Assembly (NCBI GenBank): GCA_009694475.1
Contig: SHUX01000008.1
Location: forward strand, 1 to 37,697
Direction: 5' to 3'
Origin: Thermoleophilia bacterium
GTDB taxonomy: Bacteria > Actinomycetota > Thermoleophilia > Gaiellales > F1-60-MAGs149
DNA length: 37,697 bases
This document shows positions 1-37,697 of the stretch, in pieces (position 1 is the first letter of the stretch; each line of letters begins with the position of its first letter). Made by a program: the position numbers and the translations under genes. The notes beneath the pieces were generated by a model. The model was given only the letters and a program-made list of their open reading frames with translations, made no database searches and was not told the DNA's origin.

Positions 1-143
1 TCGACGCGACCAGCCCGATGCGTGGTCCCGTGCTCGCACTCGAAGGCGAGTTCGTGCCGATGCAGGGCGTCTACATTCGCCGCTCGAAGAACGGCGAAGA
101 GCTCTGGGCACGACTGACGCTGGCCGCCTCCGGCAAGCTCTAA
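1..143 (+). CDS. C-terminal fragment of an unidentified protein (...DATSPMRGPVLALEGEFVPMQGVYIRRSKNGEELWARLTLAASGKL*)
   Basis: Open frame from the window start (codon phase from nt 3) to TAA at 141-143; not in the supplied ORF track. Confidence 0.5.
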   Translation, partial: DATSPMRGPVLALEGEFVPMQGVYIRRSKNGEELWARLTLAASGKL

Positions 144-248
144 GTCGCCGCCGCACTGAGTGGTTTGGCCTAGCCTTCGCCCTCATCTGCCTTTCGTAGT
201 CCTGCGATAGGCTGAGTGCCGTTGCAAAGCGGCTAGAGCTTCCCCACC

Positions 249-1010
249 ATGAGCACCCAAATCACAACCACTCCAAGTGCCACAGCGACCGACGCTGTCG
301 TGGTCGCCACAGACCTCTCGAAGATCTATGGCGAGGGCGATTCTGAGGTGCGGGCACTCGACGGCGTCTCCGTCTCCTTCCCCAAGGGCCAGCTGGCTGC
401 GGTAATGGGGCCTTCCGGCTCGGGCAAGTCCACGCTGATGCACATCCTCGCGGGGCTCGACCAGCCGACCAGTGGCAGTGTCCTGGTCGATGGCACCGAA
501 CTCGCCGGCCTCAACGATCAGAAGTTGACGCTGCTGCGCCGCGACAAGATTGGTTTCGTCTTCCAGTTCTTCAACCTGCTACCTATGCTCACGGCCAAGG
601 AAAACATTGAGCTACCGATGAAGATCGCGGGCACGACGCCGGACGCGGAGTGGGAGGCCACACTCGTTGAGGCGACGGGCCTCGGTACGCGCCTGACGCA
701 CAAGCCGGCCGAATTGTCCGGCGGCCAGCAGCAACGTGTCGCTGTCGCCCGCGCCCTGCTTTCGAAGCCCGCCGTCATTTTTGGCGACGAGCCAACCGGT
801 AACCTCGACTCCAAGACCAGCGGCGAGGTACTCGACCTCCTGCGTCGCGCCGTCGACGAGTTTGGTCAGACGGTGATTATGGTCACCCACGATGCGAGTG
901 CGGCAGCGATTGCCGATCGCACCCTGTTCCTCCGCGACGGCAAGATCGTGCGCGATGCGGGGCACCTGTCGGCCGGCGAGATTCTCGACACGATCAAGAC
1001 GCTGGAGTAG
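249..1010 (+). CDS. ABC transporter ATP-binding protein, MacB/LolD-type
   Basis: Walker A GPSGSGKST, signature LSGGQQQRVAVARAL, Walker B VIFGDEPTGNLD, H-loop VTHD; followed directly by an FtsX-type permease. Confidence 0.95.
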   Translation: MSTQITTTPSATATDAVVVATDLSKIYGEGDSEVRALDGVSVSFPKGQLAAVMGPSGSGKSTLMHILAGLDQPTSGSVLVDGTELAGLNDQKLTLLRRDKIGFVFQFFNLLPMLTAKENIELPMKIAGTTPDAEWEATLVEATGLGTRLTHKPAELSGGQQQRVAVARALLSKPAVIFGDEPTGNLDSKTSGEVLDLLRRAVDEFGQTVIMVTHDASAAAIADRTLFLRDGKIVRDAGHLSAGEILDTIKTLE

Positions 1011-1012
1011 TC

Positions 1013-3568
1013 ATGATCGGTCTCGTCCTGCGCGGACTCAGCACGCGCAAGTTGCGTTCGGCGTTGACTGCGATCGCGATTCTGCTTGGCGTCACGATGA
1101 TCTCCGGCACGCTCGTGCTGACCGATCAGATTGATCGTGCCTTCGTGCAGATCTTCCAGCAGGGTAACGCCAAAATCGAGGTCGTAGTCAAGCCCAAACC
1201 GCCGTTTCAAGACGACCAGACTGAGGTCTACCTCAACGCCGACCTGATCACCGCGGTGCGGGCAGCCGAGGGCGTGCAACTCGCCGAGCCGTACATCCAG
1301 GTGCAGGGGTACGTGATCGTCGATGGCAAGGCGATGGACCAGACGGGCGGGGCACCGAGCTTCGTGTTCTCGAGTGTGCCCGAGGCACTCAACCCTTATA
1401 CGCCGATCTCGGGGCGACTGCCGACGGCTAGCGGTGAGATAGCGATTGCCACAGAGATTGCAGAGAAATCCAAGGCGAAGGTCGGCGACGCGGTCACGCT
1501 TGCCACGCAGGACGGCATTAAGCCCGTCACGATCGTCGGCATCGTGCAGTACGGCGATGGCTCGACGTCGCTTGGTGGCTCGACGAGCGTGCTCTCACCG
1601 CTAATTGATGTCCAAAACTGGTGGTCGCTGCAGGGCAAAGCGAGCTATCTCTACGCCAAAGCCAACGAGGGCGTCTCCGCTGAGCAACTGAAGGCCAACG
1701 TGCGCGCCGCACTGCCGCAGAACGACGTCATCGTCCAAACCGGCAAAGAGAATGCAGACGAGCAGGCGAGCATTCTCAACAATCTGATCGGCAAGATCAT
1801 CCGCTACGCCTTGCTTGCCTTTGCGGGTGTCGCCGTGCTGGTGGGCGCCTTCATCATCTACAACACCTTTTCGATTACCGTCGCTCAGCGCACGCGCGAG
1901 TTCGCCATGCTGCGCACGATTGGCGCCTCACGGCGGCAGATCCTCGGCACGGTGGTCGGTGAGGCGTTCATCATCGGCCTCGTCGCCTCGCTGGTTGGCC
2001 TTGGCCTGGGACTGGTCTTCGCCTGGGGGCTTAACAAACTGTTCGGAGCGATCGGTTTTGGCTTGCCGGCGACGGGGCTGATCCTGTCGTGGCAGGCCGT
2101 CGCCGTCTCGCTGGTGGTGGGTGTCGGTATCACGGTGCTGGCCTCGATCTTCCCGGCACTGCGCGCCACGAAAATTGCTCCGATTGCCGCACTCCGCGAG
2201 GGCGTTACGCTGCCCGTTGGGCGCTTGCAAAAGTTGACGCCCGTGATCGCCATCGTGATCGCCGCGCTCGGGGCCACCGGCATGGTCTTCGGTCTCGCCA
2301 GCGATGCCGATACGACCAGTCGACTCTTGACGCTGGCGGGTGGGGCGATCTTGATCTTCGTTGCGGTTGCGATGTTGGCACGCTTCATCGTGCGTCCCGT
2401 GGTGGGCGTGTTGTCGGTTCCGATTACGAAGGCCGCGGGCGGCGTGGGGCGGCTCGCGTCCGAGAACGCGGCCCGTAACCCTGCCCGTACGGCCGTCACT
2501 GCTGCTGCTCTGATGATTGGCATCGGTCTGGTCGTCTTCGTGACGATCTTCGTTGGTGGGCTCCGAGAATCCTTTACGGGTGCGATCGACACGTCGCTCA
2601 AGAGCGATGTCACGGTGACTGCCCGCGGCTTCGGTGGTTCGCTCCCCGTGGGCGTACTTGACGCCGTCACGGCTGTCCCCGGCGTCGAGACCGCCTCGCC
2701 GGTTGGTGGCACCGCCGTGCAGGTCGACGCTCAGACGCTGGCCCTGATCGGCGTCGACTCCGCCACCATCACCAACGTCTACTCCTTCGATTGGAATTCG
2801 GGCTCGGACGCCAGCGTGCAGGGTCTTGGCGCCGATAAGGCCCTCGTCGAGGACACCATCGCAACGTCATTGAAGGTCCAGCCCGGCGATGCCATCAAGG
2901 TCCAGTCGATCAACGGGGCATCCGCCACGTTTACGGTGGCTGGCACCTACACCGATCCCACCATCCTCAACGGCATTGTCGTCGATCAGGCCGCACTCAA
3001 GCCGCTCTTGCAGTCGAACGCGACGGGCCTCAACACCGTCTTCGTCAACGAGGCTTTGGGTGCTAATCCCGATATTGTCCAGGCGGCGCTGGAAGCGGCC
3101 CTGACGGACTATCCGACGGCCAAGGTGCAGTCGAACGCGCAGCAGAAGGAACAGGTGGCATCGAGCGTCAACACGATCCTCGTGATCTTCTACGCGCTGC
3201 TTGCGCTAAGCGTCGTGATCTCACTGTTCGGCATCGTCAATACACTCGTGCTCTCGATCTTCGAGCGCACCCGCGAGATCGGCATGCTGCGCTCGGTCGG
3301 GACTACGCGTCGGCAGATGCGGGCAATGATCCGCTGGGAGGCCGTGATCACCTCGATCATTGGCGGCGTCTTGGGCGTCCTGTTGGGCATCATGTTCGGC
3401 TGGGCTGTCTGCAAGGGGCTCGAAAGTGAGGGCCTCGCATTCGTCTTCCCAACCGTGCAGATCGTGATCTTCCTCGTGCTCTCGATCGTGGCGGGCATCG
3501 TGGCGGCGATTCTGCCGGCGCGCCGCGCGGCGAAGCTCGACGTGCTCGAGGCGCTGCAGTACGAGTAG
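1013..3568 (+). CDS. ABC transporter permease, FtsX/MacB-type with duplicated FtsX domains
   Basis: 851 aa; two related membrane blocks (AQRTREFAMLRTIGASRRQI and FERTREIGMLRSVGTTRRQM); starts 2 nt after the ATPase stop. Confidence 0.93.
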   Translation: MIGLVLRGLSTRKLRSALTAIAILLGVTMISGTLVLTDQIDRAFVQIFQQGNAKIEVVVKPKPPFQDDQTEVYLNADLITAVRAAEGVQLAEPYIQVQGYVIVDGKAMDQTGGAPSFVFSSVPEALNPYTPISGRLPTASGEIAIATEIAEKSKAKVGDAVTLATQDGIKPVTIVGIVQYGDGSTSLGGSTSVLSPLIDVQNWWSLQGKASYLYAKANEGVSAEQLKANVRAALPQNDVIVQTGKENADEQASILNNLIGKIIRYALLAFAGVAVLVGAFIIYNTFSITVAQRTREFAMLRTIGASRRQILGTVVGEAFIIGLVASLVGLGLGLVFAWGLNKLFGAIGFGLPATGLILSWQAVAVSLVVGVGITVLASIFPALRATKIAPIAALREGVTLPVGRLQKLTPVIAIVIAALGATGMVFGLASDADTTSRLLTLAGGAILIFVAVAMLARFIVRPVVGVLSVPITKAAGGVGRLASENAARNPARTAVTAAALMIGIGLVVFVTIFVGGLRESFTGAIDTSLKSDVTVTARGFGGSLPVGVLDAVTAVPGVETASPVGGTAVQVDAQTLALIGVDSATITNVYSFDWNSGSDASVQGLGADKALVEDTIATSLKVQPGDAIKVQSINGASATFTVAGTYTDPTILNGIVVDQAALKPLLQSNATGLNTVFVNEALGANPDIVQAALEAALTDYPTAKVQSNAQQKEQVASSVNTILVIFYALLALSVVISLFGIVNTLVLSIFERTREIGMLRSVGTTRRQMRAMIRWEAVITSIIGGVLGVLLGIMFGWAVCKGLESEGLAFVFPTVQIVIFLVLSIVAGIVAAILPARRAAKLDVLEALQYE

Positions 3569-3652
3569 GGGCCGATGCCCGATGATGTCGGGCATGGATC
3601 GTTGGGTCGATAGCCAGACGCCACGACGCGTGGCGGCGAGGGCGCATCTGTT

Positions 3653-4561
3653 GTGCTGATTGCCCTGCTTTGGATCGGATCGTTTGCGGTTGGTGTGCTC
3701 TGGCAGTGGCGCTCGCCAGCGTCGGCAGAGCCTTGGAACCGGCGGATCTTTAACTTTTACTTCCACTTCTTCGCGCCGATTGTCGTGCTGTTCGCCTACA
3801 CCGTCGTGCCCGCCGATTCGACGACGCTGATCGGCCTCGGTGCCGTCATCGCCGCCTCCTACGCGGTGCTCGGTATCGGTCTGCTCTACGCACGCGCCGC
3901 CGCGCGTGATCGTGGCGAGCAGGGGGTACTCGCACTCGGCAGCGGCTTCACGAACACGGTCACGCTTGGCTATCCCGTCGTCAACGCCGTCTTTGGTCCG
4001 GCCGGCCTTGCGCTGCAGGTGCTGTTCGCGCAGTTTATGTACTTGATCCCGATCGTCTCGGTTTCGACGGCGATCGCTGCGCACTTCGGCAACGGCACGC
4101 GCCCGCGAACGTGGCAGGGCATCGTGCGCCAGATCGTCAACGTGCCACTCGTGTTTGCTGTGATTGCCATTACGATTCGCGCCGCTGGCGTCGACATCGA
4201 GCCGTACGTGGCACGCCCGACTGACTGGGTCGTCTTCCTGATGGGCCCGATTGGCTTCCTCGAGCTCGGCCTCGCGCTGCCGCTCGACCGCGTCTCCCAC
4301 GACATTAATGACCTCTGGCGTGCGGCCGGCCCGATCGTCCTGCGCCTGGCGATCGCTCCCACCATCCTGTTCGCGATCCACCTTGTGATCGGCGTGGACA
4401 TTCCGACCGTCTACTACCTCTCGATCGCGATGCCAGCCGCCTTCCATACGCTGATCCTCGCGCGCGTCTACGGCCTGCCGGGCCAGATGATGCGCCTGAT
4501 CGTTGTGATCTCGAGCCTGATCATGATCTCAGTGATCTTCGTCGGCTTGTCGTTCTTCTAA
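3653..4561 (+). CDS. AEC (auxin efflux carrier) family permease
   Basis: About 300 aa, multiple hydrophobic helices, GSGFTNTVTLGYPVVNAVFG-type motif; GTG start. Confidence 0.75.
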   Translation: MLIALLWIGSFAVGVLWQWRSPASAEPWNRRIFNFYFHFFAPIVVLFAYTVVPADSTTLIGLGAVIAASYAVLGIGLLYARAAARDRGEQGVLALGSGFTNTVTLGYPVVNAVFGPAGLALQVLFAQFMYLIPIVSVSTAIAAHFGNGTRPRTWQGIVRQIVNVPLVFAVIAITIRAAGVDIEPYVARPTDWVVFLMGPIGFLELGLALPLDRVSHDINDLWRAAGPIVLRLAIAPTILFAIHLVIGVDIPTVYYLSIAMPAAFHTLILARVYGLPGQMMRLIVVISSLIMISVIFVGLSFF

Positions 4562-4597
4562 GGGGGACACCACAAACCCCGGTTTGTCATGTCCCCC
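4562..4597. repeat. Palindromic element, copy 1: GGGGGACACCACAAACC-CC-GGTTTGTCATGTCCCCC
   Basis: 17-nt arms with 2 mismatched positions, 2-nt centre; starts immediately after the TAA of the AEC gene; near-identical copy at 19722. Confidence 0.85.
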
Positions 4598-4634
4598 TAG
4601 CGTCGCGAGCGGCCCTGGATCGACCGCGCTGGCT

Positions 4635-5708
4635 TTACGCCATTGGGATGTGCCGCAGGATGTGCGGCTCAACGCGCTCGAGGATCTCGTCGAGCGTCTC
4701 GCCTGTGATCGTCAACCCGTGGTTCTTGAGGCCGATGATGGCGTGGGCCGGGTCGGGCTGCACGCGGACGAGGTCGGCGACGGCGTCGGCTAGCTCGGCC
4801 GTGCCACACGGATAGTTGATTTCGGTGGCGTCGACGCCCTCAACCCAGGCGTGGACATGCATGATCGCGCCCACGCTGGGGTGCTCCATGTAGACCTTCC
4901 AGTGCTCGATCGCGTCGACCGACACGCGGCGCGGCTCGATGCCGGGCGGTACCGACATCACCATTGCCTGGGCAGGCTCGTCGTAGTCGGTCACGAGCAG
5001 CATGTCGCGGCCAATTTCCTTTAGGTTCGACTTGTCGACACCCGAGGCGCTCATCCAAAAACGCGTCGCGTCCTTGCGGGCCGACAGGTTGCCGTACGAC
5101 AGGCCGCCAATCGAGTAGAGGCGCTTGACGTGCTCGAGGTCGCGCTTATCGAGGTACTTCTCGATCGGGAACGGCGCGGGCAGGAGGTTCATCGCGTCGA
5201 GACGCTGACCTGCAATCGTCAGCGACTCGGTGATCTCATCGCCATTCCACAACTCGGGCTCGAGGTCGGGATTCCAGATGTTGTCGATCACCAGATGGCT
5301 TTCGGCCAGTGGTGCGAGGCGCTCGGCGAGCGTTGCATAAAACGCATCAGAGCTGTCGTCTGCAATCGCGTAGTTGCCCTGCTCCATCGTGCCGAAGCGC
5401 ACCTCGGTGCCGGGGACGACGCGAACGGAGACGTTCGACAGTGCGCGCACGAGGACGGGGTAGTAGTCGCTGATCGCCTCGCCAAAGTCGGCTGGGGGGG
5501 CGTCGCCCTCGTAGATTGCGGCGCAGAATGTCGTCTTGTTCTCGCGACGGTACGGGCGCACGTTCTCGCGGTCGACGAAGTTGCAGACGAGGTTGGCAGT
5601 GCCGAGATCCTCGGTGCGCTCATAGCCACGTGTCACAAGTGCGGCACTGAGGCGGTCGGCAAAGGTGGACAGCGTGTCGGAAACGTTCCCGTAAAAGGCA
5701 AATCGCAT
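4635..5708 (-). CDS. Class II aldolase/adducin-domain protein with an N-terminal domain of unknown function
   Basis: C-terminal half carries LSYGNLSAR, IMHVHAWV and GLKNHGLTITG (class II aldolase metal-site style); N-terminal ~170 aa unassigned. Confidence 0.75.
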   Translation of the reverse strand: MRFAFYGNVSDTLSTFADRLSAALVTRGYERTEDLGTANLVCNFVDRENVRPYRRENKTTFCAAIYEGDAPPADFGEAISDYYPVLVRALSNVSVRVVPGTEVRFGTMEQGNYAIADDSSDAFYATLAERLAPLAESHLVIDNIWNPDLEPELWNGDEITESLTIAGQRLDAMNLLPAPFPIEKYLDKRDLEHVKRLYSIGGLSYGNLSARKDATRFWMSASGVDKSNLKEIGRDMLLVTDYDEPAQAMVMSVPPGIEPRRVSVDAIEHWKVYMEHPSVGAIMHVHAWVEGVDATEINYPCGTAELADAVADLVRVQPDPAHAIIGLKNHGLTITGETLDEILERVEPHILRHIPMA

Positions 5709-5714
5709 GTGTTG

Positions 5715-5720
5715 AGGGTA
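5715..5720 (-). promoter_or_regulatory. Putative -10 element (TACCCT) of a leaderless promoter for the aldolase-domain gene
   Basis: TACCCT-N6-ATG on the minus strand. Confidence 0.5.
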
Positions 5721-5872
5721 GCAGTCAGCGTGCCTTCGTTTGCCACGCGCGACGCGCGCACCGGCATGTGCGCTACATTTCGGTCAGGTTCGGTGCCGTT
5801 GGGCACCGCAGATCCACGGCGTGACAGCCGACCAGTGGTCGTGCTCGTGTCGCGAGGTGGTTGGAGGCGTGA

Positions 5873-8800
5873 ATGCTCGAAGCCGGCAATACGGCTACAG
5901 GCACAGAGTTCGTTGATATGACGGGTCGTCCGACGCTCGACGCAGTTGAGCGCTGGATCGGCGAGTGCATCCGCGCGCCCGGCGACACCGACGACATTCG
6001 CGTGGGCAGCCTCTGGGCGAGCGCCTACCTTGAGGCCGCCGATGAGATCGAGCGCGGTTTGGCCTTGCCGTCGGCCGAGTATCGCCGCCGCTACGCCCTT
6101 CCGCTCGGCCTGCAACGTGTCTTGGCCGAAGACGAGCCGCACCTGCAATCGGGTCTCGCGTTGCGTCCGCACCAGGTCGACGCGCTTGCGGGCATGCTCG
6201 CAGCCGTGATCGGCGACTTCGAGCGCTCGCAGCGCGCCGAGCAGGACGAGCTCGAGCAGCCCGAGAACGACGCGCCGAAGCTGGCCGACGAGAGCACCGC
6301 CGTCGTCGGGGAGTCGGGCGACGACGACGATGATGACGACGACTTTGGTTTCGAGGACGATGATGACGACGATGCACCGGTCGCCTTGCCACCAATTGTT
6401 GACAGTCCCGTTGCGCGCGTTGTGCTGGCGGGCATCGACGACCCGGACGACGATGACGACGACGATGATGACGAGGCGACGGGCGACGAGCCAATCGACG
6501 ACCCTGGCGCTGTCCGGCGCTACCGCTTCAAACACCCGACCGCGTCCGGCAAGACCGTCGCTGCAGCCGCCTTCGTCGATGCCGCCAAGATCACGGGCGT
6601 CCTGATTCTCACCCACCGCCGCCTGTTGGTCGACCAGTTCGAGCGCGACCTCAAGGAACAGGGCTACGCGCACCGACTCAAGGACCCTGTGCTTGGTGTG
6701 GCCAAGCCGCCGCTGGTGCCGCCGATCACGATCGAGACGTACGCGTGGTTTATCAAGAACGCTGATCGCCTCAGCCGCGACGTCTATGGCGTGATCCTCT
6801 GCGACGAGGCGCATACGGCGCTCGGCGATCGTACCTCTGCCGCGATTCGACGCCTCGACACGCCGACGTATATCGGCATGACCGCGACCGACCAGTTGTT
6901 GCAAAAACACGTCGGCGATGTCTTCCCAGCCGAGATCGCAGACTTTCCGCTTGGCGAGGCCGTGTTGTCGGGTGTCGTCGCCCCGCTGCGCGCCGTGCGC
7001 GTGCCACCGGGCACGTCGCTTAAGCGCGTGCGGCTTGTTGGTGGCGACTACGACCAGCAAGAACTCGCCGACGCGCTCGACCACGACGCCGTCAACATGG
7101 CTGCCTCGATGTACTACCTCGACATGTTTGGACAGCGTCCAGGCATCGTCTACGCCGCTGGTGTCGACCATGCGGTCCGCGTCGCTGCGGCGATGCGTGC
7201 GATTGGACTCAAGGCCGCCGCTGTCTCTGGGCGCACGCCGCCGCGCGAACTGGCCGAGACACTTGCCGCCTACGAGCGCGGCGAAGTCAACGTGCTGGTC
7301 AATGCCCAACTTTTGGCTGAGGGTTGGAACGCGCCGCGTGCCACCGTCTGTATGCATCTCGCTCCGACCGCTAGTCGTCGCGTCTATCAGCAGCGCGTCG
7401 GGCGTGTGATGCGCCTGCATCGACGTAAGGAATCCGGCGTTGTCGTCGATTTTGCCGAGGCCGCGGCGCCACATACGGACCGCACGATCACCCTGCACTC
7501 GCTGCTCGATGTCGACACGTTCCAGCCGGGTGCGCTCGTCACGCCGCGACCGCCGCGGGTTCGCCGCCGTTGGCGCCGGTTGCCAAAGGCGCTGGTCCGC
7601 GAGGCGCCGTGGGTCGTGCCCGTCACGCCCGATCCGGTACGGCGTGCTGCGGTGATCTGCGATAACTGGAAGACGGTTGCCGTTGACCGCCTACCGCTCG
7701 ACGAGCAAGAACTGTGGGCCGAACACGCGGCCGAGCGCGCCCAGCCGAAGGACCTCGAAAAGTTGGCGCGCGTGCTTGTCGCTGTGCCGCGCCAGGCGCG
7801 CATGGTGTTCTTTGCCAAGTGTGCGGCCGAGAACCGGCACCGTCAGTTGCGACTAGAGGCGCTGCGCGATCTTGCCCAGAGTGGGCCGGGAACGAATCTG
7901 TTTGAGCAGGCTGTGCGGCTCGTCGAGCGCGCGCCGACCTGGCGCCAGGATCGTCAGCAGGGCGCACGCACACTGCTGCTTGCGCTTGGCGATGGCTTTG
8001 GTGAGGCGTCCGATCACTACGTGTCGGCTTGGGCCTGGCGGCTTGCAGCGTCTTCTGCCGATGCGCAGCAGCGTCGCGTAACCGCAGCAGTCGAAGGCGG
8101 GCGCGAACTTCTGCGCAGCCTGTCGGGTCGTTCGGGCGATGCGGCGCGCCAGCAGGCCAAGGCGATCGTCGCGATTGCCGAGGAGCAGCCGCTCGACGTT
8201 GGTGCTGCCCTGCTGGCATGTATTCGCACGGTTGATATGGGTGCCGAGCGCGTGCTCGAGGACGCGCGGATCCGCATGTCGGCCGATCCGCGCGCGCTCG
8301 CTGCTGCTTTGGGCTCCAATGTGCCACTGCCGCGTGGCGTCAAGCGCCCGACACGCTCGCGCGTCTCAGCCGCCGCATTGCAGGGCTCTGTCTTGCCGTC
8401 GTCGATCGGTGCTTTGCCGAACGAGGCTGCACACGAGGAGCCAAAGAAGCGTCGGCGTCGTCGTAAGCGCAAGCGCACGGGCGAGTCTCCGAATGGGGAG
8501 GCGACCGTCGAGGCTGTGGACAGCGACACTCCCGAGACCATCGAGACTGAGGGCGCTTCCGCGAATGTTGGGTTCGAGGCCGTCGAGGAGTCTCTGCCTG
8601 TCAAGCCGAAGCGTGGTCGTCCCCGCAAGGTTCGGCCCGAAGAGAGCGTTGAGGCGGTGGCGGTCGAAGCTCTTGTTACTGAGCCGGCTCTTTCGGATCA
8701 ATCCGACGAGGCTCCGGTCAAGCGCAAGCGTGGTCGTCCCCGCAAGGTTCGACAGGAAGAGGAGCTGGTGGTGGAGGCGCCGAGTATTGAGTCGGCTCCA

Positions 8801-9094
8801 GTGGACCAGGCTGAGGATGCTCCGACCAAGCCGAAGCGAGGCCGTCCGCGCAAGGTCAAGCTCGAGGAGACGGTTGTCGAGCCGCCGGCACCGGAATTTA
8901 CGGCATCCGGCATGCGCCGTGTCGTGATCGACGACGAGCCCGATGACGCTACGTTTTCGACGGATGGTATGAATCTCCAGCGTGGCCGCGGCCGCCCACG
9001 CAAGACCAAGGCAGTACCGAAGTCTCGGCGCGTGGCACCAGCGAAGCCACCCGCGACCGATCCGCCTGGTCCAGCCGAAATCCCCGAGTGGTAG
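5873..9094 (+). CDS. SF2 DEAH-type helicase with acidic inserts and four C-terminal AT-hooks
   Basis: LRPHQ, HPTASGKT (motif I), CDEAH (II), GMTAT (III), QQRVGRVMR (VI); poly-Asp tracts between LRPHQ and motif I; four (R)GRPRK motifs at the C-terminus; GGAGG 7 nt before the ATG. Confidence 0.88.
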   Translation: MLEAGNTATGTEFVDMTGRPTLDAVERWIGECIRAPGDTDDIRVGSLWASAYLEAADEIERGLALPSAEYRRRYALPLGLQRVLAEDEPHLQSGLALRPHQVDALAGMLAAVIGDFERSQRAEQDELEQPENDAPKLADESTAVVGESGDDDDDDDDFGFEDDDDDDAPVALPPIVDSPVARVVLAGIDDPDDDDDDDDDEATGDEPIDDPGAVRRYRFKHPTASGKTVAAAAFVDAAKITGVLILTHRRLLVDQFERDLKEQGYAHRLKDPVLGVAKPPLVPPITIETYAWFIKNADRLSRDVYGVILCDEAHTALGDRTSAAIRRLDTPTYIGMTATDQLLQKHVGDVFPAEIADFPLGEAVLSGVVAPLRAVRVPPGTSLKRVRLVGGDYDQQELADALDHDAVNMAASMYYLDMFGQRPGIVYAAGVDHAVRVAAAMRAIGLKAAAVSGRTPPRELAETLAAYERGEVNVLVNAQLLAEGWNAPRATVCMHLAPTASRRVYQQRVGRVMRLHRRKESGVVVDFAEAAAPHTDRTITLHSLLDVDTFQPGALVTPRPPRVRRRWRRLPKALVREAPWVVPVTPDPVRRAAVICDNWKTVAVDRLPLDEQELWAEHAAERAQPKDLEKLARVLVAVPRQARMVFFAKCAAENRHRQLRLEALRDLAQSGPGTNLFEQAVRLVERAPTWRQDRQQGARTLLLALGDGFGEASDHYVSAWAWRLAASSADAQQRRVTAAVEGGRELLRSLSGRSGDAARQQAKAIVAIAEEQPLDVGAALLACIRTVDMGAERVLEDARIRMSADPRALAAALGSNVPLPRGVKRPTRSRVSAAALQGSVLPSSIGALPNEAAHEEPKKRRRRRKRKRTGESPNGEATVEAVDSDTPETIETEGASANVGFEAVEESLPVKPKRGRPRKVRPEESVEAVAVEALVTEPALSDQSDEAPVKRKRGRPRKVRQEEELVVEAPSIESAPVDQAEDAPTKPKRGRPRKVKLEETVVEPPAPEFTASGMRRVVIDDEPDDATFSTDGMNLQRGRGRPRKTKAVPKSRRVAPAKPPATDPPGPAEIPEW
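6320..6474 (+). repeat. (GAY)n tracts encoding three poly-Asp runs
   Basis: Runs at 6320-6343, 6356-6373 and 6446-6474, all in the helicase frame. Confidence 0.85.
8609..9007 (+). repeat. AT-hook coding repeats (four copies)
   Basis: AAGCGTGGTCGTCCCCGCAAGGTTCG at 8609-8634 repeated exactly at 8726-8751, divergent copy at 8834-8859 and a fourth hook at ~8979-9007. Confidence 0.85.
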
Positions 9095-9101
9095 TCGACC
9101 G

Positions 9102-9320
9102 CTACTTGTAGCGGTACGTAATCCGACCGCGCGTGAGGTCGTACGGGGAGAGTTCGACCTTGACGCGGTCGCCAGGCAGGATGCGGATGTAGTGGCGGCG
9201 CATCCGACCCGAGATATGGCCGAGTACCTCATGCCCATTGTCGAGCATGACGCGGAACATGGTGTTCGGAAGCGACTCCGTCACCTCGCCCTCGACTTCA
9301 ATCTTCTCTTCCTTCGTCAC
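9102..9320 (-). CDS. infA: Translation initiation factor IF-1
   Basis: [75 protein letters not shown] start preferred because CGGAG lies just upstream. Confidence 0.96.
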
Positions 9321-9405
9321 CAGCACTCCGTTGTTTGACTGCTACGGAGGGTACCTGAGCCGCCTTCAGCATGTTCCCGACAGCGTCGACCGCTACCTTT
9401 TGGGT

Positions 9406-10644
9406 ATGACCGTTATGACTCCCGATGAGCTCGATCGCTATGCGGCCGCCGTCATCGATACCTGCCTACACATTAAAAAGGGCGACACCGTCGCCATTCA
9501 CGGCGAGCCGGGTTCGCGCCCGTACATGCACGCACTTGTTGAGGCGGCCTATGCCTCGGGTGCACGCTTTGTCGATGTGTTGTACGTCGATCCGATTATC
9601 CGCCGTGCGCGCATCACGGGTGCGAAGGACGTCACCACGCTCAAGTGGTCGCCACGCTGGCATTTGACGCGAATGAAGGATCTGGTGGCGGCTGATGCTT
9701 CGATCATTTCGATTGCTGGCGAGGAGAATCCGGGCCTGATGAAGGGCATCGATCCGAAGCGGGCGATGCTGGAGATGACGGCGCGGATGCCGGGTCGTGA
9801 GGCGTATTTGAAGGCTGTTGCTGCGGGTATTGCGCGGTTCTGTGTGGTTGCCTATCCGGCGCCGGGCTGGGCGAAGCAGGTCTATCCGACGTTGTCGGCC
9901 GATCGTGCGCAGCGTGCGTTGGCGAAGGATCTCTTGTCGTTCTGTCGGATTGGGGCGGACGATGCGCCGGGTGCGTGGGGCAGGCATGTGGAGACGCTCG
10001 TCAAGCGTTCTGCGCTGGTCAATAAGCGCAACTTCATGTCGATCGAGTTCAAGGCTCCTGGCACGGACCTGAAGGTTGGGCTGTCGCCGAAGACGCGCTT
10101 TTGTGCGGCTGAGATGAAGACGCCGAATGGTCGGCGTTGGTGCGCGAACTTGCCCACCGAGGAGGTTTTTGCCAGTCCTGATTACCGCTTTGCGGAGGGC
10201 CACTTTGCCTGCACGCGGCCACTGTCGCTTGATGGTCAGATGTTCGATGGCATCAAGGCCGAATTTGCGGGTGGTCAACTCCAGCGCATTCAGGCCAAGA
10301 CGGCGAAGCAGCGCGAGTATCTCGCGGCCTATTTTTCGCGTGATAAGGGTGCTGGTCGGCTGGGCGAGGTGGCGCTTGTCGATAAGGCGTCGCGGATCGG
10401 CCAGTCAAACCGTGTCTACCACACGACGCTGCTTGACGAGAACGCGGTCGCGCACGTGGCTTTCGGTTCGGCCTACGCCTCGACGCGTGTCCCTGACGCG
10501 AAGCTGACGGGTGATCGCGGCCTCAATGTCTCGAAGATCCACGTCGATGTGATGATCGGCTGCGACGAGCTCGACGTGACGGGCGTGACGGCCAAGGGCG
10601 AACGCATCTCGGTGATCAGCGACGGCGGTTGGGTGCTGAAGTAG
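9406..10644 (+). CDS. M29-type (AmpS-like) aminopeptidase
   Basis: Start MTVMTPDELDRYAAAVIDTCLHIKKGD; EGHFACTRPLSLDG and C-terminal architecture resemble M29 aminopeptidases; TACCTT-N6-ATG upstream. Confidence 0.75.
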   Translation: MTVMTPDELDRYAAAVIDTCLHIKKGDTVAIHGEPGSRPYMHALVEAAYASGARFVDVLYVDPIIRRARITGAKDVTTLKWSPRWHLTRMKDLVAADASIISIAGEENPGLMKGIDPKRAMLEMTARMPGREAYLKAVAAGIARFCVVAYPAPGWAKQVYPTLSADRAQRALAKDLLSFCRIGADDAPGAWGRHVETLVKRSALVNKRNFMSIEFKAPGTDLKVGLSPKTRFCAAEMKTPNGRRWCANLPTEEVFASPDYRFAEGHFACTRPLSLDGQMFDGIKAEFAGGQLQRIQAKTAKQREYLAAYFSRDKGAGRLGEVALVDKASRIGQSNRVYHTTLLDENAVAHVAFGSAYASTRVPDAKLTGDRGLNVSKIHVDVMIGCDELDVTGVTAKGERISVISDGGWVLK

Positions 10645-10654
10645 CCTGACGCAG

Positions 10655-10891
10655 CTAGGCCGGGTCGTCCAGCACGACGACGCGGAGACCCCACGCGTCA
10701 CCGGAGGCGAACAAGGCGTCGGCATCGACCTCGTCTTCCCAGCCGAGCACGTGCGGCTCTGGCTGGCTGGACGTCGAGCCGAGGATCGCGCGGCGCTTCG
10801 GGACCTCTGGGGGCGTGGGGCCATCGGCCATGCGTTCGCGCGCCTCTTCGGCCGCCTCAACCGCTGGACCCTCTGCGTAGCCCTTGCCCAT
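10655..10891 (-). CDS. Hypothetical acidic protein, 78 aa
   Basis: MGKGYAEGPAVEAAEEARERMADGPTPPEVPKRRAILGSTSSQPEPHVLGWEDEVDADALFASGDAWGLRVVVLDDPA; located 10 nt after the HhH-GPD gene on the same strand. Confidence 0.5.
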   Translation of the reverse strand: MGKGYAEGPAVEAAEEARERMADGPTPPEVPKRRAILGSTSSQPEPHVLGWEDEVDADALFASGDAWGLRVVVLDDPA

Positions 10892-10901
10892 AACGGACAG
10901 C

Positions 10902-11468
10902 CTACGCCGAAGCGGCGCGCTTGGCAGCCTTGGCTGCCCGCTTGCCCGCCTGATACGCCGCGAGCTCCTCTGCGGTGCGCACATCGCCGAGTGTCGTATG
11001 GGCAGGCATCAATTTGGCGAGGCCAGGCAGTTCTACGCCGTACTGCCGGTACAGGAGCACCATGATCGTCCGCACCTTCATCTCTCCAAAGCCAGGCAAC
11101 GCACCGATTCGAGCGGCCAGATCGGCGGCATCGGTCGCCTCTGTCCAAACCCGCGAGCCATCGCCACCATAGTCTCGGGTAATCACGGCACAGAGATCTT
11201 GGAGCCGCGTCGCCATCGAGCCGGGAAAGCGATGCACGGCAGGCTGTTCGCGGCAGGCAGCGAGGAACACGTCAGGGTCCAACTCCGCGATGCGCTGAGG
11301 ATCAAGGTGGCCAAGCCTCGCACGCAGTGTGGCCGGGCCCACGAACGCCTTCTGTACCGTGATCTGCTGGTCGAGTGCGAAGCCGATCAGCAATGCGTTC
11401 GGGTCGGTTGCGATCAGTCGATCAGCGGCCTCATCACCAGTCCAAGGGAGCAGCGGGGGGCCGGGCAC
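10902..11468 (-). CDS. HhH-GPD-type DNA glycosylase-like protein
   Basis: MPGPPLLPWTGDEAADRL...LIGFALDQQITVQKAF...RIGALPGFGEMKVRTIMVLLYRQYG (helix-hairpin-helix-like); GTG start right after the CarD-like gene. Confidence 0.7.
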   Translation of the reverse strand: MPGPPLLPWTGDEAADRLIATDPNALLIGFALDQQITVQKAFVGPATLRARLGHLDPQRIAELDPDVFLAACREQPAVHRFPGSMATRLQDLCAVITRDYGGDGSRVWTEATDAADLAARIGALPGFGEMKVRTIMVLLYRQYGVELPGLAKLMPAHTTLGDVRTAEELAAYQAGKRAAKAAKRAASA

Positions 11469-11475
11469 AGCGAAC

Positions 11476-11985
11476 CTAAGCGGCAGAGCCGATGCGTGTG
11501 GTGATCGCCGCGTCGATGCGGGCCTGCGTGGTCTCTTCGTCAAGACCGAGCGCCTCGCCAATCTCGCGTGCGTAGGCCTTGCGGACGCGATCGAGCAGCG
11601 TCCGCTGACCGTCGTTGAGCTTACGCGTTTCAGCCGTATCGACGAGCGAAGCGAGCACCTCAACCATGCCGCTGAGTTCGCCCTCGGCAAAGCGATCCTT
11701 GAGTAGGCGCCCATCGCGATTCCACGGGATCGCCTCGTTGTGCTCGTTGGCAAGCGCGTTGAGCGACCTGTCGGCCGAGGCCTTGCTGGTGACGTGGCGC
11801 AGACCGCGCTCAACAGCGCGATGGAGCGGCACGGTGACATTCATCTTCGAGTCGAGAACGAAGAGGTCGACAACGGTTACTTTGGTGCCAAGGACGACCT
11901 TTTCGCCGATGTTTTCAACGCGTGCGAAACCCTCCGGCCCGAAGACGACGGTCTTGCCCTTCTCGAATTGCGTCACTTTTGCCAC
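11476..11985 (-). CDS. CarD-like transcriptional regulator
   Basis: MAKVTQFEKGKTVVFGPEGFARVENIGEKVVLGTKVTVVDLFVLDSKMNVTVPLHRAVERGLR matches the CarD/TRCF RNAP-interacting-domain pattern; AGGAG upstream. Confidence 0.8.
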   Translation of the reverse strand: MAKVTQFEKGKTVVFGPEGFARVENIGEKVVLGTKVTVVDLFVLDSKMNVTVPLHRAVERGLRHVTSKASADRSLNALANEHNEAIPWNRDGRLLKDRFAEGELSGMVEVLASLVDTAETRKLNDGQRTLLDRVRKAYAREIGEALGLDEETTQARIDAAITTRIGSAA

Positions 11986-12107
11986 ACTGGCTCCTAATCG
12001 CCGAGAAACCGCATAGTAGTCGACTCGGGGTTTTCGTCCGCCGGGTGCAGGTTCGGCTACGCTACCCGCGTCGGAATACCGACACCTACCATCCGACGAG
12101 GTTGATG

Positions 12108-12299
12108 ATGCTACGCCGAATCCTGCCGGTCTTTCTGTTCGCTCTGCTGCTGGTGCCGACGGCTGCGCTAGCGGCTGAGGATGGTGGTCCGAAAGAGTAT
12201 GTGACAGAGATCTTTATCGCCCTGATCATCCTCGTGATTGCCCTGTTCGCCGTGATCGCCGGTTTTGAGGCTCGCAAGGGTCGTCGCAAGTCGCACTAA
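12108..12299 (+). CDS. Small membrane protein, 63 aa
   Basis: MLRRILPVFLFALLLVPTAALAAEDGGPKEYVTEIFIALIILVIALFAVIAGFEARKGRRKSH; signal-like segment, one TM, basic tail. Confidence 0.65.
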   Translation: MLRRILPVFLFALLLVPTAALAAEDGGPKEYVTEIFIALIILVIALFAVIAGFEARKGRRKSH

Positions 12300-12388
12300 G
12301 CCGAGGCCGCTGCGCGTGGTCGAAGGCGTGCCGCTGAGGTTGTGTGAGGTGTGGCGTTGCTCGCGCATTGCTTTGTTAGGGTAAGAAC

Positions 12389-13057
12389 GTGCTTTGCCTT
12401 TACCAGATCACTGGCTCCTCATCTTTTGCTGCTCGTGCTGCACTCGAAGAGGTGGGCGCTGACTACGAGGTCGTCAACGTTCATCCGAAGCAGCGCGACC
12501 TTGACCCGTCATTCGCTGAGGTCAATCCGCTGCAGCGTGTGCCCGCGCTGCGCGACGGCGATGCGATGGTCTACGAAACCGGCGCAGCTCTCCTGTATAT
12601 CGCCGACCGTTTTCCCGCCGCGGGCCTGATCCCCGCGATCGGCGATCCGCGGCGTCCAGACGTTTATCGCTGGGTGATGTGGACGGCCAATACGCTGCAC
12701 AGTGCGTGGTGGCCACTGATGATGCCGAGCTTTATGACGACGGAAGAGTCGGGCGCCATCGGTATCCGCCAGCGTGGCATTACGAACATGGCGAAGCACG
12801 GCGCCTATCTGGACGGCCAGTTGATGGGCAAAGAATGGTGTCTCGGCGACCAGTTTACGATCGCCGACATCTATCTCTACATGCTGGTTGGTTGGCAGTC
12901 CTTCGTAGATGACGTCCAGGTTGGCGGCGCGCCGGTGCAGGAGCACTTCGCCCGCGTTGGTGCGCGCCCAGCGATTGCCCGTGCCCGCGAGCTCGACGAC
13001 CTCACCCCAGACTTTCAGCGCAACCACTCCGACATGCGTGGCGGCGAGCTGATCTAG
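12389..13057 (+). CDS. Glutathione S-transferase family protein
   Basis: N-terminal thioredoxin-like fold segment (NPLQRVPALRDGDAMVYETGAALLYIAD) and C-terminal helical domain (FTIADIYLYMLVGW). Confidence 0.88.
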   Translation: MLCLYQITGSSSFAARAALEEVGADYEVVNVHPKQRDLDPSFAEVNPLQRVPALRDGDAMVYETGAALLYIADRFPAAGLIPAIGDPRRPDVYRWVMWTANTLHSAWWPLMMPSFMTTEESGAIGIRQRGITNMAKHGAYLDGQLMGKEWCLGDQFTIADIYLYMLVGWQSFVDDVQVGGAPVQEHFARVGARPAIARARELDDLTPDFQRNHSDMRGGELI

Positions 13058-13076
13058 CGCGCAGCGATCCTGTCGC

Positions 13077-13736
13077 TCAGGACCCTCGACCGACCCAGAC
13101 GGAGCCGTCGCGGTAGACCTCGCGCTTCCAGATCGGGACAGAGACCTTCAACTGCTCGATGATCCACGCCGTCGCTGCGAGCGCGGACGGGCGGTGGCGA
13201 GAGGTCGAGACGATCACGACGGAGGCTTCGCCGGGCAAGACGGTGCCCGTGCGATGGACGATCTCGACGGCCAAGAGTTCGTGGTCGGCAGCGGCCTGAT
13301 TGGCGATCCGTGTCAACTCTTCGAGCGCCATCTCCTCGTAGGCCTCGTATTCGAGGTGGACGACGTCCTTGCCCTTGGTGGCGTTACGGACGGTGCCGGT
13401 GAAGGCCGCTTGGGCGCCTGCACGCTCGTCGTTTGCCCGTGCATGGGCGGCGGCGATGTCGATCGGATCGGCGGTAATCGCAACGCCGATGCGTGGCGCG
13501 TCCGAGCCACCTGAGACGGGTGGGATCAGCGCCACTTCGTCGCCGTCGACAAGCAGTGTCGAGCGGTCGCTGTAGGTGCGATTGACGGCGTAGGCGATGC
13601 CGGCGGGCTCTTCGCCGAGGTCAAGCAACAGCCAGATCGCGCCGGCGGTCGTGCCGTCGGGCACGTCGAGCTCGCGGCGGCCGGTGCCCGCGCGTTCGCG
13701 GAGACCGGCGAAGAGTCGGATGGTGACGGTGGCCAC
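13077..13736 (-). CDS. MoaD-MoaE fusion, molybdopterin synthase
   Basis: N-terminal MoaD ends ...LIPPVSGG; C-terminal MoaE with FTGTVRN, LEYEAYEEMA, HRTGTVLPGEASVVI, VPIWKREVY. Confidence 0.9.
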   Translation of the reverse strand: MATVTIRLFAGLRERAGTGRRELDVPDGTTAGAIWLLLDLGEEPAGIAYAVNRTYSDRSTLLVDGDEVALIPPVSGGSDAPRIGVAITADPIDIAAAHARANDERAGAQAAFTGTVRNATKGKDVVHLEYEAYEEMALEELTRIANQAAADHELLAVEIVHRTGTVLPGEASVVIVSTSRHRPSALAATAWIIEQLKVSVPIWKREVYRDGSVWVGRGS

Positions 13737-13788
13737 GACGGCAGTCTACGGGTGTCTGCCAGCCCGCGTCCGGCTACGCTGCTGCCCT

Positions 13789-15354
13789 GTGAGCGAGGAC
13801 AACGTCACCACCGAATCGGGCATCCCCATCGAGCCGTTCTATACCGGTGCCGGCGATTCGGCTGTGATTGGTGAGCCCGGCGAGTTTCCGTATACGCGCG
13901 GGGTACGCCCGGATGGCTATCGGCGGCGTGCGTGGACGATGCGGCAGTACGCCGGATTTGCCTCTGCCGAGGAGACGAACGAGCGCTTCCAACTCTTGCT
14001 CGAGCGCGGCCAGACGGGCCTCTCGACGGCCTTTGACCTGCCGACGCAACTGGGTCTCGACTCGGACGATCCGCGTAGCCTCGGCGAGGTTGGTCGCACG
14101 GGTGTCGCGATCGACTCGATCGAGGACATGGAGCGCCTCTTCACGGGCATCCCACTGGGCGACGTCTCGACGTCGATGACGATTAACGCGCCGGCCTCGG
14201 TCTTGCTTTTGCTCTACGAATTGACGGGCGAGCGCCAGGGTGTTGCGCCCGAGCGGTTGAGCGGCACGATCCAGAACGACATCCTTAAGGAGTACGCGGC
14301 TCGCGGCAATTACATCTATCCGCCGCGTCCATCGATGCGTCTGACGGTCGACACGATTCGCTATGCCCAGGAGCGTCTGCCGCGCTTCAACACGATTTCG
14401 ATTTCTGGTTATCACATCCGTGAGGCCGGCTCGACCGCGGTCCAAGAGTTGGCTTTTACGCTCGCGAATGGGCTGGCCTATGTGCAGGCTGCGGTTGATG
14501 GCGGGCTCGATATTGATGCCTTCGCGCCGCGCCTGTCGTTCTTCTTCAATGCGCATAACGATGTCTTCCAAGAGGTCGCGAAGTTTCGCGCGGCACGCCG
14601 GATGTGGGCGGGCTTTATGCGCGACCGGTTTGGCGCCAAGGATGAGCGCAGTCTGATGCTGCGCTTCCACGCGCAGACGGGTGGCTCGACGTTGACGGCG
14701 CAGCAGCCCGAGGTCAACCTCGTCCGCGTCGCGTTGCAGGCCTTCTCGGCCGCGGCCGGTGGCGCCCAGTCGCTCCATACGAATGGTTTTGATGAGGCGC
14801 TCGCGCTCCCCACCGAGCATGCGGCGACGCTTGCCTTGCGGACGCAGCAGGTGCTGCTGCACGAGTCGGGTGTGCCGGCAACGGCCGATCCGTTTGGTGG
14901 CTCGTGGTATGTCGAGCAGTTGACGGACGAGCTTCAGGCAAGGGCGCAAGAGTTGATTGACGAGATCGATCGCAAGGGCGGCAGCGTCCGTGCGATCGAA
15001 GAGGGCTTTATCCAGGACCAGATCGAGGAGTCCTCGTATCGCTCGCAGTTGCGGCTCGAGCGTGGCGATGATATCGTCGTTGGCGTTAATAAGTACCGCA
15101 ATGATGAGGAGCCCGTTGTGCCGATCCATCGGCTCGACGCGAACCTTGAGCAAGAGCAGGTGGCGCGTACACAGGCGCTGCGTGCTGCCCGTGACAGTGG
15201 CGCGGTTGAGTCGGCGCTTGTAGATGTGCGTGCCGCTGCCGACACCCCCGATCGCAACATGCTCGAGCCGATGCGCGTCGCCCTCGCTGCCCACGCCACT
15301 GTGGGCGAGGTTTGCGGCGTACTGCGCGAGGCGTGGGGCACGCACGACCGTTGA
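13789..15354 (+). CDS. Acyl-CoA mutase (methylmalonyl-CoA mutase-like), catalytic subunit
   Basis: RAWTMRQYAGFASAEETN, GQTGLSTAFDLPTQLGLDSD, GTIQNDILKEY, FHAQTGGSTLTAQQPEVN; lacks the cobalamin-binding domain. Confidence 0.93.
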   Translation: MSEDNVTTESGIPIEPFYTGAGDSAVIGEPGEFPYTRGVRPDGYRRRAWTMRQYAGFASAEETNERFQLLLERGQTGLSTAFDLPTQLGLDSDDPRSLGEVGRTGVAIDSIEDMERLFTGIPLGDVSTSMTINAPASVLLLLYELTGERQGVAPERLSGTIQNDILKEYAARGNYIYPPRPSMRLTVDTIRYAQERLPRFNTISISGYHIREAGSTAVQELAFTLANGLAYVQAAVDGGLDIDAFAPRLSFFFNAHNDVFQEVAKFRAARRMWAGFMRDRFGAKDERSLMLRFHAQTGGSTLTAQQPEVNLVRVALQAFSAAAGGAQSLHTNGFDEALALPTEHAATLALRTQQVLLHESGVPATADPFGGSWYVEQLTDELQARAQELIDEIDRKGGSVRAIEEGFIQDQIEESSYRSQLRLERGDDIVVGVNKYRNDEEPVVPIHRLDANLEQEQVARTQALRAARDSGAVESALVDVRAAADTPDRNMLEPMRVALAAHATVGEVCGVLREAWGTHDR

Positions 15355-15408
15355 GTCCGCCCGGACGGGCTATTCTCTCGTCGTCGACAGCAGGAAGGTA
15401 CTAATCCC

Positions 15409-16971
15409 GTGACTGATCGCCATGATCCCGGCACCACAGCACAGCGCATCGCCCATCTTGAGGACCTGCGCGTGCAGTCGCAGTACATCGATCCGAAGGC
15501 CGAGGAGCGCCAGCGCGCTCGTGGTAAGGGCTTGGCGCGCGAGCGTATCGAGGCGTTGTTTGATGCGGGCACGTTTCGCGAGATCGATCGTTATGCGCAG
15601 CATCGCAATGCCGAGCTGGCCGATCGTCGCCCGTATGGCGATGGCGTCATCACTGGGCATGGTCTGATCCACGGCCGGCGAGTCTTTGCCTTCTCGCAGG
15701 ACTTCACCGTTTTTGGCGGCTCGCTTGGCGAAGTTTTTGCTGAGAAGATCTGCAAGGTGATGGACCTGGCACTGCGCTATGGCTGTCCGTTTATCGGCAT
15801 CAACGATTCGGGTGGTGCGCGCATCCAAGAGGGCGTCGTCTCGCTTGGCGGTTATGCCGACATCTTTCAGCGCAACGTTGATGCCTCGGGTGTGATTCCC
15901 CAGATCTCGCTGATTATGGGGCCCTGTGCGGGTGGCGCGGTCTACTCGCCGGCGATTACCGACTTTATTCTGATGGTCCGCGAGACCTCGCACATGTTTA
16001 TCACCGGCCCCGATGTGGTGCGGGCAGTGACGGGCGAAGAGGTCACGATGGAAGAGCTTGGCGGTGCGGATACTCATGCCGAGAAGAGCGGCGTCTGCCA
16101 CTTGGTCTGTGAGGACGAGGCCGCGTGTATCGCGGATGCGCGTGCGCTGATCTCGTTCTTGCCGCAGAACAATGTTGATGCTCCGCCGTGGGCGCCGACG
16201 GACGATCCTGCCGATCGTCTCTGCACCGAGCTCGACACGCTGATCCCCGATAGTACGAATAAGCCGTACGACATGAATGCCGTGATTCGTTCGGTCGTCG
16301 ACGATGGCGCGTTCTTCGAGATCCAGCCGACGTATGCCCGCAATATCGTGACGGGCTTTGCGCGACTCAACGGACACTCGATTGGCATCGTTGGCAACCA
16401 GCCAGGTCAGCTCGCGGGTGTGCTTGATATTGCCTCGAGCGAGAAGGCTGCGCGTTTCGTGCGTACCTGCGACGCCTTTGGTATTCCGATCCTGACCCTC
16501 GTTGACGTGCCGGGTTTCTTGCCGGGTACCGAGCAGGAGTGGGGCGGCATCATTCGCCATGGCGCGAAGTTGCTCTACGCGTATGGTGAGGCAACGGTGC
16601 CGAAGCTGACGCTGATTACGCGCAAGGCCTACGGTGGTGCCTACGACGTGATGGGTTCGAAGCATCTGCGCGCCGATGTCAACTTGGCTTGGCCAACGGC
16701 GGAGGTCGCGGTGATGGGGCCTGAGGGTGCCGTCAACGTCGTCTATCGCAAGGAGCTGGCTGAGGCGGCCGATCCTGATTCTCGTCGGATCGAGCTGATC
16801 GACGAGTATCGCGCGCGTTTCGCGAATCCGTATACGGCCGCCGAGCGCGGCTTCGTTGACGACGTGATCCTGCCGCACGAGACGCGTCACGTGCTGATCG
16901 ACGCGCTCGAGGCTTCGTTGACGAAGCGCGTTGAGCGGCCTAAGCGTAAGCACGGGAACATCCCGCTGTGA
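15409..16971 (+). CDS. Acyl-CoA (propionyl-CoA type) carboxylase beta subunit
   Basis: Carboxyltransferase motifs: [68 protein letters not shown]. Confidence 0.95.
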
Positions 16972-17138
16972 GCGAAGAGAAGCGTGACGAGACGGCTGTG
17001 GCAGAGCAGCGTGCGATCGCTGCTGCTCTCGCGATCGTCGAGCGTGATGGCCCGCTCGCAGGGCATCCGGCCGATCGCAGCGCGTGGCGTCAGCAGGCTG
17101 CGCGCGAGCAGATCGACAACGGGATCGAGGCGCGATGA
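16968..17138 (+). CDS. Small protein between carboxylase subunits, possibly an epsilon-type (AccE/PccE-like) subunit
   Basis: [56 protein letters not shown] (56 aa); GTGA overlap with upstream stop and ATGA overlap with downstream start; not in the supplied track. Confidence 0.75.
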
Positions 17139-18901
17139 CGCCGCCGTTTAGTCGCATTCTGGTCGCCAACCGTGGCGAGATCGCCATCCGCGTTTTTCGC
17201 GCCTGCCGCGAGCTCGGTGTCGAGACGGTCGCCGTCTACTCCGAGGCAGATGCTGGTGCGCCGCACGTGCGCTACGCCGACGAGGCTGTGCTGCTCGGTG
17301 CCGCCGCGCCGAGTGAGAGCTATCTCAATATTCCCAAGTTGATCGACGCCGCCAAGCGCACGGGCGCGCAGGCGATCCACCCGGGCTACGGTTTTCTTGC
17401 CGAGAGCGCCCCGTTTGCAACTGCGGTGGAAGAGGCTGGTCTGGTCTGGATCGGTCCGCCGCCGAGTGCAATCGATGCGATGGGCTCGAAGATCAACTCG
17501 CGCATCCTGATGGCCGATGCGGGCGTGCCGATCGTGCCTGGCACGACCGAGGAGATTACGGATCCCGTCCGTGTTGTCGAGTTGGGTGAGCAGTACGGCT
17601 GGCCGATTGCCCTCAAGGCCTCGGCCGGTGGTGGTGGTCGTGGTCTCAAGGTGGTGCACGAGGCGTCGGAGGCCGAGCGCCTGCTCGAGGCCGCCAAGCG
17701 CGAGGGCGAGGCCTGGTTTGGCAACGGCGCGGTCTACGTCGAGAAGTACGTCGAGGACCCGCGGCACGTCGAGATCCAGGTGATGGCCGACATGCACGGC
17801 ACGACGGTGCATCTTGGCGAGCGTGATTGCACGCTGCAGCGCCGGCATCAGAAGATCGTCGAGGAGTCCCCGTCGCCGGCCGTCAACGAGGAGTTGCGGG
17901 CGCGGATGGGTGCGATGGCGGTCGCGGCTGCCGAGGCCGTCGGCTACGTCGGTGCTGGCACTGTCGAGTGTCTGCTCGATCGGCATGGCGATTTCTTTTT
18001 CCTCGAGATGAACACGCGTATTCAGGTTGAGCATCCGGTCACCGAACTCGTCACGGGTGTCGATCTTGTGCGCGAGCAGATCCTCGTCGCCTCGGGCCAG
18101 CCCTTGTCGTTTGCGCAGTCCGACATCGTTATGCGTGGGCACGCGATCGAGTGTCGTGTCAATGCCGAGGATCCGGCCAATGGCTTTACGCCGTCGCCGG
18201 GCAAGTTGCTCCGCCACCGACTGCCGAGTGGTCCGGGCATCCGCGTCGAGTCGGGCGTGGAGGAGGGCGGCGAGATCAACGACCGCTACGACCCGATGGT
18301 CGCCAAACTGCTCGTCTGGGATACGTCGCGCGAGCGGGCGATTGCCCGCATGCGTCGCGCGCTCGATGAGTACGAAATCGTCGGGCCCAAGACGCTCTTG
18401 CCGATGCACCGCATCGTTATGCGCGCGCCCGAGTTTGCGGCGGGCGAGACCTGCGCCGGTTTGGTCGAGGGTGCCTGGGCCGATGCCTGCGCTGCTCTCG
18501 CTGACGAGTCGACTGCTGCTCCTGCTCAGTCCGCCAGCGGCACGACGATTCCTCGTCATGTTCCTGTCGAGGTCGATGGTCGTCGCTACGACGTGGTCTT
18601 GCGGTTGCCGGCTGCGGCTGGTGCCAAGGAGGCGCGCAACCGCATTCGTGCCCGCCAAAGTGGCGGTGTGGGTGGTGCTTCAGAGGGCTCGATCGTCTCG
18701 CCAATGCAGGGCACGGTGCTGCAACTCGAGGTCGCCGAGGGCGATCATGTTGAGGCTGGTCAGGTGGTGGCCGTCGTCGAGGCGATGAAGATGGAGAACG
18801 AGGTTACGTCGCTGCGCGACGGCACTGTCGAGATGGTGCATGTGCAGGCGGGGCAGGGCGTACAGGCCGGTCAGGTCTTGCTCGAACTCGCTGGCGACTA
18901 G
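17135..18901 (+). CDS. Acyl-CoA carboxylase alpha subunit (biotin carboxylase + BCCP)
   Basis: ILVANRGEIAIRVFRACRE, HPGYGFLAE, KASAGGGGRGLK, EMNTRIQVEHPVTE; C-terminal VEAMKMENEV biotinyl site. Confidence 0.96.
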   Translation: MTPPFSRILVANRGEIAIRVFRACRELGVETVAVYSEADAGAPHVRYADEAVLLGAAAPSESYLNIPKLIDAAKRTGAQAIHPGYGFLAESAPFATAVEEAGLVWIGPPPSAIDAMGSKINSRILMADAGVPIVPGTTEEITDPVRVVELGEQYGWPIALKASAGGGGRGLKVVHEASEAERLLEAAKREGEAWFGNGAVYVEKYVEDPRHVEIQVMADMHGTTVHLGERDCTLQRRHQKIVEESPSPAVNEELRARMGAMAVAAAEAVGYVGAGTVECLLDRHGDFFFLEMNTRIQVEHPVTELVTGVDLVREQILVASGQPLSFAQSDIVMRGHAIECRVNAEDPANGFTPSPGKLLRHRLPSGPGIRVESGVEEGGEINDRYDPMVAKLLVWDTSRERAIARMRRALDEYEIVGPKTLLPMHRIVMRAPEFAAGETCAGLVEGAWADACAALADESTAAPAQSASGTTIPRHVPVEVDGRRYDVVLRLPAAAGAKEARNRIRARQSGGVGGASEGSIVSPMQGTVLQLEVAEGDHVEAGQVVAVVEAMKMENEVTSLRDGTVEMVHVQAGQGVQAGQVLLELAGD

Positions 18902-18978
18902 CGAAAATCAGCCTCGGTTCGGTCGCTGGTGGAGGTCGTTCATTCGTAAGTCGTGTCGACGTTGCGTATAGTCCGGCA

Positions 18979-19722
18979 ATGGGACAGATCGATACAACTG
19001 TGTGGGAAGACGAACCGGTCTACGTGCGCGACGCTGTCTTCCAGCCGATCGATACGCCGACGGCTGTCGATGAGGTGGCGCGGCGGATTCGTCAGGCGAT
19101 CGTGCTTGGTGTGTTGCGCGACGGCGACCGGCTGCCGGCCGAGACCGAGTTGGCCAAGCGCATCGGTGTCGGTGTGATGACGGTCCGCGCGGCCCTGTCC
19201 GAGTTGCGCGCCGATGGTCTGCTCGAGACGCATCGTGGTCGCCTTGGCGGCTCGTTCGTGGCGTCGAGCCACATGGCGTTTTTGTCGGGCACGTCGCCGA
19301 CGAACCCCGAGACGTTCCGCAACAAGGCTCAGGTCTTGGGTGGACTCGAGGCGCACGCGACGCTGCTTGCAACTGCGCTCGTCACCGAAGACGAATTGGT
19401 CATCTTGGGTGAGCTGGTCGAGGAGATCAACCAGCCGCACTCGACGAGTGAGGTCGGCATTCTCAATAATCGCTTCCACCTGACGATCGCGTCGGCCTCC
19501 GGCAATCGCCTGCTGGTCTCGGAGATCAGCCAGCGCCGCGCTGAGCTCTACGCCGACGCCTTTGCGCTCGCCGAAGTCGAGTTGCCGCTGCCTCCTGGCA
19601 ACGACGCGCACCCTGGCATCGTCGAGGCGATGACGGTCCGCGATGGCCAACTCGCGTCGACGCGGATGTGGGAGCACCACCAGTTCACGATGGATGGGGT
19701 ACTCACAGCGCGACGCGCCTAG
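18979..19722 (+). CDS. GntR/FadR-family transcriptional regulator
   Basis: N-terminal wHTH (VLRDGDRLPAETELAKRIGVGVMTVRAALSELRADGLLETHRGRLGGSFV) and C-terminal helical FCD-like domain. Confidence 0.9.
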   Translation: MGQIDTTVWEDEPVYVRDAVFQPIDTPTAVDEVARRIRQAIVLGVLRDGDRLPAETELAKRIGVGVMTVRAALSELRADGLLETHRGRLGGSFVASSHMAFLSGTSPTNPETFRNKAQVLGGLEAHATLLATALVTEDELVILGELVEEINQPHSTSEVGILNNRFHLTIASASGNRLLVSEISQRRAELYADAFALAEVELPLPPGNDAHPGIVEAMTVRDGQLASTRMWEHHQFTMDGVLTARRA

Positions 19723-19757
19723 GGGGACATGACAAACCCCGGTTTGTGATGTCCTCT
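19722..19757. repeat. Palindromic element, copy 2: GGGGGACATGACAAACC-CC-GGTTTGTGATGTCCTCT
   Basis: Left arm is the exact reverse complement of the right arm of copy 1; starts within the TAG stop of the GntR gene. Confidence 0.85.
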
Positions 19758-19826
19758 TCGGTCTGCGCGTGGTGCTGGATCGACTCTGTTCCGAGCGCGT
19801 AGGGAGTCCGCGCTATCGTGCCCGTG

Positions 19827-21530
19827 ATGCCCACGTTTCCGAGTGAATTTCCACCGCCGTACGATCCCGCCAACGCGGTTGATCAGCCGGTAGCACCGGA
19901 AGATCTAAAGATCCCAGCCGGTGTCTGTATCGTCGGTGGTGGTGCGGCGGGTCTCGCCTGTGCCGTCAAACTCGGCCAGTTGCTGGCCGACGATCCCGAG
20001 TCGCTCGAGCGGCTCGGCGAGGTGCCGATTGTCGTCATCGAGAAGGGCAAGGCTGTTGGCAGCCACTCGCTGAGTGGCGCGATGGTTAACCTCCAGCCGC
20101 TGCGCGATCTGTTTCCGGATCTCAAGGACGATGACTTTCCCACCTTTGGCGCGGTCGATAAAGAGTCGGTGCACTTCCTGACCAGCGAGAAAAGGCACAT
20201 CAAGCTGCCGACGCCGCCCGAGTTTAAGAACCACGGCAACCATGCGCTGTCGCTGGCGACGCTCAACAAGTGGTTGGCCGAGCAGGCCGAGGCGCTCGGC
20301 GCGTACGTGCTGCCCGAAACGGATGCGCAGGAGTTGCTCGTCGAGGACGGTCGTGTGGTCGGCATTCGCACGGGCATTAAAGGACTCGACAAGGATGGTG
20401 CAGAGAAGCCTGGCGCGGCTCCTGCGACCGAGGTGCTGGCCCAGGTGACGGTGCTTGCCGAGGGAGCGCAGGGCAAGTTGCGCGAAGCCGCACTGACGGC
20501 CTTCGACGTCTCGAGCCCATACCCGCAGATCTACGCGCTTGGTGTCAAAGAACTGTGGAAGGTCTCAAAGCCACTCGACCGCATCATTCACACCCTTGGC
20601 TGGCCACTACGTGGTGCTGGTCGCTACCGCGAGTTCGGCGGCTCGTGGATCTATCCGATGGGTCCCGACCACGTTTCGATCGGTCTTGTTGTTGGTCTCG
20701 ACTGGGCCGACTCGTCGCTGAGCGTCCACGACTTGCTGCAAGAGCTCAAACTGCATCCGCTGGTCCGCAACATCTTGGAGGGTGGCGAACGCGTCGAGTG
20801 GGGCGCGAAGATCATTCCTGAGGGCGGCTACTACGCGATGCCCGACCAGCTCAGCCTGCCGGGAGCACTATTGGTGGGCGATAGTGCGGGCTTCGTCAAC
20901 GTGCCGCGTCTGAAGGGTGTGCACTACGCGATTCGCTCGGGCATTCTGGCCGCGCAGGCGATCCACGCTGCTCTTCGTGCTGGGCACGACATCACGGCGG
21001 CCGGTGCGCTCGCCGCGTACGATTCGTCGGTGCGCGAAGGCGAGATCGGTAGGGATCTTTACGAGGTGCGCAACATGCGCCAGCAGTTCCAGAAGGGTCT
21101 GATCATGGGCGGCTCGATCGTGCCGCTGATCACCGCCACCAAGGGTAAGTTTCCCAGTGGCGCGACCGCCTTTACTGCCGACGCGAAGCACGAGGTCGAG
21201 AACCTCAACAGTCGCTACACGGCGCCGGATGGCTCGTACACGTTCGACAAGTTGTCGAGCGTCTTTTTGTCTGGCAACAAGACGCGCGACGATCAGCCGA
21301 ACCACCTGCGTATTCACCAGCCGCGTGTGCCGCTCGAACTCGCCGAGACCTGGGTCAACATGTGCCCGGCGCAGGTCTACGAGATCGTCGAGGGCTCCGA
21401 GTCGCGCGACGGCATGGTGCGCGTCCATATGGATCCGTCGAATTGCGTGCAGTGCGGTGCAATCACCGCCAAGGGTGGCCGCTTTACCCCGCCCGAGGGC
21501 GGCAGCGGCCCCGAATACCAGAAGATGTAG
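19827..21530 (+). CDS. Electron-transfer flavoprotein:ubiquinone oxidoreductase (ETF-QO)
   Basis: FAD site CIVGGGAAGLACAVKL, SLSGAMVN, EGGYYAMP, GDSAGFVNVPRLKGVHYAIRSG; C-terminal ferredoxin-like domain. Start could also be GTG 19818. Confidence 0.9.
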   Translation: MPTFPSEFPPPYDPANAVDQPVAPEDLKIPAGVCIVGGGAAGLACAVKLGQLLADDPESLERLGEVPIVVIEKGKAVGSHSLSGAMVNLQPLRDLFPDLKDDDFPTFGAVDKESVHFLTSEKRHIKLPTPPEFKNHGNHALSLATLNKWLAEQAEALGAYVLPETDAQELLVEDGRVVGIRTGIKGLDKDGAEKPGAAPATEVLAQVTVLAEGAQGKLREAALTAFDVSSPYPQIYALGVKELWKVSKPLDRIIHTLGWPLRGAGRYREFGGSWIYPMGPDHVSIGLVVGLDWADSSLSVHDLLQELKLHPLVRNILEGGERVEWGAKIIPEGGYYAMPDQLSLPGALLVGDSAGFVNVPRLKGVHYAIRSGILAAQAIHAALRAGHDITAAGALAAYDSSVREGEIGRDLYEVRNMRQQFQKGLIMGGSIVPLITATKGKFPSGATAFTADAKHEVENLNSRYTAPDGSYTFDKLSSVFLSGNKTRDDQPNHLRIHQPRVPLELAETWVNMCPAQVYEIVEGSESRDGMVRVHMDPSNCVQCGAITAKGGRFTPPEGGSGPEYQKM

Positions 21531-21543
21531 GTCGGGAGGCACC

Positions 21544-22692
21544 GTGGATCTGTATGAGCATCAGGGCAAAGAGTTGTTCGCGAAGGCGGGTATCGCCGTT
21601 GCCGAGGGTCGGATTGCCTTCACGGTCGCCGAGGCGCGCGCAGCGGCCGAGGAACTCGGTGGCACGGTCGTCGTCAAGAGCCAGGTGCTCGTGGGTGGTC
21701 GCGGCAAGGCGGGTGGCGTCAAGGTTGTCAAGGATGCTGACGCGGCTGAGGCTGCAGCCGAGGCGATCCTCGGCCTCGACATCAAGGGGCACATTACGCG
21801 TCGTCTGCTGATCGAGCGCGGTGTGGCGATCGCTAAGGAGTACTACGTCTCGATCACCTTCGATCGTTCGGCCAAGATGCCGCTGTTGATGTTGACGACG
21901 ATGGGCGGCATGGATGTCGAGGATGTGGCCGAGAATCATCCCGACATGCTGGCACGCCTGCATGTCGATCCGGCGCTCGGCTTTCGCGGTTTCCACGGTG
22001 TGCAGTTGATGGCCGCCGCGGGCATTCCTGTCGATGAGCGCAAGGCGGTGGGTGCGATGCTGGCCCAGCTCTACGGCGTCTTCGAGGCCGAAGACGCGAT
22101 GCTGGTCGAGGTCAATCCGCTCGTCTTTCTCGACGATGGCACGCTGCTTGCCGCCGATGCCAAGGTGACGATCGACGACAACGCGCTCTATCGCCACCCG
22201 GATGTGGAGGCGATGCGCGATCTGGCGGCGATGGATCCGCAGGAGCAGGCGGCGCGCGAGAGTCATCTCGCTTACGTCAAACTCGATGGTGACGTCGGCA
22301 TTCTCGGTAATGGTGCTGGCCTCGTGATGAGCACCGTCGACGTGATCGCACAGGCAGGTGGTCGTCCGGCCAACTTCCTCGACGTTGGTGGTGGCGCGAG
22401 CGCGGAGAAGATCACGACGGCGCTCGAGATTGTGCTCAGCAACGACAAGGTCAACAGCGTCTTGTTCAATATCTTTGGCGGGATCACGCGCTGCGACGAG
22501 GTCGCTAAGGGCCTGCTTGGCGCGCTCGAGGCGACCGAGATTCGCGCGCCGATTGTTGTGCGTCTCGACGGCACGAATGCCGAGCAGGGACGCGCCCTGC
22601 TTACCGAGGCGGCGCGCCCCGAGATTACGGTCGAGAAGACGATGCTTGAGGCTGCGGCGACCGCTGTCCGCCTGGCCAAGGAAGCGAGCTAG
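21544..22692 (+). CDS. sucC: Succinyl-CoA synthetase beta subunit
   Basis: MDLYEHQGKELFAKAGI..., VKSQVLVGGRGKAGGVK, EVNPLVF, NIFGGITRCDEVAKG. Confidence 0.96.
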   Translation: MDLYEHQGKELFAKAGIAVAEGRIAFTVAEARAAAEELGGTVVVKSQVLVGGRGKAGGVKVVKDADAAEAAAEAILGLDIKGHITRRLLIERGVAIAKEYYVSITFDRSAKMPLLMLTTMGGMDVEDVAENHPDMLARLHVDPALGFRGFHGVQLMAAAGIPVDERKAVGAMLAQLYGVFEAEDAMLVEVNPLVFLDDGTLLAADAKVTIDDNALYRHPDVEAMRDLAAMDPQEQAARESHLAYVKLDGDVGILGNGAGLVMSTVDVIAQAGGRPANFLDVGGGASAEKITTALEIVLSNDKVNSVLFNIFGGITRCDEVAKGLLGALEATEIRAPIVVRLDGTNAEQGRALLTEAARPEITVEKTMLEAAATAVRLAKEAS

Positions 22693-22694
22693 TC

Positions 22695-23570
22695 ATGGCC
22701 GTGATTGCCACCAAAGACACGCGCCTGGTTGTCCAGGGCATCACTGGGCGTGAGGGCACGTTTCATGCGCTACGCAACCGCGACTACGGAACCAATGTTG
22801 TCGCGGGCGTTACGCCTGGTCGTGCCGGGCAGGATGTTGAGGGCATTCCGGTTTTCGACGCTGTTGTCGATGCCGTTGAGCAGCAAGGCGCCAATACGGC
22901 ACTGGTGATCGTGCCGCCGCGCTTTGCAGCCGAGGCGATCCTCGAGGCCGCCGAGGCGGGTGTGGCGCAGATTATCTGCATCACCGAGGGTATCCCCGCC
23001 CACGACATGCTCGAGGTCTACCACTACATTCGACCGCGCGGCATTCACCTGCTCGGGCCGAACTGCCCGGGTGCGCTTTCGCCTGGTATCGCCAATATCG
23101 GCATCATTCCGGCCGAGGTCTTCAAGCCCGGCCCGATTGGCTTGATGTCGCGTTCTGGCACGCTCACGTACCAAATCGGTGGCGAGCTGGCAGCCAAGGG
23201 TCTCGGCAACTCGACGATTATTGGTCTCGGTGGCGATCCCGTCATTGGGACGTCGTTTATCGACGCGCTCGACCTTTTTCAGGCCGACGACGAGACCGAG
23301 TTCATCGTGATGGTTGGCGAGATCGGCGGCAACGAGGAGGAGAAGGCGGCCGAGGTGATTGCCGAGCGCATCACGAAGCCCGTTGTCGCCTACATCGCAG
23401 GCTTCGAGGCGCCTCCGGGCAAGACGATGGGCCATGCGGGTGCGATCATCTCCGGCTCGGCGGGCACGGCTGCTGCCAAGCAGGAGGCGCTCGAGGCGAA
23501 GGGCGTTCGCGTCGGCACGAACCCGACCGAGGCTGCGCAGATCATGGCCGACCTTGTTGGTAATCGCTAA
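22695..23570 (+). CDS. sucD: Succinyl-CoA synthetase alpha subunit
   Basis: VQGITGREGTFHA, ITEGIPAHDMLEV, GPNCPGALSPG, GHAGAIISGSAGTAAAKQEALEAKGV. Confidence 0.96.
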   Translation: MAVIATKDTRLVVQGITGREGTFHALRNRDYGTNVVAGVTPGRAGQDVEGIPVFDAVVDAVEQQGANTALVIVPPRFAAEAILEAAEAGVAQIICITEGIPAHDMLEVYHYIRPRGIHLLGPNCPGALSPGIANIGIIPAEVFKPGPIGLMSRSGTLTYQIGGELAAKGLGNSTIIGLGGDPVIGTSFIDALDLFQADDETEFIVMVGEIGGNEEEKAAEVIAERITKPVVAYIAGFEAPPGKTMGHAGAIISGSAGTAAAKQEALEAKGVRVGTNPTEAAQIMADLVGNR

Positions 23571-23706
23571 GCCGAACGCGATGGTGTCGCGCTAGCGCGT
23601 GACGATCACCGACGTCGCTTGGCCAACCTCAGCCGCGCGCCCATCGTGTCCAATCGCTCCGTCACAGCCGCCGCACACGGCCGCGTGGATTCGTAGACTG
23701 CGAGGC

Positions 23707-24783
23707 ATGGCCACTGTCTCCTTTGCACGCGGCGTTCCGTCCGCAGACCTCCTACCCATCGACGAACTGAAGAGCGCGATCGTGCGCGCGATGGACAAGG
23801 ATGCGGCGGGGATGCTGCTCTATGGCGACCCGATGGGCTACCTGCCGCTGCGCACGTGGATTGGTGATCGCTGGGGTTTCGATCCGGCTGGCGTCTTCGT
23901 GACGAACGGCTCGCTGCAGGCCTTCGCGTTCCTGGCTGAGGTGTTGTTTGCCGGCTCGGGTGGCCGTGCCGCTGTCGAGGCTCCGACGTACGACCGCACG
24001 ATCCTGACGTTGAAGCGTTTTGGCGCGACGGTCGACGCCTATCCGCTGCTCGAGGACGGCATCGATGTCGATGCGCTTGAGGCTGCGATCAAGGCTGGTA
24101 AGACGCCGGGGTTGGTCTACATCATCCCGAACTTCCAAAACCCGGCCGGTAATGTCACGACGCTCGCCGTCCGTCAGCGCCTCGTCGATTTGGCAGCCGA
24201 GCATGGCTTCTGGATCTTCGAGGACGACCCGTATGGCGACCTGCGCTTCTCGGGCAAGGACGTCGCCCGGATGGTCGATCTCGATACGGCTGGTCGCGTG
24301 ATCTACTCGACGTCCTTTACGAAGACGATCGCCCCCGGCATTCGCTCCGGTGCTTTGCTGTTGCCGGAAGAACTGCGCAAGCAAATGGCGTACATCGCCA
24401 ACCAGACTTACATTGGTGCGGTGCACTTTGCCCATGCCGCCGTGGCCGAGTATTGCGCGGCCGGTGAGTTCGACAAGGGCCTCGACCGCGTGCGTCCGCA
24501 GTTGGAGGCCCGCAAGGACGCCTTGGTTGTTGCGCTCGACGCGCACCTCGGCGACCGCTTCTCGTATCGCGCGCCCGAGGGTGGCTACTTTCTTTGGGGC
24601 AAGCTCGATGGTGTCGACTGCGATGCCCTGCTGCCGAAGGCGAGCGAGGCCGGCGTGCCGTTCGTCAAGGGCTCTGACTTCTTCGTCGACGGCTCTGGCA
24701 AGGACCACCTCCGTCTCGCCTTCTCGGCCGTCAAGCCCGAGGAGATGGACGAGGGCATCGCCCGTCTCGCCGAACTTCTCTAG
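23707..24783 (+). CDS. PLP-dependent aminotransferase (class I/II, 2-aminoadipate-aminotransferase-like)
   Basis: IIPNFQNPAGNVTT, FEDDPYGDLRF, STSFTKTIAPGIRSG (PLP Lys), FVDGSGKDHLRLAFS. Confidence 0.9.
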   Translation: MATVSFARGVPSADLLPIDELKSAIVRAMDKDAAGMLLYGDPMGYLPLRTWIGDRWGFDPAGVFVTNGSLQAFAFLAEVLFAGSGGRAAVEAPTYDRTILTLKRFGATVDAYPLLEDGIDVDALEAAIKAGKTPGLVYIIPNFQNPAGNVTTLAVRQRLVDLAAEHGFWIFEDDPYGDLRFSGKDVARMVDLDTAGRVIYSTSFTKTIAPGIRSGALLLPEELRKQMAYIANQTYIGAVHFAHAAVAEYCAAGEFDKGLDRVRPQLEARKDALVVALDAHLGDRFSYRAPEGGYFLWGKLDGVDCDALLPKASEAGVPFVKGSDFFVDGSGKDHLRLAFSAVKPEEMDEGIARLAELL

Positions 24784-24838
24784 CCGCCATCTGCTTCCTG
24801 ATGGGGTTAGACCCGAAGCGGAGGCTGATCGCCCGAAC

Positions 24839-25027
24839 TTAGCCGTGCTGGCGGCGACGGCCGAGCATAAACGTGCCGATGATGCCGAGCACGAGTCCTA
24901 GCCCGGCGCAGGCGATCATCACCCAGATCAGTGCGGTTGTGGTCGAGAAGACGACGAACGAGATGCTGACCTGCGCCGTGTTGGCGAGGCTGAAGGCGAG
25001 CAGGTACACCAGCACGATCGCGAACAC
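24839..25027 (-). CDS. LapA-like small two-TM membrane protein (N-terminus may extend to ~25081)
   Basis: MFAIVLVYLLAFSLANTAQVSISFVVFSTTTALIWVMIACAGLGLVLGIIGTFMLGRRRQHG; N-VSISF...GLVLG..GTF pattern; start uncertain. Confidence 0.6.
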   Translation of the reverse strand: MFAIVLVYLLAFSLANTAQVSISFVVFSTTTALIWVMIACAGLGLVLGIIGTFMLGRRRQHG

Positions 25028-25101
25028 GATCAGCAGGATGTAGGGTTTGCGGTCGCTCTTTTGGGGAGTGTTGTTGTTGATGCAGAAACCCTAGGTGATC
25101 G

Positions 25102-25281
25102 CTAGGAGGCCTGCGCGGCCAATGGTGCTGCGGCGGGGCGTTCGATCAACTGTGCCTGGGGTGGCGGGACAAGGCCCGCGCGCTTTGCCAGACGAAATGT
25201 TGCACAGGGCTCGGTGCGGGGCAGTGCGCAGAGGTCGTGCACGCAGAAATAGCACTGATTACATGCGCGCGCAGACACCAA
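25102..25281 (-). CDS. Cys-rich small protein, 59 aa
   Basis: MVSARACNQCYFCVHDLCALPRTEPCATFRLAKRAGLVPPPQAQLIERPAAAPLAAQAS; TTG start with GAGGAG 6 nt upstream; promoter-like sequence upstream; below the length cutoff of the supplied track. Confidence 0.6.
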   Translation of the reverse strand: MVSARACNQCYFCVHDLCALPRTEPCATFRLAKRAGLVPPPQAQLIERPAAAPLAAQAS

Positions 25282-25340
25282 CCATGGCTCCTCTAGGATT
25301 AATCAAAGGCTGCAAGGACGTCGTCCTCAGCAACAACTTC

Positions 25341-25369
25341 AGGTTACGGTTAGGTGCATGACGACGCAA
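25341..25369 (-). promoter_or_regulatory. Putative sigma70-type promoter for the Cys-rich ORF: TTGCGT-N17-TAACCT
   Basis: Minus-strand -35 TTGCGT (25364-25369) and -10 TAACCT (25341-25346) separated by 17 nt. Confidence 0.55.
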
Positions 25370-25387
25370 GGGCTTTGAACCCGATTT

Positions 25388-25409
25388 CCCCGCAATATGC
25401 GGGATTTTT
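25388..25409. terminator. Stem-loop CCCGCA-ATA-TGCGGG with T5 on the plus strand
   Basis: Perfect 6-bp stem, 3-nt loop, followed by ATTTTT on the plus strand; directly downstream of the minus-strand protease stop. Confidence 0.5.
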
Positions 25410-25412
25410 GGC

Positions 25413-26444
25413 TTACGACGTGCGGGCGTGTGCGATTGCGCGTAACGCATCGGTGAAGGTGGCGACACCGACCACCTCGACGCCGCTCGGTGCGCTCTGT
25501 CGCGCTTCGGCGACGTTTTCCATCGGCACGAGAAAGAGGTCGGCGTCGACACGACCCGCACCGATTGCTTTCTGAGTGGCCCCACCGATTGGACCAACGG
25601 CGCCCTCCATCGAGAGTGTCCCTGTGGCTGCGACCCGCAGGCCGCGGAGGTCCTGGTAGTTCTTGCCGGCGCTGTAAATCTGGAGCGCGAAGGCGAGACC
25701 TGCAGAGGGACCACCAACACCTTCGACGGAGAACGTGACCTCGCGTGGTGTCGTGATCAGCATTGCCTCGCTTGGGACGATGCCGAGGATCACACCGCCT
25801 TGCGCATTTTTGATCGTGCGCGTTGAGATCGTGCGCGTTGAGACGGTGTCGGTTTCTTTTCCGCGGCGCACCTCTAGCGTGATCGCAGTGTCTGCGCCAA
25901 TGCGCGTGAGAGCGCCGCGGAGTTGCGGGGTGGTTGTCACGCGCGTGTCGTTGATGGCGAGGATGAGGTCGCCCAGTTCGGCGCCCGAGGTCGCAATCGG
26001 CGCCTGAGGATCGATGCCGACGATTCGTACGCCCTCGGCTTTGACGCTGATGGGCACGCCGAGTGCGCGTAGCCCCACGACTTTGGCTGCCGTCTGCGAG
26101 GAGTCCATGGCGACGGTGTCGAGCCGCGAGTGGTCCTCTTCACTCTCGCCGGGTTCGAGCAGCGCGTGGTTGGGGATCAGCTCGCCGCCATCGCCGACGC
26201 CAAACCAGGTTTCGTAGAGGGTCGCGTGGCGCACACCGATGGTGCTGAAGTACACCGAGCCAGCACCTTTCGGTGGACTCTCCTGTCCTTCCAGCGAGAC
26301 GACGCCGATGGTTGGGACAGCGGCGCGCGGCACGAACGCAAAGTCCTCGCTGTTGGCCTGCAGGGACCAGAGCAGGACGCCGCCGGTGACGACGAGGGTA
26401 ACGAGCGCAAAGCCGAGGATTAGGTAAAAGAGAAAGCGGCGCAT
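25413..26444 (-). CDS. PDZ + Lon (S16)-domain membrane-anchored protease, YlbL-like
   Basis: N-terminal TM; PDZ segment GVRIVGIDPQAPIATSGAELGDLILAINDTRV; catalytic GVGGPSAGLAFAL and GGATQKAIGA (Ser/Lys). Confidence 0.88.
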   Translation of the reverse strand: MRRFLFYLILGFALVTLVVTGGVLLWSLQANSEDFAFVPRAAVPTIGVVSLEGQESPPKGAGSVYFSTIGVRHATLYETWFGVGDGGELIPNHALLEPGESEEDHSRLDTVAMDSSQTAAKVVGLRALGVPISVKAEGVRIVGIDPQAPIATSGAELGDLILAINDTRVTTTPQLRGALTRIGADTAITLEVRRGKETDTVSTRTISTRTIKNAQGGVILGIVPSEAMLITTPREVTFSVEGVGGPSAGLAFALQIYSAGKNYQDLRGLRVAATGTLSMEGAVGPIGGATQKAIGAGRVDADLFLVPMENVAEARQSAPSGVEVVGVATFTDALRAIAHARTS

Positions 26445-26557
26445 CTACGTGGTATTTCGCCGCTCCTGCGGCAATCGAATGAGAATACGTGCGATTGGCT
26501 GTGTGACTGCTGGTGTCTGGTTGGCATCTGGTTGGTAAGGGTCGCTAGAGTCTTCGC

Positions 26558-27502
26558 ATGACGATGCATGAGCCAACCGACGCCCTCGCCTCGCCGCGCT
26601 TTACGGGCGTGCGCACTTTCGCCCGTTTGCCTCATCTCCCGGAGATCGATGGCGCCGACGCGGCCGTCTTTGGGATGCCCTGGGATGGTGGGACGTCGTT
26701 CCGTTCTGGCTCGCGGTTTGGTCCTGAGGCGATCCGTTCGGCCTCCGCGGTGTTGCGTCCCTACAACCCGGCTGAGGGTGTGATGGTGTTTGGCAACCTG
26801 TCGGTGGTCGACGCGGGCGATGCGCCGACGGTGCCGGGCTATATCGAGCACACGCTGCCGCGCATCGAGGAGTACGTGACGGGCATTCTCGAGCGCGGGG
26901 CGATCCCGATCGGCATGGGTGGCGATCACTCGGTGGCGCTCGCCGAGTTGCGTGCTGTGGCGAAGAAGCACGGGCCGCTGGCCTTTGTGCAGCTCGACGC
27001 GCATCACGATCTTTGGGACCAGTACAACGGTCTGCCGTATAACCACGGCACCTTTGCCAAGCGTGCGATCGAGGAGGGTCTAATCGACCCGGCCAAGTCG
27101 TTGCAGGCGGGCCAGCGCGGCTCGCTCTACGGGCCCGAGGATTATCAGGTTGCGGCCGACCTTGGCATTCGTCTGGTGCCGTGGCAGGAGCTGCGCCATT
27201 GGACGCCGGCCGAGTTTGGTGCGGCGGTCGCCGAGCGTGCGGGGGATACGCCGCTTTTCTTCTCGTTCGACATCGACTTTGTCGATCCGGGCATTGCGCC
27301 TGGTACGGGCACGCCCGAGGTGGGTGGGCCGAGTGCGGATCAGGCGCTCGATTTCGTGCGGGCGCTGAAGGGCGTCAACCTAGTTGGTGCCGATGTTGTT
27401 GAGGTCGCGCCGCAGTACGACGGTCCTGGTCAGCAGACGGCCTTGATGGCTGCCAACGTGATCTACGAGATGCTGTCCTTGCTCGCGCTTAAGCGCCACT
27501 GA
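26558..27502 (+). CDS. Ureohydrolase family protein (agmatinase-like)
   Basis: GMGGDHSVALAE, QLDAHHD, FSFDIDFVDPGIAPGTGTPEVGG metal-binding motifs. Confidence 0.88.
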   Translation: MTMHEPTDALASPRFTGVRTFARLPHLPEIDGADAAVFGMPWDGGTSFRSGSRFGPEAIRSASAVLRPYNPAEGVMVFGNLSVVDAGDAPTVPGYIEHTLPRIEEYVTGILERGAIPIGMGGDHSVALAELRAVAKKHGPLAFVQLDAHHDLWDQYNGLPYNHGTFAKRAIEEGLIDPAKSLQAGQRGSLYGPEDYQVAADLGIRLVPWQELRHWTPAEFGAAVAERAGDTPLFFSFDIDFVDPGIAPGTGTPEVGGPSADQALDFVRALKGVNLVGADVVEVAPQYDGPGQQTALMAANVIYEMLSLLALKRH

Positions 27503-28121
27503 GGCTGAGCGCGTCGGCGATGAGGCCGTCGATAATCGCATCGTCGATCGTGTAGCCCGCTTGGCGTGCGGTGTTCGCGAGGATGCGGTAGCCGAGTGGT
27601 GTCAGTACGCTCTCGGGATGAAACTGCACGCCTTCGATCGGCAGTGTACGGTGGCGCAGCCCCATGATCAGCCCGTCTTCGAGGCGCGCCGACACGACGA
27701 GTTCGCTATCTGCGGACGGTTCGTCGGCGGCGAGTGCGTGGTAGCGCCCGGCGGCAAACGGCGAGGGTAGGCCGGCTAGCGCGCCGGCACCGTCGTGCTC
27801 GATCGCGGCGGCTTGGCCGTGCATGGCGTTCGCATTTGGGCCGACGGGGATGCCGAAGGCGACGGCGATGCACTGGTGGCCGAGGCAGATGCCGAGCACG
27901 GGGATGGCGCGGCCGAGGGTGCGGATCGCGGCTGTCGAGATGCCGGCCTCGTCGGGTCCTTGCGGGCCGGGCGAGACGATTAGCGCCCGCGGCTCGAGCG
28001 CCGAGATCTCGTCGAGCCGTGTGCTGTGTGACGGCACGACGCGGGTGGGCACACCGAGTTCGGCGAGGCGGTGCTGGATGTTGAGGACGAACGAGTCGCG
28101 GTTGTCGAGGATGACGATCAC
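27489..28121 (-). CDS. pabA: Aminodeoxychorismate/anthranilate synthase glutamine amidotransferase subunit
   Basis: ILDNRDSFVLNIQHRL, VSPGPQGPDEAG, VLGICLGHQCIA, GVQFHPESVLTPLG; adjacent to pabC/pabB-like genes. Confidence 0.9.
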   Translation of the reverse strand: MIVILDNRDSFVLNIQHRLAELGVPTRVVPSHSTRLDEISALEPRALIVSPGPQGPDEAGISTAAIRTLGRAIPVLGICLGHQCIAVAFGIPVGPNANAMHGQAAAIEHDGAGALAGLPSPFAAGRYHALAADEPSADSELVVSARLEDGLIMGLRHRTLPIEGVQFHPESVLTPLGYRILANTARQAGYTIDDAIIDGLIADALSLSGA

Positions 28122-28768
28122 GGCAGCGCCCGCCAGACCGTTTGCAGTTCGTCGAAGACGGCGTCGCGCGCGATCACATGGTCGCCGACGCTGGCGATTG
28201 GGATCACTCCGCGGCCGGCTGTCAAGACGGCTGCTCCCTGTGCGACGTGGAGGTCGTCCAGGTGCACGTCGGCCTCGTCAGCGCCGGTCTCGTCGAGCGC
28301 CCAGCCGCGCGTCACGCCCTGCAGGATGCCGGCGAGGCGGGGTACGACGAGCCTGCCGTTGGCGAGTCGCACGATGATGCTGGCGCGCGTTGTCTCGCCG
28401 ACTAGGCCGTCCTCCGAGACCAGCAGCACCTCGGCGCCGTCGAACTCGGCCTCGATGACGTCGACCCACGAGCGATCGGCGATCTTGATGTGGCGCAATT
28501 CGACTGTGGGGTCGTAGATGCGCTTGATCGGTAGCGCGACGGGGGTGGTGGGGCGGGGTGGGCGCGTCACGACCTCGAGTCCGGTGTCCGCGATGTCGAT
28601 GCGGACGACGAAGGGCTGGTCGGCCTGCGCACAGACCTCGGTCAGCAGGCGATCCAACTCTGCGACCTGTGCGGGCGAGCCACCCGAGGCACCGAGCCGC
28701 GTGAGGTGGCGTTCGCGCAGGCGAATACGGCCGTCCTCGACGAGTGCGGTTTCGAAGACGGGGATCAC
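28118..28768 (-). CDS. pabC: Class IV aminotransferase, probable 4-amino-4-deoxychorismate lyase
   Basis: MIPVFETALVEDGRIRLRERHLTRL... ; GTG start overlapping the pabB stop (GTGA). Confidence 0.8.
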   Translation of the reverse strand: MIPVFETALVEDGRIRLRERHLTRLGASGGSPAQVAELDRLLTEVCAQADQPFVVRIDIADTGLEVVTRPPRPTTPVALPIKRIYDPTVELRHIKIADRSWVDVIEAEFDGAEVLLVSEDGLVGETTRASIIVRLANGRLVVPRLAGILQGVTRGWALDETGADEADVHLDDLHVAQGAAVLTAGRGVIPIASVGDHVIARDAVFDELQTVWRALP

Positions 28769-30033
28769 TGCCAGCCCTCGAGTGTCGCGTTGGTGGCGCG
28801 CAGGAAGGCTTGGGCTTTGACGATCGTCTCGTCGGCCTCGTCGTCGGGGTCGGATAGCAGTGTTACGGCACCACCGGCGCCATAGCGTGCCTCGCCGTGC
28901 GAGATCGACGCGGTGCGAATGGCGATGCTGGCGGTCAATGAGCGGCGGGCTGGTTCGAAGGCGAAGATGGTGCCGCAGTAGAAGCCGCGCGCGTCGCTTT
29001 CGAGCCGGTCGATCAGCTCCATCGCGCGGCGTTTCGGGGCTCCGGAGATGGAGCCGCCAGGAAAGCACGAGACGAGCACGTCGGGTAGGCGTACGTCTTC
29101 GCGGATCTGTGCGGTGACGGCGCTGACGAGGTGCATCACGTTCTCGGTGCGTTCGAGTTCGCAGAGTGCGGTCACGTGTACCGAGCCGGGCTCGGCGGTG
29201 GCGGTCAGATCGTTGCGCAGGAGGTCGACGATCATTACGTTCTCGGCGCGATCCTTGGCGGACGCAACGAGTTCGGTTGCGAGCGCCTCGTCCTCGGCTG
29301 GCGTCGTGCCGCGCCGGCGCGTGCCCTTGATTGGTCGCGTCTCGGCGTGTCCGTCGTGGATGTGGAGAAAGACCTCGGGCGAGACGGAGGCGACTTCGAT
29401 GCCGTCACCGGCGAGGTAGGCGGCGTGGTCGGCTGGGGCGATTACGGCGAGGCGTTCGAAGAGGTCCCAGCCGCCGGCGGTCCAGGGTGTGCGGATTAGG
29501 TGTGCAAGGTTGATCTCGAAGGCCTCGCCTGCGCTGATCAGGCGCTGCACTTCGCGGGCCTGCATGGCGTACGCGGCGCGGCTGAGGCCACTGGTTGCCG
29601 TGCGCGCAGGCGCTGCCACGCTTGGCGCTGGTGGGTCCTCAGCGCTGGTTGCCTCGACCAGCAGGTCGCGTGTCGCGCCGGCGGGACCGAGCATCTCCCA
29701 CGTGCCTGTGGCATGGTCGAGCGCGGCGTAGGTGCGGTAGTAGTGGGCAAGGAAGGCCGGGTCGGTTGGTTGGTGGCGCGGCGCGATGCCGTGCAGGTCG
29801 AGCCCTGCGTCGTAGGTGATCGCACCGAGCCAGATACCTTCACCGCGAGCGGCGTGGACGAGCCGCGGTGGAATTGCTGGTAGCCCCGCGCCGTGCGTGC
29901 TGACGATTGTCTCGTCGGGGTTGACGGCCAGCAGCGACCGCGTCCCGTAGCGCGTCACGTGCAGGCTGGCGAGCAGCGTGGGTGTGTGGCCCGCGGCGTG
30001 GAGCCAGCGGGCGGCTCCAAGGGCGGTCGCCAT
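28765..30033 (-). CDS. pabB: Aminodeoxychorismate synthase component I
   Basis: Chorismate-binding motifs: RPIKGTRRRG, AENVMIVDLLRNDL, CFPGGSISGAPKRRAMELIDRLE. Confidence 0.92.
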   Translation of the reverse strand: MATALGAARWLHAAGHTPTLLASLHVTRYGTRSLLAVNPDETIVSTHGAGLPAIPPRLVHAARGEGIWLGAITYDAGLDLHGIAPRHQPTDPAFLAHYYRTYAALDHATGTWEMLGPAGATRDLLVEATSAEDPPAPSVAAPARTATSGLSRAAYAMQAREVQRLISAGEAFEINLAHLIRTPWTAGGWDLFERLAVIAPADHAAYLAGDGIEVASVSPEVFLHIHDGHAETRPIKGTRRRGTTPAEDEALATELVASAKDRAENVMIVDLLRNDLTATAEPGSVHVTALCELERTENVMHLVSAVTAQIREDVRLPDVLVSCFPGGSISGAPKRRAMELIDRLESDARGFYCGTIFAFEPARRSLTASIAIRTASISHGEARYGAGGAVTLLSDPDDEADETIVKAQAFLRATNATLEGWQ

Positions 30034-30039
30034 AGCGAG

Positions 30040-30045
30040 AGGGTA
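30040..30045 (-). promoter_or_regulatory. Putative -10 element (TACCCT) of a leaderless pabB promoter
   Basis: TACCCT-N6-ATG on the minus strand. Confidence 0.5.
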
Positions 30046-30103
30046 TCCGACTTCGGTTTGGGCTCTGACCCTAGACCGAATTTCGCTGATCTACTTCGCT
30101 GGT

Positions 30104-31225
30104 CTACTTTTCTGGCATGGGGCCGACGTACTCGACCTGGGGGCGAATCAGACGCGGGTAGTTGATCTGCTCGAGCATGTGCGCCGTCCAGCCTGCCGTG
30201 CGGCTGACGGCGAAGGTCGGCGTGTAGAGGCCCGGATCCAGTTCGATCGTCTCGAGCACAGCGGCCGCGTAGTACTCGACGTTGGTGTAGAGGCGCTGGT
30301 CGGGCTTGTATTCGTGCAATAGGCGCAGGGCCGTCTGCTCGACGTGGCGGGCCAGTCCGAGTCGCTCGTCGTCGGAGCCGAGTCGTTCTGCGACTTCGCC
30401 TAACGCGCGGGCGCGTGGGTCGTATGTCTTGTAGACGCGGTGGCCGAAGCCCATCAGGCGCTCGCCACCTTCGATCTTGGCGCGCAACCATGGCTCGGCG
30501 TTGTCGGCTGTGCCGATCTCGTCGATCATCGACGAGACGTGGCTTGGTGCGCCACCGTGCAACTTGCCCTTGAGGGCACCGATCGAGCCGACGAGGCCCG
30601 AGCCGATGTCGGAAGCGGTCGAAACAATCACGCGACCCGTAAAGGTCGAGGCGTTCATGCCGTGCTCGGCTGTCAACACGAGGTACGCGTCGAGGGCGCC
30701 AACTTGGGCATCGGTCGGCTCGGCGCCGGTCATGATGCGGAGGTAGGCGCGGGCAATCGTGTCGCCGGGCTGAATATCGCCAGGCGTCACGCCGGCACGG
30801 CGAGCGCCGAGTAGAGCAACGGAGCCAGCGATCGCACCAAGCGCGGCCTGGGCGTCGGCGGGCGTGCCACCTTCGGCCAGCTTGCGACCCATCGACCAGA
30901 CGCTCATTGCGGAGCGCACGGCGTCCATCGTCAGCGCGTTCGGATCGAGCGTCGCGACGGTGGCGGGCTCGGCGGCAACCTTGCGCATGTTGTCGAACAC
31001 GATTTCGCGCAATTCGTTGGTCTCGTCGACGCTCGGCAGATGGCCGGTCCAGAGCAGGAAGGCAACTTCGTCGAAGGTGTGCTCGCGCACGAGTACTTCG
31101 GCGTCGTGGCCGCGGTAGATCAATTGGCCGTTCTCGCCGTCGACGAAGCAGATCTCGCTTGGTCCGATCGAGATACCTTCGAGGCCATTGCCTGCGTGCA
31201 TGCGGGAATTGGTGTTAACTGCCAT
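30104..31225 (-). CDS. gltA: Citrate synthase
   Basis: MAVNTNSRMHAGNGLEGISIGPSEICFVDGENGQLIYRG; ADHGMN-type EHGMNASTFTGRV; GALKGKLHGGAPSHV; MGFGHRVYKTYDPRA. Confidence 0.95.
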   Translation of the reverse strand: MAVNTNSRMHAGNGLEGISIGPSEICFVDGENGQLIYRGHDAEVLVREHTFDEVAFLLWTGHLPSVDETNELREIVFDNMRKVAAEPATVATLDPNALTMDAVRSAMSVWSMGRKLAEGGTPADAQAALGAIAGSVALLGARRAGVTPGDIQPGDTIARAYLRIMTGAEPTDAQVGALDAYLVLTAEHGMNASTFTGRVIVSTASDIGSGLVGSIGALKGKLHGGAPSHVSSMIDEIGTADNAEPWLRAKIEGGERLMGFGHRVYKTYDPRARALGEVAERLGSDDERLGLARHVEQTALRLLHEYKPDQRLYTNVEYYAAAVLETIELDPGLYTPTFAVSRTAGWTAHMLEQINYPRLIRPQVEYVGPMPEK

Positions 31226-31339
31226 GTGCGTACTCCTTACGTGCCGGAACCCTAGCCGCTCTCCTTTGTTTCGGAGGTAACCAACCGGCACTCAGGTGAG
31301 CACGTTGTGTTGTCGTAGTTCGACAGTCGCAGGCACGAC

Positions 31340-32089
31340 TCAGGCGCGCTGGGCGTCCTGTATGCGGCGGTAGAGGCGATAGGTGCCAAGTGCGATTAGG
31401 GGCACGGTGAGCGCGCTTGTGATGACGCTGAGGATTGCCGTGACGACGGCATCGATCGTGCCGGCGGGCGCAGCGAGGCCGAGCGATTGAATCACGAGGG
31501 CAATGCTGAGGGCAAACAGTGTGAAGACGACGAGTACGCCGAGCACGCTCCAGTAGCGGCCGCGTGTCAACTGGGCCGAATGGCGTAGCGCCGGCGCCAT
31601 CCGGGCGTCACCCGTTACGACAGCCACGGTCGTGACGCCGAGGCGTACGCCGTTGAGGATCGCCGAGCCGATTAGCGTGCCGATCCCGATCGTCAAGAGC
31701 AGTTGTGAGCCGGAGAGCCAGCCGCCGACGATCAACATTCCGGGCAAGGCGACGATCACGAGCAGCACGAGGAGTTGGGTGATCACGTACGTCGGTAAGA
31801 GTTCGAAGGCGTCGCCGACCGCCTGACGCAGTGGCAGCGGCTCGTCGTTTTCGACTGCCATCGCCGAGCGGATAACCACGATCGAGGCGAGTGGGGCGAA
31901 CAGGAGCAGCGAGCCCACGACCTCGATGATCGCGATGCTCTGCTGCGTGCTTTTGGTGTCTGGGGTGACGAGTGTGAGGGCGAGCAGGGCGATCGTGAAG
32001 GGGAGGTAGATCAGCGCCGTGACGAGTGCCAGGCGGCGTCCCAGTCGGAGGTAGAGGGCGAACGCTTCTTTGGTAACGAGACGAATCAC
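31340..32089 (-). CDS. Polytopic membrane protein of unknown function
   Basis: MIRLVTKEAFALYLRLGRRLALVTALIYLPFTIALL...; several long hydrophobic segments; GTG start chosen, ORF artefactually extends upstream antisense to sdhA/sdhB. Confidence 0.7.
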   Translation of the reverse strand: MIRLVTKEAFALYLRLGRRLALVTALIYLPFTIALLALTLVTPDTKSTQQSIAIIEVVGSLLLFAPLASIVVIRSAMAVENDEPLPLRQAVGDAFELLPTYVITQLLVLLVIVALPGMLIVGGWLSGSQLLLTIGIGTLIGSAILNGVRLGVTTVAVVTGDARMAPALRHSAQLTRGRYWSVLGVLVVFTLFALSIALVIQSLGLAAPAGTIDAVVTAILSVITSALTVPLIALGTYRLYRRIQDAQRA

Positions 32090-32186
32090 TTCATGCAGGC
32101 TACGCGGGTATTCCTCTAAACGCGAGCCGTTTGCGAAAAACAAGTCAATGGAGCGCAAAATCCTGCATGTATCGGCTGCAACGTGC

Positions 32187-32215
32187 TTGCCGTTGTCCGG
32201 GGTCGCGCGTACCCT
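32187..32215 (+). promoter_or_regulatory. Putative sdhA promoter TTGCCG-N17-TACCCT
   Basis: -35 at 32187-32192, -10 at 32210-32215, 17-nt spacer, ~45 nt before the GTG start. Confidence 0.55.
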
Positions 32216-32260
32216 GCAACCACGTGCGGCATCGCCGTGCACCATTTTCGGAGGAACCTC

Positions 32261-33943
32261 GTGATTCGACATGACGTGATTGTGCTTGGCGCGGGCCTTG
32301 CTGGCATGCGCGCAGCGATCGAGGCCAAGCGTGCGGGTGTTGACGTCGCCGTGATTTCGAAGCTCCATCCGACGCGTTCGCATTCGGGTGCGGCAGAGGG
32401 AGGCATCAACGCCGCGCTTGGTAATGCGACGGAGGATTCGCCGGAGAGTCATGCCTTCGACACCGTCAAGGGTTCCGATTATCTCGGCGATCAGGATGCG
32501 ATCGAGGTGATGTGCCGCGAGGCGCCGGACGATATCTACGAACTCGAGCACATGGGTGCGATCTTTACGCGCGCCTCTGACGGCAAGTTGGCGCAGCGCC
32601 CGTTCGGTGCTGCTGGTGCGCCACGCACGGTCTATTCGGCCGACATCACGGGCCACGTCTTGATCCACGTGCTCTACGAGCAGTTGATCAAATACGACAT
32701 CAAGGTCTACGAGGAGTTCTTCGCGACCAGGGTTGTTGTCGACGAGGGTCGTTGTGCTGGTGTGATTGCCTGGGACACGCAGAAGGGTGGCTTGCACGCA
32801 ATTGAGGCCAACCATGTGATCCTCGCGACGGGTGGTGTTGGTCGTATGTACTACGGCACGACGAACGCCTTTGCCTGCACGGGCGATGGTATGTCGCTGG
32901 CGTGGAATGCGGGTGTGCCGCTGAAGGACATGGAGTTCATGCAGTTCCATCCGACGACGCTCAAGTCGAACGGCGTGCTGATCACTGAGGGTTGTCGCGG
33001 TGAGGGTGGCTATCTGCGCAATAAGGATGGCGAGCGCTTTATGGTGCACGATGCGCCGAACGCGATGGAGTTGGCTTCTCGCGATGTTGTGTCGCGTGCC
33101 GAGTGGAGAGAGATCGCTGATGGTCGTGGCGTCGATGGTTGTGTGCTGCTCGACCTGACGCATCTGGGGTGGAAGAAGTTGAAGTCGCGTCTGCCGGGTA
33201 GTCGCGAGTTGGCGATCGACTATGCGGGTGTCGATCCGATCGAGCAGCCGATCCCGGTTCGTCCGGGTGCCCACTATCAGATGGGTGGCGTCGACTGCGA
33301 TATTTGGGGTGAGACGATGGTGCCGGGCCTGTGGGCTGCGGGCGAGGTCGCCTGCGTGTCGGTGCATGGTGCGAATCGTCTTGGTGGCAACTCGCTGATG
33401 GAGACGATCGTGTTTGGTCGTCGTGCGGGCCAGGCTACTGCCGAGCGTGTGCTCGAGCAGGGCGATACGGGTGCACGCATCGAGCCGGCTGCGCTGGCCG
33501 ACGAGGATCGACGCATCGCCGGCATCCTCAATACGTCCGAGGGCGAGCGCCCGGGTGTTTTGCGCGAGGAGCTCGCGAAGACGATGTACGACAAGGCCGG
33601 CGTCTACCGCACCGGCGAGGCGTTGCTTGAGTGCCAGGAGAAGGTGTACGAATTGCGCGAGCGCGCGCAGAAGTTGCGCCTTGATGATCATGGCCCGGTC
33701 TTCAATACCGATCTGACGATGGCGCTCGAGTTGCATTCGCTGCTCGAGTGTGCGGATTGTCTGGTCACGAGTGCCGTGGCGCGCAAGGAGAGTCGTGGTG
33801 CGCATTCGCGGCTCGATTTTACGACGCGCGACGACGACCATTGGCTCAAGCACACACTCAACTGGAACGATGGTGGCGAGGTTCGCCTCGACTATCGCCC
33901 GGTCACGATTACTAAGCATCAGCCACTGGCACGGAGTTACTGA
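32261..33943 (+). CDS. sdhA: Succinate dehydrogenase/fumarate reductase flavoprotein subunit
   Basis: [83 protein letters not shown] before GTG. Confidence 0.95.
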
Positions 33944-33944
33944 T

Positions 33945-35003
33945 ATGGCCACGATTGAGAATGCCCACTTTACGACCCTTAAGGGTGCGTACGATACGGA
34001 GACGATGGAGGCGACGCTGAAGGTGCGTCGCTTCGACCCGGAGACGGCCAAGTCGCGTTTCGACACGTTTACCGTCACGATCCCGGTCACCGCTACGGTG
34101 CTCGACGCGCTCGACGCGATTAAGGACACGTGTGATGGCACGTTGTCGTATCGCAAGTCGTGTCGTATGTCGGTCTGTGGTTCGTGTGGGATGCGTGTCG
34201 ATGGTGGTGCCGCGTTGGCGTGCAAGGTGTCGATGCGCAAGTTTGTCGAGGCGGGTCATACGATCACGGTGTCGCCGATGGGCAATTTGCCGGTGATCAA
34301 GGATCTCGTCGTCGATATGGATCCGTTTTGGAGCAAGATCCGCGCCATCAAGCCGTATCTCGACACGAAGGGTGCGGACACGCCGGCGAAGGAGTGGCGG
34401 ATCGCGCCGGTCGATACGGCGCTGATTCATAAGGAGTCGCTCTGCATCCTCTGTGGTTGCTGCGTGTCGGAGTGCAACTCGATGGAGTCGGATCCCGAGT
34501 TCCTCGGACCGGCAGCGCTCGCGAAGGCCTACCGCTTCGTTGGGGATGCTCGCGATCAGGACACGCGTGAGCGTCTGCGTGACCTCAATGGTGCGCATGG
34601 CATTTGGGATTGCACGCGTTGCTACTTCTGCAATCAGCGTTGCCCGAAGGGTGTCGATCCGCGTGATGCGATCGCGAAACTTGGTGCCGAGTCCTTCAAG
34701 GAGGGCTTCACGGGCGATGAGGGTGCGAAGCATGCGAAGGTGTTCGTCGATTCGACGTACAAGGGTGGTTATCTGCGTGAGACCGAGTTGGTCCCGAAGA
34801 CGATCGGCCCGGTCAATGCGCTGAAGGACATTCCGTTCGCGTTGCAGTTGGCTCGTGCTGGTAAGGTGCCAAACCCTCTGACTCCGCATAAGGCGAAGGA
34901 CAACGACGAGGTCAAGCGGCTTTGGAAGCTGCTCGAAAAGGAAGCGAAGGGTCAGCCGCGCCGTGCTACGGCAACGCATCCCGACGCTGTTCAGGAAGGC
35001 TGA
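33945..35003 (+). CDS. sdhB: Succinate dehydrogenase/fumarate reductase iron-sulfur subunit, C-terminally extended
   Basis: SCRMSVCGSCGMRVDGGAALAC (2Fe-2S), CILCGCCVSEC and CTRCYFCNQRCPKG cluster motifs; ~80 aa C-terminal extension. Confidence 0.94.
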   Translation: MATIENAHFTTLKGAYDTETMEATLKVRRFDPETAKSRFDTFTVTIPVTATVLDALDAIKDTCDGTLSYRKSCRMSVCGSCGMRVDGGAALACKVSMRKFVEAGHTITVSPMGNLPVIKDLVVDMDPFWSKIRAIKPYLDTKGADTPAKEWRIAPVDTALIHKESLCILCGCCVSECNSMESDPEFLGPAALAKAYRFVGDARDQDTRERLRDLNGAHGIWDCTRCYFCNQRCPKGVDPRDAIAKLGAESFKEGFTGDEGAKHAKVFVDSTYKGGYLRETELVPKTIGPVNALKDIPFALQLARAGKVPNPLTPHKAKDNDEVKRLWKLLEKEAKGQPRRATATHPDAVQEG

Positions 35004-35010
35004 TTCCCTC

Positions 35011-35925
35011 ATGCAGGAGCGCTACGCATACTACCCCGGTTGCCTCGCCAGCCTTTCGCAGAAAGAGCTCGATTCTTCGACGCGAGCGATCGCGAAGAAG
35101 CTCGAGATCGAACTGGTCGAGATGCCGAGTGTCACGTGTTGTGGCGCGGGTGATATTCATGAGGCTAAGCCCGACTACTACCTGCATATTTCGGCGCGTA
35201 TTCTCGGCCAGGCCGAGCAGTCTGGTTGCGACACGATCCTGACGATCTGCAACGTCTGCACGCTCAACTTGCGCCAAGCCAATATGGCGTTGAAGGAGGA
35301 TGCGGCGCTTCTTAACCGTGTCAATGACAACCTCAAGGAAGTCGGCGCCACGACCTATCAGGGCGGCGTTGATGTTCGCCACCTGTTGTGGGAGGTTTCG
35401 GCGGGTGAGGGCTACGAGCGCTTCAAGAGCATTGCCGTCAAGAGCCTCGAGGGTCTCAAGGTCGCGCCGTTCTATGGCTGCCAGATTTTGCGTCCGGCGA
35501 AGATTCTCGGTTTCGAGGATTCGGATCGTCCCGAGTCGCTCGAGCGTCTGATCAGGGCGTGTGGTGCCGAGCCGATCGACTATCCCGCGAAGGTTAAGTG
35601 CTGCGGCTTCCCGATCGTGTTGGCCCGCGAAGACGTTGCGCTCGGCGAGCTCGTGCAGCCGCTTGAGCAGGCGATGGATGCTGGTGCCGATGTCATCGTC
35701 ACGCCGTGTCCGCTCTGCCATCTTTCGCTCGATGCGTGGCAGCGTAAGGCCGCGGCCTATTCGGGTCGCGAGTTTGGTATTCCGATTCTGCATCTCTCCC
35801 AGCTGTTGGGTGCGGCTGCGGGTATTGAGGAGTCCGAGCTCAAGTTCAAGCGCCATGTCACGCGGCTGAGCCCGTCGGTCAAGGCTAAGTTGCAGGTGCC
35901 GTCGGTCGTCGGTACGAAGGTCTAG
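35011..35925 (+). CDS. CCG-domain (HdrB/SdhE-like) subunit
   Basis: YYPGCLAS...VTCCGAGDIHE...CNVC and YGCQILRPAK...VKCCGFPIV...CPLC: two cysteine-rich CCG domains as in HdrB, SdhE and MfrE. Confidence 0.9.
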   Translation: MQERYAYYPGCLASLSQKELDSSTRAIAKKLEIELVEMPSVTCCGAGDIHEAKPDYYLHISARILGQAEQSGCDTILTICNVCTLNLRQANMALKEDAALLNRVNDNLKEVGATTYQGGVDVRHLLWEVSAGEGYERFKSIAVKSLEGLKVAPFYGCQILRPAKILGFEDSDRPESLERLIRACGAEPIDYPAKVKCCGFPIVLAREDVALGELVQPLEQAMDAGADVIVTPCPLCHLSLDAWQRKAAAYSGREFGIPILHLSQLLGAAAGIEESELKFKRHVTRLSPSVKAKLQVPSVVGTKV

Positions 35926-35949
35926 TACGCGGCGGTTCTTTTCGTCGGG

Positions 35950-35992
35950 TAGCCTTGGTGGGATGACTTGGCAGGAGACGGTGGCACGATGA
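35950..35992 (+). promoter_or_regulatory. Candidate leaderless promoter (TAGCCT) plus short uORF MTWQETVAR*
   Basis: TAGCCT-N7-ATG ACT TGG CAG GAG ACG GTG GCA CGA TGA; uORF TGA overlaps the downstream ATG (ATGA). Confidence 0.4.
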
Positions 35993-36813
35993 TCGGACAA
36001 CTCTCGAAACTTGCGAGTTCGGGTCAGCAGTTTGCGACCAAGGGTGTCACGGGTGCCTTGCTTGCGAGCGCGACGCGTGGCCGCACGGTCGAGACGGTGG
36101 CCGATCTCGGTGGATTGTCTGTCTCGGGGCTGATCGAGCGCGTGGGCACGGGCATGTTTACGGCGATCGATTTTGCGATCAGCCAGTTTGCGACGGATAC
36201 GGCGGTGCGGGCAGATGTGGCGCGCATTGTGCGTCGCGATCTGGATCCGCGTGCGCTGGAGCGCCAGTTGGTGCGCGATGTGGCGTGGCGCAGCGCGGCG
36301 CGTGGTGCGGTCAGTGGTATTCCGGCGGTGATTCCGGCGGTGGGGACTGCTGTCGAGTTGGCGGCGGCGGTGGCGGATTCGTTGGCGATGACGGTCACCG
36401 AGGCGCGGATGGTGCTCGCACTCGCACACTTGCGTGGTCTCGATCTGCAGGCGACGGAGTTGCGGCGGCTCGACATCATGATCGTGCTTGGCATGGCGGC
36501 GGGTGCGGCCGAGCTCGATGGCGATGTGATTCGGATTGGTGGCGAGGAGTTGTCGATCGAGATGCTGCGCAGCGGGACGATCGCGCCAGAGACTGCGGTT
36601 GCGCTCGGTTCGGCGATCGGTGCCGATGTTGTGCGTAAGGTGGCGCGGCGTCGTACGAGTGGCATCCTGATTCGCCTCTTGCCGGGTGGTATTTCGATTG
36701 TTGCTGCGGCCTGGTCCGACTGGCGTCTGACGGGAAGTGTGGGTAAGCAGGCTGTCGAGTACTTCGATCTGGTCGCACCCATGCCAGAGCCGGCTGTTTC
36801 TGCGCGTTCCTAG
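35989..36813 (+). CDS. EcsC-like protein
   Basis: 274 aa; GIPAVIPAVGTAVELAAAVADSLAMTVTEARMVLALAHLRG resembles EcsC-type sequences; alternative TTG start at 35968. Confidence 0.5.
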   Translation: MIGQLSKLASSGQQFATKGVTGALLASATRGRTVETVADLGGLSVSGLIERVGTGMFTAIDFAISQFATDTAVRADVARIVRRDLDPRALERQLVRDVAWRSAARGAVSGIPAVIPAVGTAVELAAAVADSLAMTVTEARMVLALAHLRGLDLQATELRRLDIMIVLGMAAGAAELDGDVIRIGGEELSIEMLRSGTIAPETAVALGSAIGADVVRKVARRRTSGILIRLLPGGISIVAAAWSDWRLTGSVGKQAVEYFDLVAPMPEPAVSARS

Positions 36814-36840
36814 CGCGGCTGGTGGCGCGATGATCGGTGC

Positions 36841-37395
36841 ATGCATCGGCAGCGCTCGCTCGTCCCCGTTATCGTGGCGCTGATCGCCGCGGTCGTCATC
36901 GCGCGACAGGTACCGGCCCCGGCGAGTCCGAGCCAATCAGACGGTCCGATTGCGGTTGGGCCGGGCCTCGTGCTCGACGTGCTCGATGGTGACACGGCAC
37001 GCATTCGCATGGCGGGCTACGAGGGCTCGGTGCGCATTGTTGGGATCGATACGCCAGAGATCGAGCATCCAGGGAAGCCGGCGGGGTGTTTTGGGGTCGA
37101 GGCTGCAACGGCTGCACGGGCGTGGCTTTCGGGACGCGTGGTCGAGGTTGTGCCGGCGCGTGAGCAGCGCGACCACTTTGGTCGACTCTTAGCGCGTGTC
37201 GTGCCGCGCGATGGGCCGATTGCTGGCCGCGATCTGGCGCGGGTGCTGGCACTGTCGGGCTTCGCGCGCGAGTTGCCGATCGCGCCCAACCTCGACGATG
37301 CCGGCCCAATCGCCGACCGCGTTGCCATTGCGCGGCGGCTGGGTCGAGGATTGTGGGGTGCGTGCGGCTTTGTGGCTGCCTTCCCCGGTAAGTAA
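36841..37395 (+). CDS. Thermonuclease (SNase-like) domain protein with N-terminal signal/TM
   Basis: VLDVLDGDTARIRMAG...VRIVGIDTPEIEHPGKPAGCFGVEAATAARAWLSGRVVEV...DHFGRLLARV. Confidence 0.88.
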   Translation: MHRQRSLVPVIVALIAAVVIARQVPAPASPSQSDGPIAVGPGLVLDVLDGDTARIRMAGYEGSVRIVGIDTPEIEHPGKPAGCFGVEAATAARAWLSGRVVEVVPAREQRDHFGRLLARVVPRDGPIAGRDLARVLALSGFARELPIAPNLDDAGPIADRVAIARRLGRGLWGACGFVAAFPGK

Positions 37396-37446
37396 CCGAA
37401 GAAGGAGCCGACGAAGCAGCCTGTGGCTGGCGGGTAGGCTGTGGGC

Positions 37447-37697
37447 GTGTTCCTTCTGCCCCTTTCTGGTCTTGTTGCCCTTGGTGCTGCCGCTGGTATG
37501 GTCGAGGCGCGTTCGGTGGTCCGCCTCGACCGCACCGTCTCGATCGCGGGCTTGCCAGTCGACCTCGAGGGGCTGCGGATCGCCCACGTCTCCGACCTGC
37601 ATCTCGGCGCACCGGGTTTCAACTTGGCTGCGGCTCGTCGTGCGGTCGCGCTGGTACAGGACGCTGCGCCCGATCTGATCGTTATTACTGGCGACCT
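37447..37697 (+). CDS. Metallophosphoesterase (N-terminal part; runs off the window)
   Basis: MFLLPLSGLVALGAAAGMVEARS...LRIAHVSDLHLGAPG...PDLIVITGD; SDLHLG and TGD metallophosphatase motifs. Confidence 0.85.
   Translation, partial: MFLLPLSGLVALGAAAGMVEARSVVRLDRTVSIAGLPVDLEGLRIAHVSDLHLGAPGFNLAAARRAVALVQDAAPDLIVITGD

What the first reader, a model, noticed from the sequence alone, without database searches (positions are those of the whole stretch)
25102..25281. Uncalled 59-aa Cys-rich protein (C-x2-C-x2-C-x4-C-x7-C) with its own promoter-like sequence
Seen: minus-strand ORF from TTG, MVSARACNQCYFCVHDLCALPRTEPCATFRLAKRAGLVPPPQAQLIERPAAAPLAAQAS, with GAGGAG 6 nt before the start and TTGCGT-N17-TAACCT upstream. 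It fills a ~385-bp gap between the PDZ-Lon protease and a LapA-like gene. Five cysteines plus a His suggest a metal or Fe-S site (inference). It falls just below the supplied ORF length cutoff and has no ATG, so automated calls could miss it.
Basis: partly seen in the sequence, partly recalled or inferred. Interest (0 to 1): 0.6.

Follow-up and report, generated by a model that had tools for sequence, protein, structure and literature searches.

The report
Class-wide conserved four-cysteine microprotein
The overlooked mini-gene is real: it encodes a 58-residue protein with four never-changing cysteines, probably gripping a metal ion, that is kept as a single copy by most species sampled of one deep-branching class of soil and freshwater bacteria, is absent from every protein library searched, and is switched on from its own conserved promoter; what it does is still unknown.

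Summary
(1) The start is the GTG at 25278 (58 aa), not the TTG at 25281. (2) The third cysteine of the quoted five-Cys motif is private to this genome: in 142 distinct members it is otherwise Arg, His, Gly or another residue. The family motif is C-x2-C-[YF]-F-x4-L-C-x7-C-x-T-[FY]-R, with four Cys plus F, L and R invariant in 149 distinct members. The gene is found in 117 of 129 genomes of the order (42 of 43 good ones) and in 109 of 152 good genomes of the class (Thermoleophilia, inferred). No credible match turned up elsewhere in the phylum, in Pfam, NCBIfam, PHROGs or PDB sequences. Selection is codon-phased and strong (dN/dS 0.03-0.21 against the window). The promoter is supported by comparison: weak sigma70-type hexamers with a near-palindromic site CCGCAWWWTGCGG at a fixed 43 nt from the -10, centred near -62. 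In sister families the same site and spacing drive an undescribed ~115-nt hairpin RNA. Best guess: a cytosolic zinc-site adaptor, probably nucleoprotein-binding; a redox chaperone like Ruc/Rv0991c is the main rival. Metal and partner are untested.

The parts
25102..25278 (-). CDS of the 58-aa four-Cys protein (GTG start at 25278, TAG stop 25104-25102): MSARACNQCYFCVHDLCALPRTEPCATFRLAKRAGLVPPPQAQLIERPAAAPLAAQAS
   Evidence: frame; homologues; start position conserved; codon-phased purifying selection; pI 8.8, 6.2 kDa
25279..25281 (-).
   Evidence: several relatives have TTC/TCG/ACG here and ATG/GTG in the next codon
25288..25293 (-). Shine-Dalgarno GAGGAG, 9 nt before GTG 25278; GGAGG-type site conserved in the genus
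25341..25346 (-). -10 hexamer TAACCT
   Evidence: TAACCT/TAACGT/TAGTCT at the same place in members of the genus
25364..25369 (-). -35 hexamer TTGCGT, 17-nt spacer to the -10
25390..25402 (-). Near-palindromic operator CCGCATATTGCGG, 20 nt upstream of the -35, centred at about -62 from the predicted start of transcription (about 25334)
   Evidence: position weight matrix and spacing; site plus promoter found once in this genome and only at this gene in the genus
25413..26444 (-). Upstream neighbour: PDZ domain plus Lon-type proteolytic domain, kept upstream of the Cys gene throughout the order
   Evidence: (PF13180, PF05362)
23599..24783 (+). Convergent PLP aminotransferase, kept downstream of the Cys gene in most of the order
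   Evidence: (PF00155)
24839..25027 (-). LapA-domain membrane protein of 62 aa, immediate downstream neighbour in the window
   Evidence: PF06305, 28.2 bits against a cut-off of 28

Best explanation
A real, vertically inherited single-copy gene encodes a small cytosolic protein whose four invariant cysteines (C-x2-C-x7-C-x7-C) most likely hold one Zn2+ in a minimal knuckle that carries the invariant Phe, Leu and Arg. A usually basic N-terminus and a Pro/Gln tail (GLxPPxQ) flank it. I propose that it works as a housekeeping adaptor that binds nucleic acid or a nucleoprotein complex (ribosome, RNA polymerase or an RNA), made from its own sigma70 promoter under an activator-type site centred near -62. 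Shown: coding, conservation, invariant residues, promoter and operator architecture. Inferred: metal binding (about 0.8), zinc rather than Fe-S (about 0.7), activation rather than repression, nucleic-acid or nucleoprotein partner (about 0.35).
For: C9, C12, F14, L19, C20, C28 and R32 identical in 149 of 149 distinct members. dN/dS 0.03-0.21 for window pairs; mean pN/pS 0.25 in frame against 1.8-2.8 in four other frames and 0.39 in the antisense frame that shares the wobble position. Found in 42 of 43 good genomes of the order, usually one match each. Seven residues before the first Cys positively charged in 123 of 142 members. Operator spacing fixed at 19-22 nt before the -35 in 64 of 64 detected promoters, with operator to -10 constant at about 43 nt. 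In sister families the same operator and promoter precede a structured RNA, rpoD and a tRNA gene, i.e. expression and growth functions.
Against: No homologue of known function or structure. The only structure prediction was unusable (pLDDT 52). A basic N-terminus is weak evidence for nucleic-acid binding. The operator-controlled set also contains asd, lysC and MFS genes, so 'growth functions' is a loose label. The genomic neighbours are proteases, a small heat-shock protein and a phosphodiesterase-like hydrolase, not translation genes.
Confidence: 0.38

Rival explanations
1. Redox-regulated chaperone or protease adaptor that works like Ruc (Rv0991c) or Hsp33: four Cys hold Zn2+ when reduced; oxidation releases zinc, forms disulfides and frees the flexible tail to bind unfolded proteins, handing them to Lon or HSP20.
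For: Four-Cys core plus a low-complexity tail. The gene follows a PDZ-Lon gene throughout the order, and in families f8 and f10-f12 lies near a metallo-beta-lactamase-fold gene, HSP20 and full-length Lon on the same strand. Ruc has four zinc-binding Cys, a disordered tail and proteostasis neighbours (PMC7448276).
Against: No sequence match to the FmdB/Ruc-like protein of the same genome; different Cys spacing. The tail is not random but carries a conserved GLxPPxQ segment. Families f7 and f9 lack protease neighbours. The gene is set apart by about 110-170 nt and its own promoter, not clearly in an operon.
Confidence: 0.2
2. Fe-S cluster protein: the four Cys bind a [4Fe-4S] or [2Fe-2S] cluster for electron transfer or for sensing O2 or NO.
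For: Four invariant Cys in a small cytosolic protein; a CxxC pair; malate dehydrogenase-family genes lie near the locus in several families.
Against: The ferredoxin-like C-x2-C-x2-C exists only in the window genome. No WhiB, ferredoxin or other Fe-S family matches. Spacing C-x2-C-x7-C-x7-C does not fit ferredoxins or WhiB-like proteins as I know them.
Confidence: 0.17
3. The Cys protein is itself the DNA-binding regulator of the CCGCAWWWTGCGG operator and regulates its own gene.
For: In the window's genus the site with its promoter occurs only at this gene. The site stays with the gene in families where the neighbours differ. Basic N-terminus.
Against: G077 (96% complete), G099 and G072 have no detectable Cys gene (G077) yet keep operator-driven promoters, with copies of the hairpin RNA just downstream. 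At 58 aa it is small for a palindrome-binding dimer.
Confidence: 0.07
4. Not a protein gene: the conservation reflects an overlapping RNA or regulatory element and the ORF is incidental.
For: A strongly conserved non-coding element lies just upstream.
Against: Codon-phased selection, invariant Cys at about 40% identity, conserved start and ribosome-binding site.
Confidence: 0.02

Closest known systems
Ruc (Rv0991c) family of Mycobacterium tuberculosis, redox-regulated chaperone (PMC7448276)
   Same: Small actinobacterial protein with a four-Cys zinc module near the N-terminus, a weakly structured tail and proteostasis genes nearby
   Different: Ruc is a zinc-ribbon protein conserved across phyla; this family is class-restricted, has spacing C-x2-C-x7-C-x7-C and no detectable similarity to the FmdB/Ruc-like protein encoded elsewhere in the same genome
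Conserved signature proteins of class Thermoleophilia (Hu et al. 2019, PMC6544083)
   Same: That paper lists 32 class-specific proteins of unknown function, several of 64-82 aa and four shared with Gaiella; this family has just that kind of distribution
   Different: Sequences are not in the main text, so I could not tell whether this family is on the list; the main text mentions neither cysteine nor zinc
WhiB-like (Wbl) Fe-S proteins of Actinobacteria
   Same: Small actinobacterial cytosolic proteins with four invariant Cys
   Different: No Pfam or NCBIfam match; different Cys spacing; no G-[IV]-W-G-G turn
Zinc ribbons and DksA/TraR-type zinc fingers
   Same: A CxxC knuckle and four Cys ligands
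   Different: Only one CxxC; the second half is C-x7-C, not CxxC

Membership tests
Ruc / FmdB-type zinc-ribbon chaperones | Detectable sequence similarity to FmdB/Ruc-like proteins | tested here: not met
   no alignment at E<=100 with the FmdB/Ruc-like protein of the same genome (L121:1854-2261, named by eye); no Pfam hit
Ruc / FmdB-type zinc-ribbon chaperones | Zinc binding and oxidation-dependent chaperone activity | not testable with these tools
   needs purified protein
Ferredoxin-like [4Fe-4S] proteins | C-x2-C-x2-C-x3-C-P cluster motif conserved in the family | tested here: not met
   third Cys present in 1 of 142 distinct members
WhiB-like proteins | Match to the WhiB profile, Cys spacing and G-[IV]-W-G-G motif | tested here: not met
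   no Pfam or NCBIfam match for 18 and 33 members; motif absent from the column counts
Zinc ribbon / DksA-type zinc finger | Two CxxC (or CPxCG) knuckles | tested here: not met
   conserved spacing C-x2-C-x7-C-x7-C, with x6 or x8 in a few members
Thermoleophilia-specific conserved signature proteins | Found across the class and in no other taxon | tested here: inconclusive
   127 of 199 genomes of the class and no credible hit outside it among 397 phylum genomes, but families f5 and f6 lack it or nearly so; identity with a listed accession could not be checked
Structural zinc (Cys4) microproteins | Stoichiometric zinc bound by four thiolates | not testable with these tools
   four invariant Cys are consistent with it; the metal was not measured

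The most novel reading that the evidence does not exclude
The protein is a class-specific zinc-site cofactor of the gene-expression machinery (RNA polymerase, ribosome or a regulatory RNA), co-regulated through one ancestral operator with an undescribed multi-copy hairpin RNA of the same order, so that protein and RNA belong to one growth-control system unknown outside Thermoleophilia.
Probability: 0.12. Interest if true: 0.8.

Novelty: new variant of a known kind. Interest (0 to 1): 0.52.

Why it matters
A gene of fewer than 60 codons, kept as a single copy through most of a deep-branching bacterial class with seven invariant residues and its own conserved promoter site, is likely to matter to those cells, yet no family library searched contains it. 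It gives a concrete target for functional work on Thermoleophilia. Its operator also exposed a small set of genes and an undescribed structured RNA, which makes the unknown regulator testable. It shows too that the apparent five-Cys motif of a single genome can mislead, and that comparison fixes both the start codon and the metal-site hypothesis.

Tried and rejected
Relatives in viral contigs and plasmids: none. Sequence families in Pfam, NCBIfam, PHROGs and PDB, for single members and for a divergent 33-member set: nothing credible. A Rfam match in the leader or operator region: none. The upstream palindrome as an intrinsic terminator: it is followed by T's on the + strand in the window, but in some relatives it is flanked by TTTT...AAAA, and in f2 it is often no hairpin; the fixed distance to the -35 argues for an operator. 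ClgR as the binder (CGC-N5-GCG half-sites recalled from memory): not testable here, and the extended ClgR consensus I remember does not fit. The Cys protein as its own regulator: disfavoured by G077, G099 and G072. Non-class hits (E 7e-4 to 0.01, short, some with stops): taken as chance.

Full report
WHAT WAS CHECKED. The minus-strand frame at 25281-25102 exists and translates as quoted. The Lon-PDZ gene stops at 25413 and the LapA-domain gene occupies 24839-25027, so the ORF lies in a true gap of about 385 bp.

IT IS A GENE. A protein search finds a relative in 117 of 129 genomes of the same order, in 42 of 43 good ones and in 37 of 42 genera, usually one per genome. With a profile it is found in 127 of 199 genomes of the class, 109 of 152 good ones. 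It is absent from the rest of the phylum: 18 hits in 297 genomes, all in the class. With a more sensitive 33-member profile, every match better than 1e-9 in 397 phylum genomes is in the class, and the ten other genomes give only short fragments at 7e-4 to 0.01. Within the genus, pairs with the window give dN/dS 0.03-0.21; mean pN/pS is 0.25 in this frame, 2.3-2.8 in the other sense frames and 1.8-2.7 in two antisense frames. The third antisense frame, which shares the wobble position, gives 0.39.

CORRECTIONS. Start: the codon that corresponds to the window's TTG is TTC, TCG or ACG in several relatives, while the next codon is ATG or GTG in nearly all of them, behind a GGAGG-type site. The start is thus GTG 25278, giving 58 aa, 6.2 kDa, pI 8.8. 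Cysteines: 149 distinct members keep C, C, F, L, C, C and R without exception at profile columns 9, 12, 14, 19, 20, 28 and 32, with T at column 30 in 146 and F or Y at column 31 in all. The window's extra Cys is at column 15, where 142 members distinct in their first 40 residues have R (95), H (17), G (17) or others, and C only here. Motif: C-x2-C-[YF]-F-x4-L-C-x7-C-x-T-[FY]-R, followed in most families by GLxPPxQ.

CLASS. One same-genus record is titled 'Thermoleophilia bacterium' (L005). One class genome has a single contig of 6,359,369 bp, which from memory is the size of Conexibacter woesei.

CONTEXT. In families f1-f3 (the window's order) the gene always follows the PDZ-Lon gene on the same strand, by 112-172 nt to the first Cys codon, and usually faces an aminotransferase. 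In f8 and f10-f12 it usually precedes, on the same strand, a metallo-beta-lactamase-fold gene, HSP20 and full-length Lon; in some f10 genomes these lie kilobases away. In f7 it faces lipB. In f9 it faces a UspA-like gene and ileS. Malate dehydrogenase-family genes lie nearby in several families. This looks like vertical inheritance of one locus, with changing neighbours and no strict operon.

PROMOTER AND OPERATOR. Comparison makes it strong. In the genus, TTGcc-N17-TAacct-like hexamers sit at the same place. ATTTGCG occurs at 2.69 per kb upstream of this gene in 41 genomes against 0.033 per kb in other unassigned DNA of the same loci. A weight matrix gives [CG]CG[CG]AAATTGC; wherever a TTGnnn-N16..18-TAnnnT promoter lies 5-60 nt downstream (64 cases), the distance is 19-22 nt, and f1 (20+17) and f2 (21+16) both keep 43 nt from site to -10. 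The matrix was trained on the same sequences, so the independent tests matter more. The pattern CGSAAWNTGC-N44..46-TANNNT gives 94 matches in 46 genomes of the order against 11 for the reversed control. In the genus the site with promoter occurs six times in 13 genomes, always at this gene, with one control match. The site is centred near -62, a position typical of class I activators (general knowledge); activation is inferred.

SHARED CONTROL. In other families of the order the same architecture precedes a ~115-nt non-coding RNA (44 copies extracted), often in tandem, ahead of a 63-aa membrane protein, an MFS gene or rpoD. It also precedes short terminated leaders before asd and lysC, and a tRNA gene. 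The RNA folds as an irregular rod; 18 of 27 pairs show compensatory changes. It has no Rfam match and is found in f1 (two genomes outside the window's genus), f2, f3 and f4, but not in G000 or the five other same-genus genomes scanned. Three genomes without a detectable Cys gene (G077, 96% complete; G099 and G072, about 81%) keep operator-driven promoters with RNA copies just downstream, so the Cys protein is probably not the regulator.

MECHANISM. Shown: coding, single copy, four invariant Cys, own promoter and operator. Inferred: one metal, most likely zinc, because spacing and profiles match no Fe-S family and no signal peptide is apparent. The usually basic N-terminus (123 of 142) and the company kept in the operator-controlled set favour a nucleic-acid or nucleoprotein partner; the neighbours favour proteostasis, where Ruc/Rv0991c (PMC7448276) is the nearest functional analogue. 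I lean to the former at 0.38 against 0.20 for the latter.

NOVELTY. No library searched contains the family. A 2019 paper lists 32 Thermoleophilia-specific proteins of unknown function without printing sequences in its main text (PMC6544083); this family may be among them. Small Cys4 proteins are a known kind; this is a new, class-restricted variety with a spacing that matched no library model, and an undescribed control region.

Noticed in passing
L268:1381-1497 (-), L274:1565-1682 (+), L262:1566-1679 (+), L299:69-179 and 350-462 (+) and about 40 more; alignment A4, model R1: An undescribed ~115-nt rod-like structured RNA with a terminator-like U tract, 1-6 copies per genome in f2 and also in f3, f4 and part of f1, often in tandem; 18 of 27 pairs with compensatory changes, no Rfam match. 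It is driven by the same operator-promoter as the Cys gene. Not detected in the window's own genus.
   Followed up: partly
L258, L259, L261, L268, L272, L274, L286, L297, L298, L304, L307, L312, L313, L315, L316 (just downstream of the RNA): A conserved ~63-aa membrane protein (MHLRMPSIDxGVxxFLWA...IFLxVRxxGGD) follows the RNA in about 20 cases; the one member scanned has no Pfam match.
   Followed up: partly
L262:1500-1900: In G031 the RNA with its operator-promoter sits directly upstream of an RpoD-type sigma factor gene.
   Followed up: no
L295, L296, L302, L270, L308 (before asd or other genes) and L277 (before lysC): The same operator-promoter is followed within about 10 nt by a near-perfect hairpin and T-run (CACTGAACCGGCGGGCCTTCGGGTCAGCCGGTTCAGTGTTTTT): a very short terminated leader or tiny RNA before asd and lysC.
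   Followed up: no
L288 (G040) and L291 (G042): The operator precedes a 75-aa rubredoxin-like protein (YICLECGYG...CPMCHG), with only a sub-threshold Pfam match (DUF7129).
   Followed up: no
L125 (G143), about positions 1500-2100: In family f9 a CAATTTGCGG site with similar spacing lies upstream of an nrdR-like gene.
   Followed up: no
window 25389-25403: The operator palindrome is followed by T's on the + strand in this genome and scores as a + strand terminator; several relatives lack the T-run.
   Followed up: yes
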